Shown here piece by piece: positions 1 through 64,000 of a stretch of 64,000 nt of DNA. The position numbers and the translations under genes are program-made. The stretch lies in NCBI RefSeq assembly GCF_003426815.1, contig NZ_QKYK01000025.1, positions 1 to 64,000 of the forward strand, given 5' to 3'. Position 1 is the first letter of the stretch; every line of letters begins with the position of its first letter. Below the pieces are notes generated by a model, which did no database searches, was not told the origin of the DNA, and saw only the letters and a list, made by a program, of their open reading frames with translations. Source of the stretch: Desertimonas flava (lineage in GTDB: Bacteria > Actinomycetota > Acidimicrobiia > Acidimicrobiales > Ilumatobacteraceae).

Positions 1-116
1 CGCCGACCACCGCCGCACCGACCACTGCGGCGCCGCCGGCCACGACCGCGGCGCCGACCACCGCGGCGCCGGCACCGACGACGGCGGCGCCCACGACGGC
101 CGCCCCGGCCGGCTGA
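1..116 (+). CDS. 3' end of a protein with PTTAA-repeat tail (partial)
   Basis: Only the last 38 codons are in the window, so the product cannot be named. The frame ending at the TGA at 114-116 reads as repeats of Pro-Thr-Thr-Ala-Ala, ending in Ala-Pro-Ala-Gly. Low-complexity Pro/Thr/Ala tails like this are common at the C-terminus or in wall-spanning linkers of actinobacterial secreted and membrane proteins. The gene converges on the T7SS-like ATPase gene, with only four bases between the two stops. It may belong to the same secretion locus, but nothing in the visible part proves it. The repeats are also G+C-rich at the DNA level (CGGCGCCGACCAC type units). Confidence 0.6.
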   Translation, partial: PTTAAPTTAAPPATTAAPTTAAPAPTTAAPTTAAPAG

Positions 117-120
117 ACCG

Positions 121-3100
121 TCAGTCGGGCAGCGCCACCTGGACCAGGAGCGGCTGGCGATGCTGGATCAGCACACCGCGCCCCGCCGTGAGCTTGAGGC
201 CGGGGCGAAGCTGGGCACGCACACCGCTGTACTGCAGGACCTCGGTCACCGTGTCGGGTTGAAGCAGGAGCATGTTCGGCTCGCGTCGGAGCTCGAGCAG
301 CAGGGTGTTCTGCGTGTACCCCGACAGGTTCCTCGCCTCGAGCGACGCCAGCAGCCGGCTGCATTCGGACTTCAGCACGCGCTCGTAGGCGGACGACACC
401 GAGTCGTCGAGCCGATCGACGTTGTCGACCACCAGCACGTACGGCTGCGGCTTCGGGAACGACTCGCACAGCGCGGCGAAGTCCTCCATCAGCTCGCGCG
501 CCGGATCGGCCTTGGCCGCGGCGTGGCGGCCCGGCCCACCCAGGTCGTCGCCGACGCCGATCGACCACACCTCGTAGCCGGCGGCGATCAACGAGCGAGC
601 CGCCTGGCGCAACGCGGTCGTGCGGCCGGACCGCGGCGGACCGGCCACGCACAGACCGTTGTGCTGCACGCTCACCTCGACCACGTCGCCGAACACGTCG
701 GTGCGGCCGAGCGTGAAGCGGTCGGGGCGCGACGCCACCAGGGGCACGGCGACCTCGTCGGGTGGCGCCGTGGTGACCAACCGCTCGGGCGGGGCGCCGG
801 TCTGCGACTCGGCGAACGCGGCGAGTGCCGCGCCCTGCGCCGCTGCGGACGGGTCGTCGCTGATGAGCCCGACCTGCACGAGTTGGTCGCCGAGCAGGCC
901 GCGGCCGCTCGGCAGCTCGAGTCCGCGGCTGACGGAGCTGCGGATGCCGTAGTCCATGTAACCGTTCTCGTCCGTCTGGCGAAGCACCAGGCGGTTGCCC
1001 ATCGCCGACATGAGCAACGCCGGAACCGCCTGCCGACGATCGGCGGCCAGGATCGCATGGACGCCGAGCTGGCGGCCGTCGGTGACGACGCGCTGGAACT
1101 CGGCGAACCAGTCGAGCGGGCCGACCTCGGCCGACTTCACCGTGCCGAGGATGGCCGACATGTTCTGGAAGCCGTCGACGATCACGACGATGCGGGGCAT
1201 CTGGTGACCCTTGTCGAGGTACGCCGAGAGGTTCTCGGCCTGCACAGAGAGGTCGGAGAGGATCGGGCGCCGGCGATCGATCTCGGCGGAGAGGAGGGCG
1301 ATCACCCGCGTGAGTGACTCGAGGTCGTCGCCGGTGGCGAGGGCGGCGACGTGGGGCAGGCCGTGGAGCGCGGCGAGCGATCGCGAGGCGCAGTCGATGA
1401 CGAAGAGCGTCACCTCTTCCGGGGTCGCTCCCGACACCGCCGACATCGCCGCCGTGCGCAAGGCGGTGGTCTTGCCCGAGCCCCCGCTTCCGCCGATCAG
1501 CAGGCCGCCGTTCTCCTCGAGATCGAACACGGCCGGATGTTGAGCCTGAGCCGCCGGATCGTCGAGCAGTCCGAGCGTGACGTAGCGCCCGCGGCGGCCG
1601 GGCGCGGTGGTGTACGCCGGTGGCTCGACGGCGTGCCAGTCGAGCTCCTCGGGCAGCATCTCGCGCCACGGCTTGCGGGGCGGCGGCAGGTGCGGCGCCG
1701 CGTCGCGGACCGCCTCGAGCAGGACGTCGAGATGGGTCACCGTGTCACCCGTGTCGGGCTTTGGTGCCGGGCGCGACGGTTCGGCCACGACCACGTCGTC
1801 GGCCGGTTGCGTGGTGACGCTCGGCTGATAGGTGATGACGAGCTGCGACGGTCGGGGCGGGGCGAAGTGCAACGGCGTACCGGGCGGAGGCGGCCCCGCC
1901 GGGGCCGGCGGAGGCGGAACGGCGGCCGCCGGTGTGGCGTGATCGTCCACGCGCCACAGCTGGCCGACGTCGTAGGTGCGCGTCTCGGGCCGGGGCGAGT
2001 TGGTCTGTTGTGCCGTCGTTCGCGTAAGACCGCCCGACCGGGGCACCTTGCCGAAGCGCTCCACGGTCACCGGGCTCACTTCGGCGTCCTGGGTGAGCGG
2101 CGCGCCGGTGAACGCCGACTGGAACTCGACGAGGTCGCGGGGCCCGAGCTTGGCGAAGCCGCGACCCTTCAGCGGCAACGGGATGTCGGCGGCGGCGCCG
2201 ACGCCGATGACGGTCTTGGACTCCGCGGCGTCGAGCATGCGCAACGAGATCCGCAGGTTGGTGTTGGCGAGGATGTTGTCGTTCACCGAGCCCGACGGGC
2301 GTTGGGTGGCGAGGATCAGGTGCACACCGAGGCTGCGGCCGCGCTGGGCGATGTCGACGATGCCGGCGACGAAGTCCGGCACCTCCTTGACGAGCGTGGC
2401 GAACTCGTCGACGACGATGACGAGGGACGGCGGGGCCTCGTCGGGGAACCGCTCGAGCATCTCGGCGAGGTCCTTGGCCTTGCCCTCCATCAGGCGCATG
2501 CGATGGTTGAGCTCGGCCCGCAGCGAGGTCAGGGCCCGCAGCGAGAGGCTGGCGTCGAGGTTGGTCACGTAGCCGACGGTGTGCGGCACGCGGTTGAACA
2601 CCACGCTCGAGGCGCCGCCCTTGTAGTCGACGAACAGGAACGTGAGGCGCGTCGGCGGGTACTCGTGGATCAGCGACGCCACGATCGACTGCAGCAACTC
2701 GCTCTTGCCGGCGCCGCTGGTGCCGCCGATCAGCGCGTGCGGTCCGTGCTCGACGAGGTCGAGCTCCAACGGGCCGGAGGGACCGACGCCGATCGGCGCC
2801 CGCAGTCCGTACGGCTTCGGCGTCGCCCATCCGGCCGCCACCGACATGGCGGTCGGCGGCTCGGGTCCGAACAGCGAGAGCAGCGGTACGACGCGCGGGA
2901 TCGCGGCGGTGGCACTCGCCGACGTGGCGTCGCGCAGCGGAGCCAGCGACATCGCCACCTCGTCGACGAGGCGGGCGTTCGCCGGCTCCGGCTCGAACTC
3001 CTCGCTCGGCGCCTGTGGCTCGGTGAACCACACGGTGGACAGCATCCCGCCCGTGGGAGGCACACAGCGGAACGTCGCCTTCGACTGGCGCGGCACGCGG

Positions 3101-4701
3101 GCGTCGGACGCCACGGCGGCGACCACCGAGATCCCGGCGTGGGGGCACAGTTCGAGGAGCTGAGACGCCAGCGCCGGGTCGACGTCGGCGGACTCGTCGA
3201 GCACCACCAGCACCCATGGCCACCGGTGATCGCCGCGGTCGTCGGCGGTTCGCATGCGAGCCACCGACACCAGCTCGCGCACCATCTCGGCGGCCTGGCC
3301 CGGGTCGCCGATGACGTGGCGGCCCGAGAGCGGCGACGTGGCCGAACGGGTGTGGGGCAACCACTTCACCCACGTCCCGAGGCCTTCGTCGTGACCCTCG
3401 AGCATGACGATGACGAGATCTTCGGGACTGTGCAACGTGGCCGCCTGCAGCAGCACGGACGCGCACATCGCCTGCACCTCGAGCGGCGAGCCGTGGAGGG
3501 CGAAGACGCCGAGCTCGGCCAGGTTGACGCAGATCGGCGACGCCGGCAGTCGGTCGAAGCCCACGAGTGTGGTCGCGATGGCGTCGCGCAGGTACTCCTC
3601 GCCCGTCGTCTCCGGATCGACCGTGACTCGTGACTGGACCGTGCCGATGCCGAGACGCGTGCGGAGGAACTCGGCGTCGCCGCGTTGACGGGCCCACAGG
3701 TCGAGCGTGCGGAGCGTCGCCCGTCGGGCGAGGTCGGCGAGGTCGGGCGACTGGTTGATGCGCTCGGCGCGCTCCTCGAGGAGCGCCCGATCGACGTCGG
3801 CCTTACGGCGTTCGAGGCGCTTGCGCAGATCGGCGACCTGATCGTCGAACTTCACCCTCGCCGACTTCCGGCCCTCGACGAGGTTGGCCACCAGCATCAC
3901 CGGCGACATGAACATCATCATCAACATGTAGGGCTGGCGGGTCATGGCGAACATGCCGAGACCCATCAGCATCGGGAGGAACGCCGGGACCGGGTTGAAG
4001 CGGCGCGCCTCAGGCCGCTTGGGCACCTGCCCGAGCGGCTTGAACGGCCGGTCGGTCACCACCACCGGCTTGTAGGGAGTGCGGCGGAACGGCACCTGGC
4101 CGAGCTGGTCGCGCTCGGCATCGGACGACCGGCTGAAGACGCGCAGGGCGACCGCCGTGGCGCCGAACTGCACCACGTCGTTGGCCCCGACCCCCGTGGC
4201 GTCGCTGATGGCCCGGCCGTTGACGGCGACCGGGTTCGTCGCCGTCGTGTCGGGAAGGATCGTCGTCTGGAGGTCGTCGTACACGACGATCGACAGGTGG
4301 TGGTCCGACACGGTCGGGTCGTGGAGGACGATCTGGTTGCCGGAGCCGCGCCCCACCTCGTGCCGGCCGGGCATCAGCACGAAGGACCGGCCGGCTTCGG
4401 GACCGGCGGTCACGTCGCAGCTGAGTGCCTCCGACAGCGCCTCGCGGCGGCTCGGCTCGATGCCGTAGAGCTCGAAGCGCAGCGTGTCGCCCGACATCAC
4501 GCCGCTGGCGAGCAGCGGCGCGTCGAGTGGCAGCTGCGCCGCCGTGCGCTCCAGATACACGGGTTGACTGGCGTCCCACTGCGCGTCACAGAACTCGCTG
4601 GCGACCGAGACGAGGTCGCTCACCGAGTGGTACGGCTCGACGTCGAAGCGCAGATCGGCGGCCGGGGCGTGGCGCCATCGGATGCGCACCAGCAACTCCA
4701 T
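121..4701 (-). CDS. T7SS-type FtsK/SpoIIIE ATPase with ubiquitin-like and FHA domains (EccC/EssC-like)
   Basis: This is the motor ATPase of a type VII secretion-like system, which drives WXG100 partners and toxins across the membrane. Domains in order (numbered from the upstream ATG at 4707): a beta-grasp, ubiquitin/YukD-like segment (3-80, LPLDAPLLASGVMSGDTL), an FHA domain (about 100-190, GRGSGNQIVLHD), two membrane segments (241-277), then three FtsK-like ATPase domains. ATPase 1 has GGTSGAGKS (661-669) and VIVVDE (763-768). ATPase 2 has GGSGGSGKT (1072-1080) and a VIVDG Walker B. ATPase 3 has GPPRSGRT with Arg replacing the Walker Lys, so it is probably inactive, as the distal domains often are. 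A Pro-rich linker (928-948) separates domains 1 and 2. I chose the second ATG (4701) because AGGA lies 8 nt upstream of it; ATG 4707 is only 2 nt from it. EssC of Firmicutes has FHA domains, whereas actinobacterial EccC normally does not. Confidence 0.88.
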   Translation of the reverse strand: MELLVRIRWRHAPAADLRFDVEPYHSVSDLVSVASEFCDAQWDASQPVYLERTAAQLPLDAPLLASGVMSGDTLRFELYGIEPSRREALSEALSCDVTAGPEAGRSFVLMPGRHEVGRGSGNQIVLHDPTVSDHHLSIVVYDDLQTTILPDTTATNPVAVNGRAISDATGVGANDVVQFGATAVALRVFSRSSDAERDQLGQVPFRRTPYKPVVVTDRPFKPLGQVPKRPEARRFNPVPAFLPMLMGLGMFAMTRQPYMLMMMFMSPVMLVANLVEGRKSARVKFDDQVADLRKRLERRKADVDRALLEERAERINQSPDLADLARRATLRTLDLWARQRGDAEFLRTRLGIGTVQSRVTVDPETTGEEYLRDAIATTLVGFDRLPASPICVNLAELGVFALHGSPLEVQAMCASVLLQAATLHSPEDLVIVMLEGHDEGLGTWVKWLPHTRSATSPLSGRHVIGDPGQAAEMVRELVSVARMRTADDRGDHRWPWVLVVLDESADVDPALASQLLELCPHAGISVVAAVASDARVPRQSKATFRCVPPTGGMLSTVWFTEPQAPSEEFEPEPANARLVDEVAMSLAPLRDATSASATAAIPRVVPLLSLFGPEPPTAMSVAAGWATPKPYGLRAPIGVGPSGPLELDLVEHGPHALIGGTSGAGKSELLQSIVASLIHEYPPTRLTFLFVDYKGGASSVVFNRVPHTVGYVTNLDASLSLRALTSLRAELNHRMRLMEGKAKDLAEMLERFPDEAPPSLVIVVDEFATLVKEVPDFVAGIVDIAQRGRSLGVHLILATQRPSGSVNDNILANTNLRISLRMLDAAESKTVIGVGAAADIPLPLKGRGFAKLGPRDLVEFQSAFTGAPLTQDAEVSPVTVERFGKVPRSGGLTRTTAQQTNSPRPETRTYDVGQLWRVDDHATPAAAVPPPPAPAGPPPPGTPLHFAPPRPSQLVITYQPSVTTQPADDVVVAEPSRPAPKPDTGDTVTHLDVLLEAVRDAAPHLPPPRKPWREMLPEELDWHAVEPPAYTTAPGRRGRYVTLGLLDDPAAQAQHPAVFDLEENGGLLIGGSGGSGKTTALRTAAMSAVSGATPEEVTLFVIDCASRSLAALHGLPHVAALATGDDLESLTRVIALLSAEIDRRRPILSDLSVQAENLSAYLDKGHQMPRIVVIVDGFQNMSAILGTVKSAEVGPLDWFAEFQRVVTDGRQLGVHAILAADRRQAVPALLMSAMGNRLVLRQTDENGYMDYGIRSSVSRGLELPSGRGLLGDQLVQVGLISDDPSAAAQGAALAAFAESQTGAPPERLVTTAPPDEVAVPLVASRPDRFTLGRTDVFGDVVEVSVQHNGLCVAGPPRSGRTTALRQAARSLIAAGYEVWSIGVGDDLGGPGRHAAAKADPARELMEDFAALCESFPKPQPYVLVVDNVDRLDDSVSSAYERVLKSECSRLLASLEARNLSGYTQNTLLLELRREPNMLLLQPDTVTEVLQYSGVRAQLRPGLKLTAGRGVLIQHRQPLLVQVALPD

Positions 4702-4899
4702 CCCCATATTCCTAGCCGCGTTCCGGGGCCGGTCGGTCTCGGTCGGACCCGTTGTCGCCCGTCATCGCGGTGGTCATGAGACCGCGAACCTCTTCGTCGC
4801 GGACGCCGTCTCACCCACTGTCAGTCGCGTCGCGACCCCGCCGGTGATGGGCTACGGTCGATGACGTCGAGAACATGCTCACGACCCAAAGGAGCAACG

Positions 4900-5466
4900 T
4901 TGCAACTGCTCGCCGACAGTGGCGGCGGTGGAGGATCGACTTCAGCGCCCCCTCCCTCGGTGACGACGCCCGTCTACGACGGGGCGTTCGCCGATTCCAA
5001 TGACATCCCGTTCGCGTGGCAGGAGTTCGAGCCCGCGGCCGCCGGTCTCTACCAGCTCGCCCAGGACGTGTCCGCGGCGCGCAGCGCCCTGACGACCGCT
5101 CAGGAGACGGCCGCGCGCGACTGGACCGGGCCCTACAAGGATCAGTTCGACGCCAAGTGCGAGACGTTCCGCGCCTCGTGCGACAACATCAAGTCCGCCC
5201 TCGAAGGGCTCGCCGACGGCCTCGCCGGGGCGTGGGTCGCCGCCCGCGGGCAGCAGGGTCGTATCTGCGCCGCCCGCGGCTTCGCCAAGCGGGAGTCGGA
5301 GGAGAACGGCCTGAACAAGTTCGGCGACAGCCTCTTCGGTGACGAGGAACCCAACAAGCCGGACAACCCACCCAAGCCCGGCCCCGACGGCTTCAAGCGA
5401 TCGGGAGCGCCGCCCCACGAGGACGGCTGCGACGTCGGCGGAGGCCACGACCAGATCGACGCCTGA
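4900..5466 (+). CDS. WXG100-like T7SS protein with acidic C-terminal tail
   Basis: This is a probable secreted partner or substrate of the adjacent T7SS-like ATPase, encoded divergently from it. The protein is mostly helical and carries the motif DWTGPYKDQF (W-x-G turn) between two predicted helices, as in WXG100 proteins. A Pro/Asp/Gly-rich tail follows (GDEEPNKPDNPPKPGPDGF). I chose the TTG start at 4900 because a strong AAAGGAG (4888-4894) lies 5 nt upstream. An ATG at 4861 in the same frame has no such site and would add 13 residues. The product is then 188 aa, longer than a classical 100-aa Esx protein, so it may be an effector-like or chaperone member. No signal peptide is visible, as expected for T7SS substrates. 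Confidence 0.7.
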   Translation: MQLLADSGGGGGSTSAPPPSVTTPVYDGAFADSNDIPFAWQEFEPAAAGLYQLAQDVSAARSALTTAQETAARDWTGPYKDQFDAKCETFRASCDNIKSALEGLADGLAGAWVAARGQQGRICAARGFAKRESEENGLNKFGDSLFGDEEPNKPDNPPKPGPDGFKRSGAPPHEDGCDVGGGHDQIDA

Positions 5467-5521
5467 CGGCGCCCTCGACGACCACGAATCGAATCCGGGG
5501 CTCGATCGTGCCATTCGGTGA

Positions 5522-5566
5522 TCTGGGGATGGATCGTGACGGAAACCGTCACGATCCATCCCCAGA
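5522..5566. terminator. Perfect 21-bp hairpin downstream of WXG gene
   Basis: The arms 5522-5542 and 5546-5566 are perfect inverted repeats of 21 nt around an AAA loop. The hairpin lies just past the stop of the WXG gene (5466), in the gap between two converging genes. No U-tract follows on either strand, so it is not a textbook intrinsic terminator, but position and strength suggest a bidirectional one. Confidence 0.7.
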
Positions 5567-5605
5567 GACGTCAGGTCGGACAGGAGCGCCTGTTTCGTAC
5601 CGGGA

Positions 5606-5645
5606 CGCGACGAGAGGGGATGCCGAGGCATCCCCTCTCGTCGCG
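5606..5645. terminator. Perfect 18-bp hairpin downstream of tandem WXG gene
   Basis: The arms 5606-5623 and 5628-5645 pair perfectly over 18 bp with a CGAG tetraloop (5624-5627). The hairpin lies directly after the stop of the minus-strand gene that ends at 5672. Its sequence differs from the neighbouring hairpin at 5522, so the two are not copies of one repeat. The likely role is as a terminator for the convergent pair. Confidence 0.7.
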
Positions 5646-5671
5646 TGTCGGTGTGCCTGTCGTCGCGTCGG

Positions 5672-6262
5672 CTACTGACCCTCGAGGGAGTTCATCTGCG
5701 ACGTGATGTACTCCGTGAGGCTCTGCTGCGTCGACTTGCACTGCGACTTGGCGAGGCCGACGAACTCGTTGACGTGTCCTTCGGTCTGGTTGCGGCGATC
5801 GCCCATCCAGCCGGCGGGCGAGTTCGGCGGCATGTCGAGCACGAGGCTGACTCCGCCGGCGATCGTGTTGAACGCCGCCTCGACCTGCGACGCCAGCGCC
5901 GTCAGCCCGGACATCGACGCCACGCCGTCCTCGGTGTCGGCACCGGGGTCGGCCGGAGTGATCGTGTTGTTGGCCAGGCTGATCGTGATCGTCGAGCCAC
6001 CGAGCGATCCGGAGAGCTCGGACGTCGCCTGCGACACCTGCTTGCCCAACTCGTTGAGCGCATCGAACAGCGTGGTCGACAGCTTGTTGGCGAGCTGGCT
6101 CGACTCGGTCTTGAACTTGAACGCGTTACGGCCGCCGTACTCGACGTTGGTGATCGCGCTGCACAAGTCATTGAGACCGTTGGTGATCTGGTCGACTCCG
6201 GAGTTGAGCTGGCCGCTGTAGGTCTCGATCGCTCCGGGTGCGATCGCTTTCATATCCGTCAT
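5672..6262 (-). CDS. Tandem WXG100-like protein
   Basis: Product of 196 aa that looks like two WXG100-type hairpins in a row. The first half has VEYGGRNAFKFKTES, a Y-G-G turn in the place of W-x-G. The second half has AGWMGDRRNQTEGHVNEF, a true W-M-G, followed by a long helix. It is probably a partner or secreted component of the T7SS-like machine encoded nearby. I chose the ATG at 6262 because GGAAGG lies 7 nt upstream; the longer reading would need a TTG that overlaps this ribosome site. No signal peptide is visible. The tandem form could mimic an Esx heterodimer in a single chain. Homology was judged by eye only. Confidence 0.65.
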   Translation of the reverse strand: MTDMKAIAPGAIETYSGQLNSGVDQITNGLNDLCSAITNVEYGGRNAFKFKTESSQLANKLSTTLFDALNELGKQVSQATSELSGSLGGSTITISLANNTITPADPGADTEDGVASMSGLTALASQVEAAFNTIAGGVSLVLDMPPNSPAGWMGDRRNQTEGHVNEFVGLAKSQCKSTQQSLTEYITSQMNSLEGQ

Positions 6263-6511
6263 CTCGGTACCTTCCAATCAGGGATCCTGTCTGGTGGTCC
6301 ACCCCCTCCCGTGACCGCGATGAGCGACCGGAAGCACTTTCGACCGTAACACGGCTGGCGGAGGCGCCGTTCGCGATGGGGCCGAACTCGGGATGAACTC
6401 TGCCGGGCGACGCCACTGTGCGGAACGAACAGCGAGGCCCGTTGAATGCGACGTGACCGACGTCGTCCAGGTTCAGGACATCGGCGTTCCAGGACAAAAT
6501 TCGGCGGTGGT

Positions 6512-7552
6512 TCACGTCGGCGGGGTGATGGCGACGAAGCGCGCCTCGGCCGAGCTGCTCACCACGGTTCGGGTCCGGTCGAGATGGGCGAGCACGTGCC
6601 GTTCGAGGCCAGGACGCAGGTACGTCGCCGACATGTAGATCGTGAGTACCCGGACGCCGGGGCGTTCCCGCAACATGGTGACGATCTCGTCGTCGAACCC
6701 GGCCGCGACGGTGGGACGGGCCGGCGGCTCACCCTCGCCGGTCTCCGCCGCGGTCCCGTTGGCGAGACGGAGGAGCGTGGGGCTGCGCTGATGCAGCGTC
6801 TCGCGCAAGCCGACGGCGACCAGGTGGCGAAGGTCGACGGGTCCACGCCATCGCGTGAGGCGCCGCGAGTACAGCAGCGGGCCGTCGACGGCGACCACGG
6901 TCCGGCCGGCCATGCTGTCGATGAACCGCCCGAGGACGACGAGCAGGACGCCGAGTGCGAGGCCGACGATCGCGGCCATCGGGCTGCCCGTGGCGACCGC
7001 CGCGACGATGCCGATGATGACGGGCACGGCGGCCATCGGCCAGAGGAAGAACCCGATGTAGGGCCGCATCACCACGGCGTCCGGCGCGCCGGGCGGTCGC
7101 ACGCGCGCCGGGTCGCGTACGCCCGCCGCGCGCAGGGCGAGCATCACGGGCACGTGGCCGCGGCGCATCGCCAGGCGATACGGCGACAGCCGCCACGGTC
7201 GGGACGCGCCGGTCGGAGCGCCGCGGGCCACCAGGTCGGTGACCACGCGCTCCAGGCCATGGTCGGCGGCCCACATCAGCGACGTCCACCCTCGGCGCCA
7301 CGGCTGCGGGCTACCCGCCTCGATCGTCGCCGGACGAGGCTCGAGCGCGTCGAGCACGGCAGCCACACGTGACGACTCGATCGCTCCCGTGACACGGACG
7401 CGACCGCCGGCGGCGCCCACCGCCTCGGCCCACTTCACGGTCTCGGCGAGCGTGGCGATCCCCGCCCGCCCCGCCGGGGGCGACACCCGGATCCCCCCGT
7501 CGTCGAACACCTCGATGAGCAGATCACCGGCGGCGGCCGGCGTGTCGACCAT
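6512..7552 (-). CDS. Ankyrin-repeat membrane protein coupled to the immunity gene
   Basis: Product of 346 aa. The central part (about 88-146) resembles two ankyrin repeats (GWTSLMWAADHGLERVVTDL, then LSPYRLAMRRGHVPVMLAL). Two membrane segments follow (about 165-188 and 192-210), and then a cytosolic beta-rich C-terminal domain with an RHLVAV stretch, possibly PH-like. The start is the ATG at 7552, which shares its A with the stop of the upstream immunity gene (TGATG), so translation is probably coupled. An upstream in-frame extension lies inside the other gene and was rejected. Because it is coupled to a toxin-immunity gene, a second, membrane-anchored protective or signalling role is possible, but this is inference. 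Its function is unknown. Confidence 0.6.
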   Translation of the reverse strand: MVDTPAAAGDLLIEVFDDGGIRVSPPAGRAGIATLAETVKWAEAVGAAGGRVRVTGAIESSRVAAVLDALEPRPATIEAGSPQPWRRGWTSLMWAADHGLERVVTDLVARGAPTGASRPWRLSPYRLAMRRGHVPVMLALRAAGVRDPARVRPPGAPDAVVMRPYIGFFLWPMAAVPVIIGIVAAVATGSPMAAIVGLALGVLLVVLGRFIDSMAGRTVVAVDGPLLYSRRLTRWRGPVDLRHLVAVGLRETLHQRSPTLLRLANGTAAETGEGEPPARPTVAAGFDDEIVTMLRERPGVRVLTIYMSATYLRPGLERHVLAHLDRTRTVVSSSAEARFVAITPPT

Positions 7553-7965
7553 CAGGTGATCGGCTTGTCGAAGTCTTCCTGGCGTGCCCGCAGCGATTCG
7601 GCGAGCCGAGCATCGTTGTCGGGTAGCAGGGACCACTCCGCCGTTTCCGCACCCGACACGAACTTCGTCGCCGCCTGACCGCTCGGTCGGTGGATCTTCA
7701 TCACGAACACGTCCCACGTCTCCCCGTCGTCACCGCGGGACGCCTCGCGCAGCTCGACGAGCGAGAACGACTGCCTCACGCCCGACGCCGACCGGGGCGG
7801 ATCGTCACCGGAGTACAGGTACGCCGCCTGGATGGTGGAGCCGTCGTCCATCACCTCGGCGGCGAGGCCGTACGACTCCCATGACGGATCGGCGACCAAC
7901 CCGTTCTGGAGGACGTCGTCGACGACCTCGTTGAGGATTTCAGCGACAAGTGCTTGATCGGCCAC
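7552..7965 (-). CDS. Probable immunity protein, YezG/DUF600-like
   Basis: Product of 137 aa, starting at a GTG with GGAAGGAA upstream. It follows the RHS toxin gene by 33 nt on the same strand, the usual place of a cognate immunity gene. The N-terminal helix (LVAEILNEVVDDVLQNG), the WESYGLAAEV strand and the pattern of aromatic beta strands followed by a C-terminal helix resemble the YezG family. That family protects against toxins with the same type of DNA/RNA non-specific endonuclease tip as the adjacent gene appears to have. The family call is by eye. The role as immunity protein rests mainly on position and toxin type. It ends in a TGATG overlap with the ankyrin/membrane gene. Confidence 0.62.
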   Translation of the reverse strand: MADQALVAEILNEVVDDVLQNGLVADPSWESYGLAAEVMDDGSTIQAAYLYSGDDPPRSASGVRQSFSLVELREASRGDDGETWDVFVMKIHRPSGQAATKFVSGAETAEWSLLPDNDARLAESLRARQEDFDKPIT

Positions 7966-7998
7966 TGGACCGTTCCTTCCTGGTGAAGCGGGCGCTGC

Positions 7999-10900
7999 TC
8001 ATCGGATCTGAGCCAGGATCCTCTGGGCGTCCGGCCGGCCACGGTACGCCTGGACGCTTGCGGACTGCTGGTTGGCGGGCGCGTTGTTGAAGTCGTACTG
8101 CCGGGTCACCGTACCCCTGGGACCGGTGAAGGTGACCTCGACCTGGATCCGCGGTGGAACCGCCTGCCGCCCGGGTGTGGCCGGCGGACGTCCAGGGGTC
8201 AGCGTGACCGAGGCCGACACCGTGACGTCGTCGTGGCGGACGGCATAGGCGATCGCCTTCTCCATCTGCCGGTAGCCACCGTTCGTGTTGAGATGCAACT
8301 CCTGAGGGAACATGTTGAGGCGGCCGATGTCCGGGAAGAACTGATGCCCGCCGACGTGTCCACCCGACCAGGGGTAGTTCGGGGCCTCACCCGCGGCCGT
8401 CGCCGCGTCGCCGTCGGCCTTCGTCGCACTCTGTGCCGTCCTCTCTGGACTGAGGCGACCGTCCCGATCCGGCTTCCCCTGGTGGTTGAGGGTGTTCGCG
8501 TCCCTGAGCTCGGCGGCTGTGAAGCGCTCCGAGATGTCCATCTGGGCGGACAGCGGCCGGTTGTTGGCGTCGGCGGTGATCCGGATGTTGTTGCCGCCGA
8601 CCTGGACCTGCTGGCCGTCGAACGTCGCCGGGTCCCCCGCATCGAGCTCGTGGGTCGGGCGCGTGGACTGGAGGTCGGCTCGCGGCACGCTCGTCGGCCG
8701 GCCGAGCGAGCCGTCGGAGAGGACCGGCCGTACGGTGACGAAGTCGGTCTCGTTCGGCCCGGGAGGGGTGCGATGCAGGGGTGTGCGCGGCGGCACGGTC
8801 GCGTCCCCTGGACTCGTGTTCCCTGGCGTCGCATCGCCCGGCGTCGAGCCGGGCACCCGAGGCGAGACGCCGTCGCCGGCCCCCGGTCGGGCGCCGCCCG
8901 GCGTGACGTCGGAGCGAAGCTGGGTCGAGACGTCGATGCTCCCCGTGGCAGCAGCAGCGCCGGCCGCCGCAGCGACCTCGGCCGGCGGCGTCGGGTCGGC
9001 CGCAGCCGTCGCCGGCGTGGGGTCGGCACCACTCGCCGGTGTGGGATCGGCAGCGGCCGTGGCCGGCGTGGGATCGGCAGCACCCGCCGGTGTGGGATCA
9101 GCAGGCGCCGTGGACGGCGTCGGATCGGCAGCCGTCGACCCGGGCGTCGGATCAGCAGCACCAGCAGGTGTGGGATCAGCAGCCGCGGTCGCAGGCGTCG
9201 GATCAGCACCAGCAGGGGTGGGATCGGCCGCGCTCGACGGCGTCGGATCAGCACCAGCAGGGGTGGGATCGGCCGCGCTCGACGGCGTCGGATCAGCAGC
9301 ACTCGACGGTGCGGGATCAGCAGCCGTCGACCCGGGCGTCGGATCAGCAGCACCCGCCGGTGCGGGATCAGCAGCCGTCGACCCGGGCGTCGGATCAGCA
9401 GCACCCGCCGGTGCGGGATCAGCAGCCGTCGACCCGGGCGTCGGATCAGCAGCACTCGACGGTGCGGGATCAGCAGCCGTCGACCCGGGCGTCGGATCAG
9501 CAGCACCCGCCGGTGCGGGATCAGCAGACGCGGTCGCAGGCGTCGGATCAGCACCAGCAGGCGTCGGATCAGCAGCCGTCGACCCGGGCGTCGGATCAGC
9601 AGCACCCGCCGGTGCGGGATCAGCAGCCGCGGTCGCAGGCGTCGGATCGGCAGCCGTCGTGGTCGTCGCCGGCGCCGGGTCGGCAGTCGTCGGCGTCGGC
9701 GTCGGATCGACGACGGTCGTGGACGGCGTGGAATCGGCACCAGCCGTGACGGACGACGCCGGGCTGACCTCGGGGCCGACGTCGCCGGGTGTCACGTCGG
9801 GAACGGTGTCGGGCAGGTCGGGAGCCGGCGAGGCTTCGCCGACGGAGACGGTCGGGTCGACGCCTCCGGTGGGCCCCTGGAGACCGGCGGGCAGGACTCG
9901 CGGCAACACGGCGTCGGCGGCTGGGCCGACCACCGAGTTGATCCCGGCGTTGACGGCGATCTGCGTGCCGTCGAACTGGCCGTCCGAGCCGAGCACACCC
10001 TTCGGGATCGTGACGTCGTAGAGCTCGCCGACGGTCGCCTCGGCGGCACCCGACACGGCCTCGGTCGTCGCCGTCACGCCGTACCTCGTCACGGTCGGCA
10101 GCACGGTGCCTGCCGTCGGGATCCGGGCCATCAGCGGTGACGCGAGGCGACCACCGATTCCGCCGAGCGCACCGCCGGCGGCGCCGAGGAGGACGTCCTT
10201 GACGATCGGGCCGGCATTGAACGAACCGTCGCCGGTGTTGGTGGCCGTCTCGAGACCCTCGCGAGCGAGTCCGGACGCCAGGCCGAGGCCTGCTCCGATA
10301 GCGATCATCGGGCCGAGAGCGAGACCGCCGGTGGCCACGGTGACCGCGGCGACGACGACGATCCCGACGACGGCCACACCCAAGGCGGCGACGTTGCCCC
10401 ACTGGACGCCGGTGCGACGGTCCTTCATCTCGTTGAAGTCGTCGATCGAGATCGGCTCACCCTTGCGGCCCGTGGGATCGAAGAGGTTGATCGGATCGTT
10501 CGCCGCGTACGTGTAGGGCGACGCCGAGCCGGCGCCTCCGGGCGTGGGGGCCAGCGGGTCGGGCGACAGGAACTGTCGCGTCGCCACGTCGTAAGGACGA
10601 ACGCCCAGCCACACGATCCCGTCGGCGGCGACGCCGTAGTAGTCGTGCCAGCCGTCGTCGTCACCGCGGTCGCCCCAGGCATCGGACATCCGGAACGGAC
10701 GCCACGACACGTCGCCATCGTCGGCCACGGTCCCGAACGTCGACGCGCCGAGGGCGAGGACAGGCCGGTCATCGAGGGACCGTGGCGCCGGGACGTCATC
10801 GTCGGTCCACGTGACGGCGGTGTCGCCGAAGCGGGCGAGGCGGCCGGCCTCGTCGAAGTCGAGGAACGTCCACCGGCCGTCGGTGATCACCGCGTCGAGC

Positions 10901-13900
10901 CGATCCAGGCCCCACACGTACACGACGTCGTGGCGACCGCGGGCTCGGACGCGCCGGCCCCGGCCGTCGTACTCGAACGTGGTGATGCCGTCGGCGTCGG
11001 TGACCGACACCAGCCGATGGGCGGCGTCGTACTCGTAGCGGCGCTCCCCGCTGCCGTCGCGTTCTGCGGCAAGGCGGCCGAGGTCGTCGTACTCCCACTC
11101 GTGGCGGCCGTCGGGACCGGTCGTGGCGACGAGCTGGCCGGCGTCGTCGTACTCGTACGTCGTGACGACGCCGTCCGCGTCCTGCTCGAGGACGCGCCCG
11201 GCGAGGTCGCGACGCAGCGACGTCGTCGACGTCGTCCCGCCGGTCACGTCTCGGACCGAGACGACACGGCCACAGGCGTCCCGCGTGAACGTGCGTTCGA
11301 ACCCCGGCGACGTGAGGCGCTCCGCCAGACCGTCGGCGTCGCGGCGCAACTCGACGCGAGCGCCGCCGGGGAGCGACCAGGAGGTGGTGGCGCCGTCGGC
11401 GGACTCGCTGCGAGCGAGCGGTGCCGTCCCGCCGAACTCGCCGGTGGGCGCCGGCCGCGGGCCGGTACCGGCGAGCGGATCGGGAACGACGGGAGTGCCG
11501 TCGGCGTCGAGGAACTCGGTGGCGACGTGGTGACCGGCGGCGTCGTACCGCACCACGGTGCGACGTCCGAGCTGATCGACGATGCCCGTGAGGTGGCCCA
11601 TCGCGTCGTGCTCGTACGAGACGACGCCACCGTGCCGATCGGACATCGACGCGATGCGTCCGCGTGCGTCGTACGCGTAGCGCACGTCCATCGCGGCGCC
11701 GTCGCGCGACTCCACCATGCGACCCATCACGTCGTAGGTGAACGACTTGCTCCGTCCCGTCGGGTCGATGGTGCGCGTGACGCGACCTACGGGGTCGTAC
11801 TCGTAGCGCCACTCCGCACCGTCGACCTCGACCGTACGGACGCGGCCGAGCAAGTCGTAGGAGTAGCGCTGCTCGCGGCCGGCCGGGGAGACGCGGCGTG
11901 TGATGCGGCCGTACTGGTCGCGATCGAACGTCCACCAGCCGGCGCCGCTGTTGGTGGCGACGACGAATCCGGCGTTGTCGTAGCGACACTCGGTGACGCC
12001 GTCTTCCTCGATCACGCGGGCGACGCGGCCGCCTGGCGTGTACTCGAACTCGGCCGTCCGGCCGCTGGCGTCGGTGCGGCGCGTCACGAAGCCGTTGTCG
12101 CTGTACTCCGCGGAGAACTCGCGTGTGCCGTCGCGCAGGAACGTGACGCGCCGGGCGAGGTCCATCTCCACGCGACTCGTCGCTCCGGCGGCGTCGGTGA
12201 TCTCGGACCACGTGGCGACCTCGCCGTACGTCTGCACCTTGGCCGTGCCGTTCGGGTCGACTTGCTGCTTCACGCGCCCGGACGGCTCGCGCTCGGTGGT
12301 CCACGTCGCCCCGTCCACGTCGACCGCGACCTGGCGGCCGAACTCGTCGAGCTCGAGGCCGATCGTGTCGCCGTTGGCGAAGCGCACACCGATCGGGCGC
12401 TGCTGGTCGTCGAAGCGGAACTCGGTCGTGACGCCGTCTGCCGAGACGATGTGGTCGAGCGTCCCGTTGTCGTCGTACACGAGGCGGGTGACCGAGCCTG
12501 CCGGGTCGGTCACGGACAAGAGGCGCCCCGCCGCCGAGTAGGTGAACTCGGCGCGACCACCGGCCGCGTCGACCGCACTGAGTAGGCGGCCGCCGTCGTC
12601 GTGCCGATAGGTCTGCGTGCGACCGTCGGCGTGGCGGATGGCAGAGACCGCGCCGGAGCTGTGGACGTCGAAGTGAGAGACGGTGCCGTAGCCGTTGGCG
12701 ACACTGGCCACGGTGCCGTCGGGACGGACGTCGAACGTGTTCACGACGCCGTCGGCGTCCTCGATGCGGATCGGCGTTCCGTGCGCCCACTCGAGTTCGA
12801 CCGAGATGCCGTCGTCGCCGACGAGGTCGACGCGCGTGGGGAACGGCGAGGAGTCGGCGTACGTGAACGCCGTGGAGCGGCCGGGCGAGACCTGGCTGAC
12901 GAGCCGGTCCAGATGGTCGTACGTGTACGAGTCGACGGCGCCCGTCGTCCACGTGAACGCCTCGGTGCGGTGCGGCCCGTCGTAGGACTCGGTGAGCGTG
13001 AAGCTGCGGCCGTCGGGGTCGCTCTGCGACGCCACACGGCCCAACGGATCGAAACGCCGCGAGAAGCGGAAGCCGCCGCCCGTGGCGTACATCTCGACGC
13101 GCCCGCGCTCGTCGTGTGTGTACACCGACAGCGGATTGTGGTCGCCGTCGGCCAGCGTGGTGCGCCGATGCTCGACGTCGTAGCCGAACCGCGTCACGAA
13201 GCCGGCGGGCAGCGTCTGCTCGACGACCCGGCCCTCGTCGTCGTAGACCATCGAGACGGCGCGTACGCCGTCGGCGTCGATGATCGCGGCGATTCGGCCG
13301 GCCACGTCGAGCTCGTAGGTCTCGGGCTGCACGGCGTTGTCGACGGCGACGAGGCGACCGCTGCGGTCGTACCGGAACGACGCCGCGCGCCCGTCCGACG
13401 ACTCGATGCGGGTCACGCGGCTGCGCGACCAGTGCAGCGTGAGCGCGCGGCCGCTGTCGTGCACGATTCGGCTCAACCCGTGGCGGCCGTGCTCGAACGT
13501 CGCCGTGCCCGTGAACGGCCCCGCGACCTCGGCAAGGCGGCCACCGGCGAACGTCCAGCGCTGGTACGGCGTCGCCGACCGACGGCCCCAGTGGAGCACG
13601 AAGCGATCCGGCTCGGGCTGCTCGATGCGCACGTCGAGCTCGGGGCGGGTGATGAACCCGCCGTGGCCATCGGGCTCGGCCGCGAAGTGCATCGCGTCGG
13701 GCCCGAAGTACAAGAACGCGCCGTCGGCGCGGACGTCGCTGTGGCACTCCGTCCACGTCCACCATCCGGGCCCGAACGCGCCGTCGCTGAGCTCGCGGGA
13801 CGCGTATGTACGACGGAATGACAGCACGTCGAGCCGCGGCGGCATGGCGAAGTCGCGGGCATCGATGACGAGGTGCCCCGTGGCCGTGCACACCGGATCG

Positions 13901-14337
13901 TTCACGAACCCCGAGCTCGCCGGCACCGTGCCGACGTCGATCAGGTCGAGGTCGGCCTTCACTTCGCTCGACCCCCACAGGTCGCCCCACTTCAAGCCGT
14001 ACGCCTCGGCGACGGCCTTGACATAGGGTCCGAGGTCGCCCGTGACCGTGGTGACGCCGTCGTCGGTCTGGCCGTCGGCCAGCTTCACGGCGTCGTGCAC
14101 GACGAGCACGAACTGGGCGATCTCGGCGTACTCCGAGGCGAGCGCGCCACAGATGCGGTTGACCTCCCTGACGCACGCCTCGTCGACGGATCCGGTGCCA
14201 TCGGCCTGGGCGAACGCCAGGAACTTGGCGAGCTCCGTCTGGATGGCGCCGCCCTCGCCGCCGAGCTTCTGCACCTCGGCGTTCTGCGTGTCGACGAAGT
14301 CCTTCAGCAGGTTCAGGCGTGCAGACGTGTCAGTCAT
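7999..14337 (-). CDS. RHS-repeat polymorphic toxin with DPTP linker and C-terminal nuclease
   Basis: Giant toxin of 2112 aa. It begins with a helical region of about 140 residues (no WXG motif seen) that probably serves delivery. A long stretch of YD/RHS repeats follows (YDxxGR...YEYD units) and closes at the RHS core signature (GVRPYDVATRQFLSPDPL, YTYAANDPINLFDPTGRKG, near residue 1290). Then come a hydrophobic Gly/Ala-rich segment (about 1312-1355), a Pro/Thr/Ala/Asp linker of about 250 residues built from 17-aa repeats (about 1530-1780), and a C-terminal domain. The tip has GGHVGGHQFF, LNMFPQELHLN and GGYRQMEKAI, the pattern of the DNA/RNA non-specific endonuclease family (PF13930 type). 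The start has GAGGAAG 6 nt upstream. Immunity gene, WXG proteins and secretion ATPase are all nearby, so export by the T7SS-like system is likely. Confidence 0.88.
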   Translation of the reverse strand: MTDTSARLNLLKDFVDTQNAEVQKLGGEGGAIQTELAKFLAFAQADGTGSVDEACVREVNRICGALASEYAEIAQFVLVVHDAVKLADGQTDDGVTTVTGDLGPYVKAVAEAYGLKWGDLWGSSEVKADLDLIDVGTVPASSGFVNDPVCTATGHLVIDARDFAMPPRLDVLSFRRTYASRELSDGAFGPGWWTWTECHSDVRADGAFLYFGPDAMHFAAEPDGHGGFITRPELDVRIEQPEPDRFVLHWGRRSATPYQRWTFAGGRLAEVAGPFTGTATFEHGRHGLSRIVHDSGRALTLHWSRSRVTRIESSDGRAASFRYDRSGRLVAVDNAVQPETYELDVAGRIAAIIDADGVRAVSMVYDDEGRVVEQTLPAGFVTRFGYDVEHRRTTLADGDHNPLSVYTHDERGRVEMYATGGGFRFSRRFDPLGRVASQSDPDGRSFTLTESYDGPHRTEAFTWTTGAVDSYTYDHLDRLVSQVSPGRSTAFTYADSSPFPTRVDLVGDDGISVELEWAHGTPIRIEDADGVVNTFDVRPDGTVASVANGYGTVSHFDVHSSGAVSAIRHADGRTQTYRHDDGGRLLSAVDAAGGRAEFTYSAAGRLLSVTDPAGSVTRLVYDDNGTLDHIVSADGVTTEFRFDDQQRPIGVRFANGDTIGLELDEFGRQVAVDVDGATWTTEREPSGRVKQQVDPNGTAKVQTYGEVATWSEITDAAGATSRVEMDLARRVTFLRDGTREFSAEYSDNGFVTRRTDASGRTAEFEYTPGGRVARVIEEDGVTECRYDNAGFVVATNSGAGWWTFDRDQYGRITRRVSPAGREQRYSYDLLGRVRTVEVDGAEWRYEYDPVGRVTRTIDPTGRSKSFTYDVMGRMVESRDGAAMDVRYAYDARGRIASMSDRHGGVVSYEHDAMGHLTGIVDQLGRRTVVRYDAAGHHVATEFLDADGTPVVPDPLAGTGPRPAPTGEFGGTAPLARSESADGATTSWSLPGGARVELRRDADGLAERLTSPGFERTFTRDACGRVVSVRDVTGGTTSTTSLRRDLAGRVLEQDADGVVTTYEYDDAGQLVATTGPDGRHEWEYDDLGRLAAERDGSGERRYEYDAAHRLVSVTDADGITTFEYDGRGRRVRARGRHDVVYVWGLDRLDAVITDGRWTFLDFDEAGRLARFGDTAVTWTDDDVPAPRSLDDRPVLALGASTFGTVADDGDVSWRPFRMSDAWGDRGDDDGWHDYYGVAADGIVWLGVRPYDVATRQFLSPDPLAPTPGGAGSASPYTYAANDPINLFDPTGRKGEPISIDDFNEMKDRRTGVQWGNVAALGVAVVGIVVVAAVTVATGGLALGPMIAIGAGLGLASGLAREGLETATNTGDGSFNAGPIVKDVLLGAAGGALGGIGGRLASPLMARIPTAGTVLPTVTRYGVTATTEAVSGAAEATVGELYDVTIPKGVLGSDGQFDGTQIAVNAGINSVVGPAADAVLPRVLPAGLQGPTGGVDPTVSVGEASPAPDLPDTVPDVTPGDVGPEVSPASSVTAGADSTPSTTVVDPTPTPTTADPAPATTTTAADPTPATAAADPAPAGAADPTPGSTAADPTPAGADPTPATASADPAPAGAADPTPGSTAADPAPSSAADPTPGSTAADPAPAGAADPTPGSTAADPAPAGAADPTPGSTAADPAPSSAADPTPSSAADPTPAGADPTPSSAADPTPAGADPTPATAAADPTPAGAADPTPGSTAADPTPSTAPADPTPAGAADPTPATAAADPTPASGADPTPATAAADPTPPAEVAAAAGAAAATGSIDVSTQLRSDVTPGGARPGAGDGVSPRVPGSTPGDATPGNTSPGDATVPPRTPLHRTPPGPNETDFVTVRPVLSDGSLGRPTSVPRADLQSTRPTHELDAGDPATFDGQQVQVGGNNIRITADANNRPLSAQMDISERFTAAELRDANTLNHQGKPDRDGRLSPERTAQSATKADGDAATAAGEAPNYPWSGGHVGGHQFFPDIGRLNMFPQELHLNTNGGYRQMEKAIAYAVRHDDVTVSASVTLTPGRPPATPGRQAVPPRIQVEVTFTGPRGTVTRQYDFNNAPANQQSASVQAYRGRPDAQRILAQIR
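9007..9735. repeat. 51-nt tandem coding repeats (17-aa DPTPGSTAADPAPAGAA units)
   Basis: In the toxin's linker, units of 51 nt (17 codons) repeat many times with very high nucleotide identity, plus shorter variant units at both edges. Reading frame is kept throughout. The near-identical units imply recent expansion by recombination or slippage, so unit number should vary between strains. Confidence 0.85.
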
Positions 14338-14490
14338 GGGGCGCTTCCTCGATCCGTCTCGTGCCAGTCGGGGCGCTGGCGAACGTAGCAGTGATCCAGA
14401 ATGGTCTGTCGTTCGCCCCCGGCGATCGGTTCGCCCACTGTCTGATTTCCGCTACTCGGCCCGCAATCCGGCCACGGGCATCGACTCGCA
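14338..14490. other. Intergenic region between kinase and RHS toxin genes
   Basis: This stretch of 153 nt lies between the kinase stop and the toxin start, both on the minus strand. It holds the toxin's ribosome site (GAGGAAG, 6 nt before ATG 14337). No convincing -35/-10 pair or hairpin was found, so the toxin could be read from its own weak promoter or from the kinase transcript. Confidence 0.4.
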
Positions 14491-16335
14491 TCAGCTGCCA
14501 TAGAAGATGCCGATCGAGTCCGTCGACCCGTCGTCGAGCGTGATGAGCAGCTCCGTGCGCGTGCCCGGCGTCGGCCGATCGGGGAACGTCGCCGTGAACA
14601 TCTGGGTCGGCGCGTCGTAGTGGAAGTGCTGCTGCGTCGGCTCCTCTACGGACGCGATCGTCCGGCCGGTTCCGGCGTTCACGACCAGCTCGTACAGAAC
14701 CACCTGCTCGGGCCAGCGCTGCGTGATCACGGCGCGTTGATACGCCGTGACCACCCCGTCCGCCGACCGGACGTGGGGGCAACCCTCGCCCGGCTCGCAG
14801 TCGGGAGGTGCGATGACGTTGGCGTCGAGCGACGTGCACACGCCGGCGACGCACTCGTCGAACGAGCTGACGCGTCCGTCCACGACGACGAACTCCCGCA
14901 GCTCGACGACCCGATCGGCGACGACGCGGAAGCCGTCGTCCGTGGCGACCACCGGCTCGGTCGTCGATGGCGTGGCGGCGCGGATCCACGCCGCGTAGTA
15001 CTCGGCGGGCGAACCCGGCGTCACGACGTCGGCCGGGACGGTGCGACGCTGCACGTGGACGGCGAACATGCTCTCGGCGCCGTCGCCGGCGGTCACCTCG
15101 GCACCGACCGGAAACCCGAACGGACCGATGACGACCGGCCGCGTCGTCACCGGTGCCGGTGTGGTGACCGGAACCGGCGCCGTGACGGCCACCGTGGTGC
15201 GTGGACTGACGGTCGATGTCGGCCGCGTCGGCGGCGGCGTCGTGACGGCCGACGACGGCGGGGCACCGGTCGCGTCACTCGCGGTCGATCCGTCGCCACC
15301 GTCGGTGACGAGCACGGCGGCTCCTGCGACGAGCGCCACGGCGACGAGCGCAGCCGCCGCGACGACCCATCGCCGTCGCGCCCCACCGTCGACGTCGGGC
15401 GGCGGCCGCGACGAGAGCACGGGGGCCGCTCCGGCCGGCGTGAGCGCGGGACGCCTCGGGTCGGCGCCGGCGAGCGGGAACACGGCGCGCAGGTCGTGGA
15501 CGAACTCGCCGGCCGACGCGTAGCGCTCGTCGGGCCGCTTGGCGAGCGCCTTGTCGAACACCGCATCGACGGCGGACGGGAGCTCCGGCCGCATCGACCG
15601 GGCGTTCGGGACCGGACCCTGCAGGTGGGCCGCGAGCCGCGCCGCATCGTTCGGCGCACCGGCGTACGGGGGCCGTCCCGTCAGCATCTCGAACGCCATG
15701 CACGCCAAGGAGTAGACGTCGGCCCGGCGATCGAGACCGGCGCCGCCGGAGATCTGCTCGGGCGACGAGTAGTCGGGCGAACCGAGGAACACACCCGGCG
15801 GCCCGGGCCGCGTCGGGTCGACGTCCTTGATGATGCCGAAGTCCACGAGGTACGCCGAGCGAGCCGTGTCGGACATGCTCACCATCACGTTCGCCGGCCG
15901 GATGTCGCGGTGCAGCACACCGCGATCGTGGGCGAAGTCGAGCGCGTCGGCGACGTGACGAAGCAGCGGGAGCGCCTCGGCCGGAGTCATCGGTGAGTCC
16001 GGCGTTCGGCGCGACAACACGTCGGCGAGGCTGACGCCCTCGACGAAGTCGGTGACGAAGTACGTCGTGTCGCCGTGCTGCCCCCACCCGTGGACGCGGA
16101 TGATGTACGGGTGCCCGTCGAGCTGGGCCGCGGTCTGCGCCTCGTCGACGAAGCGTCGCCGCGCCGCCGGGTCGCGGGCGAAGCGCTCGGACAGGGCCTT
16201 CAGCGCGACGCGGCGGCCGGTTCGCTGGTCGGTGGCTGCGAACACGGCAGTGTTCTGTCCGCGGTGCACCGTTCGTTCGAGGCGGTAGTGATCGATCGTT
16301 CCGCCTGGTTGTAGCTCGTCGGGTTCGAGCGCCAT
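14491..16335 (-). CDS. Transmembrane Ser/Thr protein kinase (PknB-like)
   Basis: Product of 614 aa. The cytosolic kinase domain (about 16-285) has the ATP-binding Lys46 (VALKAL), the alpha-C Glu65, the catalytic loop HRDIRPAN (142-149), DFG (165-167) and SPE in place of APE. Two deviations stand out. The glycine loop reads HRGQNTAVF, lacking the usual second and third glycines, and the conserved Lys of HRDxKxxN is Arg146. A membrane helix (323-344) is followed by a Thr/Pro-rich linker and an extracellular domain with paired cysteines (DECVAGVC, DCEPGEGC). It sits between a wall-binding lipoprotein and the RHS toxin. Its phosphothreonine output could be read by the FHA domain of the T7SS-like ATPase, but that link is inference. 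Confidence 0.85.
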   Translation of the reverse strand: MALEPDELQPGGTIDHYRLERTVHRGQNTAVFAATDQRTGRRVALKALSERFARDPAARRRFVDEAQTAAQLDGHPYIIRVHGWGQHGDTTYFVTDFVEGVSLADVLSRRTPDSPMTPAEALPLLRHVADALDFAHDRGVLHRDIRPANVMVSMSDTARSAYLVDFGIIKDVDPTRPGPPGVFLGSPDYSSPEQISGGAGLDRRADVYSLACMAFEMLTGRPPYAGAPNDAARLAAHLQGPVPNARSMRPELPSAVDAVFDKALAKRPDERYASAGEFVHDLRAVFPLAGADPRRPALTPAGAAPVLSSRPPPDVDGGARRRWVVAAAALVAVALVAGAAVLVTDGGDGSTASDATGAPPSSAVTTPPPTRPTSTVSPRTTVAVTAPVPVTTPAPVTTRPVVIGPFGFPVGAEVTAGDGAESMFAVHVQRRTVPADVVTPGSPAEYYAAWIRAATPSTTEPVVATDDGFRVVADRVVELREFVVVDGRVSSFDECVAGVCTSLDANVIAPPDCEPGEGCPHVRSADGVVTAYQRAVITQRWPEQVVLYELVVNAGTGRTIASVEEPTQQHFHYDAPTQMFTATFPDRPTPGTRTELLITLDDGSTDSIGIFYGS

Positions 16336-16427
16336 CGGGACCTCTCAGCGGGCGATTCCACGCGCCCCTCGCTGCGTCGTCGGGCGGATGTTAGTCGCGG
16401 TCCGAGACGGGCCGATCCCGGTCAGCA

Positions 16428-16532
16428 GACGTGTCGATGTCGGTCAGAGACGCATCCATGTCGGTCAGAGACGTGTCGATGTCGGTCACAGACGCATCCA
16501 TGTCGGTCAGAGACCCATCCATGTCGGTCAGA
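16428..16532. repeat. Five 21-bp tandem repeats
   Basis: Five head-to-tail copies of 21 bp (consensus GACGCATCCATGTCGGTCAGA) start at 16428, 16449, 16470, 16491 and 16512. Two variants (GTGTCGATG and GCATCCATG) alternate, giving a 42-bp higher-order unit. The last copy overlaps the stop of the peptidoglycan-binding lipoprotein gene. In the -1 frame relative to that gene, the minus strand reads (SLTDMDA/SLTDIDT)n with mostly conservative codon changes. The array may be a former coding tail, a frameshift extension, or a noncoding regulatory array ahead of the kinase gene. Confidence 0.85.
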
Positions 16533-18087
16533 AACCGAGCGACTGCTGGGTCGCCGGACCGGCGATGCCGTCGACCTCGAGGCCGCGGCGCTGCTGCCAG
16601 TCGCGCACCGCCGCCTCCGTCCGCGGTCCGTACGTGCCGTCCGTGCCGATGACGTAGCCCTGGGCCACGAGGGCGATCTGCAGGTTGGCGACGGCGGGAC
16701 CGGACGATCCCGGCGTGATGTTCGTGCGCTCGGGCAACGTCGTCGAGCAGAGGTCGGCGAACGACGCGGCCACCCGCGGGGACATCCCCGACCGCATGAG
16801 GCCCTCGGCGCACGTCATCGAGAACTCGCCGATGAGCACCCAGCCGATCGACGCCTGCTGGTACACGTCGACGGTGCTGCATGCGGCCCCGGCGCAACCG
16901 GCGCGCACGGCCACGGCCCAGCCGGCGCGGCACGTCACCGACGCCGTGACGACGCGGCCGATGTCCGTGCCGATCGCCTCCGCCGAGCACGCCCGTGGCT
17001 CACGCGGACCGACCCCGGCGATGGTGGTCGACGGTGCCGCCGACGTGGAGGGCGCGCTCGTCGTGGCCGCCGTCGTGGCCGCGGTCGTCGGCGCCGCGCC
17101 CGCCGGCGGTGGACCGATGCCGAGCGCGTGCTGTGTCGCCGGACCGGAGATGCCGTCGACCTCCAATCCGTTGCGGGCCTGGAAATCGCGGACGGCCGCC
17201 TCGGTGCGCGGGCCGTAGGTCCCGTCGGTCGCGATCGGATAGCCCTGGCCGACGAGGGCCACCTGCACGGCGAGGACCGCCGGGCCGGTGGTGCCCGGCC
17301 GCACGATCACCGGGTCGACCGGTGTCGCCGTGTCGCACGCCCCGAGCAGGGCCTCGGCTGTCGTGAGCATCATTCCTGCCGCGGCCAGATCGGAGCCGGA
17401 GAAGTCACACGGGGCGAGGGCGTCGAAGCGCCCGTCGTGGATCCAACCGCGCCCGGACACACGGAACACGTCGACGGTGTCGCACGCGGCGGCCGGGTCG
17501 GAACAACTGGCGCGGTTGGCGACCGCCCAGCCCGCTCGGCAGCGGAGATCACCGCCGACCGCCACCCCCGTCGCCGCGACGATGTCGGCCCCGGCACAGC
17601 CGACGGGCTGGCCGGGAGTGACGGCGATCGTCGTCGTGGTGGTCATCGACGTCGGCAGGGGCGTCGTGGGTGGCGGGGTCGGCGGCGGGGTGGGGGGCGA
17701 GATCGGCGGCGCCGTGGTCGGCGGGCGAGTCGTCGGAGCCGGGGTCGGCGCGACGGTGGCGTTGGTGACCGGTGCGGCGGTCGTCGGTGCGGGCGTCGGT
17801 GGCGGCGTCGTCGTCGTGACGGACGTCGGGAGCGGAATCGTGGCGACCGGTGCCGTCGGTGCGACGGTGGGCGACGTGCGCACCGGAGCAGTTGGTGCCG
17901 CGGCCGTGTCGGCGGTGTCGGACGTGTCCTCGACGGTCCCGGGAACCGGACGACCGGTGATGCGGGGGACCTCGGCATCGCGATCGGTGGTCTCCCGGGC
18001 GCTGCCGCACGCTGTGAGCACCACGAGCAGCGCGGCCAGCGACGCGGCGAGACCGGCCGGTCGGCGGGGAGCGGTGGACGGTCTCAC
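16528..18087 (-). CDS. Lipoprotein with two Cys-rich/peptidoglycan-binding modules
   Basis: Product of 519 aa from GTG 18087. The signal peptide ends in a lipobox (LVVLTAC, then GSARE), so the mature protein is a lipid-anchored surface protein. A Pro/Thr-rich spacer of about 110 residues would span the wall. Two copies of the same module follow: a disulfide-type domain (CRAGWAVA, CDTVDVF or CSTVDVY) and then a peptidoglycan-binding domain (PF01471 type) with GQGYPIATDGTYGPRTEAAV and, in copy two, AQGYVIGTDGTYGPRTEAAV. Upstream in-frame codons back to 18525 lack a start and overlap the divergent M23 gene, so they are not coding. It may attach the envelope machinery or the kinase to peptidoglycan. 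Confidence 0.85.
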   Translation of the reverse strand: MRPSTAPRRPAGLAASLAALLVVLTACGSARETTDRDAEVPRITGRPVPGTVEDTSDTADTAAAPTAPVRTSPTVAPTAPVATIPLPTSVTTTTPPPTPAPTTAAPVTNATVAPTPAPTTRPPTTAPPISPPTPPPTPPPTTPLPTSMTTTTTIAVTPGQPVGCAGADIVAATGVAVGGDLRCRAGWAVANRASCSDPAAACDTVDVFRVSGRGWIHDGRFDALAPCDFSGSDLAAAGMMLTTAEALLGACDTATPVDPVIVRPGTTGPAVLAVQVALVGQGYPIATDGTYGPRTEAAVRDFQARNGLEVDGISGPATQHALGIGPPPAGAAPTTAATTAATTSAPSTSAAPSTTIAGVGPREPRACSAEAIGTDIGRVVTASVTCRAGWAVAVRAGCAGAACSTVDVYQQASIGWVLIGEFSMTCAEGLMRSGMSPRVAASFADLCSTTLPERTNITPGSSGPAVANLQIALVAQGYVIGTDGTYGPRTEAAVRDWQQRRGLEVDGIAGPATQQSLGF

Positions 18088-18160
18088 CGGTCCAGTATCG
18101 ATCCTCCTCCTGCCTCGATCGCGGCACCCGTCGCCCAGGGGTCGCCCGTACACTGCGCCC

Positions 18161-19009
18161 GTGCCCCCCTCACGTCGTACGTTGCGCGCCCCGATCGCGG
18201 CCACCGCTCTGACGCTCCTGCTGGCGGCCGGCGCCGCCGCCTGCTCGGACGACGACGGCGACGGCGCGGCGGGGTTCCGGGCGGTCGGATCGACGTTCGC
18301 GGCGGCCGCGCCGGACTCGGCGTCGGAGTCGAGCACGCCCGAATCCACGGGGCCCGTGTCGTCGCGACCGACCACCACCCGCCCCGCCCGCACCACGACC
18401 ACGTCGACGACGACCTCCACGTCGACGTCGACCACCACCACCACGATCGACCCGCTGACGGTCGCCCATGCCTTCCCCGTCGATCCCGAGGTCGGATCGT
18501 CGTACACACCCGAGGCGCACAGCAACTACCGGGCCACCGACGTCTTCGCGACCGCCGGCTGCGGGACGCGGCTCCTCGCGCCCGTCACCGGGACCGTGGA
18601 CGAGGTGCTGGAGAACGTGTACGACCGCGCCACCGACAACCCCGCAGATCGCGGCGGCAACGCCGTGTCGATCATCGGCGACGACGGCGTGCGTTACTAC
18701 ATGGCGCATTTCCAGGCGATCGACCCGTCGATCACCCCGGGCGCCCGTGTCACGGCCGGCCAGTTCCTCGGCGAGATGGGCGACACGGGCCGCGCCGGCG
18801 CCTGTCACGTGCACTTCGGGCTGTCGCTGCCGTGTCCCGAGGGCTCGGACGACTGGTACATCCGCCGCGGCGTCATCTGGCCCGACGTCTACCTCGATTC
18901 GTGGAAGGCCGGTGAGAACCTCTCGCCGCTCACCGAGCTCGAGGAGTGGTTCGCCGAGTACCCCGACGCCTGCCGCTCCCTCGAGGACACGCCCTACCCC
19001 CGCGGCTGA
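18161..19009 (+). CDS. M23-family peptidase-like lipoprotein
   Basis: Product of 282 aa from GTG 18161. It starts with a lipoprotein signal (LLLAAGAAAC, then SDDDGDG) and a Thr/Ser spacer. An M23/LytM domain follows with all zinc-ligand positions visible: HSNYRATD (His and Asp), then YYMAHF and GACHVHFG (HxH). Enzymes of this family cut peptidoglycan cross-bridges. A substrate here cannot be named. It is divergent from the peptidoglycan-binding lipoprotein, with a 73-nt shared control region (18088-18160), so the two may be co-controlled. The long open frame upstream of 18161 is antisense to the neighbouring gene and was not used. Confidence 0.85.
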   Translation: MPPSRRTLRAPIAATALTLLLAAGAAACSDDDGDGAAGFRAVGSTFAAAAPDSASESSTPESTGPVSSRPTTTRPARTTTTSTTTSTSTSTTTTTIDPLTVAHAFPVDPEVGSSYTPEAHSNYRATDVFATAGCGTRLLAPVTGTVDEVLENVYDRATDNPADRGGNAVSIIGDDGVRYYMAHFQAIDPSITPGARVTAGQFLGEMGDTGRAGACHVHFGLSLPCPEGSDDWYIRRGVIWPDVYLDSWKAGENLSPLTELEEWFAEYPDACRSLEDTPYPRG

Positions 19010-19099
19010 GCCGACCGATCGACGTCTCGGCCATGGGCCGACGATGACCCGTCTCACTGGCTGGGCGCGTGTGTTGGTGTCCTCGTCTCTTGCCAGGGT

Positions 19100-19861
19100 C
19101 TATTGGTGTGGCGGAGACGGTGGACCCGTCGATGGCGACGCGCTCGACGGGACGTCCGGTGCGAAGCGGTAGCCCATGCCGACGTCGGTGATGAAGTAGC
19201 GGGGGCGGGCCGGATCGGGTTCGAGCTTGCGGCGGATGTGAGCCATGTGCACGCGCAGCAGACTCATGTCGGGCAGGTAGTCCGGACCCCAGACGGCGCC
19301 GGTCACCTCTCTGTAGGTGAGGAGACGATTCGGGTGGCGGACGAGATAGGCGACGATGCCCCACTCTGTTCGGGTGAGCCGGACCTCTTCCGAGGCTTGC
19401 CCCACGAATGCCCGGCGGCCGGTCAGATCCAGGCGGAAATGGGCGGTCACGACGTCGGGTGAATCGGCCGCTGCATCCCCAGAACGGCGTAGTGCCGCCC
19501 GGATGCGGGCCAGGAGCTCGGCGATACCGAATGGCTTCGTGACATAGTCATCAGCGCCCGCGTCCAAGGCGAGCACCTTCGCGTGTTCGTCGCCGCGCGC
19601 TGTCAGCACGATGACCGGCACGCTCGTCCAGTTGCGCAGCGCGCGGATGACTGCGATGCCATCGAGTCCGGGCAGCCCGAGGTCGAGCAGCACCACGTCC
19701 GGTCGCTGTAGCGGCACGATCTGCAGCGCCTCCTCACCCGACGCCGATTCGAGCACGCCGTAGCCCCGGGCCTCGAGGTTGAGGCGGACGGCGTGGCGCA
19801 GGTGGGGCTCGTCGTCGACGACGAGCACCGTCGCCAGAGGGTGAGCGGGGCTGGAGGTCAT
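19100..19861 (-). CDS. kdpE: KdpE response regulator
   Basis: OmpR-family DNA-binding response regulator of 253 aa that would switch on the kdp operon under potassium limitation or osmotic stress. The receiver domain has the acidic pair (VVDDE), the phosphoacceptor Asp in LLDLGLPG, Thr in VLTARG and Lys in YVTKPF. The C-terminal winged helix has the typical RLTRTEWGIVAYLVRHPNRL and DVGMGYRF strands. A Pro/Ser tail of about 20 residues is unusual. It is the last gene of the operon, with one base between the kdpD stop and its ATG. A candidate target is the 11-bp direct repeat at 27210-27227. Confidence 0.95.
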   Translation of the reverse strand: MTSSPAHPLATVLVVDDEPHLRHAVRLNLEARGYGVLESASGEEALQIVPLQRPDVVLLDLGLPGLDGIAVIRALRNWTSVPVIVLTARGDEHAKVLALDAGADDYVTKPFGIAELLARIRAALRRSGDAAADSPDVVTAHFRLDLTGRRAFVGQASEEVRLTRTEWGIVAYLVRHPNRLLTYREVTGAVWGPDYLPDMSLLRVHMAHIRRKLEPDPARPRYFITDVGMGYRFAPDVPSSASPSTGPPSPPHQ

Positions 19862-19862
19862 C

Positions 19863-22412
19863 TCAGGGAGATGGGGGTGGGGTGGTCGCGGGTCGAAGGA
19901 TCGGGGGCTCCGACGGCACCGAGATGGGCAGAGTGAGGACGACGGTGAGCCCGCCGCCGGGAGTGTCGTCGAGGGTCATGCTGGCGCCGGTTGCGTCGAT
20001 GAAGCCCTGAGCGATCGACAGCCCGAGCCCGGCGCCGTCGTCGCTGCGTTGATCACCGAGGCGATTGAACGGGGCGAGCACGCGGGCGTGTTCGCTCGCC
20101 GGAATGCCAGGGCCGCGATCGATGACTCGGAGAAGCACGGAATCACCGACGACCTGTGCGTCGACCCGTACGGTGCCAGGCATCGGGCTGTGCCGCACGG
20201 AGTTGCTGATGAGGTTGGCAACCACCCGCTCGAGAAGTGCCGCATCCGTCCGAACGAGCGGCAGGTCGTCGCCGACCTCGATCGCGACGGCGTCGGCGAC
20301 CGGGCCAACGGTCTCGCACGCGCGTCGCACGGTGTCGGCGAGGTCCGTCGCCTGGAGGTCGACAGCGAGCGCGCCGATCTGCAGCCGGCTGGCATCGAGC
20401 AGGTTGCCGACGAGTCGGTTGAGCCGATCGGTCTCCGAATCGATCGTTGCGAGGGCCTCGGCGAGCTGCTCGGGTCCCCACTCGACGTCATCCTCTCGAA
20501 GTCCGGACACCATCGCCTTGATCGACGCCAGCGGCGTACGGAGGTCGTGCGAGACGGCGCGAAGGAGCGACGTGCGAGCGGCGTCGATGTCGGCGAGAGC
20601 GACAGCCTGGGCTGCATCGCGGGTGAGCAGCTGCGTCTCGAGTGCGACCGCGAGCTGGTCGGCGAGCATGTGCAGGACGCGCTGCTCGTCACTCGTCGGT
20701 CGCCTGCCGAACAGCTCGAGCTGAGCGTCCGGTCGCTCTGCATCAGACGATGGTAGGGGCAGGACAACGGCGGGCTGACCCGTCGTCGTGCCCGAACTCG
20801 CCAGGGGGATCTCGGCGCTGGCACCGACCTGCCGGATGAGCGCGCCATCCAGGGAGAACGTGTTGCGGAGGTGGTCGAGGAGCCCAGGGAGCGGCTCGGG
20901 ATCCGCGGCGAGGCTGGCCGCGGATCTCGCCAGGGCCTCGGCTTCCGCCCGCGCCGTTTGCGCCTCACGTCCGCGGCGCGCGACGGCGTGCACCAGCGAG
21001 CCAACCGTGACGGCGACGGCGACGAAGACGACGAGGGCGACCGCATTCTCGGTCTCGGCGATCGTGATCCGGTGAAAGGGAGGCACCAGGAACCAGTTGA
21101 CCGCCATGGACGACGCGACCGCCGAGATCACTGCGGCGAGGCGGCCGCCCAAGGCGCTCACGAGCACCACCAGGGAGAGGAACAGCAGCAGCACGGTCGA
21201 CAGCTCGAACGCGTCGTCGAGGGCCACCATCAGTGCCGTGAGCGCTGGGACTCCGACTGCGGCGACGATCCACGCGGCGATCGTCCGTCGTGGCTCGAGC
21301 GTCGGCCCGTCGGCTCGCACGCGGGGGTCCTGGTCGTCGCCGCCCGGGTCGACGGCGATGACGTGCACATCGATCCCGTCGGCGAGGCGGGAGACGGTGG
21401 CGACGAACGAGCCGTGCCACAGCTCGTACCATCGGCTGCGCCGGGACGCTCCGAGGACGAGTTGGGTCGCCTTCTCAGCGGTCGCGAAGTGGACGAGTGC
21501 CTCCGGGCGCGAGCGCCCGACGACCTCGTGAACCGTGCCGCCGAGCTCGAGTACGAGGCGCCGTTGTGCGTCGAGTTCCGGGCCGCTGTCGGCTGCGAGT
21601 CCGTCGCCCACGGTGACGTGGACGCCGAGGAGGTCTCCCCCGACGCGGCCGGCCATCCGCGCTGCCCGGCGGATCAGCCGGTCGCCGCCAGGTGCCCCGG
21701 TGATGCCGACGACGACGCGCTCGCGGGTCTCCCAGGTCTCGGTGATGCCGTGTGACGCCAGGTACTGGCTGAGTGATTCCTCGACCCGCCCGGCGACCCA
21801 GAGCAGCGCCAGCTCACGCAGGGCACCGAGATTGCCGGGACGGAAGTAGTTGCCGAGCGCGGCGTCGATTCGCTCTGCCGGGTAGACGTTGCCGTGTGCC
21901 ATGCGGCGGCGCAGGGCTTCGGGCGACATGTCGACGAGCTCGATCTGGTCGGCGGTCCGCACGATCGCATCCGGGACCGTCTCGCGCTGGGTGACCCCGG
22001 TGATGCGGGTGATGACGTCGTTGAGCGACTCGAGATGCTGGATGTTGAGTGTGGCGATGACGTCGATGCCGGCGTCGAGCAGCTCACTGACGTCCTGCCA
22101 GCGCTTCTGGTTGCGTGACCCTGGCGCGTTGGTGTGGGCGAACTCGTCGACCAGCACGACGTCGGGCCGCCGGGCGATGATGGCGTCGAGGTCCATCTCG
22201 ACGAGGACCGTGCCGCGGTACTCCACCGATCGGGGGGGAATCACCGGCAGGCCGTCGATCTGTTCGGCGGTCCGCTCCCTGCCATGCGTTTCGACGATGC
22301 CGATCACGACGTCGCCGCCTCGCGACCTCTTCCGGCGGCCTTCGTTGAGCATGGCGTACGTCTTGCCCACGCCCGGCGCCGCTCCGAGATAGATGCGCAG
22401 CGAGCCCTTCAT
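19863..22412 (-). CDS. kdpD: KdpD sensor histidine kinase
   Basis: Membrane sensor kinase of 849 aa for potassium status, the partner of KdpE. The N-terminal KdpD domain has a Walker A (GAAPGVGKT, 10-18) and the VDEFAHTNAPGSRNQKRWQD signature. A universal-stress-type domain follows (VVVGITGAPGGDRLIRRAAR), then a four-helix membrane domain, a GAF-like linker, and the transmitter with SHDLRTPLAS (phosphoacceptor His), NLISNSVRHS and GLGLSIAQGF. Length is close to the usual 850-900. It is co-transcribed with kdpC, the gap being 17 nt. Confidence 0.96.
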   Translation of the reverse strand: MKGSLRIYLGAAPGVGKTYAMLNEGRRKRSRGGDVVIGIVETHGRERTAEQIDGLPVIPPRSVEYRGTVLVEMDLDAIIARRPDVVLVDEFAHTNAPGSRNQKRWQDVSELLDAGIDVIATLNIQHLESLNDVITRITGVTQRETVPDAIVRTADQIELVDMSPEALRRRMAHGNVYPAERIDAALGNYFRPGNLGALRELALLWVAGRVEESLSQYLASHGITETWETRERVVVGITGAPGGDRLIRRAARMAGRVGGDLLGVHVTVGDGLAADSGPELDAQRRLVLELGGTVHEVVGRSRPEALVHFATAEKATQLVLGASRRSRWYELWHGSFVATVSRLADGIDVHVIAVDPGGDDQDPRVRADGPTLEPRRTIAAWIVAAVGVPALTALMVALDDAFELSTVLLLFLSLVVLVSALGGRLAAVISAVASSMAVNWFLVPPFHRITIAETENAVALVVFVAVAVTVGSLVHAVARRGREAQTARAEAEALARSAASLAADPEPLPGLLDHLRNTFSLDGALIRQVGASAEIPLASSGTTTGQPAVVLPLPSSDAERPDAQLELFGRRPTSDEQRVLHMLADQLAVALETQLLTRDAAQAVALADIDAARTSLLRAVSHDLRTPLASIKAMVSGLREDDVEWGPEQLAEALATIDSETDRLNRLVGNLLDASRLQIGALAVDLQATDLADTVRRACETVGPVADAVAIEVGDDLPLVRTDAALLERVVANLISNSVRHSPMPGTVRVDAQVVGDSVLLRVIDRGPGIPASEHARVLAPFNRLGDQRSDDGAGLGLSIAQGFIDATGASMTLDDTPGGGLTVVLTLPISVPSEPPILRPATTPPPSP

Positions 22413-22429
22413 CGGACCAATTGTCTCGC

Positions 22430-23014
22430 TCAGTCCGAGAGATCGTCGAGCGCCAAGTTCGTGACGAGCACGTTGACGCCCGGCTCGCCAAGCAGTCCGA
22501 ACGCCCGCTGGTCGGTGTGGTCGTCGATCACACCGAGCACGACGTCGACGTCGAGGCCGCGTGCTGCGGCGACCCGAGCCGCCTGCAGTCGGGCGTTGGC
22601 GATCGAGATGTGCGGATCGAGCCCCGAGCCGGATGCGGTGACGGCGTCGACCGGGACCTCGGCATCGACCGCCAGACCGTTCTCCCGCCGGTAGGCGACG
22701 GCGCGATCGTCGACGGCGGCCAGCAGCTCGGGACTGGTCGGCGCGAGGTTGGAGGCACCCGACGACGATGGGTCGTAGCCGTCGCCGGCAGCCGAGGGTC
22801 GCGGGTGGAGATACTCGGGCGAGGTGAAGGGCTGACCGATCAGGCGACTGCCCACCACCTCGCCGCCGCGCTCTATGAGCGAGCCGTTGGCGTGATCGCT
22901 GAACGCCAGCTGCGAGACCGCCGTGACGAGGAGCGGGTAGGCCACGCCGGTCATCGCGGTGAACACAGCCACCATCAGCATGGCTGGTCGCAGTTGCCGA
23001 AAGAGTGCGTGCAC
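22430..23014 (-). CDS. kdpC: KdpC subunit of potassium ATPase
   Basis: Subunit of 194 aa of the KdpFABC pump, anchored by one N-terminal membrane helix ([20 protein letters not shown]). Family landmarks: [31 protein letters not shown], and the C-terminal [15 protein letters not shown] and [11 protein letters not shown]. It lies 11 nt downstream of kdpB. It is thought to help ATP binding by KdpB. Confidence 0.96.
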
Positions 23015-23025
23015 GAGAAGTCCCT

Positions 23026-25170
<2,145 letters not shown>

Positions 25171-25171
25171 C

Positions 25172-26899
25172 TCAGGACAGCGACAGGTGCTCGAGGATGG
25201 GGCCGAGAGCGAGAGCGGGGAAGAAGGTGAGGCCGGCGACGATGACGATCACGCCGACGACGAGCCCGCCGAACAGCGGGTTGTGCGTCGGCATCGTGCC
25301 GCTGGTGGCAGGGACCCGGGGTTTGGCGGCGAGCGACCCGCCGATGGCGAGCGCCGGGATGATCAAGAAGAAGCGCCCGGCGAGCATCGCCAGGCCCTGC
25401 GTGATCGTGTACCAGTCCGTGCCGGTGCCCTGGTAGGCGAACGCCGAGCCGTTGTTGTTTGCCGCCGAGGCGAAGTTGTAGAGCAGCTCGGACAGTCCGT
25501 GGGGCCCGTCTTGGAACGTTCGGGCACTCTTCAGCAACGTCGAAGCCGCGGCGAACGAGAGCAGCACGATCGGCATCGTCAAGATGTAGAGCGTGAGGAG
25601 CTTCATCTCGACCGCCTGGATCTTCTTGCCGAGGTACTCGGGTGTTCGTCCGACCATCAAGCCGGCGATGAAGACAGCGAGGAGCGCGAACACGAGCATG
25701 CCCATCAACCCGACCCCGACGCCGCCTGGGGACACCTCTCCGAACATCATGCTGACCATCGGCGCGGTCCCGCCGAGCGGCGTCATCGAGCCGTGCATGC
25801 AGTTGACCGATCCGTTCGACGTGTTGGTGGTGGACGCCGACCAGACGCCGCAGGCGGCGGCACCGAAACGGACCTCCTTGCCCTCCATGTTCCCGCCCGA
25901 CTGCGTGACCGACAGCGACTGGTCCACGCCGGCCATGGTCAACTCGGGGTTGCCGTTCTGCTCGGCGAACACAGCGAGAGCCGTGGCGAGGACGAGCAGC
26001 ACCGCCATCACCCCGATCAGCAGGCGGGACTGGCGGCGGTCCTTGACGAGGTAGCCGAACGCCACGACGAAGGCGAACGGGACGACGAGGATCGACCAGG
26101 TCTGGACGAAGTTGCTGATCGTGTTGGCGTTCTCGAACGGATGAGCGGAGTTGACGTTGAAGAAGCCACCGCCGTTCGTTCCGAGCTGCTTGATGGCGAC
26201 CTGCGAAGCGGCCGGGCCGCCCGGGATCAGTTGCTCGGAGATGCCCGACAGTCGATCGAGTGTCGTCGCGGTGGTCGAACCCCGGAAGTTCTGGATGACG
26301 CCTTGCGACACGAGGACGAGGGCGACCACCATCGAGAGCGGCAGCAGGATGCGAGTGACGGTCCTGGTCAGGTCGACCCAGAAGTTCCCGAGCGTCCGGG
26401 ATCCGGTGCGGGTGATCCCGCGGATGATCGCGATCGCGACCGCCATACCGGCGGCCGCCGACACGAAGTTCTGCACCGTCAGGCCGAGCATCTGGCTGAG
26501 GTGGCTCAACGTCATCTCCCCGCCGTACCACTGCCAGTTGGTGTTCGAGACGAAGCTGATCGCGATGTTGAGCGCACCGAACGAGCCGACTCCATCGCGC
26601 CCCGTCGGGTTGAACACGAGAGAACCCTGTAGGCGGAGCATCACGTAGAGCACAACGAGCGACACGATGCTGAACGCGAGGAGCGAGCGCGCGTACGCCG
26701 ACCAGCGCTGCTCCCGCCGGTGGTCGACACCCGTGAGGCGATAGATCGTGCGTTCGATGGGCCCGAAGAAGCGATCGAACGGGGCGCTCCCGTCGGGCCT
26801 CGAGCCGTACACCGCCGCCATGTAGCGGCCGAGCGGCGGAACCGTCGCGATCAGGACGAGGACGAGCGCGACGATCGACGTCGTTGCTTGCCAGGACAT
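25172..26899 (-). CDS. kdpA: KdpA potassium-translocating subunit
   Basis: Channel-like subunit of 575 aa that binds and moves K+. It has about ten membrane helices and the selectivity-filter-like loops typical of the family ([53 protein letters not shown]). The conserved [11 protein letters not shown] also fits. Its start lies one base after the kdpF stop. Confidence 0.97.
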
Positions 26900-26900
26900 G

Positions 26901-27002
26901 TCAGAACCGTTCCGGGAAGGCGATGACGACGATCAGGTACAACACGATCAGGGCGGCGATGCCGAGGCCGATCCAGTTGTCGGCGGCCGATGCGGCGATC
27001 AT
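26901..27002 (-). CDS. kdpF: KdpF small subunit
   Basis: Peptide of 33 aa with one membrane helix ([20 protein letters not shown]) ending in FPERF, the typical KdpF C-terminus. KdpF stabilises the KdpABC complex. The ATG at 27002 overlaps the stop of the small upstream gene by four bases (ATGA), and the stop is one base before kdpA. Confidence 0.92.
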
Positions 27003-27169
27003 GACTGCGTTCCCGCCGCAGTGGGGTCATGGGCACCACCGAACGCCTCGTGCTCGTCGCCCGAGATGTCAGGCCAGTCGTTCTCGACGATGCGCTCGCA
27101 CCACGAGACGTAGGCCGCAGCGAGACCGAAGAACCCGAACACGATGATCGTGGCAATCAGATCGTTCAC
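26999..27169 (-). CDS. Small membrane protein at the head of the kdp operon
   Basis: Peptide of 56 aa from GTG 27169: an N-terminal membrane helix (LIATIIVFGFFGLAAAYVSW), then C-E-R-I and an acidic tail (DWPDISGDEHEAFGG). It is the first gene of the operon and overlaps kdpF by ATGA, so it is almost certainly translated. A short helix followed by an arginine-capped cytosolic tail resembles the small potassium-transport-linked ORFs seen upstream of kdpF in other actinobacteria, but I cannot name it. A pump accessory role is inference. Confidence 0.75.
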   Translation of the reverse strand: MNDLIATIIVFGFFGLAAAYVSWCERIVENDWPDISGDEHEAFGGAHDPTAAGTQS

Positions 27170-27209
27170 CTCGATCGATCTATCGATGTGAACCGGGCCG
27201 GCGCCGGAA

Positions 27210-27227
27210 CTTCACGGCTTCTTCACG
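27210..27227 (-). promoter_or_regulatory. Candidate KdpE-binding direct repeat
   Basis: CGTGAAG occurs twice (read on the minus strand) with an exact 11-bp period, 41-58 nt upstream of the first kdp gene. OmpR-family regulators bind tandem half-sites with this spacing. No other feature explains the repeat. Confidence 0.55.
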
Positions 27228-27313
27228 ACCGACGGCCAAATCTTCGCGATTCCTTTGCGCTCATCGACCGCCGGGCTCTCGGGCTCGCCCGTGCCCGCGC
27301 CTGAGGGAGCCGG

Positions 27314-27520
27314 TCAGAGCACCAGGGTGGCGAGGCCCCAGACCGCGCCGACGAGGCCGATCGCGGCCATCAGCATCGACCGGGCGAGCGGCGCCCGATC
27401 GAGATCGCCCTCGGCCTGGGGACGCTCCGGCGGCCGCACGATGGCCATCACGTTGCCGACCAGCAGTGCGCCGCCGAGGGCGAGCAGCAACCAGGCCAAC
27501 AGATCGTCGCCGAGGAACAC
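27314..27520 (-). CDS. Small two-helix membrane protein, unknown function
   Basis: Product of 68 aa from GTG 27520. Two hydrophobic helices (LLAWLLLALGGALLVGNVMAIV and MLMAAIGLVGAVWGLATLVL) flank a charged loop (RPPERPQAEGDLDRAPLARS). It lies downstream of xylB on the same strand with a 79-nt gap. There is no clear ribosome site, so the start is uncertain. I do not recognise the family. Confidence 0.55.
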   Translation of the reverse strand: MFLGDDLLAWLLLALGGALLVGNVMAIVRPPERPQAEGDLDRAPLARSMLMAAIGLVGAVWGLATLVL

Positions 27521-27599
27521 ATCGACAGTCTGCCGGGGTGGCCAGCGCTTGCGATCAGGGCGCGAGCGGTGACAGATCTCTCACGAGGGTCGTGTGATG

Positions 27600-28994
27600 T
27601 CAGCCGTGGGTCGCCGTGCGCCACTCGGCGTACGCCCCACGCACCGCTGCGCCGGCATTCGAGTCGGTGGGCGACGCGACCGACTCGGTGGCGACGGGCC
27701 AGTCGGGCAGCTCGCCGGTGAGCGCCCACGCCGCCTGTCGGGCGGCGCCGACGGCCACGTACTCACCGGGCACGGGAACCGCCACGTCGACCCCGAAGAC
27801 ATCGGGGGCGATCTCGCGCACGGCTCGTGAGCGCGCGGCACCGCCGATGAGCAGCACGCGAGCCGGCTCGACGCCGACGGCACGGAGCGCATCGAGCCCG
27901 TCGGCGAGACCGCACAGCACGCCTTCGACGGCGGCGCGCGCCACGTTGGCGGCCGTCATGTTCTCCCGGCGCATGCCGTGCAACGATCCCGAGGCGTCCG
28001 GCAGCGCCGGCGTTCGTTCGCCGTCGAGATACGGCAGCATCGTCAGGCCTCCGCTCCCCGGCGAGGCGGTCAGGGCCAGTTCGGCCAGTTCGTCGACGTT
28101 CGTGCCGAGCATCGCCGCGGTGGCGTCGAGGACGCGCGCCGCGTTCAGCGTGCACACCAGCGGCAGGAAGCGGCCCGTGGCGTCGGCGAAGCCGGCCACG
28201 GCACCGGTGGCATCGGAGGATGGCGCGTCGGCGCAGGCGAACACCGTGCCGCTCGTGCCGAGCGACACCACCACGTCACCGGGCCGGAGTCCGAGGCCGA
28301 GGGCCGCTCCCATGTTGTCGCCCGTCCCCGCGGCCACGGCTGCACCGGACGCCGTGGTGCCCACCGTCTCGGCCGGCCCGGCCACCCGCGGCACGATGAG
28401 CGACCGGCCGAAGGCGAGCTCGACGAGATCGGCGCGGTACTCACCCGCGCGCGGCGACCAGTAGCCGGTGCCCGACGCGTCGCCGCGATCGGTCGTCAGG
28501 GCGTCGATGTCACCGCCACCGAGCAGGCGCCACGTGAGCCAGTCGTGCGGCAGGGCGACGGCGGCGACGCGGCGCGCCGCGTCGGGCTCGTTCCTCGCCA
28601 GCCAACGCAGCTTCGTCACCGTGAAGCTGGCGACGAGCTCGGACCCGACGGCGTCGCTCCAACAGCCGGGTCCGCCGACCTCGGCGGTGAGCTCGGCGGC
28701 CGCACCGGCCGAGCGGTTGTCGTTCCAGAGCAGGGCCGGACGGACGATCGATCCGCCGGCACTCAGCGTCACCATGCCGTGCTGCTGGCCGGCCACACCG
28801 ATCGCGGCGACGGCATCGAGACGGCCGTCGCCGGCGGCCCCGAGGGCGTGCCACCAGTCCTCGGGGTCGGCCTCGGTGCCGTCGCGGTGCGGCGCTCGAC
28901 CCTCGTCGACGATCCGGCCGGTCGCCACGTCGCACACGACGACCTTGCACGACTGCGTCGACGAATCGACGCCGGCCACGCGTCGTGCGCTCAT
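27600..28994 (-). CDS. xylB: Xylulokinase (FGGY family)
   Basis: FGGY-family sugar kinase of 464 aa. The N-terminal ATP-binding start is [16 protein letters not shown], and the xylulokinase-like [10 protein letters not shown] loop, the adenosine motif [10 protein letters not shown] and [15 protein letters not shown] with a C-terminal [12 protein letters not shown] all fit xylulokinase: D-xylulose + ATP gives D-xylulose 5-phosphate. The ATG at 28994 overlaps the ROK stop by ATGA, so translation is coupled. A longer reading from 29069 lies inside the ROK gene. Specificity for xylulose over related ketoses is inferred from family resemblance and context. Confidence 0.88.
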
Positions 28995-30181
28995 CGGCCG
29001 GCCGCCACCCGCGGCTCGTGACGGGCGAGTTCCGCCTCGACCAGGCCGGGAGCGAGCACGGTGTCGCACAGCAGCGCCGCCGCCCCGATCACGCCCGATT
29101 GCTCGCCGCCGACGGCCGCGACGATCTCGAGCTTCGCCGTGGCGAGCGGCAGTGAGCGTTGGTAGACGACCTCACGCACCCCCGCGAGCAGCGACTCACC
29201 GGCCATCGCCAACGATCCCCCGATCACGATCACACTCGGATTGAGCAGGCTGACCGCAGTGGCGATCACCTCGCCGATCATACGGCCGGCAGCACGCACG
29301 AGTTGGTCGGCGACGACCGACCCCTGCAAGACGAGGTCGGCCACATCGCGGCTGGACCGGGCCGGAATGCCCTGCTCGGCGAGCTGGGCGGCGATCGCCG
29401 CCCCGCTGGCGACCGCTTCGAGGCATCCCGTGTTCCCGCAGCGGCACACTGCATCGGATTCGTGGGGAACGTGGATGTGGCCCATGTCGCCGGCTGCGCC
29501 CTGGGCGCCGCGCCGGACGGCGCCGTCGATCACCATGCCCGAGCCGATGCCGGTGGCGACCTTGACGAACAGGAGGTGATCGACGTCGGAGAAGGCGATG
29601 TACCGCTCACCAAGAGCCATCACGTTCACGTCGTTGTCGACGACCACGGGGCAGCCGAGCCGGCCGCCGACGAAGCCGGCGACGTCGAAGCCGTGCCAGC
29701 CGGGCATGATCGGCGGGTTGACGGGCCGGCCGGTGGCGAACTCGACCGGGCCGGGCAGGCCGATGCCCATGCCGGCCAGCTCCTCGGGACCACGCCCGAT
29801 GCGGCGCAGCATCGATCGGCCGTGATCGACGATCCAGCCGAGGACGTGGCGCGGGCCGCGACCGATGTCGACGTCGATCACCTCGCTGTCGAGCACGCGG
29901 GCGGCGAGGTCGGTGGCGGCGAGACGGACGTGCGTGGCGCCCACGTCGGCGGCGAGCACGACACGCGCGCTCGGATTGAACGCGAAGCGCGTCGGCGGGC
30001 GGCCGCCCGTCGATGCCGCCTCCCCCACCGGCTCGAGCAGCGCCGCGGCCAACAGGGCGTCGAGCCTCTGGGCCACGGCGGCACGGCCGAGTCCGCTGAT
30101 CTCGGAGAGCTCGCTACGCGTGCGCGGGCGGCGGTCACGCAGCGCGTGCAACATCGCGCCGGCCCCCGAGACGTTCACCAT
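28991..30181 (-). CDS. ROK-family transcriptional regulator (XylR/NagC-like)
   Basis: Regulator of 396 aa. The N-terminal winged helix ([20 protein letters not shown], 21-40) is followed by an ROK sugar-binding domain with [34 protein letters not shown] and the zinc motif [10 protein letters not shown]. It probably represses the divergent ABC transporter and its own xylB unit until a pentose or a derivative binds. An inverted repeat at 30318-30347 in the divergent region is the best operator candidate. Confidence 0.9.
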
Positions 30182-30317
30182 CGCCGTCCCGTCAGGCGCC
30201 CGCCCAGCGGCCCCTCTCCGATCACGTCGATCTGGTTCATGCGGCCGTCCATCCGGTCCAGGAGGTTCTCACACTCGCCCCGTTGCGGACCATAACGCAC
30301 TTCTGATCCTGATGACG

Positions 30318-30347
30318 GGACTTTTGCTTGACTCTACGCAAAAGTCC
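30318..30347. promoter_or_regulatory. Candidate ROK operator
   Basis: Perfect 10-bp inverted repeat GGACTTTTGC / GCAAAAGTCC with a 10-nt spacer that contains TTGACT. It lies between the divergent ROK gene and the ABC transporter gene. ROK regulators use T/A-rich interrupted palindromes of this kind. Confidence 0.65.
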
Positions 30348-30395
30348 TGCCATCGTCACGTTCGTGCCTCGGGGGACGGAACGAGCGGCGGAGCG

Positions 30396-31952
30396 ATGAG
30401 CGAGTTGCTGGCCATGCACGGGATCGTCAAGCGATTCCCGGGCGTCGTCGCGCTCAGCGGCGTGGACCTCGACGTCCGGGCCGGTGAGGTCCACTGCCTG
30501 CTCGGCCAGAACGGCGCCGGGAAGTCGACGCTGATCAAGATCCTGTCCGGCGCCTACCAACCCGACGAGGGCACGGTGATCTGGAACGGCGAGCAGGTCA
30601 CCATCTCCGGACCCACCGCCGCCCTGCAGCTGGGTGTGGCGACGATCTATCAGGAGCTCGACCTCGTCGACGGACTGTCCGTGGCGGAGAACATCTTCCT
30701 CGGCCATGAGCGCTCGACGGGCGGACTCGTCCGCCGCGGCGACACCGCGCGCGAAGCGCGAGCCCTGCTCCGCCGCCTCGGCCACGGCGACATCTCGCCC
30801 GGTCGTCTCCTCGGCAGCCTCTCGGCGGCGGCCAAGCAGATCGTCAGCATGGCCCGGGCGCTCTCGTACCACAGCCGCCTCATCGTGATGGACGAGCCGT
30901 CGGCCGTGCTCGACCAGGGCGAGGTGGACAAGCTCTTCCGGGTCATCGACGACCTCACCGCCGAGGGAGTCGCCATCGTCTACATCACGCACCGGCTCGA
31001 GGAGATCCGGCGCATCGGCGACCGCGTCACGGTGCTCAAGGACGGCGCCACCGTGGCGACCGGGCTGTCGGCCAAGGACACCCCGACGCCCGAGCTGATC
31101 CGGCTGATGACCGGCCGCTCGATCGAGTACGTGTTCCCCGCGCGACGCGAGCCGGTCACCGGCGCCGCCCCAGTGCTCGAGGTGCACGGTCTGGCCAGCG
31201 GGCGGTCGTTCTCCGACGTGTCCTTCACGGTGCACGCCGGCGAGGTGATCGGGCTCGCGGGTCTCGTGGGCGCCGGCCGGTCCGAGATCGTCGAGACGAT
31301 CTACGGAGCGCGGCGACGCTCGGCCGGAACCGTGCTCGTCGACGGCGTCCGGCTGCGCCCCAACTCCGTGCCCGCGGCCGTGCGCGCCGGCGTCGGGCTC
31401 GCCCCCGAGGAGCGCAAGGCGCAGGGGTTGCTGCTCGACGAGGCCGTCTACCGGAACATCACGATGTCGTCGTTGCGGCGCTTTGCCACCGGCGGCTTCG
31501 TGAACTCGCGCCGCGAACGCAACGAGAGCCTCGGGCTGACCCAGTCGCTCGACGTCCGTCCAGCGGGGGTCGACCGCGCCGCGCGCATGCTGTCGGGCGG
31601 CAACCAGCAGAAGATCGTGCTCGCCCGCTGGCTGCTCCACGGATGCCGGGTGCTTCTGCTCGACGAGCCCACTCGCGGCGTCGACGTCGGCGCCCGCTCC
31701 GAGCTGTACGAACTGATCCGCGCGCTCGCCGACTCCGGCGTCGCCGTCGTCGTCGTGTCCAGCGAGATCGAAGAGGTGCTCGGCATCGCCGATCGCGTCC
31801 TCGTCATCAGCGACGGCCGCGTCGTGCACTCCGGCCCGGCCGACGAGCTGACCGAACCCGCCGTGCTCGACCTGGTGATGACGTCGACCGACCCCGATGC
31901 CGCACCGTCCACCGGTCCCCCCGCATCCGAACCCACGGAGTCGTTCGCATGA
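30396..31952 (+). CDS. Sugar ABC transporter ATPase (RbsA/XylG-like)
   Basis: ATPase of 518 aa with two ABC domains, typical of CUT2 importers for monosaccharides. Domain 1: GQNGAGKST, signature LSAAAKQ, Walker B VMDEPSAVL. Domain 2: GLVGAGRSE, a degenerate Walker A as is normal for RbsA, signature LSGGNQQ and LLLDEPTRGVD. The start at 30396 has GCGGAG just upstream. The longer frame from 29865 overlaps the ROK gene and is not coding. The gene ends with an ATGA overlap into the permease. Confidence 0.95.
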   Translation: MSELLAMHGIVKRFPGVVALSGVDLDVRAGEVHCLLGQNGAGKSTLIKILSGAYQPDEGTVIWNGEQVTISGPTAALQLGVATIYQELDLVDGLSVAENIFLGHERSTGGLVRRGDTAREARALLRRLGHGDISPGRLLGSLSAAAKQIVSMARALSYHSRLIVMDEPSAVLDQGEVDKLFRVIDDLTAEGVAIVYITHRLEEIRRIGDRVTVLKDGATVATGLSAKDTPTPELIRLMTGRSIEYVFPARREPVTGAAPVLEVHGLASGRSFSDVSFTVHAGEVIGLAGLVGAGRSEIVETIYGARRRSAGTVLVDGVRLRPNSVPAAVRAGVGLAPEERKAQGLLLDEAVYRNITMSSLRRFATGGFVNSRRERNESLGLTQSLDVRPAGVDRAARMLSGGNQQKIVLARWLLHGCRVLLLDEPTRGVDVGARSELYELIRALADSGVAVVVVSSEIEEVLGIADRVLVISDGRVVHSGPADELTEPAVLDLVMTSTDPDAAPSTGPPASEPTESFA

Positions 31953-33022
31953 GTGACCTTTCCTCGGGCGATCTGCCGGCCACGGCGTCGCTCGGTCCGA
32001 CCAACGCCGGTCCCATCCCCGTCGACGCCGGTGCCGCCCCTGCGGTGTGGACGACGGGTGCGTTCTGGCGCCAGATCGGCCTGCTCGTCGCGTTCGCCGT
32101 GCTCTGCCTCGTGGGCGTGCTGTCGGCTGGAGGACGCTTCGCCAGCGTCGACAACGCCCTCGTCATCCTCCGTTTGGCGGCCATCATCGGCGTGATCAGT
32201 GTCGGCATGACGTTCGTCATCACCGCCGCCGGGATCGACCTGTCCGTCGGCGCCAACGCCGCGCTGGCATCGGTGATGGCCTCGTCAGTCGGCGTTCAGA
32301 AGTGGTCGAACGACCACCACTGGATCGCCATCGTCGCCGTCGCCCTGTTCTTCGGCGCCCTCGTGGGACTCGTCAACGGCGTACTGATCGCCTATGGCAA
32401 GGTCGTGCCGTTCATCACCACGCTGGCGATGTTGGCCAGCGCCCGTGGCCTCGCCGAGATCAAGTCGAACCGCAAGACGCAGATCGCGGACGTGCGGGCG
32501 TTCGAGGAGTTCTTCAACCGAGCGCCGATCCCCATCCCGTTCACCGGCAAGGCGCTGCCGATGATCGTCGTCGTGTTCGTCCTCGTCGCCGCCGCCGGAT
32601 GGGTCCTGCTCAACCGCACGACGTTCGGCCGGCGCACGTTCGCCGTCGGCGGCAACCCCGAGGCTGCCCGCCTCGCCGGCATCAACGTCCGGCGCCACAC
32701 GGTGTTGCTCTACGTGCTGCTCGGCGTGTGCTGCGGCATCGCCGCCGTGCTGATCATCGTGCGCACGACCACCGGTAGCGCCACCCACGGTCAGCTCTGG
32801 GAACTCGACGCCATCGCCGCCGTCGTGATCGGCGGGACGCTGCTGTCGGGCGGGCGTGGCTCGATCACCGGGACCGTGATCGGCGTGATCATCTTCTCGA
32901 CGCTCACCAACGTCTTCACGCTCAACAACCTCTCGATCTCGGCACAAAACGTTGCCAAGGGGGCGGTCATCGTGGCGGCCGTGCTGCTCCAGCAGCTCGT
33001 GGCGTCCCGAAGCGACCGTTGA
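31949..33022 (+). CDS. Sugar ABC transporter permease (RbsC-like)
   Basis: Permease of 357 aa with about nine to ten membrane helices after a 40-residue cytosolic head. Typical CUT2 motifs: GVISVGMTFVITAAGIDLSVG, GKVVPFITTLAM, GGNPEAARLAGINV and IGGTLLSGGRGSI. It starts by an ATGA overlap with the ATPase stop. It works with the ATPase and the binding protein at 33191. Confidence 0.95.
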   Translation: MSDLSSGDLPATASLGPTNAGPIPVDAGAAPAVWTTGAFWRQIGLLVAFAVLCLVGVLSAGGRFASVDNALVILRLAAIIGVISVGMTFVITAAGIDLSVGANAALASVMASSVGVQKWSNDHHWIAIVAVALFFGALVGLVNGVLIAYGKVVPFITTLAMLASARGLAEIKSNRKTQIADVRAFEEFFNRAPIPIPFTGKALPMIVVVFVLVAAAGWVLLNRTTFGRRTFAVGGNPEAARLAGINVRRHTVLLYVLLGVCCGIAAVLIIVRTTTGSATHGQLWELDAIAAVVIGGTLLSGGRGSITGTVIGVIIFSTLTNVFTLNNLSISAQNVAKGAVIVAAVLLQQLVASRSDR

Positions 33023-33056
33023 CAACAGGACGCCGGTCCACCGACCGGCAGCCATC

Positions 33057-33171
33057 CAACGCCGGCCGCAGGCTCGGCACCACCACAACCACCATGACGC
33101 CGGGCGCACGTTCGGCACACCCAACGCCGGCCGCAGGCTCGGCACATCAACGCCGGCCGCAGGCTCGGCAC
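33057..33171. repeat. Three 24-bp direct repeats plus one degenerate copy
   Basis: CAACGCCGGCCGCAGGCTCGGCAC occurs exactly at 33057-33080, 33122-33145 and 33148-33171. A diverged copy lies near 33096-33119. They fill most of the 168-nt gap between permease and binding-protein genes. The last copy ends about 7 nt before the AAGGAG ribosome site of the latter gene. No coding function is seen. Confidence 0.85.
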
Positions 33172-33190
33172 ATCAACAAGGAGCTGACCA

Positions 33191-34210
33191 ATGTCCAAGC
33201 GCATCACGTCCACCCGTAGCGGCCTCCGCCGCGCCGGCCTGGCCCTCGGTGCCGGTGCCGTCATCGCCGGCGGCGTCGCCGGTTCTGCGGCGGCCACCAC
33301 CGAGCCCGCCGGTGACGGCGAGCAGATCGTCATCGGGTTCTCGGCCCCGGCCGCCGACCACGGCTGGATGGCCGCCATCACCGAGAACGCCCGCGCCTAC
33401 GCCGAGGCCAACCCCGACATCGACCTGCGCGTCGCCGACGGGACCAATGACGTCAACCTGCAGATCAGCCAGGTGGAGACGTTCATCAACGATGGCGTCG
33501 ACGCCATCGTGCTCCTGCCGTTCGACGGCGCCGCGCTCACGCCTATCGCCCTCCAGGCGATGGAGGCCGGCATCCCCGTCATCAACGTCGACCGCGAGTT
33601 CGACGATCCCAACGCGTCGCGGGCGACGATCCTCGGCGACAACTACGGCATGGGCGTGTCGGCGGGCCAGTACATCTGCGGCGAGCTCGGCGACAACCCC
33701 GACGCCGTGGTGGCCGAGATCCAGGGCATCGCCTCGCTGCCGCTCACGCAGGACCGCAGCCGCGGCTTCGCCGACGCCCTCGCCGAGTGCGGCCTCGACG
33801 TCGACAACCAGGTGTCGGCCGAGTTCACCGTGGAGTCGGGCGAGGAGGCGGCGGCCAACCTGCTGCAGGCGGCCCCGCAGATCGACGCCATCTGGAACCA
33901 CGACGACGACCAGGGCGTCGGTGTGATGGCGGCGATCGCCACCGCCGGCCGCGACGAGTTCTTCGTCGTCGGAGGGGCCGGCTCGGCCAACGTGATGCGT
34001 GAGATCCAAGAGGGCGGGCTCGTCAGGGCGACGGTCATCTACCCGGCGTCGCAGGGCGCCGACGGTGTGGCCCTGGCCCGGCTCGTGGCCAACGGTGAGG
34101 CGCTGGCCGACCTCGTCGACGTCGAGGTGCCCCGGCTGATCCAGCTCTACGCCCCGGTCGTGACGGCCGACAACGTCGACCAGTACATCGACTCGGCCTT
34201 CGAGAGCTGA
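33191..34210 (+). CDS. Sugar-binding protein of ABC transporter (RbsB-like)
   Basis: Secreted binding protein of 339 aa. The signal peptide (RRAGLALGAGAVIAGGVAGSAAA) is followed by a Peripla_BP_4 fold with IVIGFSAPAADHGWM, EAGIPVINVDREFDD and IWNHDDDQGVGVM. It would capture a monosaccharide for the 30396/31949 transporter. AAGGAG precedes the ATG. In rbs-like operons the binding protein is often more strongly expressed, and here a large hairpin follows directly. Confidence 0.93.
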   Translation: MSKRITSTRSGLRRAGLALGAGAVIAGGVAGSAAATTEPAGDGEQIVIGFSAPAADHGWMAAITENARAYAEANPDIDLRVADGTNDVNLQISQVETFINDGVDAIVLLPFDGAALTPIALQAMEAGIPVINVDREFDDPNASRATILGDNYGMGVSAGQYICGELGDNPDAVVAEIQGIASLPLTQDRSRGFADALAECGLDVDNQVSAEFTVESGEEAAANLLQAAPQIDAIWNHDDDQGVGVMAAIATAGRDEFFVVGGAGSANVMREIQEGGLVRATVIYPASQGADGVALARLVANGEALADLVDVEVPRLIQLYAPVVTADNVDQYIDSAFES

Positions 34211-34233
34211 CGCTCCCGCGCCACTGACCCCAC

Positions 34234-34283
34234 GTTCCTGTACTGATCCCTTCTCACCGGCGAGAAGGGATCAGTACAGGAAC
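34234..34283 (+). terminator. Perfect 22-bp hairpin after the binding-protein gene
   Basis: The arms 34234-34255 and 34262-34283 pair perfectly over 22 bp, with a 6-nt loop (ACCGGC). It lies 24 nt after the binding-protein stop and before the dehydrogenase gene. It could end most transcripts or protect the 3' end of the transporter mRNA. There is no U-tract. Confidence 0.75.
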
Positions 34284-34317
34284 TCCGACCGACCCCCCTG
34301 AATCTGTAAGGACCGCG

Positions 34318-35499
34318 ATGAACACCCTCGGCGTCGGCATGGTCGGCTACGCCTTCATGGGAGCTGCCCACTCCCACGCCTGGCGCACCGCACCCCGCTT
34401 CTTCGACCTCCCTCTGCTGCCCGCGATGAACGTCATCGGCGGGCGCCACCCCGACGCCCTCGCGACCGCCGCCGACCGGCTCGGGTGGGCGCACACCGAG
34501 ACCGACTGGCGGGCGCTGATCGCCCGCGACGACGTCGACCTCGTCGACATCTGCACCCCCGGCGACACGCACGCCGACATCGCCATCGCCGCCCTCGAAG
34601 CCGGCAAGCACGTGCTGTGCGAGAAGCCGCTCGCCAACACGGTCGCCGAGGCCGAAGCGATGGCCGAGGCGGCGGCCACCGCCGCGGCCGGCGGCGTACG
34701 ATCGATGGTCGGCTTCACGTACCGTCGCGTCCCCGCGATCGCGCTCGCCCGCCAGCTCGTCGCCGAGGGGCGTGTCGGGCGCATCCACCACGTCCGCGCC
34801 CAGTACCTGCAGGACTGGATCGTCGATCCGGAGGCCCCGCTGTCGTGGCGACTGCAGAAGGCCAAGGCCGGCTCGGGCGCCCTCGGCGACATCGGCGCCC
34901 ACATCGTCGACCTCACGCAGTTCATCACCGGTGACCGCATCGCCTCGGTGTCGGGCCTGCTCGAGACGTTCGTCACCGAGCGGCCCGTGGCCGCCGCCTC
35001 CGCCGCAGGCGAGGGGTCGACGATCGGCGGCGGAGCGGCGGGCGCCGAGCGCGGGCCGGTCGACGTCGATGACGCCGCGGTGTTCATCGCCCGCTTCGCC
35101 GGAGGCGCCGTCGGCTCGTTCGAGGCGACGCGCTTCGCCAACGGGCGCAAGAACGCCATCCGCATCGAGATCAACGGCTCGCTCGGCAGCATCGCCTTCG
35201 ACTTCGAGGACATGAACCTGCTGCACCTCTACGACGGCACCGAGGCGTCCGAGACCGCCGGGTTCCGGCGCATCATCGTCACCGAACCGACCCATCCGTA
35301 CGCCGGCGCGTGGTGGCCGCCCGGCCATCTGCTCGGCTACGAGCACGGCTTCACCCACCAGGTCGTCGACCTCGTCCGCGACATCGCCGAAGGACGTGAC
35401 CCGGCGCCGTCGTTCGCCGACGGGCTGAACATCCAGCGCGTGCTCGCCGCCGTCGAGGCGAGCGCCGCCGACGGCACGTGGAAGGAGGTGGCCACGTGA
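34318..35499 (+). CDS. Gfo/Idh/MocA-family oxidoreductase
   Basis: NAD(P)-dependent sugar or polyol dehydrogenase of 393 aa. The Rossmann loop GVGMVGYAFMGAAHSHAW, the CEKPLA motif and the GDIGAHIVDL helix mark the family; the C-terminal half is the usual alpha/beta substrate domain. TAAGGA precedes the ATG. Together with the isomerase-like gene at 35626, it would turn the imported sugar or polyol into an intermediate for the kinase. The exact substrate is not readable from sequence. Confidence 0.88.
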   Translation: MNTLGVGMVGYAFMGAAHSHAWRTAPRFFDLPLLPAMNVIGGRHPDALATAADRLGWAHTETDWRALIARDDVDLVDICTPGDTHADIAIAALEAGKHVLCEKPLANTVAEAEAMAEAAATAAAGGVRSMVGFTYRRVPAIALARQLVAEGRVGRIHHVRAQYLQDWIVDPEAPLSWRLQKAKAGSGALGDIGAHIVDLTQFITGDRIASVSGLLETFVTERPVAAASAAGEGSTIGGGAAGAERGPVDVDDAAVFIARFAGGAVGSFEATRFANGRKNAIRIEINGSLGSIAFDFEDMNLLHLYDGTEASETAGFRRIIVTEPTHPYAGAWWPPGHLLGYEHGFTHQVVDLVRDIAEGRDPAPSFADGLNIQRVLAAVEASAADGTWKEVAT

Positions 35500-35612
35500 G
35501 CCCGTTCACGCCGACCCGTGAGGACGAGTTCCCGCTCGACCCCGAAAACCTGATTCTCAGCCGTCCCTGGTCGCGAAATCGCGACCAGGGCAGTACAAGA
35601 ACCGCTCGTTGA
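35496..35612 (+). pseudogene. Possible N-terminal remnant of xylose isomerase (xylA)
   Basis: A 38-codon frame begins with a GTG that overlaps the dehydrogenase stop by GTGA, the coupling used all over this genome. Its first residues SPFTPTREDEF match the start of actinobacterial xylose isomerase (x-x-P-T-x-E-D-x-F). After that, similarity ends; the frame then runs through a hairpin (35565-35590) and stops. I read it as the leftover start of a deleted gene. It could also be a chance frame. Confidence 0.35.
35565..35590 (+). terminator. 11-bp hairpin inside the sugar operon
   Basis: The arms 35565-35575 and 35580-35590 (CCCTGGTCGCG / CGCGACCAGGG) surround an AAAT loop. It lies between the dehydrogenase and isomerase genes, at the end of the possible xylA remnant. 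It may be a partial terminator or a mark of a deletion. Confidence 0.6.
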
Positions 35613-35625
35613 GAGGAGCTGTCAC

Positions 35626-36633
35626 ATGCCTCGTCCCGTCACGTTGTTCACCGGTCAGTGGGCCGACCTGCCCTTCGAAGAGGTCGCCCGCCTCGCCTCG
35701 GAATGGGGCTACGACGGCCTCGAGATCGCCTGCTGGGGCGATCACTTCGATCCGTGGCAGGCGGTGGACGACGACGCCTACGTCGCGGCCAAGCGCGACC
35801 TGCTCGAGCGCCACGGCCTCGGCGTGTGGGCGATCTCCAACCACCTCACCGGCCAGGCGGTGTGCGACGACCCGATCGACGCGCGCCACCAGGGCATCCT
35901 GGCGCCGCGCATCTGGGGTGACGGCGATCCCGAAGGGGTTCGCCAGCGCGCCGCCGAGGAGATGAAGGTGACCGCCCGGGCCGCGGCGAAGCTCGGTGTC
36001 AAGACCGTCATCGGCTTCACCGGCTCGTCGATCTGGAAGGCGGTGGCGATGTTCCCGCCGGCGAGCCAGGACTTCGTCGACGCCGGCTACCGGGACTTCG
36101 CCGATCGGTGGAACCCGATCCTCGACGTGTTCGACGAGGTCGGCGTACGGTTCGCCCACGAGGTGCACCCGTCCGAGATCGCCTACGACTACTGGACGAC
36201 CGTCCGCACACTGGAGGCGATCGAACACCGGCCGGCCTTCGGGCTGAACTGGGATCCGAGCCACTTCGTGTGGCAGGACCTCGACCCGGTCGGCTTCATG
36301 TACGACTTCCGGGACCGCATCTACCACGTCGACTGCAAGGACGCGAAGCGTCAGGTCGGCAACGGGCGCAACGGGCGCATGGGCTCACACCTGGCCTGGG
36401 CCGATCCCCGCCGCGGTTGGGACTTCGTGTCCACCGGCCATGGCGACGTGCCGTGGGAGACGTGCTTCCGCATGCTCAACACGATCGGCTACGACGGCCC
36501 GATCAGCATCGAGTGGGAGGACGCCGGCATGGATCGCCTCGTCGGCGCCCCCGAGGCCCTCGAGTTCGTCCGCCGGTTGGCGTTCGACGCTCCATCGGCG
36601 GCGTTCGACGCGGCCTTCAGCAGCAGCGGCTGA
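35626..36633 (+). CDS. Sugar phosphate isomerase/epimerase-like TIM-barrel protein
   Basis: Product of 335 aa of the xylose-isomerase-like TIM-barrel superfamily (AP_endonuc_2 type). Metal-ligand positions of the family are visible: the Glu of [41 protein letters not shown] and [18 protein letters not shown] precedes the ATG. It probably isomerises or epimerises the keto product of the dehydrogenase, or a related sugar. Not an AP endonuclease by context. Confidence 0.85.
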
Positions 36634-36656
36634 CCCACCCCGAACGGCGGCGATCG

Positions 36657-36694
36657 GTGAGCTCACGGCGCGGACATCCGCGCCGTGAGCTCAC
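36657..36694. terminator. 17-bp hairpin between convergent genes
   Basis: The arms 36657-36673 and 36678-36694 pair perfectly, with an ACAT loop. It lies between the isomerase-like gene (plus) and the LacI regulator (minus), so it could stop transcription from both sides. Confidence 0.75.
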
Positions 36695-36722
36695 ACTTCG
36701 AGCAGGGCGGCCGGCCACGACG

Positions 36723-37763
36723 TCAGTGTCTCCGACGCCGGTGTGGCGGTGGGGCGGTGCTCTGCCGGATCACGAGCTCGGGACTGATTCGGACGCTCGC
36801 CGCCGGCTCATTGCGCAGGATGCGCTCGAGCACGTCGACGCAGCGCCCCGCGAGCGTGGTGAAGTCCTGCCGCACGGTGGTCAGGCCGGGCCGGAAGTAC
36901 GCCGACTCGGGCAGGTCGTCGAAGCCGGCGACCGAGACGTCGAGCGGGACGTCGAGACCCGCCTCCCCGAGTGCGGTCAGCAGCCCGAGCGCCATCTGGT
37001 CGTTCGCCGCGAAGACGGCCGTCGGCACACCGTCGGCGACGAGACGCTGCCCGGCCTGGTAGCCCGACTCCGAGCTCCAGTCGCCCTGATAGACGCGCGA
37101 CGTGTCGTGACCCGCGCGTTGCAGCTCGCTCCGCCAGGCGCGCCAGCGGGCGGCGGCCTCGGCCGAGTCGGGCGGGCCGGTGATGAAGGCGTGATCACGG
37201 TGGCCGAGCTGCACGAGGTGCTCGGTGACGAGCAACGCCCCTTTGCGGTTGTCCATCGCCACGGACACGAGCGACCTCCTGGCCGGTCGGTAGTCGGCGC
37301 ACAGGGTGACGACCGGCATGTCGTTCGACACGACGCGCGCCGCGTCGAGCCACGCCTTCTCCGGAGCGATCAGCACCACCGCCTCGGCGGCCTGATCCTT
37401 GAAGTGCTCGACGGCGGCGTCGAGCGCCGCGGCCGAGCTGTCGGCGACGCTGGCAAGGCTGACGAAGAACCCGGCCTTGCGTGCCGCCACCTCGACTTCC
37501 ATCATCGACCGCGTCGGCCCATACAGGTGGGTGCGCGGCGTGAGCAGCCCGATCACCCCCGACCGGTGGGTCACCAACGACCGCGCCGCTGCATTGCGCC
37601 GATACCCCAGCTCGGCGATGGCCTGTTGCACCCGCTCCCTCGTCGCCGGACGAACGTGGGGCTGATCGTTGAGAACGCGCGACACCGTCTGATGCGACAC
37701 CTTGGCCACTCTGGCGACGTCGTGGAGACCGGGTCGCCTCGAAGCGACCGTGTGATCACGCAC
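36723..37763 (-). CDS. LacI-family transcriptional regulator of the arabinose-oligosaccharide locus
   Basis: Regulator of 346 aa from GTG 37763. The N-terminal HTH reads GLHDVARVAKVSHQTVSRVLND, including the minor-groove hinge region, and a periplasmic-binding-type sensor domain follows. It is divergent from the GH51 gene. Palindromes of LacI type (37915, 45505, 45551) lie in front of the GH51 gene and of the transporter operon and are the likely targets. The frame runs upstream to 37904, but those codons have no start and the product would gain a non-homologous head. Confidence 0.9.
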   Translation of the reverse strand: MRDHTVASRRPGLHDVARVAKVSHQTVSRVLNDQPHVRPATRERVQQAIAELGYRRNAAARSLVTHRSGVIGLLTPRTHLYGPTRSMMEVEVAARKAGFFVSLASVADSSAAALDAAVEHFKDQAAEAVVLIAPEKAWLDAARVVSNDMPVVTLCADYRPARRSLVSVAMDNRKGALLVTEHLVQLGHRDHAFITGPPDSAEAAARWRAWRSELQRAGHDTSRVYQGDWSSESGYQAGQRLVADGVPTAVFAANDQMALGLLTALGEAGLDVPLDVSVAGFDDLPESAYFRPGLTTVRQDFTTLAGRCVDVLERILRNEPAASVRISPELVIRQSTAPPPHRRRRH

Positions 37764-37914
37764 CGTCGTCGCGTCCGGGAGTGATGGCGCGGTGCACGAC
37801 GAAAGGATACGACGAGGCTCTTCGCGATCAGGTGTCCACGCCGACCGGAGTGATGCGCGCCGCACAGATCGGACCGAACCCCTGGATGGCCCGTCTCCGA
37901 GCATCGTGGGGATC

Positions 37915-37928
37915 TGTTAACGTTCACA
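37915..37928. promoter_or_regulatory. LacI-family operator 1 (GH51 gene)
   Basis: TGTTAACGTTCACA, a 14-bp near-palindrome with the central CG typical of LacI-family operators. It lies 33 nt before the GH51 start. The 15 nt GTTAACGTTCACAAT recur exactly, in reverse orientation, at the transporter operon (45503-45517). Confidence 0.75.
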
Positions 37929-37961
37929 ATCAGCCCCGGTATCACCCAGGAGGTCGCCACC

Positions 37962-39494
37962 GTGAGCAGTCGCGAAGTCCCGCTCAGCGCCCGTGTCGTC
38001 GTCGATCCCGCTGCCAAGATCGCTGCGGTCGGTCGCCGGCTGTTCGGCTCGTTCGTCGAGCACCTCGGACGGTGCGTCTACACGGGGATCTACGAGCCCG
38101 ACCACCCCACCGCCGACGACGACGGCTTCCGCCGCGACGTCCTCGCCCTCACCGAGGAGCTCGGAGTCTCGGTCGTGCGCTATCCGGGCGGCAACTTCGT
38201 GTCCAACTACCGCTGGGAGGACGGCGTCGGGCCGCGTGAGCACCGCCCGGTCCGACGCGACCTCGCGTGGCGCACCATCGAGACGAACGAGATCGGCCTC
38301 GACGAGTTCGTCACCTGGGCGGGACGGGCCGGCGTCGAGCCGATGCTCGCTGTCAACCTGGGCACTCGCGGCGTCGCCGAGGCGCTCGATCTGCTCGAGT
38401 ACGCCAATCACCCCTCGGGCACCGCGCTGTCGGACCGGCGCGTCCGGAATGGAGCCCCCGATCCCCACGGCGTCCGGCTGTGGTGTCTCGGCAACGAACT
38501 CGACGGTCCGTGGCAGACGGGACACAAGACCGCTGCCGAGTATGGGAGGCTCGCGGCCGAGACGGCGCGGGCGATGCGGCAGGCGGAACCCGACCTCGAG
38601 CTCGTCGCGTGCGGAAGCTCCGGCTCGTCGATGCCGACGTTCGGCTCCTGGGAGGCGACAGTGCTCGAGGAGGCCTACGACGTCGTCGACTACATCTCGC
38701 TCCACGCGTATTACGAGGAGCACGACGGCGACCCGGCCACGTTCCTCGCCTCGTCGGTCGACATGGATCGCTTCATCGACGCCGTTGTGGCCACCGCCGA
38801 CCACGTGCGAGCCAAGCTCGGCGTCAGCAAGCGCATCCACCTCTCGTTCGACGAGTGGAACGTGTGGTACCTGTCCCGGTTCCAGAGCGAGGGCCCGGAG
38901 CCGGGTTGGCCGCGGGCACCACGGCTGCTCGAGGACACCTACAACGTCACCGACGCAGTCGTCGTGGGCAGCCTCTTGATCTCGCTGTTGCGCCACGCCG
39001 ATCGCGTTGCGGTCGCCTGCCAGGCGCAACTCGTCAACGTGATCGCGCCGATCATGACCGAACCCGGCGGTCCGGCGTGGCGCCAGACGATCTTCCATCC
39101 CTTCGCCGCGACCGCGCGCCATGCATCCGGCGATGTCTTGCGACTCGCCGTCGAGGCGCCGACCTACGAGACGGAACGCTTCGGTGAGGTCCCCCTCGTC
39201 GACGCCGTCGCCACCCGAGACGACGAGGGCGCCGTGCTGTTCGTCGTCAACCGGTCGCTCGAACGCGAGGTCGCCCTCACCGTCGACGTCCGCCCGCTCG
39301 GATCGGTCGCCGTCGCCGAATGCCTCCAGCTCGCCGATGCCGACCGCCACGCGCGCAACACCGCCGAGGCTCCCGACCGGGTGCGCCCGCGCCGGGTGTC
39401 GTTGGACGCCCCACCGGCCGACGGCGAGCTCACCATGGCGTTGCCTCCGGTGTCGTGGACGATGGTTCGCCTCGTGGCGTCACCGGGATCCTGA
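37962..39494 (+). CDS. abfA: GH51 alpha-L-arabinofuranosidase
   Basis: Cytosolic exo-enzyme of 510 aa (no signal peptide) that removes L-arabinofuranose from short arabino- or arabinoxylo-oligosaccharides. The acid/base Glu179 lies in GNELDGPW and the nucleophile Glu298 in SFDEWNVW; RYPGGNFVSNY and the C-terminal beta domain are typical of GH51. GTG start with AGGAGGT 7 nt upstream. Coupled in regulation to the LacI gene and, through shared operators, to the oligosaccharide importer at 39504-45419. Confidence 0.94.
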   Translation: MSSREVPLSARVVVDPAAKIAAVGRRLFGSFVEHLGRCVYTGIYEPDHPTADDDGFRRDVLALTEELGVSVVRYPGGNFVSNYRWEDGVGPREHRPVRRDLAWRTIETNEIGLDEFVTWAGRAGVEPMLAVNLGTRGVAEALDLLEYANHPSGTALSDRRVRNGAPDPHGVRLWCLGNELDGPWQTGHKTAAEYGRLAAETARAMRQAEPDLELVACGSSGSSMPTFGSWEATVLEEAYDVVDYISLHAYYEEHDGDPATFLASSVDMDRFIDAVVATADHVRAKLGVSKRIHLSFDEWNVWYLSRFQSEGPEPGWPRAPRLLEDTYNVTDAVVVGSLLISLLRHADRVAVACQAQLVNVIAPIMTEPGGPAWRQTIFHPFAATARHASGDVLRLAVEAPTYETERFGEVPLVDAVATRDDEGAVLFVVNRSLEREVALTVDVRPLGSVAVAECLQLADADRHARNTAEAPDRVRPRRVSLDAPPADGELTMALPPVSWTMVRLVASPGS

Positions 39495-39503
39495 TGGGCG
39501 CAG

Positions 39504-40412
39504 CTACGCCCTGACGACGCGACCGTCCGGTCGCTCCTGCAGGCTCGTCGTCGCGGCCGCCTCGAGAGCGGCGATGGCGGCGGATCGGTCGGCCGGGACG
39601 AGGTGGCCCAGACCGGCGTCGTCGACCGACAGCACCGACTCCTTGAGCAGTTGGGAATAGGGATGCTCGGGCGCGTCGAGGATCGCCCGGGCCGGTCCCA
39701 TCTCGACCACGTAGCCCTGCTGCATGATCGCCAGCCGGTCCGAGATGTAGTACGCGGTTGCCAAGTCGTGGGTGATGTAGATCACCGAGACGCCGAGCGT
39801 GTCGCGAAGATCGCGCAGCAGGTTGACGATCGACATGCGCAGCGAGGCGTCGACCATCGACACGGGCTCGTCGGCGATGATCAGCGCCGGATCGGGGATC
39901 AACGCCCGGGCGATCGCCACCCGCTGGAGCTGTCCGCCGGAGAGCTCGTGGGCGTACCGTCCGGCGACCTCGTCGAGGCTGAGCCCGACCTTCTGCAGCG
40001 ATGCGTCCACCGCCGCAGCGGCGGCCGCGCGCGAGGTCGCTCCGGCGAGCGTACGTGCCGTCGAGTAGAGGTAGCGGTCGACGTGCTTGAGCGGATTGAA
40101 CGTCTCGAACGGGTTCTGGAACACCGGTTGCACCCGGCGCATGAAGTCGAGCCGGGCTCGCCGGCGACGACGTTCCCCACTGCTGCGGCCCTCGAAGTGG
40201 ATGTCGCCACTCGACGCGGGTTCGAGACCGAGGATCATGCGCGCCAGCGTCGTCTTTCCCGACCCCGACTCGCCGATGATCGTGAAGATCTCCGGAGCGT
40301 CGGCCGACAGGGAGAAGGAGGCGTCCACGACGGCGTCGACGCGGCGCCGCGACAGCCTGCCGCCCACGACGAACTGCTTGGAGACGTGCGAGACGTCGAG
40401 CAGAGCGGTCAC
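39504..40412 (-). CDS. Oligopeptide/oligosaccharide ABC transporter ATPase (DppF-like)
   Basis: ATPase of 302 aa, second ATPase of the importer: GESGSGKTT, signature [15 protein letters not shown], Walker [13 protein letters not shown] chose GTG 40412 because the codons between 40412 and an upstream ATG (40469) have low G+C in third positions, unlike coding DNA here. It is the last gene of the five-gene transporter operon and converges on the GH51 gene with a 9-nt gap. Confidence 0.9.
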
Positions 40413-40491
40413 CGGTCCACACTCGATCCGAAGCGGGCGAGACGGTGGCCGTTCGGGCACGACTCGCATGTCGGAACCCCGGCCACGGTCA

Positions 40492-41520
40492 TCAGGCGAC
40501 CCCCGATCGATGGACCTCGACGGCGGTCGCCTGACGTACCTCGTCGGCGCGCCAGCATGCCGAACGGTGCCCCTCGGCGACCGTCTCGAGGGGCGGCACG
40601 TCTGTCGTGCACTTCTCGATGGCGAGTGGGCAGCGCGGGTGGAAGCGGCAGCCGGTCGGCGGCTGGGCCAGATTGGGCGGACGACCGTCGAGCGCCGGTT
40701 TGGGCGTGACGTCACCGATGCGCGGGAGCGAGGCGACGAGGTGGGCGGTGTAGGGATGCCGGGCGGCCGTGAACAGAGACGCCGTCGGCCCCTCCTCCAC
40801 CAGGCGACCGGCGTACATGATGCCCACGCGATCGGCGATCCGGGCGTGCACGCTCATGTCGTGGGTGACGAACACGACCGACGATCCGATCGCCTGCTGG
40901 ACGTCGCGCAGCATCGCCAGCACGTCCTTCTGCACCACGACGTCGAGCGCCGTCGTCGGTTCGTCGGCGATCACGAACTCGGGCTGGCACACCGTCGCGA
41001 GCGCGATCGTGACCCGCTGGCGCATCCCGCCGGAGAGCTGGTGCGGATAGGCGGACAGGACCGCAGGCGACAGCTCGAGACGCTGCAGGTGCGCCTCGAT
41101 GCGGTCCCAGAACTGGTCCTTCGGCAGTCCCATCGGACGGAGCGCGAAGTCCTCGAACACGCTGCGGACCCGTCGCAACGGATTGAGCAGGCTCATCGAG
41201 CCCTGCATGATGTAGGAGAGGTGCTTCCACCGGAGCGCATCGACCTCGGCCTTGGACACCGCATACGGATCGACGTCGCCCTCGGCGAAGTGGTAGGTCA
41301 TCGATCCGCCGACGATGCGCAGTGGCGGGCGGATGGCGGCCGCGAACGTCTTGATCAGCGTGGTCTTGCCCGACGAGCTTTCCCCCGCGATGCCGTAGAT
41401 CTCGTTCCTGCGGACCGACAGCGTGATGTCGTCGACTGCGCGTACTTCGCGTTCGACGCCGAAGTGGTTGACGCGGTAGTAGGCCCGGAGGCCACTGACG
41501 GTCAGCAGATCCTCGCTCAC
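40492..41520 (-). CDS. Oligopeptide/oligosaccharide ABC transporter ATPase (DppD-like)
   Basis: ATPase of 342 aa: GESSSGKTT Walker [15 protein letters not shown] signature, [12 protein letters not shown] Walker B, and the C-terminal [15 protein letters not shown] cluster of the Opp/Dpp family. GTG 41520 overlaps the permease stop by GTGA. The longer open frame up to 43071 crosses the two permease genes and is not used. Confidence 0.93.
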
Positions 41521-42386
41521 GATCGGCCCTCTCCGCCGATGCGCCGCAGACGTGAGCGTGGGTCGATGTACTCGTTGAAGGACACGGCGAGCAGGTACAG
41601 GCCGACGAACGTGATGACGACGAGGCCGACCGGTACGGCGATCCACCACCACCTGCCGGCGACCATCGCCGAGTGGTTGTTGGCCCAGTAGATCATCGTG
41701 CCGATCGTCGGGATGTTGAGGTCGGTGAAGCCGAGCACGGCGAGCGTCACCGACAACCCGATCGACCAGATCATGTTCGCCAGGGCGGTCGAGAAGACGA
41801 TCGGCATCACGTAGGGCAGGTGTTCTTCGAACATGATCTTGCGGGTGCTCATGCCGGCGAAGACCGCGTGGTGGGTGAACTCCCGGCTGCGTAGCCCGAG
41901 GGCGACGGACCGGATCAGGCGGGCGTCGAACGGCCACCCGAAGCACGCCATGATCAACGCCAGCGTCAGCGTGGAGAGGTCGTTCCTGAGCGTGAAGTAG
42001 AACAAGACGAGGATCGGGAAGATCGGGAGCGCCACCACGACGTCGTTGAGCGACATCAGGCCACGGTCGAACCAGCCACCCACATACCCGGCGAGCAGTC
42101 CGACCACGATCGAGATGATGCGCGAGAGGAAGGCGACGAGGACGCCGAAGAGCAGGGTGTTGCGAATGGCGAACGTCGCCTGCCAGAACAGGTCCTGGCC
42201 GCGTGAGTTCGTTCCGAACCAGTACTCGCCCGAGGGAGGCCGATCGGGCGGGACGACGTACTGCAGCACGGGATCCACCGGGGAGAAGTAGCTGAGGCAC
42301 GAGATCACCACGATGAAGACGATCAGGACGGTGCCGGCGGTGAACTCCCGGTTGTAGCGGAACAGGTCGCGTACGACGGTCAACAC
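41517..42386 (-). CDS. ABC transporter permease (DppC-like)
   Basis: Permease of 289 aa with six membrane helices, GTG start. The family has a large extracytoplasmic loop after helix 1 (YWFGTNSRGQDLFWQ) and the ATPase-contact loop (GMSTRKIMFEEHLPYVMP). Pairs with the 42393 permease; the gap is six bases. Confidence 0.92.
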   Translation of the reverse strand: MLTVVRDLFRYNREFTAGTVLIVFIVVISCLSYFSPVDPVLQYVVPPDRPPSGEYWFGTNSRGQDLFWQATFAIRNTLLFGVLVAFLSRIISIVVGLLAGYVGGWFDRGLMSLNDVVVALPIFPILVLFYFTLRNDLSTLTLALIMACFGWPFDARLIRSVALGLRSREFTHHAVFAGMSTRKIMFEEHLPYVMPIVFSTALANMIWSIGLSVTLAVLGFTDLNIPTIGTMIYWANNHSAMVAGRWWWIAVPVGLVVITFVGLYLLAVSFNEYIDPRSRLRRIGGEGRS

Positions 42387-42392
42387 AGCGCG

Positions 42393-43397
42393 TCAGGCCG
42401 TCCTGACCCGAGGGTCGAGCAGCGGGTGCAGCAGGTCGATGACCAGGATCGCCAGCGCCACGGCGACGATGGCCACGGTCGAGACGGCGAGCACCGTCGT
42501 GCTGTCTCCCTGGTTCACGGCGTCGACCAGCAGGGTGCCGAGTCCCGGGTAGTTGTAGACCTGCTCGGTGATGATCGTGCCGGAGAAGATCGATCCCAAC
42601 GCGAGGGCCAATGCCGTCAACTGCGGCACGGCGGCGTTGCGCATCACGTACGAGGACAGCACACGCCGACGCCCGACCCCCCCGAGCTCGGCGTACGTGA
42701 CGTAGTCCTCCGTGACGATGTTCGACACGAGGGCGCGCATGCCGACAAACCACGTACCGAAGCCGGTGATGATCAGTGACGCGACCGGCAGGACCGCGTG
42801 TTCGGCCGCGGACACGAAGAAGTCCAGGTTCCAACCGGGGTTCACGCCGATGTCGTAGGCGTTGGACGTCGGCAGGATGGGCCACACGAAGCCGAAGATG
42901 TACAGCAGCATGAAGGCGACGATGTAGTAGGGGATCGGCTGCACACCGATGGCAGCCACGCCGAACATCTTGAGCAGGCGACTGTCCTGGAAGTAGCCCG
43001 CCATCGCTCCCAAGAGGTTCCCGAAGAGGAACGTGATGAGCGTGGACGAGGCGAGGAGGAACACCGTCCACGGCAACGCGCGCATCACGAGATCCATCGC
43101 AGGGGTCGGGAACGCCAGCATCGACGGACCCAGATCACCTTGCGCCATGCGACGCAGGAAGTTGGCGTACTGCTCGGACAAGGACTTGTCCGAGCCGTAG
43201 AGGTCGGTCAGCGCGGTGCGCATCTCGCCGATCGCTTCGGGGCTGAAGTTCGATCTCGACGTGATGCGACTGAGCGACCGTTCGACCGGGTCGATCGGCG
43301 ACAGCTGGCTGATCAGGAAGGCCAAGGAGATGCCGACGACGATGACGACGAGCGTTTGCAGCGCTCGTTTGAGTGCGAACCAGAGATAGCCCTTCAT
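42393..43397 (-). CDS. ABC transporter permease (DppB-like)
   Basis: Permease of 334 aa. The N-terminal helix plus the FLISQLSPIDPVE loop and the ATPase-contact loop (GVGRRRVLSSYVMRNAAVPQ) are typical. C-terminal NYPGLGTLLVDAVNQGD marks the Opp/Dpp family. Lies between the binding-protein gene and the second permease gene. Confidence 0.93.
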   Translation of the reverse strand: MKGYLWFALKRALQTLVVIVVGISLAFLISQLSPIDPVERSLSRITSRSNFSPEAIGEMRTALTDLYGSDKSLSEQYANFLRRMAQGDLGPSMLAFPTPAMDLVMRALPWTVFLLASSTLITFLFGNLLGAMAGYFQDSRLLKMFGVAAIGVQPIPYYIVAFMLLYIFGFVWPILPTSNAYDIGVNPGWNLDFFVSAAEHAVLPVASLIITGFGTWFVGMRALVSNIVTEDYVTYAELGGVGRRRVLSSYVMRNAAVPQLTALALALGSIFSGTIITEQVYNYPGLGTLLVDAVNQGDSTTVLAVSTVAIVAVALAILVIDLLHPLLDPRVRTA

Positions 43398-43436
43398 CGT
43401 CCTCGCCGGGCGCCCGCTCGGTCGGTGGGCTCCGGG

Positions 43437-45419
43437 TCAGCCGGCGGCCGGTGCGAGCTGGGTCAGGATGTACCTCGAGTTCGCCCAGTTGTTCACCGGG
43501 TTGGCGTACGGATTCTCCGCAGTCGGGTAGCCGGTCCAGTACCGCTCCGACAGGGCGACGAACACGTTGTAGGACATCACCGGGATGTTCGGCATCTCTT
43601 GGAGGTGGAGCCGGACGAACTCCCGGCCGAGCTCGACGTTGCGCTCGAGATCGTCGAACGGCACCGTGCGGATCTCCTCGATGATCCGGTCGAGGTCGGG
43701 ATGCTGCCAGCGCATCCAGTTGCGGGCCGGCTGGAGTTCGCCTGGCTCGACGATGTAGTCGGAGTGGTAACTGTCGAGGAAGAACGACAGGTCGGGATGA
43801 CCACCCCATGTCTCGACGCTCCAGGCGACGTTGGCTTCGTAGTCGCCGGCGGCCTGACGGTCCCAGCTGTCGGGCGCCACCTCCGGCGTCACGGGCACCC
43901 CGGCCTGGCTCCACATCTGAGCCGCGATGGTGCCCAGACGGTTGATCACTCCCTCCTCGGGCACCATCATCGTGAACTCGAACGGCTCGCCGTTGGGCAT
44001 CGTCCAGCCCCCACCGTCCTCGGTGAATCCGGCGCTGCGCAGGAGTGCGGCTGCGGCGTCGAGGTCCTGGTTCCACCAACCCTGCCCGAAGGCGCGGCGG
44101 ATCTCCGCCTCGTCGGTGGGCACCTCGTCGCCGAACTCGGCGCGAACCATCTCGGCGATGTCGAGCCCGACGTCGGGGTTGTACGGCTTGATCACGCCTT
44201 CGCCCGTGTCGAGCTCGAAGTTGATCAGCTCCTCCTGCATCGGGATGTGGTAGTCGTCGGGGTGCGTGCCGGTCGGAGGGATCGAGATCGCCGACAGCGT
44301 CGCCGCCCCGCGGTAGCTGGCCATCGACATACCGCGTGCGTCGAGCATCAAGGCCAGCGCCCAGCGCACCCGACTGTCCTGGAACTTCTCGTTCTGGTGG
44401 TTGAAGATGAACATCGGCAGGGTGGGATCGGGATGGGCGTAGGGGAAGCCCGGGAACCAGCCACGGACGTCGTCGTCCTCCTCGACGATGGAGAACATGC
44501 CCTCCGGGGACAGGTCGTGGATCATGTCGAGGTTGCCGTTGCGCATCTCGATCAACCGATTGTCGATCTGCATGTTGTTGCGGTACATGACGTACTGGGG
44601 CGCCGGCTCGCCGAAGTCGGCGACCGACGTGCGGTCCCAGTCCTCACGCTTCTCCCAGATGTACCAGGTGCCGTTCTGGTCGTAGTCGCGCAGCACATAC
44701 GGCCCGAGGCCGACGGGATTGGCGAAGTCGAAGGACAGGACGTCGTCGACTCCGGAGAAGATGTGCTCGGGCATGATCCACGCACCGTTCCAACGCACCG
44801 AGAAGATCGAGTTGAACCTCGAGTTCGGTGCTTGCAGGGTGAAGTGGACCGTTTGATCGTCGACCGCCTCGACGGTCGCGACCTGGGTCGAGAAGGCGCC
44901 GCTCCACGTCATGCCGGGCGTGTCCATCTGGGTCTGCACCGTGTAGACCACGTCGGCGGCGGTGAACTGCTCGCCGTCGCTCCAGTAGATGTCGTCGCGG
45001 AGATGCACCGTCATCTCGGTGAAGTCGGCGTTGTACTCGGCAGGTCCGGTCGCCAGCGAGTTGTGCACGACACCATCGATGCCCTCGTTGGGATCGACGA
45101 ACCACAGCGTGTCCATCATCAACTGCTGCAGGCCGGTCGACAGCCCGCCGCCGCCGTCGACCCAGATGTTGAACCAGCCGGGATTGTTCAGCACCGGCTC
45201 GGGGTTCTGCAGGATCAGGGTCTGCTCTCGGGGCAGCTCGTCCGACGGCAGCGCGGGATGCAGTGCCGTCCGGCGCGCCTCGGCAGGGCTGGCGAAGAGT
45301 GGCCCTCCAGCGATCACGCCGGCAGCGAACGCCCCACTGCCGGCGAGCACCTGCCGTCGCGTGAAGGTCGGCCGCCCGGCTGGATGGTGCGACTGGTTCG
45401 ACGTCTCCCGGCTGCGCAT
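43437..45419 (-). CDS. Tat-exported solute-binding protein (SBP family 5)
   Basis: Extracellular binding protein of 660 aa. The Tat signal peptide reads FTRRQVLAGSGAFAAG, then a family-5 fold with the typical DGVVHNSLATG, HLRDDIYWSDGEQFTAADVVY and ALMLDARGMSMASYRG. These proteins carry peptides, but many actinobacterial members carry oligosaccharides. Here the shared operators with a GH51 arabinofuranosidase point to arabino-oligosaccharides. First gene of its operon; two operators lie 86 and 132 nt upstream. Confidence 0.9.
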   Translation of the reverse strand: MRSRETSNQSHHPAGRPTFTRRQVLAGSGAFAAGVIAGGPLFASPAEARRTALHPALPSDELPREQTLILQNPEPVLNNPGWFNIWVDGGGGLSTGLQQLMMDTLWFVDPNEGIDGVVHNSLATGPAEYNADFTEMTVHLRDDIYWSDGEQFTAADVVYTVQTQMDTPGMTWSGAFSTQVATVEAVDDQTVHFTLQAPNSRFNSIFSVRWNGAWIMPEHIFSGVDDVLSFDFANPVGLGPYVLRDYDQNGTWYIWEKREDWDRTSVADFGEPAPQYVMYRNNMQIDNRLIEMRNGNLDMIHDLSPEGMFSIVEEDDDVRGWFPGFPYAHPDPTLPMFIFNHQNEKFQDSRVRWALALMLDARGMSMASYRGAATLSAISIPPTGTHPDDYHIPMQEELINFELDTGEGVIKPYNPDVGLDIAEMVRAEFGDEVPTDEAEIRRAFGQGWWNQDLDAAAALLRSAGFTEDGGGWTMPNGEPFEFTMMVPEEGVINRLGTIAAQMWSQAGVPVTPEVAPDSWDRQAAGDYEANVAWSVETWGGHPDLSFFLDSYHSDYIVEPGELQPARNWMRWQHPDLDRIIEEIRTVPFDDLERNVELGREFVRLHLQEMPNIPVMSYNVFVALSERYWTGYPTAENPYANPVNNWANSRYILTQLAPAAG

Positions 45420-45504
45420 GATGTCCCCCTCGGTATCGCGCTCGTTGGCGGCTGCGTGTCATCCCCGTTGGGTGGCCCCCCAGCACACCGATCGTCCTCG
45501 CGAT

Positions 45505-45518
45505 TGTGAACGTTAACG
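45505..45518. promoter_or_regulatory. LacI-family operator 2 (transporter operon)
   Basis: TGTGAACGTTAACG, the reverse complement form of operator 1. It lies 86 nt upstream of the binding-protein start. Confidence 0.75.
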
Positions 45519-45550
45519 GCTATGCCGTCAAGGCTTCGGATGGCGATTCA

Positions 45551-45564
45551 TGTGAACGTTCACA
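45551..45564. promoter_or_regulatory. LacI-family operator 3 (transporter operon)
   Basis: TGTGAACGTTCACA is a perfect 14-bp palindrome. Its centre is 46 bp from that of operator 2, about four to four-and-a-half helical turns. Two sites in one region suggest cooperative binding or looping. Confidence 0.8.
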
Positions 45565-45650
45565 GGAGCGCGTCGGCGACGAAGCGCGCGCTGACGATCG
45601 CGGCCGGCCAGCGCCAGCCACGTCCACGGTCCGGGGTGGGACCCGGTCCC

Positions 45651-46514
45651 TCAGCGCGCGTCACGTTCTACATCACGCACCACCACGGGGTTGACGAGCG
45701 TGCCGGCGCCGTCGATGGTGATCGCCACCTCGTCGCCGGGAACCAGGGTGAAGTCGTCGTCGGGAACGATGCCCGTGCCGGTCATCAGCAACACGCCGAC
45801 GGGGAATTCGTTGTCGCGGAACAGGTACTCGACGAGTTCCGGGAACGGGCGCTTGATCTGCGCCAGGTTGGTGCGACCTTCGAAGACCAGGCTCCCCGCG
45901 CGCGTGATCTGCATGGCGATGGCCGTCTCAGGACCGGGTAATGACGCAGCCAAGACGAGACGCGGGCCGACAGCGGCGCACTCGGCGTACAGCTTCGCCT
46001 GCGGCAGATAGAGGGGGTTGGAGCCCTCGATCGAGCGGCTCGACATGTCGTTGCCGATCGTGTAGCCGACGATCCGGCCGGCCGAACTGACGACGAGCGT
46101 CAACTCGGGCTCGGGCACATTCCAGGTCGAATCGCGCCGGATGCGGACCCCGGCGCCGGGGCCCACGACGCGATGGGACGTGGCCTTCAAGAACAGCTCA
46201 GGACGAGCGGCGTCGTAGACGCGGTCGTAGAACGTGTCGCCGCCTGCCTCGTGCGACTCCGCCACCCGAGCGACCCGGCTGCGGAGATACGTCACTCCGG
46301 CCGCCCAGACCTCTTGCGAGCCGATCGGTGCGCGCACGTCTCCATCGCCGACGGGCCCCCTCGCCGTGCCGACCGCAAACCACTCGGCGGCCGCCGCGAG
46401 CGGGTCACGCGCGGCGAGCAGCGCGTCGATCGAGCAGTGAGCGGCGAGTGCACGGTGCTCGCCGTCCTGCGCGGCGACCAGGCCGGTCGCCGTGGCGATG
46501 ATCTCGAGCGTCAT
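45651..46514 (-). CDS. FAH-family 2-keto-3-deoxy-sugar-acid dehydratase (KdaD/XylX-like)
   Basis: Product of 287 aa of the fumarylacetoacetate hydrolase superfamily. [67 protein letters not shown] and the terminal [11 protein letters not shown] are characteristic of 2-keto-3-deoxy-D-arabinonate/xylonate dehydratases, which make alpha-ketoglutarate semialdehyde in the Weimberg pathway. Metal ligands are the two Glu of PEPEL and the Asp of GNDMSSR. The ATG at 46514 overlaps the IclR stop by ATGA. The exact pentonate is unknown. Confidence 0.8.
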
Positions 46515-47374
46515 GGCGCGGCTCCATCGTTCATTCGATACCGGTCCTCGGAGCTCGTTGGGCCGCGGTAGCCGAGTCGTGCCGAGAGCTCGGCGGCACC
46601 GTCCGTGACGAGTTGCACCCAGCGCTCGTCGTTCTCTGGCGTGCGGCGCATCTCCGGCGTGGAGATGCTCAGACCGGCCACGACGGCACCGGTGTGGTCG
46701 CGGACCGCGGCGCCGACACACCACATCCCGGCGTCGGACTCCCGCTCGTCGAAGGCAACGCCCGTGGCGCGCACCTCGTCGAGGTTGGCGCGCAGGGCGC
46801 GGACCGTGGTGATGCTGTGCGGCGTCATCGACGCGAGCGGGGCGGTGCGGGGGAACAGTTCGGCGAGGCGGGCCTCGGGGAGGGCGGCGAGCATCGCCTT
46901 GCCGAGACTCGTGCAGTGCGCTGGGAGTCTGCGCCCGACGGCTGACACCATCCGGATCGGGTGCACGCTGTCCACCTTGACCAGGTAGATCACATCGGCC
47001 CCGTCGAGGGCGGCCACGTTGACCGTCTCTCCGCAGTTGGCGGCGACACGCCTGGCGACCTCGCTGCCCTCGCGGACGAGATCGACCTGGTCACCGAACG
47101 CGCCACCGAGCCGGGCGAGCATGGCGCCGAGGCGGTAACGGGTCGGTCGACCATCGAGCGGGACGAGGTAGTGGCGGGAGACCAGCGTCGCGACCAGCTC
47201 GTGCACGGTCGTGCGCGGCAGGCCGACGCGTTCGGTGATGTCGGGAGCCGACAACTGCTCGCCGTCGAGGAAGAGCTCGAGGATGTCGAGTCCGCGGTCG
47301 AGCGCGGGCACCTTACGACCCGCTCGACCCGGCTCCGCACCAACGGTCGGGAGCCACCCTGTTGACGTTCGCAC
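46511..47374 (-). CDS. IclR-family transcriptional regulator
   Basis: Regulator of about 287 aa from GTG 47374 (a TTG at 47398 is possible). The HTH reads [20 protein letters not shown] and the effector domain carries [25 protein letters not shown]. It probably controls its own dehydratase gene (ATGA overlap) and the divergent xylonate-type dehydratase. The palindrome at 47415-47438 is the likely operator. No ribosome site is seen at the start; TAGAAC seven bases before the GTG would allow a leaderless transcript. Confidence 0.88.
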
Positions 47375-47414
47375 GGCGATGGTTCTAGCTTGCCACAATG
47401 TTCGAAGCTCCGAT

Positions 47415-47438
47415 CATTGTTCGATATCTCGAACGATG
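47415..47438. promoter_or_regulatory. Candidate IclR operator
   Basis: Inverted repeat CATTGTTCGA - TATC - TCGAACGATG (9 of 10 arm positions match) between the divergent regulator and dehydratase genes. Half of the motif (TGTTCGAAG) recurs at 47399. Confidence 0.6.
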
Positions 47439-47535
47439 ACGTGGACGCCCTCAGCGTGCGCCGTTCGCCATCCGAGTCGCAAGGGTGGGGCGACACCGAC
47501 GTGATCGGCGCGCACCGACACGGCGGGCGCCCGTG

Positions 47536-49446
47536 ATGGACGACAGGTCCGATCGTGTGCTCGATTCGGGCGATCGATCGCTGTACGAGCCGGCGACGAC
47601 CGGCGCCGGTCCGGCCGGTGAGCTGCCGCTCGAGGCGGGACGCCTGGCCGGCATGTCGAGCGGTGAGCTGTTCGGATGGACGCAGAACGTGGCGATGGGG
47701 CTGGCCCCCGAGCGCGTCGGCAGCCGCGAGTTCCTGATCGTGTCCACGCTCGGCGGCCGTCGGGGGCCCGACGGCGAGCCGATCGCGCTCGGCTACCACA
47801 CCGGCCACTGGGAGCTCGGGATGCTCGTCGACGCCGCCGCCCGCGAACTGAGGGCGGGCGGTGCGACACCGTTCGCGGCATTCGTGTCCGATCCGTGCGA
47901 CGGCCGGAGCAACGGCACACGGGCCATGCTCGACTCGCTGCCGTATCGCAACGACGCGGCGATCGTGGCGCGGCGGCTGATCCGCTCGCTGCCCACGGCG
48001 TCGGGCGTCCTCGCCATCGGTACGTGCGACAAGGGGTTGCCCGCGCTGCTGATGGCGGTCGCCGGCGTTCCGCACCTCCCGGCGGTCGTCGTGCCGGGCG
48101 GGGTGATGCTGCGGACCGACCTCACCGAGAACACCGCCACCGTGCAGTCGCTCGCCACCCGTTTCGCCCGAGGTGAGATCACGCTCGAGCACGCCGCGGT
48201 GACCGGTTGCCGGGCGTGCGGCTCGGCGGGCGGCGGCTGCCAGTTCCTCGGCACGGCGGCCACGTCGCAGGTGATCGCCGAGGCGCTCGGGCTCACCCTG
48301 CCCCACGGCGCGTTGCACCCGTCGGGGACGCCGCTGTGGGAGGACCTGGCGCGCCGGTCGGCCCGCGCCCTCGCACGGCTCGCGCATTCGGGCACGACGA
48401 CGGGTGGGCTGCTCTCCGACAGCGCCGTGCGCAACGCGATGGTCGTGCACGCCGCCTTCGGAGGCTCGACGAACCTCTATCTCCACCTGCCCGCGATCGC
48501 CCACGCAACCGGCCTCACACGGCCGAGTGCGGCGGACTGGACGAGCGTCAACCGGTCGGTGCCGCGCCTCGTCGACGCCCTGCCGAACGGGCCACGGAGC
48601 TACGCCACGGTGCATGTGTTCCTCGCCGGAGGCGTCCCCGAGGTGATGCTCCACCTGGCTCGCCGCGGGGCCCTCGACCTCGATGTGCCCACCGTGTCGG
48701 GGCGCTCGCTCGGCGACAACCTCGACTGGTGGGAGCGCAGCGACCGCCGCTCAGCGCTGCGCAACCGGCTCCACGACATCGACGGGGTCGATCCCGACGA
48801 CGTGATCCGCCCCGCTGGCCACGAGCTGCCCGGCACCGTGACGATCGTCGGCGGCAACCTCGCACCCGACGGCGGACTCGTGAAGAGCACGGCGCTCGAC
48901 CCGGCATCGTGCGACACCGACGGCGTGTACCGCGCCGAGGGCACCGCTCGCGTCTTCACGTCGGAGGACGACGCGATCGCGGCGATCAAGTCACGCGCGG
49001 TCCAGCCGGGAGACGTGATGGTGCTCGTCGGTATCGGGCCCTCGTTCGGCATGCCCGAGACGTTCCAGATCACCGCGGCGATGAGGTACGCCGACGACCG
49101 GGGCCGCATCCCGTTGCTCACCGACGGCCGGTTCTCCGGTGTCTCCTCGGGCCCATGCGTCGGTCACATCAGCCCCGAAGCAGCCGCCGGCGGCCCCCTC
49201 GGGCGGTTGCGCGACGGCGACATGATCCGCATCGAGATCGACACCGTGCGCCTCGCGGGCCGCGTCGACTTCGCCGGCGACGGCGATCTGCTCGCGTCGC
49301 GCCCGCCGCATCCCGGACTCGCCTCCGCGGCCGACGGGCTGCCGGACGACACGCGGCTCTGGGCCGCGCTCCAGGCCGCCAGCGGCGGCAGTTGGGGCGG
49401 CTGCGTCTACGACACCGACGCGATCGTGAGCCGGCTCGCTCGCTGA
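47536..49446 (+). CDS. Sugar-acid dehydratase, YagF/YjhG type (IlvD/Edd family)
   Basis: Dehydratase of 636 aa that probably turns D-xylonate or another pentonate into the 2-keto-3-deoxy acid, with an Fe-S cofactor. It matches the YagF/YjhG subfamily: IALGYHTGHWELGML, AAFVSDPCDGRSNGTRAM, GTCDKGLPAL, TGCRACGSAGGGCQFLGTA (cluster cysteines) and AAFGGSTNLYLHLPAIAHA. Length is near the 650 of that subfamily. I chose ATG 47536; the longer start at 47485 adds an Arg-rich head. Next step in the pathway is the FAH-family gene at 45651. Confidence 0.9.
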   Translation: MDDRSDRVLDSGDRSLYEPATTGAGPAGELPLEAGRLAGMSSGELFGWTQNVAMGLAPERVGSREFLIVSTLGGRRGPDGEPIALGYHTGHWELGMLVDAAARELRAGGATPFAAFVSDPCDGRSNGTRAMLDSLPYRNDAAIVARRLIRSLPTASGVLAIGTCDKGLPALLMAVAGVPHLPAVVVPGGVMLRTDLTENTATVQSLATRFARGEITLEHAAVTGCRACGSAGGGCQFLGTAATSQVIAEALGLTLPHGALHPSGTPLWEDLARRSARALARLAHSGTTTGGLLSDSAVRNAMVVHAAFGGSTNLYLHLPAIAHATGLTRPSAADWTSVNRSVPRLVDALPNGPRSYATVHVFLAGGVPEVMLHLARRGALDLDVPTVSGRSLGDNLDWWERSDRRSALRNRLHDIDGVDPDDVIRPAGHELPGTVTIVGGNLAPDGGLVKSTALDPASCDTDGVYRAEGTARVFTSEDDAIAAIKSRAVQPGDVMVLVGIGPSFGMPETFQITAAMRYADDRGRIPLLTDGRFSGVSSGPCVGHISPEAAAGGPLGRLRDGDMIRIEIDTVRLAGRVDFAGDGDLLASRPPHPGLASAADGLPDDTRLWAALQAASGGSWGGCVYDTDAIVSRLAR

Positions 49447-49490
49447 CAGTCGACCCGCCGCGGACGTCGGGTTGGTCGGCGCTGCCTCGG

Positions 49491-51842
49491 TCAACCCATC
49501 GAGCGGGGGGCGGCGTTGTCGAACCGGGCGTACTGGCCGCGGAACACGAGCCGCATGTCCCCGATCGGACCGGCTCGATGCTTGGCGACGATGAGGTCGG
49601 CGGCGCCCCGGTCGGGCGACTCCTTGTTGTAGACCTCGTCGCGGTAGAGGAACATGACGACGTCTGCGTCCTGCTCGAGGCTGTTGTGGGCGACGACGCC
49701 GTTGGCGACGAAGTTGTGCGTCGCCAGCACCGTGGCGTCGAACACCTCCTGGATCCCCACGTCGTCGATGCCGACGATGCGGTCCCACACGACGTCGGAG
49801 GTCGCCAGGTCGGCGAGCTCCTTGTCGCCGAGGACGTCGGCGAGCTCGGCGAGGCGGCCCCGGCTCGACTCGCCTCGCCGGCCGTCGGCAGAGCCGGGGA
49901 CGGTGTCGTTCTCGTCGTCGCTTCCGGCGTCGGGGATCGGCGCGCCGCCGCCCACTACATCGGCGACGAACCGGCGGTGGCCGTCGAGACCGCGGACTCG
50001 CAACGTCACGTGGCCGGCGTCCGAGACGTGAATCGTCGAGCGGACGGCGAGCCGGAGGAGCAACTGCTGCAGGTGGTCGGCCACGACGGCGCCGGAGCAC
50101 TCGAGGGAGATACGCACGCCGGGCTCGACGACGGCGCAACCGGCGCGGCGGGCGAGGTCCCAGCGACGTCGCAAGTACTGGGCCACCTGGGCCGTCGGCA
50201 GGGCGAAGACCTCGGCCCCGACGCCGTCGGCCGCGGCATGCCGCGCGAGGTCACCCGGGCTCATCGGCGTGACGTGCTCGGGAGCACCGAGGAGGCGGGG
50301 CACGGCGAGGCGCGCTCCGACGTGCAGCTCGTCGAGTGACGCCCAGCCGTCGACGGTGCGGAAGCGGTGATTGCCGGTGGCGTCGACGGTGCGACCCGAC
50401 GCCATGCGGAGCCGGAACACGCGCTTGACCCCACTCGGGAACGCGTGGGTGAGCGTGGCCGGCACCATCCGGTAGTGATCGTCGAGCGACCAGACCGGTA
50501 CGTCGAGGGCGCCCGTGTCGACGAGCTCGCCGAGCGTGATCTCGGTGTTGGTGTCGGCGCGCAGCAGCCGCGTCGACGCCGTGAGGCAACCCGACTCACG
50601 GAGGTCGGACAGCATCGGCTTCTTGTCGGCGCGGGCCTCGAGGTTTCGCGACAGCTGGCTGAGGGCGACGATCGGCACCTCGAGCTCGCGGGCGAGGATC
50701 TTGAGGTTTCGGGAGATCTCCGACACCTCGAGCTGGCGGTTCTCGGCGTTGCCGCCGCCGCTCATCAGCTGGAGGTAGTCGATGAGGATCAGGCCGAGGT
50801 CGCCCTTCTGCATCTTCAGCCGGCGGGCCTTGGCGCGGATCTCCATGACGGTGACGCGCGGGTTGTCGTCGAGGTAGAGCGGCACCTCGAGCCGGCCGAT
50901 CGCTCGTCCGATGCGGGCCCAGTCGCTCTCCGACAGCTTGCCGTTGCGGATCTTGGTCGAGTCGACCTCGGCCTCGCTCGACAGGATTCGCTGGGTGAGC
51001 TCGATGTGGCCCATCTCGAGCGAGAACACGAGCACGGCCTTGCCCGACACCTTGGCCACGTTGGTCGCCATCCCGAGGCCGAACGCCGTCTTGCCCATGG
51101 CTGGACGGGCCCCGATGATGTTCAGCGTCGACGGTTGGAGGCCGGACAGCAGCTCATCGAGATCCTGGTAGCCGGTGGGGATGCCCGTGATGGTGTCGCC
51201 GCGGGCGTAGTTCTCCTCGATGCGCTCGATGGCGCCCTTCATCAGCTCACCGATCTCGGCGTAGGTGTCCGACACCCGCCGGTCGGCGACCTTGAACACC
51301 TTCGTCTCGGCCTCGTCGAGCGCCTGGTCGACGTTGTCGGGTCCGCTGTAGGCGATCTCGCTGATCTCGCCGGCGACCATGATGAGACGGCGCAGCATCG
51401 CCGCGTCGGCGACGATCTTGGCGTAGTGGCCGGCGTTGGAGATGGCCGGCGTGGCGTTCTGCAGATGGTGCAGCGTCTCGACGCCACCGACCGCTTCGAG
51501 CAGGCCGAGGCGCTGCAGCTCGTCGGCGACGGTGATGGTGTCGGCGGGGCCACCCGACTGCGACACCGACACGGCGACGTCGTAGATGTGCTGGTGGGCC
51601 GGCTTGTAGAAGTCGTCGTAGCGCAGGCCGGCCTCGATGACCGCGCCGAGCGCCTCGCGCGACAGCAGGAGCGCGCCGAGGACGGCCTCCTCGGCCGGGA
51701 GGTTGTGCGGCGGGACCCGCGACCCGTCGGTGCTGCCCCTGCCGCCGTTGCGTCCACCTTGCCGGCCGCCGTTGCGACCGTCTCGCGGCTGCGCCGGACG
51801 GGTGGTCGACAGCGAAGCGAGGAACGGGTCGTCGTCACTCAC
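49491..51842 (-). CDS. dnaB: Replicative DNA helicase DnaB with an intein
   Basis: Replicative helicase of 783 aa before splicing, 481 after. N-extein (1-418): helicase N-domain (LPAEEAVLGALLLSREAL) and RecA domain with GARPAMGKT and the DnaB signature LGLILIDYLQLM. The chain is split at LSDLRESG / SLEQDADVVMF by an intein of 302 aa (419-720). C-extein: 63 aa, with IVAKHRAGPIGDMRL. GTG start. An Arg/Gly-rich N-terminal extension of about 40 residues precedes the helicase domain. Confidence 0.95.
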   Translation of the reverse strand: MSDDDPFLASLSTTRPAQPRDGRNGGRQGGRNGGRGSTDGSRVPPHNLPAEEAVLGALLLSREALGAVIEAGLRYDDFYKPAHQHIYDVAVSVSQSGGPADTITVADELQRLGLLEAVGGVETLHHLQNATPAISNAGHYAKIVADAAMLRRLIMVAGEISEIAYSGPDNVDQALDEAETKVFKVADRRVSDTYAEIGELMKGAIERIEENYARGDTITGIPTGYQDLDELLSGLQPSTLNIIGARPAMGKTAFGLGMATNVAKVSGKAVLVFSLEMGHIELTQRILSSEAEVDSTKIRNGKLSESDWARIGRAIGRLEVPLYLDDNPRVTVMEIRAKARRLKMQKGDLGLILIDYLQLMSGGGNAENRQLEVSEISRNLKILARELEVPIVALSQLSRNLEARADKKPMLSDLRESGCLTASTRLLRADTNTEITLGELVDTGALDVPVWSLDDHYRMVPATLTHAFPSGVKRVFRLRMASGRTVDATGNHRFRTVDGWASLDELHVGARLAVPRLLGAPEHVTPMSPGDLARHAAADGVGAEVFALPTAQVAQYLRRRWDLARRAGCAVVEPGVRISLECSGAVVADHLQQLLLRLAVRSTIHVSDAGHVTLRVRGLDGHRRFVADVVGGGAPIPDAGSDDENDTVPGSADGRRGESSRGRLAELADVLGDKELADLATSDVVWDRIVGIDDVGIQEVFDATVLATHNFVANGVVAHNSLEQDADVVMFLYRDEVYNKESPDRGAADLIVAKHRAGPIGDMRLVFRGQYARFDNAAPRSMG
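49683..50588 (-). other. DnaB intein (302 aa), endonuclease degenerate
   Basis: Block A starts with CLTASTRLL; the block B region is ATGNHRFRT; the C-end reads FVANGVVAHN followed by Ser (+1), so splicing should work through Cys1, Asn302 and Ser+1. The central part keeps a shadow of the second half of a LAGLIDADG homing endonuclease (ISLECSGAVVADHLQQLLLR), but no LAGLIDADG acidic motif remains. Insertion at the same LRESG/S site is known in other actinobacterial DnaB proteins. Confidence 0.9.
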
Positions 51843-51934
51843 CGGTCGACCTGAGGGCTGCGCTCGCGCGGACGGCCGTCGCTCGCTGCGCTCACGACTG
51901 ATCGCCCATCTGCCTCACGATGGCAGCTCGCCAC

Positions 51935-52000
51935 TGTGGAGCACTAGAGGAACAACCCGGTGCACAACACCGCGATTCGGTGTGGACGAGCTGTGGGCAA
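51935..52000. promoter_or_regulatory. Cluster of DnaA-box-like sequences upstream of dnaB
   Basis: TGTGGACGA (51981) and TGTGGGCAA (51992) each differ by one base from the box TGTGGACAA; TGTGGAGCA (51935) differs by two. They lie in the 265-nt gap between dnaB and rplI. They could be sites for DnaA control of dnaB. Confidence 0.4.
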
Positions 52001-52058
52001 CGGGAGCGAGGCTGTGTACGGGCGCGCGAGAACACGGCAGGACCTCCGGGAGAACGAA

Positions 52059-52086
52059 TCGTGGCGGCGCCGAAGCGCCGCCACGA
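52059..52086. terminator. 12-bp hairpin after rplI
   Basis: The arms 52059-52070 and 52075-52086 (TCGTGGCGGCGC / GCGCCGCCACGA) with a CGAA loop. It lies 22 nt past the rplI stop, so it probably ends the ribosomal-protein transcript before dnaB. Confidence 0.75.
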
Positions 52087-52107
52087 GTCAGGAATGGATC
52101 GGCGACC

Positions 52108-52554
52108 TCAGGAGGCCGCGATGACCTCGAGGGTGATCGGGAACGCCACATCCGCGTGCAGACGAGCCGTGGCCGTGTGCTGACCGAGCGACTTGATCAC
52201 GTCGACTTCGACGCGGTGGCGGTCGATGGTGATGCCCGTTTGCGCCTCGACCGCGGCCACCACGTCGGCCGCGGTGACCGAGCCGAACAGACGGCCCTCG
52301 GTGCCGGCCTTGGCCGAGATCTCGATGATCTTCGGCACGAGGGTGGACGCGATGGTCTGGGCGGCCTCACGGTCGCTGGCGTCGCGGAGGTCGCGGGCGC
52401 GCCGCATGCGGCCCGCCTGATCGACGGCACCGTCGCTCGCCTTGATGGCGAGACCACGCGGCAGGAGGTAGTTGCGCCCGTAGCCGTCGGACACGTCGAC
52501 GATGTCGCCGCGCTTGCCGAGGCCCTGGAGATCGGAACGAAGGATCAGCTTCAT
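52108..52554 (-). CDS. rplI: Ribosomal protein bL9
   Basis: Large-subunit protein of 148 aa. The N-terminal MKLILRSDLQGLGKRGDIVDV and the GYGRNYLLPRGLA loop are signature parts, and the C-terminal domain is complete. The ATG at 52554 is one base after the rpsR stop; a longer start would overlap rpsR. Confidence 0.97.
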   Translation of the reverse strand: MKLILRSDLQGLGKRGDIVDVSDGYGRNYLLPRGLAIKASDGAVDQAGRMRRARDLRDASDREAAQTIASTLVPKIIEISAKAGTEGRLFGSVTAADVVAAVEAQTGITIDRHRVEVDVIKSLGQHTATARLHADVAFPITLEVIAAS

Positions 52555-52555
52555 G

Positions 52556-52966
52556 TCACTCCTCCCCGTCGTCGGCACCGTCGAGCCCGGCATCCAGCGA
52601 CGTGTCGGTCTCGTCGATCGCGTTCTCGTCGTTCACGTCGGTGGCGTTCTCGTTGTCGCCACGGCCGGGACGGCCGTCACGTGGCGGGCGCGTGCGCTGG
52701 TTGGCGACCCGCTTGGCGTAGGGAAGCAACGCCATCTCGCGCGCCACCTTGATGGCGTGGGCCACCTCGCGCTGCTGCTGCACGTCGTTGCCCGACACGC
52801 GGCGGTTGCGGATCTTGGCGCGGTCGCTCATGAAGCGCGACAGCAGGTCGACGTCCTTGTAGTCGACGTACTCGACCTTCTCGATGACGAGCGCGCTCGT
52901 CTTCTTCTTGTACTTGCGGGGAGCCGCGTCCTTGGCGGCGCGTGCCCGATTCTTCTTGCTGGCCAT
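52556..52966 (-). CDS. rpsR: Ribosomal protein bS18 with long acidic C-terminal tail
   Basis: Small-subunit protein of 136 aa; typical bS18 is 75-90 aa. The core is clear ([46 protein letters not shown]-like ALLPYAKR). About 40 extra residues rich in Asp, Glu and Asn follow ([19 protein letters not shown]). No frameshift is needed. The extension would sit on the ribosome surface near the platform. Confidence 0.93.
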
Positions 52967-53006
52967 CAGTCTCTCGTGAGTTCGTTGGGTGACTTGTTCA
53001 GTCGTG

Positions 53007-53465
53007 TCAGAACGGTTCTTCGTCGTAGCTCTGTGACGGAGCCGGACGGTTCATGCCACTCGATGCCGAGTCGGCGGGATGAGGAGCACCACCATCACCG
53101 GCACCACCGGTGCGGGCGATCTTCTCGACCTCGGCCTTCGCCCAACGCAGGCTGGGGCCGATCTCGTCGGCGACGACCTCGATCTTCGAACGCTTCTCGC
53201 CCTCTTGGGTATCCCACGAGCGCTGCTCGAGGCGACCGACGACGACGACGCGGGTGCCCTTGTTGAGGGAGCCGGCGGCGTTCTCGCCGAGGGTGCCCCA
53301 GGCGACGATGTCGAAGAAGGACGTCTGCTCCTGCCACTCACCGTTCGACTGGTAGCGCCGGTTGACGGCGAGACCGAAGCTGGCGACGCCGCGGCCGCCG
53401 GTGGTGTAGCGAAGTTCGGGATCGCGGGTGACGTTGCCCACGAGGGTGACGGTGTTGTCTGCCAT
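53007..53465 (-). CDS. ssb: Single-stranded DNA-binding protein
   Basis: OB-fold protein of 152 aa: [27 protein letters not shown] and the acidic tip DEEPF that recruits partner proteins. Located between rpsR and rpsF as in other actinobacteria. Confidence 0.97.
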
Positions 53466-53514
53466 GGTGTGCTCCCTGCTGTGAAGCGGTGTGGACTTCG
53501 GCGGGTGACCGAAG

Positions 53515-53844
53515 TCAGGCGGCGACGCCCGACATGCCGCGACGCGTGGCCTCGGAGACGGGCAGCTTGATCAGCTTGTGGCGGACGACCTCGTCCGCGA
53601 GGCGGAGCGAACGCTCGAGCTCGCCAAGTGATCCGGCAGGTGCCACGGCCTCGACGACGAGGTAGTACCCCGTCTCCTTGCGGTTGATCGGGTAGGCGAA
53701 CTGACGCTTCCCCCACCAATCGGGCTTGCCGTGGATCGTGCCACCGGCGGCCGTGATGCCGTCGGTGACGACCTTCACGAACGATTGGGCCTTGGGGTCG
53801 TCGACGTCGCCGTCGATGATGACCATCAACTCGTATGCACGCAT
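53515..53844 (-). CDS. rpsF: Ribosomal protein bS6
   Basis: Protein of 109 aa: MRAYELMVIIDGDVDD start, KPDWWGKRQFAYPINRKETGYY core. First gene of the rpsF-ssb-rpsR-rplI set. The ATG 53844 has GGGAGG about 13 nt upstream. The longer frame to 54048 runs into the upstream region and is not coding. Confidence 0.96.
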   Translation of the reverse strand: MRAYELMVIIDGDVDDPKAQSFVKVVTDGITAAGGTIHGKPDWWGKRQFAYPINRKETGYYLVVEAVAPAGSLGELERSLRLADEVVRHKLIKLPVSEATRRGMSGVAA

Positions 53845-54049
53845 GGTGCGCTGGAACCTCCCTCCGGACCCGGGACCGGCACGAGTGACGGGCTCCCCGG
53901 GGCCCCACCGGGATGATGGGGCAGGGTGAATATGACCCGGCGAGTGTATCGGGCGATCTCGGCCATGGTCCCCAGTGTGAACCAGGGGTGTCACACTCAT
54001 AATGACTCGCGTGCTTGGCGATGCCTCCGATCTGACCCACCGTGTCACC
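53845..54049. other. Upstream region of rpsF
   Basis: No gene is seen. It must hold the rpsF promoter (minus strand), but no clear -35/-10 pair stands out; CATATT and CATTAT are the most A/T-rich hexamers. A short inverted repeat GTGTGA / TCACAC (near 53975-53997) lies inside. Confidence 0.4.
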
Positions 54050-54227
54050 GGCGCTTGCTGCCTTGACTCTGATCTGTCGGTCGGGTGTCTTCGTCAAGCA
54101 CGCGCACCGACCGGTCGGGCGGACGTGACCTGATAGGAGCCTCGCAGCGGCGTCCTGAGTGTGCTGTCCGCCGTCCCGGCCGGTGGTGCCAACATCCCCA
54201 GCTTCTTGAAGGGAAGGCTCCACCAGC
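54050..54227 (+). ncRNA. Candidate IS110 bridge RNA region (left end)
   Basis: IS110 elements of the IS621 type encode a bridge RNA in the noncoding end before the recombinase gene. This 178-nt gap fits by position and size. It holds GATAGGAGC (54132-54140), which recurs exactly just past the recombinase gene (55456-55464), as expected for a guide that pairs with the element's own end. Inverted repeats such as CGACCGGTCG fit a structured RNA. Exact ends are unknown. Confidence 0.45.
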
Positions 54228-55451
54228 ATGCATCATCAACGCCTCGTTGTCACCGGCGGTGTCGACACGCACGGCGATGTCCACGTCGCTGCTGTGCTCG
54301 ACCCGGTCGGCCGAGTGCTCGCGACTGGGTCGTTCCCAGCGACCACGGCCGGGTATCGGCAGTTGTTGTCGTGGCTGTGCCGACACGGCCGAGTGGTCCA
54401 AGTCGGTGTCGAAGGCACCGGCTCGTACGGGGCAGGCCTGGCCCGCCACCTCGCTCGTCACGGCGTGGCCGTGGTTGAAGTCAACCGTCCCGACCGGCAA
54501 GCCCGTCGGCGCCGCGGCAAGTCTGACACCGTCGACGCGATCGCCGCCGCGCGGGCCGCGTTGAGCGGCGATGCCACCGCAACACCCAAGACCGGCGACG
54601 GGATCGTGGAGACGATTCGGTCGTTGCAGGTCGCTCGTCGCTCCGCGGTGAAGGCCCGGACCCAGGCCGGCAACCAGATCCGCGATCTCATCGTGACCGC
54701 CCCCGACGATCTGCGAGCCCAGCTCAAAGGCCTCAACACCGTGAACCGGGTCGCTGCGTGCGCACGGTTCCGACCCGGCGACTACACCGACCCGACCGAA
54801 GGGCTTCGTCACGCCCTGCGTCACCTCGCCCGACGGTGGCAAGCCCTCGACGTCGAGATCACCGAGCTCGACGGCGCTCTCAAGATGCTCACCGCGCGAG
54901 CGAACCCGGCCCTCGTCGCCGCACGCGGCGTCGGCCACGAAGTCGCCGCCGCGTTGCTGGTCACCGCCGGCGACAACCCGCAACGGATGCAGACCGAAGC
55001 CAGCTTCGCCGCGCTCTGCGGCGTCTCTCCGATCGAAGCGTCATCGGGCAAGACGATCCGTCACCGCCTCAACCGCGGCGGTGACCGCCGCGCCAACAAC
55101 GCCCTGTGGCGCATCATCATGGTCCGCCTCCAACACGACGAACGCACCAAGGCCTACGTCGAGCGTCGCACCGCCGAGGGCCTGAGCATCCGCGAGATCA
55201 TCCGCTGCCTCAAACGAGCCGTCGCCCGCGAGATGTTCCGCCTCCTCACGAACCCGCCCGCCGTGCCCAACGGCGCTGACCTACGCACCGCCCGCAACAC
55301 CGCCGGGATCTCGCTCGCCGTCGTCGCCGAGCAGCTCGGCACCTGGCCCACCCGCATCTCCCAGCTCGAGCGCGGCCTCCAACATGACCTCGACCTCGCC
55401 ACCCGCTACCAAACCTGGCTCAACACCAAGATCCCCGCAATCGCCGCTTGA
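54228..55451 (+). CDS. IS110-family recombinase (DEDD transposase) with HTH tail
   Basis: Recombinase of 407 aa. N-terminal RuvC-like DEDD domain: Asp13 (GGVDTHGD), Glu62 (VEGTGSYG), Asp100 and Asp103 (KSDTVDAIAAARA). C-terminal transposase domain with the catalytic Ser of EASSGKTIRHRLNRGGDRR (272-273). Beyond the normal end lies an Xre-like HTH of about 50 residues (RTARNTAGISLAVVAEQLG, then RISQLERGL). The protein appears intact. Confidence 0.93.
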   Translation: MHHQRLVVTGGVDTHGDVHVAAVLDPVGRVLATGSFPATTAGYRQLLSWLCRHGRVVQVGVEGTGSYGAGLARHLARHGVAVVEVNRPDRQARRRRGKSDTVDAIAAARAALSGDATATPKTGDGIVETIRSLQVARRSAVKARTQAGNQIRDLIVTAPDDLRAQLKGLNTVNRVAACARFRPGDYTDPTEGLRHALRHLARRWQALDVEITELDGALKMLTARANPALVAARGVGHEVAAALLVTAGDNPQRMQTEASFAALCGVSPIEASSGKTIRHRLNRGGDRRANNALWRIIMVRLQHDERTKAYVERRTAEGLSIREIIRCLKRAVAREMFRLLTNPPAVPNGADLRTARNTAGISLAVVAEQLGTWPTRISQLERGLQHDLDLATRYQTWLNTKIPAIAA

Positions 55452-55500
55452 CAACGATAGGAGCATCAGTCACGGTGAGATCACGAGCCGCCGGAGACGG

Positions 55501-56436
55501 TCAGGGGAGGTTGAGGGGCGCGAGGTGGAGGCCGCCCTCGCCCCAGCCGGCGGAGGTGACGTACCAGTCGTCGCCGTCGCGCACCACCTCGGCGGCATGG
55601 GAGTCGATGTGGCCGACGAGCTCGGCCTGCTCGAAATCGAACGGATCGGCGCTGCGGAACACGTCGGTCCCCCGATAGCCGCCGCGCGGGCCGATGAACA
55701 GGTACCACATGCCGTCGCGCTCGACGAGGAAGGGCGACTCGGTGCCGCCGCCCCACGTGCCCAGCTCGGGGTCGGTGAACGCCGTGCGCCGTTCGCTCCA
55801 CGTCTCGAGGTCGTCGCTCGTTCGGTACATCACGGTGTGGTTGCCGCCGGCGGGTTCGCTCGTCGCCGTGTAGTACATCACCCACTGCTCACCGACGCGG
55901 ACGACGAAAGGGTCGCGGGCGTCGTAGCCGTCGCGGAACAGTGGACCGTCGGGCCGGCGCGTCCACGTCTCGAGGTCGGGTGACGTGGCGACGTTGATCG
56001 CGTACTGCGAGTTGTCGGGACCGCCGCCGCAATAGAACATGTAGTAGAGGCCGTCGACGAGGATCACGTGCGGCGCCCACAGGTGGGTCTCGCCGTACCA
56101 CGGGTCGGCGTCGAGGGCGAACGGCCGCTTCGTCCAGGGACCGGCGAGCGTGGGCGCGGTGGCGTGGGCGAGGTGCTTCTCGTCGAGGGCATCAGCGGGC
56201 TCGGCGTGGGTGATGCCGAACATGTGCCACGTCCCGTCGGGGCCCTGCACGATGGTGTGGTCGTTGATGTACCACGGCCCGGCCTCGCCGACGCTCGGGT
56301 CGTAGATGTTCGTGAACGGGCCGGCCGACACCTCGCCCGTCCCCTCGTCGGGCGTCGTGGCGGCAGCCGCGCTCGTCATCGTGGTGACGCACAGGACGAG
56401 GAGGACGACGGCGGGGAGCAACACGGTACGGATCAC
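55501..56436 (-). CDS. Secreted GH43-like five-bladed propeller glycosidase
   Basis: Product of 311 aa from GTG 56436, with AGGAG upstream. The signal peptide ([20 protein letters not shown]) is followed by a GH43/GH32/GH117-type beta-propeller: [56 protein letters not shown] and [19 protein letters not shown]. The conserved acidic residues at blade starts fit, but the exact family and substrate cannot be fixed. It overlaps the upstream gene by GTGA, so it is part of the transporter operon. Confidence 0.8.
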
Positions 56437-57161
56437 GATTCTCCTGAGGGATCGGTCGATGCGGAGGCGTCGGCGATGGGATCGGTGGCTGCGGCGGCGG
56501 TCCACGTGGCGGTCACGGCGACGATCGCCGCCGGTGCCGGGACGAACAGCAGCAGCGAGGCGCTGACCGCCGTGCCGAGCCAGACGACGAAGCCGGCGGC
56601 GGCGACCACGGCGCTGAAGCGGACGGGCCGGGCGGCGACGAGGGCCAAGGCGGCGAGCCAGAGCGTCGGACCACGAGACGCGAGGCACGGGTCGGCGAGG
56701 CCGAGCGGGATGACCGCCGTGAGCCCGAGCGCGGTGAGCACGGCGACCGCACCGCTGAGGGCCACCGACGGCCAGACCCACGGAGCACCCGTCCGGTCGA
56801 GGACGTGGAGGGCGGCGAGGAAGGCAGCGAGCGGCACCGCGGCGACGAGGGCGTGCCCGATCGCGAACCGCCAGTGCCGGCGCAGCGATCGTCCCCACGT
56901 GGTGAGCGTTCCATGGTCGCCGGCGGCCATCTGTTGGACGACGGCGACGAGCGCGGCGCCGAACGGTGCGATGCACACGGCCGCCAGGAGCGCGGCGAGC
57001 GGGTTGATCCCGGGGACGACGACGATCGGAACGACCGCAGCGAGGCAGACCGCGGCGCTGGCGATCGTCAGCGCCGGCAGGCTCGGCCACGCGTTGCGGA
57101 ACGTCGCCGCGATGATCTCCCGCTCGACGAAGCGGCGGGGGTCGGGCGCGACCGCGAGCAT
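56433..57161 (-). CDS. Membrane protein in sugar operon (YesL/DUF624-like)
   Basis: Integral membrane protein of 242 aa with about five to six helices. The start ([19 protein letters not shown]) and the loop [22 protein letters not shown] resemble the YesL family, often found with CUT1 sugar transporters and of unknown role. It shares TGATG with the upstream permease and GTGA with the downstream glycosidase. Confidence 0.65.
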
Positions 57162-57991
57162 CAGCCGCGGATCCCGACGGAGGCGATGCTCGCCACGAAG
57201 GCGCGCTGGAACACGAGGAAGACGACGAGCACGGGAACGACGACGGCCGTAATCGCGGCGAACACGATGACCGACGACCCGCCCTGGCCCATGTCCAGGG
57301 CGGTCAGACCGAGGGGCAGCGTCATGTTCTCCTCGCTGGAGATGAAGATCAGTGGGCCGAGGTAGCTGTTCCACGACGCCTCGAACGACAGGATCGACAT
57401 CGCCGCGATCGCCGGTCCCGACAGCGGGAGGATCACCCGGAACAGGATCCACACGTCGCCGGCGCCGTCGATGCGCGCCGCCTCGTCGAGCTCGCGCGGG
57501 ATCGTGTTGAAGTACTGACGGAAGAAGAAGATGGCGAACACGTTGATGAGTGCCGGCAGCCAGAGGGCCGGCAGGCGGTCGATGAGGTGCAGGTTGCGAA
57601 GCAGCACGAACACCGGCACGAGCGTCATCTGGCCCGGGATCATCATCGCTCCGAGCATCGCCAGGAAGATGACGTCCCGGCCGGGGAAGCGCAGCCGGGA
57701 GAACCCGTAGGCGGCGAGGACGCTGACGAGCATCGACCCGCTGGTGGCGATCACGGCGACGATGAGGCTGTTGAGGGCCATCCGGCCGAAGGGGATCAGC
57801 CCGGAGATGTTCCGGTAGTTCTCCGTGGTGAACGGATTGGGGATCCAGTTCGGCGGGAGGCGCAGCGCCTTGCCGTCCTCGGTGAAGCTCTCGGCGATCA
57901 TCCAGATCAGCGGCGCGAGCATCAGGGCGCCGACGACGAACAGCACCGTCCCGATGATCCACCGTGGCACTCGCGACTCGATCGCGGTCAC
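57161..57991 (-). CDS. Sugar ABC transporter permease (MalG-like, CUT1)
   Basis: Permease of 276 aa, six helices, with the ATPase-contact EAA loop [26 protein letters not shown] start. Partner of the 58107 permease. No ATPase gene is present here, so it probably uses a shared MsmK-type ATPase encoded elsewhere. Confidence 0.93.
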
Positions 57992-58106
57992 GTGCGCCGT
58001 CCGGATTTCAGCGAGCGCCAGCGAGCGTCCCGAGGTTCGAGCGGATAGGCGACCGGAGCGCTAGCGGAGGGAGCCGGCGCGCCGGCCTGCGTGGCCGGGG
58101 AACGCC

Positions 58107-59042
58107 TCATTGAGAGTGCACCCACTTCTTGCTGCCCCAGAACTGGAGGAGCGTGACGGCCATCATGATGACGAACATCAGCAGTGACACCGCCGCGGCG
58201 TAGCCGATGGTGAAGCGTTGGAAGCCGCGCTGGTAGAGGTACATCACGATCGTCAGCGTCGACTTGTTCGGTCCACCGCCCGGCGTGATGATCTGCATCG
58301 GGTCGAAGATCTGGAACGCGCCGAGGAACGTGATGACCGACGTGAAGAAGATCGTCGGCGACATCATCGGCAACGTGACGCTCCAGAAGACTCGCAACGA
58401 GCCGGCCCCGTCGGTCTTCGCCGCCTCCACGAGCTCCTGGGGGACCGTCTGCAGGCCGGCGAGCATGATCACGAACGTGAACCCGATCGTGTGCCACCAG
58501 TCGATGCCGATGATGGCCGGCATCGACCACGAGGGGTCGCTGAACCAGTTCGGCAGCGTGACGCCGACCTTGCCGGCGTAATACGAGGCGATGCCGAACG
58601 ACGGGCTGAGGACGTAGCGCCACAGCAGGGCGACGGCCGCCCACGAGATCACGAACGGGAAGAACAGCGACGTGCGGACGAAGTACGACAGGTAGCGGTT
58701 CTTGAGGCTGTTGACCCCGATCGCCAGCAGCAGGCCGCCGACGATGTGGGTGACGACCGAGGCGAAGCCGAAGACGAACGTGTTGCGCAGCGCCTTGCGC
58801 AGCAGCGGGTCGTGCCACATCTCGCGGAAGTTGTCGAGACCGGCGAACGTGCGCGGCGTGAGCAGGTCCCACGAGTAGAAGCTGAGGATGATCGCGTAGA
58901 CGAAGGGGCCGACGATGAACGTGCAGAACAACAGCACCGACGGGGCGATGAACAGGTAACCCGAGTAGTTGGCCCGCGGCGGGCGCGGCCGCAACGCGCC
59001 CGCCTCGACAGCACGCCGCGTGCCGATCCGGGACGCCGTCAC
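58107..59042 (-). CDS. Sugar ABC transporter permease (MalF-like, CUT1)
   Basis: Permease of 311 aa: ANYSGYLFIAPSVLLFCTFIVG start, EAA loop ELVEAAKTDGAGSLRVFWSVTLP, and PGGGPNKSTLTIVMYLY. GTG start two bases past the binding-protein stop. A 115-nt gap separates it from the next permease; I see no gene in it. Confidence 0.93.
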   Translation of the reverse strand: MTASRIGTRRAVEAGALRPRPPRANYSGYLFIAPSVLLFCTFIVGPFVYAIILSFYSWDLLTPRTFAGLDNFREMWHDPLLRKALRNTFVFGFASVVTHIVGGLLLAIGVNSLKNRYLSYFVRTSLFFPFVISWAAVALLWRYVLSPSFGIASYYAGKVGVTLPNWFSDPSWSMPAIIGIDWWHTIGFTFVIMLAGLQTVPQELVEAAKTDGAGSLRVFWSVTLPMMSPTIFFTSVITFLGAFQIFDPMQIITPGGGPNKSTLTIVMYLYQRGFQRFTIGYAAAVSLLMFVIMMAVTLLQFWGSKKWVHSQ

Positions 59043-59044
59043 GT

Positions 59045-60400
59045 TCAAAGCACCGCTTGGATGGCCTCGTTGGCGGCGTCGAGCGCCTCCTGCGCGTCCT
59101 GGTTGCCGGTGATCGCCGCGGTCCAGCCGTCGTTGACGGCGGCCTCGACCTCGGGCAGGTTGTCGGGCGACGGGATGGGCGTGGCGTACTCGACCGCCGC
59201 GGGGAGCAGCTCGGACCCGGCGGGGGCGTCGGCGAGGAAGGACTCGCTCGTCGCCACCGACGTGCGGGCGGGGATGTTGGTGCCGCCCTGCTCGGCGTAG
59301 TAGACGGACGCCTCGGTGGTGGTGAGCCACTTGAGGAACTGCCAGGCCTCGTCGGGATGATCGGACGACTTCATGATCGGCCAGCCGTCCCAGCCGATCG
59401 GGGAGCCGTTGCCCGTCTTGGTCGGCCAGTTGACGATGCGGATCTTGTCGACCAACTCGAGACGGCGGATGTCGCCGGTCACCCAGCGACCGCCGGCGAT
59501 GGCGCCGAGCTTGCCGTCGGAGAGCTGGGCGAGTCCGTCGAACTCACCGCCGGGCACGGGTGACAGTCCGTCGTCGATGCACTTCTTGACGAACTCGGCC
59601 GCCTCCACCGCCTCGGGCGAGTTGTACGTGGCCGTCGCCCAGTCGGCGTCCATCGTGCTCGCCCCGTTGGTGAGCAGCCACGGCATCGTCTGCACGAACG
59701 GGAAGTCGGAGCCGAGCGGGTAGATGTAGCCGCCGTTCTCCTTGATCTTCACGCCCGCCTCGTAGAACTCGTCCCACGTCCAGTCCTTCTCGGGCAGGGT
59801 GGCCCCGGCCGCTTCGAAGACCTCGACGTTGCAGTACATCACGACCGTGTTGTACCCGCCAGGGATGAAGTAGGTCTGGCCGTCGGGCGAGCCGTACTTC
59901 TGCGTCCACTCGAGCAGGTTGGCCGGGACGTCGGCGTAGTAGTCGTCGATCGCCTCCTGGTCGGCGGCGATGTAGTCGTCGAGCGGCAGTAGGAGGTTCT
60001 TCGACGTGAACAGGCGCTGGCCCTCGGTGGCGACGTAGACGATGTCGTACTTGGCACCGCCGGCGATCTGCGTCGCCACCGTGCTGACGTAGTTGCCCCA
60101 GTTGCCCGCGGCGAGCCCGGTCGCCTTGATCTTGATGTCGGGATTGGCCTTGTTGAACTCGGCGAAGAGCGCCTCCCACGTCGCCTGCTGGTTGGCGTCG
60201 CCGAGGTAGGCGAGGTTCAGCTCGACCGTTTCGCCGCTGGCAGCTCGCCGGCGCGGGGCGCTCGGCGCAGCCGCGGCGTTCGCGCCGAGGCTCCCGAGCG
60301 CCGGGACGGCGACGGCTGCCGTGCCCATCAGCTGCAGCAGGCGCCGGCGCGACATCCCGGCGTCCGGCGATCCCGCGGTGGTGTTCTCGACTGACTCCAC
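59045..60400 (-). CDS. Tat-exported sugar-binding protein (SBP family 1)
   Basis: Binding protein of 451 aa from GTG 60400, with AGGGGGA upstream. Tat signal SRRRLLQLMGTAAVAVPALG; family-1 fold (FNKANPDIKIKATGL, GGYNTVVMYCNVEVFEAAGA, SSDHPDEAWQFLKWL). It would feed an oligosaccharide to the MalFG-type permeases. Confidence 0.92.
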   Translation of the reverse strand: MESVENTTAGSPDAGMSRRRLLQLMGTAAVAVPALGSLGANAAAAPSAPRRRAASGETVELNLAYLGDANQQATWEALFAEFNKANPDIKIKATGLAAGNWGNYVSTVATQIAGGAKYDIVYVATEGQRLFTSKNLLLPLDDYIAADQEAIDDYYADVPANLLEWTQKYGSPDGQTYFIPGGYNTVVMYCNVEVFEAAGATLPEKDWTWDEFYEAGVKIKENGGYIYPLGSDFPFVQTMPWLLTNGASTMDADWATATYNSPEAVEAAEFVKKCIDDGLSPVPGGEFDGLAQLSDGKLGAIAGGRWVTGDIRRLELVDKIRIVNWPTKTGNGSPIGWDGWPIMKSSDHPDEAWQFLKWLTTTEASVYYAEQGGTNIPARTSVATSESFLADAPAGSELLPAAVEYATPIPSPDNLPEVEAAVNDGWTAAITGNQDAQEALDAANEAIQAVL

Positions 60401-60451
60401 GTCGTCCCCCTGTGTCGTTGCCCAGGCGCCGACCCGGTGCCGGCTCGAACT

Positions 60452-60469
60452 GAGCAATCGATTACACAG
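60452..60469. promoter_or_regulatory. Operator candidate A (AATCGATT core)
   Basis: GAGCAATCGATTACACAG matches site B (60612) at 15 of 18 positions, in the same orientation. It lies just downstream of the candidate minus-strand promoter. Confidence 0.6.
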
Positions 60470-60472
60470 AAC

Positions 60473-60501
60473 ATCGTACACATCGCTCGTCGATCTGTCG
60501 A
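60473..60501 (-). promoter_or_regulatory. Candidate promoter of the sugar-transport operon
   Basis: On the minus strand, TCGACA (60501-60496) and TACGAT (60478-60473) are separated by 17 bp. Start of the binding-protein gene lies about 70 nt downstream, with operator A between. Confidence 0.5.
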
Positions 60502-60580
60502 GAGGCTCTTCTCGAAGGCGTCCGAGGGACCGAAATGACGCAGGAGCCGGTCGTGACCTGCGCTGATTCGGCGGTTCTGG

Positions 60581-60609
60581 TTGACGTTCCACCGAACTCG
60601 GTGTTAGAG
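60581..60609 (+). promoter_or_regulatory. Candidate promoter of the kinase-isomerase operon
   Basis: TTGACG (60581-60586), 17 bp, then TTAGAG (60604-60609). Operator B starts two bases later and the FGGY kinase starts at 60640. Confidence 0.5.
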
Positions 60610-60611
60610 AT

Positions 60612-60629
60612 GAGATATCGATTTCACAG
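60612..60629. promoter_or_regulatory. Operator candidate B (ATCGATT core)
   Basis: GAGATATCGATTTCACAG, partner of site A. It lies between the plus-strand promoter candidate and the kinase start. The regulator is not encoded in this window. Confidence 0.6.
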
Positions 60630-60639
60630 GGGGAGCATC

Positions 60640-62145
60640 GTGAGCGCTGCGGTCGTCGGCGTCGACGTGGGGACGTCGAGCACCAAGGGCGTCCTCGTCG
60701 CGCTCGACGGCACGCTGCTCGCCAACGCCACGCGCGCCCACGACGTGTCGCGCCCGGCCGCCGGCCACGTGGAGATGGACGGCTCCGTGTGGTGGGACGA
60801 ATTCGTGTCGATCACCCGCGAGCTGCTCAGCGTGAGGCCGCAGGTCGAGGTGGTGGCGGTCGGCGTGAGCGGCATGGGGCCGTGCACCCTCGTCACCGGT
60901 GACGATGGGCAGCCGCTGCGGCCGGCGATCCTCTACGGCGTCGACATGCGGGCGACCGAGCAGATCCGCCGGCTCGACGAGCGGTACGGACAGACGGCGA
61001 TCGTCGCTCGCGGCGGCTCGGCGCTGACCAGCCAGGCGGTCGGGCCCAAGCTGGAGTGGCTGAGCGACCACGAACCCGACGTCATGCGGCGCGCCACGCG
61101 CCTCTTCATGCCCAGCTCGTACCTCGCCTGGCACCTGACGGGCGAGTACCTGCTCGACCACCACTCGGCGAGCCAGTCGACACCGCTGTACGACACCACC
61201 ACCCACTCCTGGTACCGACCGTGGTGGGACGACATCGCCGGAGCGATCGCGCCGCCGCGCCTCGCATGGGCCGATGCCGCGGCAGGCACGGTGACCACGG
61301 ACGCCTCCGCCGCAACGGGCATCCCCGTCGGCGTCCCGGTCACCGTCGGCACCGTCGACGCGTGGGCCGAGGCCGTGAGCGTCGGCGCCCACCGCGTGGG
61401 CGACCTCATGCTGATGTACGGCACGACGATGTTCCTCGTGTGCACCGTCGACGAGCCGGTGCCGGCCCCGCCGCTGTGGAGCACGGTCGGCGTGTTCGAG
61501 GGGACCCGCAACCTGGCCGGCGGGATGGCGGCGTCGGGCGCCATCACGAGCTGGCTGCGCGACCTGACCGGCAGCGACTACTCCACCCTGACCGCTGAGG
61601 CCGCGGCGTCACCCCCCGGCGCCGCCGGCCTCGTCATGCTCCCCTACTTCGCCGGTGAGCGCACGCCGTTCGAGGATCCCGCCGCACGCGGCGTCGTCGC
61701 CGGCCTCACGCTCGACCACACGCGCGGCGATCTGTACCGCGCGGCGCTCGAGGCCACGGCATTCGGTGTCCGCCACCATCTCGAAGCATTCACCGCGGCC
61801 GGCGCACCCATCCGGCGCATCGTCGCCGTCGGCGGAGGGTCCCAGGGTGACCTCTGGACGCAGATCGTCTCCGACGTGACCGGCGTCCGCCAGGAGCGAC
61901 GCCGGCACAGCATCGGCGCCAGCTTCGGGTCGGCGTTCCTCGCCGCCCGGCTCGTGTCCGGGGACGGCGCCATCGACATCGATCGCTGGAACCCGCCGGT
62001 CAACGGCGTCGAGCCCGATCCCCGAACGGCGGCGATCTACGACCGCCACTACGAGCTCTACCGCCGGCTCTACGACTCGACCGCGCCGATCGTCCATGCC
62101 CTGGCCGACACCGGGCACCTCACCGACAGAAAGCACGAACCATGA
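60640..62145 (+). CDS. FGGY-family carbohydrate kinase (ribulokinase/xylulokinase-like)
   Basis: Kinase of 501 aa from GTG 60640, with AGGGGGAG four bases upstream. GVDVGTSSTKGVLV, the GTTMFL motif, GLVMLPYFAGERTPFEDPAARG and AVGGGSQGDLWTQIVSDVTG are typical of FGGY. In this operon, next to a fucose/arabinose isomerase-type enzyme and a GH172-type gene, D-ribulose is an attractive substrate, but that is inference. The ATG of the next gene overlaps its stop by ATGA. Confidence 0.87.
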   Translation: MSAAVVGVDVGTSSTKGVLVALDGTLLANATRAHDVSRPAAGHVEMDGSVWWDEFVSITRELLSVRPQVEVVAVGVSGMGPCTLVTGDDGQPLRPAILYGVDMRATEQIRRLDERYGQTAIVARGGSALTSQAVGPKLEWLSDHEPDVMRRATRLFMPSSYLAWHLTGEYLLDHHSASQSTPLYDTTTHSWYRPWWDDIAGAIAPPRLAWADAAAGTVTTDASAATGIPVGVPVTVGTVDAWAEAVSVGAHRVGDLMLMYGTTMFLVCTVDEPVPAPPLWSTVGVFEGTRNLAGGMAASGAITSWLRDLTGSDYSTLTAEAAASPPGAAGLVMLPYFAGERTPFEDPAARGVVAGLTLDHTRGDLYRAALEATAFGVRHHLEAFTAAGAPIRRIVAVGGGSQGDLWTQIVSDVTGVRQERRRHSIGASFGSAFLAARLVSGDGAIDIDRWNPPVNGVEPDPRTAAIYDRHYELYRRLYDSTAPIVHALADTGHLTDRKHEP

Positions 62146-63842
62146 CGAGCTACACCTTCCCCGAACCGGTCACCGAACCGACCGCCGCACCCGGCACGGT
62201 GTTCGTCGTCGCCAGCGGCGACCTCCGCCCCTCCGCCAACGTCAAGTGCTGGCCCGTGCAGGAGGAGCTGGAGCGCGACGTCCGTGCCGCCGTCGAGTCG
62301 TTCGGTTGGACGGTCGTGCGGGGGCATCCCTACGACGAGGAGGCCGGGCACGGGTTCATCTCCAGCCAGCGTCACGGCATCGATGTCTTCCGGACGATCC
62401 CACCCGACGCGCCGCTACTCGTCGTCGAGGGCGTCTGGCAGTACAGCCACCACGTGCTCTCCGGACTCCGCACGCACCGGGGACCGATCATGGTCGTCGC
62501 CAACTGGAACGGCACGTTCCCGGGTCTCGTCGGCCTCCTCGGCCTGACCGCCAGCCTCACCAAGGCCGGCGTCGAGCACGCGGCGCTGTGGAGTGTCGAC
62601 TTCACCGACGACTGGGCGCGCGAGGGGTTGCGCACGTGGCTGGAGACCGGCCGCCTCGAGCACGACCTCGGCCACGTTCATCCCCTCCCGACGCTCGACG
62701 GAGCGGTCGAGGAGGTCCGGCTGGGCCGCGCCCTCGCCGAGCAGCTGCGCCGCGACAAGGCGATCATCGGCGTGTTCGACGAGGGCTGCATGGGCATGTA
62801 CAACGCGATCTTCGACGACGAACTGCTCAACCCGATCGGGATCTACAAGGAGCGCCTCTCGCAGAGCGCCCTCGTCGCCGAGATGAACCGGGTGCGCGAC
62901 GACGAGGCCGCCGGCGTCCGAGCCTGGTTGGACGACGCCGGGTTCACGTTCCACTTCGGCACCGACGAGGCCACGGAGCTGACCGAGGCCCAGGTGACGA
63001 GCCAGTTCCGCATGTACATCGCCGCCCTGCGGATCGTCGACGACTTCGGGCTGGATGCCGTGGGGATCCAGTACCAGCAGGGCCTCAAGGACGTCGTGCC
63101 GGCGAGCGATCTCGCCGAAGGACTGCTCAACAACCGCGAGCGGCCACCGGTGCTGTCGCGTGACGGGTCGCGAGAGCTCTATGCCGGCGAACCGCTGCCC
63201 CACTTCAACGAGGTCGACGAGGGCGTCGCCGTCGACGCCCTCGTGACCAACCGCATCTGGAACGCCATGGGCCTCGACCCGGCCACGACGCTGCACGACA
63301 TCCGCTGGGGCGAGGAGTACGGCGGCGAGTTCGTCTGGACGTTCCTCATCTCCGGGTCGGTGCCGGCCTCGCACAACGGCGGCTACGACCGCTCGTACAG
63401 CAAGCGGCAACCGGCGATGTACTTCCCCCTCGGTGGGGGCACGTTGAGCGGCTGCTCGAAGCCGGGCGAGATCGTCTGGTCGCGTGTCTACCTCGAGGGC
63501 GGCCGGCTCCACGTCGACCTCGGCCGCGGTCACGTCGCCGACCTCCCCGAGAGCGAGACGCAGCGCCGCCTCGAGCTCACCACGCCGGAGTGGCCGATCA
63601 TGCACGCCGTGCTACACGGGGTCGACCGCGATCAGCTGATGGCGAAGCACAAGGCCAACCACGTGCAGGTCGCCTACGCTCCCGACGCCGCCACCGCCGA
63701 CGCCGCGGCGACGGTCAAGGCTGCGCTGTTCGACGCCCTCGGGCTCGTCGTCAACCTCTGCGGAGACGTCGCCCTCGTCGGCACCGACCCCGCCGCCGAC
63801 CCCGCCGACCCCGTCTCGAACCAGGGAGGAACACCGTCATGA
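62142..63842 (+). CDS. L-fucose/D-arabinose isomerase-family protein
   Basis: Enzyme of 566 aa that resembles the L-fucose isomerase superfamily (COG2407 type): an N-terminal Rossmann-like half (VFVVASGDLRPSANVKCWPV, VEGVWQYSHHVLSGL, IMVVANWNGTFPGLVGLLGL), a central FDEGCMGMYNAIFDDELL with the probable catalytic acid, and a C-terminal half (YGGEFVWTFLISGSVPASH). Such enzymes turn L-fucose or D-arabinose into the ketose. It is coupled by ATGA to the kinase and to the next gene. Confidence 0.7.
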   Translation: MTSYTFPEPVTEPTAAPGTVFVVASGDLRPSANVKCWPVQEELERDVRAAVESFGWTVVRGHPYDEEAGHGFISSQRHGIDVFRTIPPDAPLLVVEGVWQYSHHVLSGLRTHRGPIMVVANWNGTFPGLVGLLGLTASLTKAGVEHAALWSVDFTDDWAREGLRTWLETGRLEHDLGHVHPLPTLDGAVEEVRLGRALAEQLRRDKAIIGVFDEGCMGMYNAIFDDELLNPIGIYKERLSQSALVAEMNRVRDDEAAGVRAWLDDAGFTFHFGTDEATELTEAQVTSQFRMYIAALRIVDDFGLDAVGIQYQQGLKDVVPASDLAEGLLNNRERPPVLSRDGSRELYAGEPLPHFNEVDEGVAVDALVTNRIWNAMGLDPATTLHDIRWGEEYGGEFVWTFLISGSVPASHNGGYDRSYSKRQPAMYFPLGGGTLSGCSKPGEIVWSRVYLEGGRLHVDLGRGHVADLPESETQRRLELTTPEWPIMHAVLHGVDRDQLMAKHKANHVQVAYAPDAATADAAATVKAALFDALGLVVNLCGDVALVGTDPAADPADPVSNQGGTPS

Positions 63843-64000
63843 TGCGAGATCTCGCCCGCCTGCAGGACGTCGACACCAGGTCGATCAGCCCCGAGAACTT
63901 CGACGGCTCCAAGGGCGGCGGCGCCCGGGCGACCGAGGGGACCGGCGCCGCGTGCGCCGTCGATCTCGGGCGCGGTTGGAAGGTGTCGCCGAGCGTCGAC
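63839..64000 (+). CDS. DUF2961/GH172-type gene, N-terminal part (partial)
   Basis: The first 54 codons are in the window. MRDLARLQDVDTRSISPENF and ATEGTGAACAVDLGRGWKVS resemble the start of DUF2961 proteins, now glycoside hydrolase family 172, whose members include exo-alpha-D-arabinofuranosidases and fructosyl-dianhydride enzymes. There are two ATGs in tandem (63839 and 63842), with GGGAGGA 8 nt before the first, which overlaps the previous stop by ATGA. No signal peptide is visible. Confidence 0.6.
   Translation, partial: MMRDLARLQDVDTRSISPENFDGSKGGGARATEGTGAACAVDLGRGWKVSPSVD

What the first reader, a model, noticed from the sequence alone, without database searches (positions are those of the whole stretch)
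54050..55470. IS110 element with a candidate bridge RNA and an HTH-tailed recombinase
The sequence GATAGGAGC occurs once in the left noncoding end and once past the recombinase gene. With mismatch, the match extends to 12 of 13 positions (TGATAGGAGCCTC/CGATAGGAGCATC). This is what a donor guide in a bridge RNA would produce. An Xre-like tail on the recombinase could control its own expression. The TTGACA at the right end could form a junction promoter.
Basis: partly seen in the sequence, partly recalled or inferred. Interest (0 to 1): 0.55.

Follow-up and report, generated by a model that had tools for sequence, protein, structure and literature searches.

The report
RNA-guided jumping gene, cross-coded core
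This is a 1.47-kb bacterial jumping gene whose own small RNA carries address labels for its ends and its landing site; comparison with relatives suggests that the labels also encode a one-letter difference between element and target, which may help drive the insertion forward.

Summary
The window holds an IS110-type insertion sequence. An empty site in one relative and guide matches place it at 53995-55467 (1473 bp), not 54050-55470. The repeated GATAGGAGC is real: the left copy is the left donor guide of a bridge RNA, the right copy the left donor site. A covariance model built without the window finds the RNA at 54019-54190 (138.9 bits, E 6e-21). Across 34 elements all four guides fit their own element better than permuted ones (0 of 20,000). 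In the circle TTGACA and CATAAT would lie 17 nt apart. The Xre-like tail is real and occurs in 19 of 59 proteins; its function is untested.

What departs from IS621: target and donor core differ at the first base (23 of 24 elements), and the RNA encodes the difference crosswise: right guides code the partner's base, left guides their own. This extends the known handshake pairing into the core. In passing: in some relatives the RNA lies downstream of the gene, or on both sides. RNA expression and mobility are untested.

The parts
53995..55467 (+). IS110-type element, 1473 bp (the shared C allows 53994-55466 as well)
   Evidence: Empty site in L047 (GGGGTCTCACAGTCAC against joined flanks GGGGTGTCAC|AGTCACGG); loss of rpsF-upstream homology at about 53995-53999 in the longest alignments; guide matches
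53986..53994 (+). left target flank GGGTGTCAC with target core AC at 53993-53994
   Evidence: 7 contiguous matches to the LTG
53995..54001 (+). right donor (start of the element), ACTCATA
   Evidence: RDG codes ACTCAGG
53998..54003 (+). CATAAT, -10 half of the circle-junction promoter
   Evidence: spacer of 17 to TTGACA in the circle
54019..54190 (+). bridge RNA (covariance-model hit; true 5' end probably about 54010, inferred)
   Evidence: 138.9 bits; fold z = -4.15 for 54004-54195; 14 of 21 consensus pairs with changes on both sides
54040..54048 (+). left target guide CCGTGTCAC
54064..54074 (+). right target guide TGACTCTGATC; codes donor positions 7-9 (ATC) and then the right target
   Evidence: in-register match to the right target only 3 of 7
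54132..54140 (+). left donor guide GATAGGAGC (first copy of the reported repeat)
54154..54164 (+). right donor guide CCTGAGTGTGC; codes target positions 7-9 (CAC) and then the right donor
54228..55451 (+). IS110 recombinase, 407 aa (D13, E62, D100, D103 and S273 conserved)
55272..55385 (+). Xre-type helix-turn-helix tail (residues 349-386)
55448..55453 (+). TTGACA, -35 half of the junction promoter; overlaps the stop codon
55456..55464 (+). left donor GATAGGAGC (second copy of the reported repeat)
55465..55467 (+). donor position 7 (A) and donor core TC
55468..55474 (+). right target flank AGTCACG

Best explanation
An IS110-type element. The recombinase excises it as a circle in which the right end (TTGACA) and the left end (CATAAT) join into a promoter; this transcribes the left end as a bridge RNA and then the recombinase. 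The RNA's first loop pairs with the target (..GTGTCAC|AG..), the second with the element's own junction (GATAGGAGC ATC|ACTCA..). Top strands are cut after position 9, the shared C. The first core base differs, A in the target and T in the donor. Right guides are written to pair with the incoming partner strand at positions 7-8, left guides with their own DNA at position 8, so both loops gain pairs when strands exchange, which should push insertion forward. Shown by sequence: the ends, guides, promoter halves, tail and cross-coding across relatives. Inferred from IS621: circle, cut site, RNP and reaction order. The tail's role is unknown; extra DNA binding or self-control of the junction promoter are guesses.
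For: Families and fold. Independent covariance-model hit. Guide permutations, 34 elements (30 or 29 with right ends): LT 7.38 of 9 own against 5.68 other, RD 4.74 of 7 against 3.20, LD 7.90 of 9 against 7.02, RT 4.31 of 7 against 1.78, each 0 of 20,000. Empty site. Cross-coding without any filter on the core: target core AC 29, GC 4, CC 1 of 34; donor core TC 35 of 36; position 8 differs in 23 of 24; RTG codes the donor base in 23 and the target base in 0, RDG the target base in 20 and the donor base in 0 of 24. With right ends limited to TC, n = 23: LTG=target 23, LDG=donor 23, RTG=donor 23, RDG=target 20 plus 3 G-U. At position 7 RTG/donor 31 of 35 (19.9 expected) and RDG/target 32 of 34 (17.4 expected), 0 of 20,000 each. 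Promoter.
Against: The window's own RTG fits its right target in only 3 of 7 positions in register. A single copy exists in the genome, so current mobility is not shown. The empty site is seen in 1 of the 6 relatives read. Relatives share descent, so the counts are not independent events; donor position 8 hardly varies, so T8 is conserved rather than covarying. 16 of 50 left ends and 14 of 50 right ends did not pass the mapping cut, some for want of sequence. In one search the own guide was the sole best fit in only 12 of 34 (LT), 2 of 34 (RD), 2 of 30 (LD) and 11 of 29 (RT), since relatives share guides. No expression or assay data.
Confidence: 0.9

Rival explanations
1. Ordinary IS110 in every respect: the T/A difference at core position 8 has no function. 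The crossover is simply one base long (or blunt after C9), and guides and flanks keep conserved bases by descent.
For: Donor T8 hardly varies (35 of 36), and relatives are related by descent; a one-base overlap also explains why no left end carries T8 (0 of 39 mapped copies).
Against: Right guides code the partner's base and never their own at position 8 (0 of 24 each), and they follow changes at position 7. In one search the 7 elements with target core CC that fit at 14 or more of 16 at the left end all have an RDG that codes CC.
Confidence: 0.35
2. Decayed element: the ORF is intact but the insertion is old, and the RNA guides are relics that no longer drive movement.
For: Single copy; RT guide fits 3 of 7; the nearest relative in the genomes searched is about 65% identical in protein.
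Against: Open 407-aa frame with catalytic residues; promoter halves at the right spacing; 9 of 9 left donor match; 8 contiguous RDG matches.
Confidence: 0.2
3. The repeated 9-mer is chance or a simple terminal repeat bound by protein, not a guide.
For: A 9-mer pair alone is weak evidence.
Against: 0 of 100 shuffles; same pair in relatives with joint changes and at fixed places in a conserved fold.
Confidence: 0.02

Closest known systems
IS621 and its bridge RNA (Durrant 2024 PMC11208160: passages and section 6 read; Hiraizumi 2024 PMC11208158: passages and sections 8 and 11 read)
   Same: DEDD/Tnp recombinase fold, left-end RNA with target and donor loops, junction promoter across RE-LE, guide/strand scheme, cut after core position 9, handshake pairing at position 7
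   Different: IS621 has CT at both ends; here the target core is NC (mostly AC) and the donor core TC, and cross-coding reaches position 8. The solved IS621 chain has 328 residues and its match ends before the tail region.
ISEc21 and the IS110/IS1111 seekRNA work (Siddiquee 2024 PMC11187229: passages and section 6 read)
   Same: Upstream noncoding RNA, no target duplication, circle with a junction promoter; some window relatives have IS3-like flanks, and ISEc21 is reported to target IS3 genes
   Different: The section read speaks of length variation in the middle region, not of a C-terminal HTH; no unequal core was found in the passages read
Tailed-length actinobacterial IS110 relatives on Rhodococcus, Arthrobacter, Paenarthrobacter, Streptomyces and Mycolicibacterium plasmids (30 of 1390 records listed)
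   Same: tblastn match reaching residues 398-407, so same length class
   Different: 49-61% identical in the listed rows of that length; their tails and RNAs were not examined further

Membership tests
IS110 family (IS110 group) | DEDD RuvC-like domain plus Transposase_20 with catalytic serine | tested here: met
   (NF033542 above cut-off)
IS110 family (IS110 group) | long left noncoding end with a two-loop bridge RNA, short right end | tested here: met
   233 nt left, 16 nt after the stop
IS110 family (IS110 group) | guides match own target and donor | tested here: met
   window RTG weak (3 of 7)
IS110 family (IS110 group) | promoter formed at the circle junction | tested here: met
   sequence anatomy only; activity not testable
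IS110 family (IS110 group) | circle formation and transposition | not testable with these tools
   needs an experiment
IS621-type | same core dinucleotide (CT) at both ends | tested here: not met
   AC at the left, TC at the right
IS1111 group | RNA downstream of the gene | tested here: not met
   window RNA is upstream only
IS1111 group | subterminal inverted repeats of 7-17 bp | not tested
   no search made
Xre/HTH_3 superfamily (tail) | HTH_31/HTH_3 profile and four-helix HTH fold | tested here: met
   HTH_31 in 18 of 18 tails, HTH_3 in 15 of 18; model pLDDT 89.2; 25 PDB profile hits at E <= 0.01. Against: Foldseek has none at E <= 0.001, best 0.11; in the full protein HTH_31 is below its cut-off

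The most novel reading that the evidence does not exclude
In this actinobacterial IS110 clade the core is deliberately unequal (target N-C, donor T-C) and the bridge RNA is written for the product: right guides pair with the partner's top strand at positions 7 and 8, left guides with their own DNA at position 8. Strand exchange then gains base pairs in both loops and acts as a built-in forward ratchet, with a crossover overlap of at most one base. Surveys that look for a repeated core at the two ends would tend to miss such elements. The Xre tail may be an added layer of control.
Probability: 0.45. Interest if true: 0.65.

Novelty: new variant of a known kind. Interest (0 to 1): 0.5.

Why it matters
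Bridge recombinases are being developed as genome editors. A natural clade whose RNA encodes an unequal core gives a direct, testable rule for driving strand exchange forward and for limiting reversal, and bears on how long the strand-exchange overlap really is, which IS621 with equal cores cannot reveal. The tailed members offer an RNA-guided recombinase fused to a repressor-like DNA-binding domain.

Tried and rejected
Rfam gathering scan of 50-60 kb: no family. Phage records: no relative at E 1e-20. First guess for the left core (TC at 53991-53992) was dropped after the LTG match and the empty site put the boundary after AC. For the four-copy element of G364 I first read a CT core from repeat-like flanks; LTG and RDG moved it to CC|T. 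Motif anchoring of guides misplaced several; alignment columns were used instead. In one search several left ends were misplaced (for example L100, L101, L039); one search mapped them with both guides and set a cut. L011's right end was mismapped (GG); restrict right ends to TC, so the donor T8 in those two is by selection; the unfiltered counts are those. I looked for no operator of the HTH tail: too little power. Tail origin: 4 changes of the label on the tree, but starred branches force only 1, so one origin is not excluded. The tail profile was built from 18 of the 19 tails that it finds. Tail dN is below dS in 21 of 27 close pairs and above it in 6; tail dN exceeds trunk dN in 26 of 27, so constraint on the tail is weak. 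Papers: no statement of an unequal core was found (3 papers listed, one off topic) or in the parts read; no HTH tail in IS110 recombinases was found (search listings) or 75 (passages); the library lacks most subscription papers.

Full report
WHAT IS THERE. The 407-aa frame 54228-55451 is an IS110-family RNA-guided recombinase: Pfam DEDD_Tnp_IS110 (6e-25) and Transposase_20 (4e-17), NCBIfam NF033542 above its cut-off. Its profile finds the solved IS621 and ISCro4 recombinases; the AlphaFold model (43 sequences, pLDDT 91.4) matches them best by fold (E 4e-13). D13, D100, D103 and S273 are invariant and E62 is at least 90% conserved in 43 aligned sequences, window included. The element is single-copy in its 6.2-Mb genome; two further IS110 relatives (51% and 29% identical) lie on other contigs.

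ENDS. The region upstream of rpsF is conserved in relatives, and the homology stops at 53995-53999 in the longest alignments. Of six relatives whose sequence I read there, one (L047) carries GGGGTCTCACAGTCAC, the joined flanks GGGGTGTCAC|AGTCACGG with one change in 16: an empty site; the other five diverge. The element is thus 53995-55467. The C is shared, so 53994-55466 is equally possible. The stated start 54050 misses 55 nt of the left end.

THE REPEAT AND THE RNA. GATAGGAGC occurs only at 54132 and 55456; the longer comparison matches 11 of 13, not 12. In most relatives read the right copy sits in a constant setting, TTGAC..ATAGGAGC.TC, at or soon after the stop, and the left copy in GTGACCT.ATAGGAGCC in the left end. 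The alignment of 38 left ends (window included) folds into two hairpins with 14 of 21 consensus pairs showing changes on both sides; the window's own RNA folds with z = -4.15. A covariance model from 27 relatives without the window finds 54019-54190 at 138.9 bits (E 6e-21; next best in the window 15.6 bits).

GUIDES. From alignment columns I read four guides per element. In 34 elements (window included) the own guide fits the own flank better than permuted guides for all four: LT 7.38 of 9 against 5.68, RD 4.74 of 7 against 3.20, LD 7.90 of 9 against 7.02 (n = 30), RT 4.31 of 7 against 1.78 (n = 29); 0 of 20,000 permutations each, and also after dropping six near-copies. Relatives share guides, so the own guide was the sole best in only 12, 2, 2 and 11 elements. 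For the window: LD 9 of 9; LTG/LT 7 contiguous (GTGTCAC); RDG/left end 8 contiguous (CACACTCA); RT only 3 of 7 in register, though positions 7-9 (ATC) and the next two bases agree.

UNEQUAL CORE. I mapped ends again using positions 1-7 and 10-16 at the left end and the 9 donor bases plus 7 right-target bases at the right end, not the core. Of 62 aligned left ends, 57 gave four guides and 50 remained after removing redundant copies; 34 left and 36 right ends passed the cut, 24 both. Target core: AC 29, GC 4, CC 1. Donor core: TC 35 of 36; the exception is a mismapped right end (L011). Position 8 differs in 23 of 24, position 9 (C) agrees in 23 of 24; RTG codes the donor base at position 8 in 23 and the target base in 0 of 24, RDG the target base in 20 and the donor base in 0. 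With right ends limited to TC (n = 23): LTG codes the target base 23, LDG the donor base 23, RTG the donor base 23, RDG the target base 20 plus 3 G-U; at position 7 RTG=donor 21 and RDG=target 21, but LDG=donor 0. Position 7 covaries (31 of 35 against 19.9 expected; 32 of 34 against 17.4; 0 of 20,000). In IS621 the published core is CT on both sides, the top strand is cut after position 9, right guides pair with the incoming core, and handshake guides act at positions 6-7 (PMC11208158, passages and sections 8 and 11). The same logic here predicts that the left end keeps the target core and the right end the donor core, as seen. What is added is that position 8 itself is unequal and cross-coded. 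No left end carries the donor's T8 (0 of 39 mapped copies, redundant ones included), which suggests that the exchanged overlap does not include position 8; this is inference. Durrant et al. identified cores as repeated sequences near the element ends; such a search would tend to pass over these elements (inference).

PROMOTER. In the circle the window reads TTGACA-N17-CATAAT. Of 31 mapped elements (window included; right ends limited to TC) 20 have TTGACA exactly, 8 differ in one base and 3 match only 3 of 6; 24 of 31 have the A and T of a -10 box at the same place in the left end. A promoter formed at the RE-LE junction is known for IS621.

TAIL. An Xre-type HTH follows the Tnp domain. 19 of 59 proteins (window included) have it, 40 do not; lengths are 400-416 against 331-362 aa. 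HTH_31 hits 18 of 18 tails; the model shows four HTH helices after the last Tnp helix, with SinR, ClgR and C-proteins as nearest but weak structural hits (best E 0.11). It changes faster than the trunk in 26 of 27 close pairs. Its function is open; the section of the seekRNA paper that I read attributes length differences to the middle variable region.

ALSO SEEN. In 15 of 77 elements the same RNA lies downstream of the gene and in 6 on both sides (the weaker second hits of L029 and L190 have E 0.21 and 0.058, that of L110 0.013). Downstream RNAs fit their own ends (n = 21, 0 of 20,000). In the six with both, the upstream copy keeps a target loop but has no recognisable donor guides. L185's downstream loop matches its site 9 of 9 while its upstream loop codes another site. 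On the tree the starred branches force at least two changes of side. Two long noncoding regions were already reported for 26 elements listed in ISfinder.

VERDICT. The element is a member of the IS110 group with two less usual features, the unequal cross-coded core and the Xre tail. Expression, mobility and the tail's role remain untested.

Noticed in passing
L110, L150, L152, L185, L029, L190 (both sides); L007-L009, L014, L112, L128, L131, L134, L135, L142, L148, L149, L163, L184, L194 (downstream): The same bridge RNA lies downstream of the recombinase gene in 15 and on both sides in 6 of 77 elements; the upstream copy then keeps a target loop or a guide-less donor-loop stem. Starred branches force at least two switches on the tree.
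   Followed up: partly
L185 (G634:C92): Two target loops that code different sites: the downstream loop fits the current target 9 of 9, the upstream one codes the GAACCGGC site of its relatives.
   Followed up: partly
L030/L101, L034, L039, L107: A subgroup that appears to insert in an IS3-type transposase gene at the codons YDN (TACGAC|AACGCG), read by eye from flanks only; ISEc21 is reported to target IS3 genes as well.
   Followed up: no
window 49491-51842, - strand: DnaB helicase with an intein: Pfam Intein_splicing 3e-19 inside DnaB_C.
   Followed up: partly
G000 contig 1, 220232-221527 (L107): Second IS110 relative in the same genome with its own bridge RNA (102.4 bits); the match reported for it carries an in-frame TGA.
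   Followed up: partly
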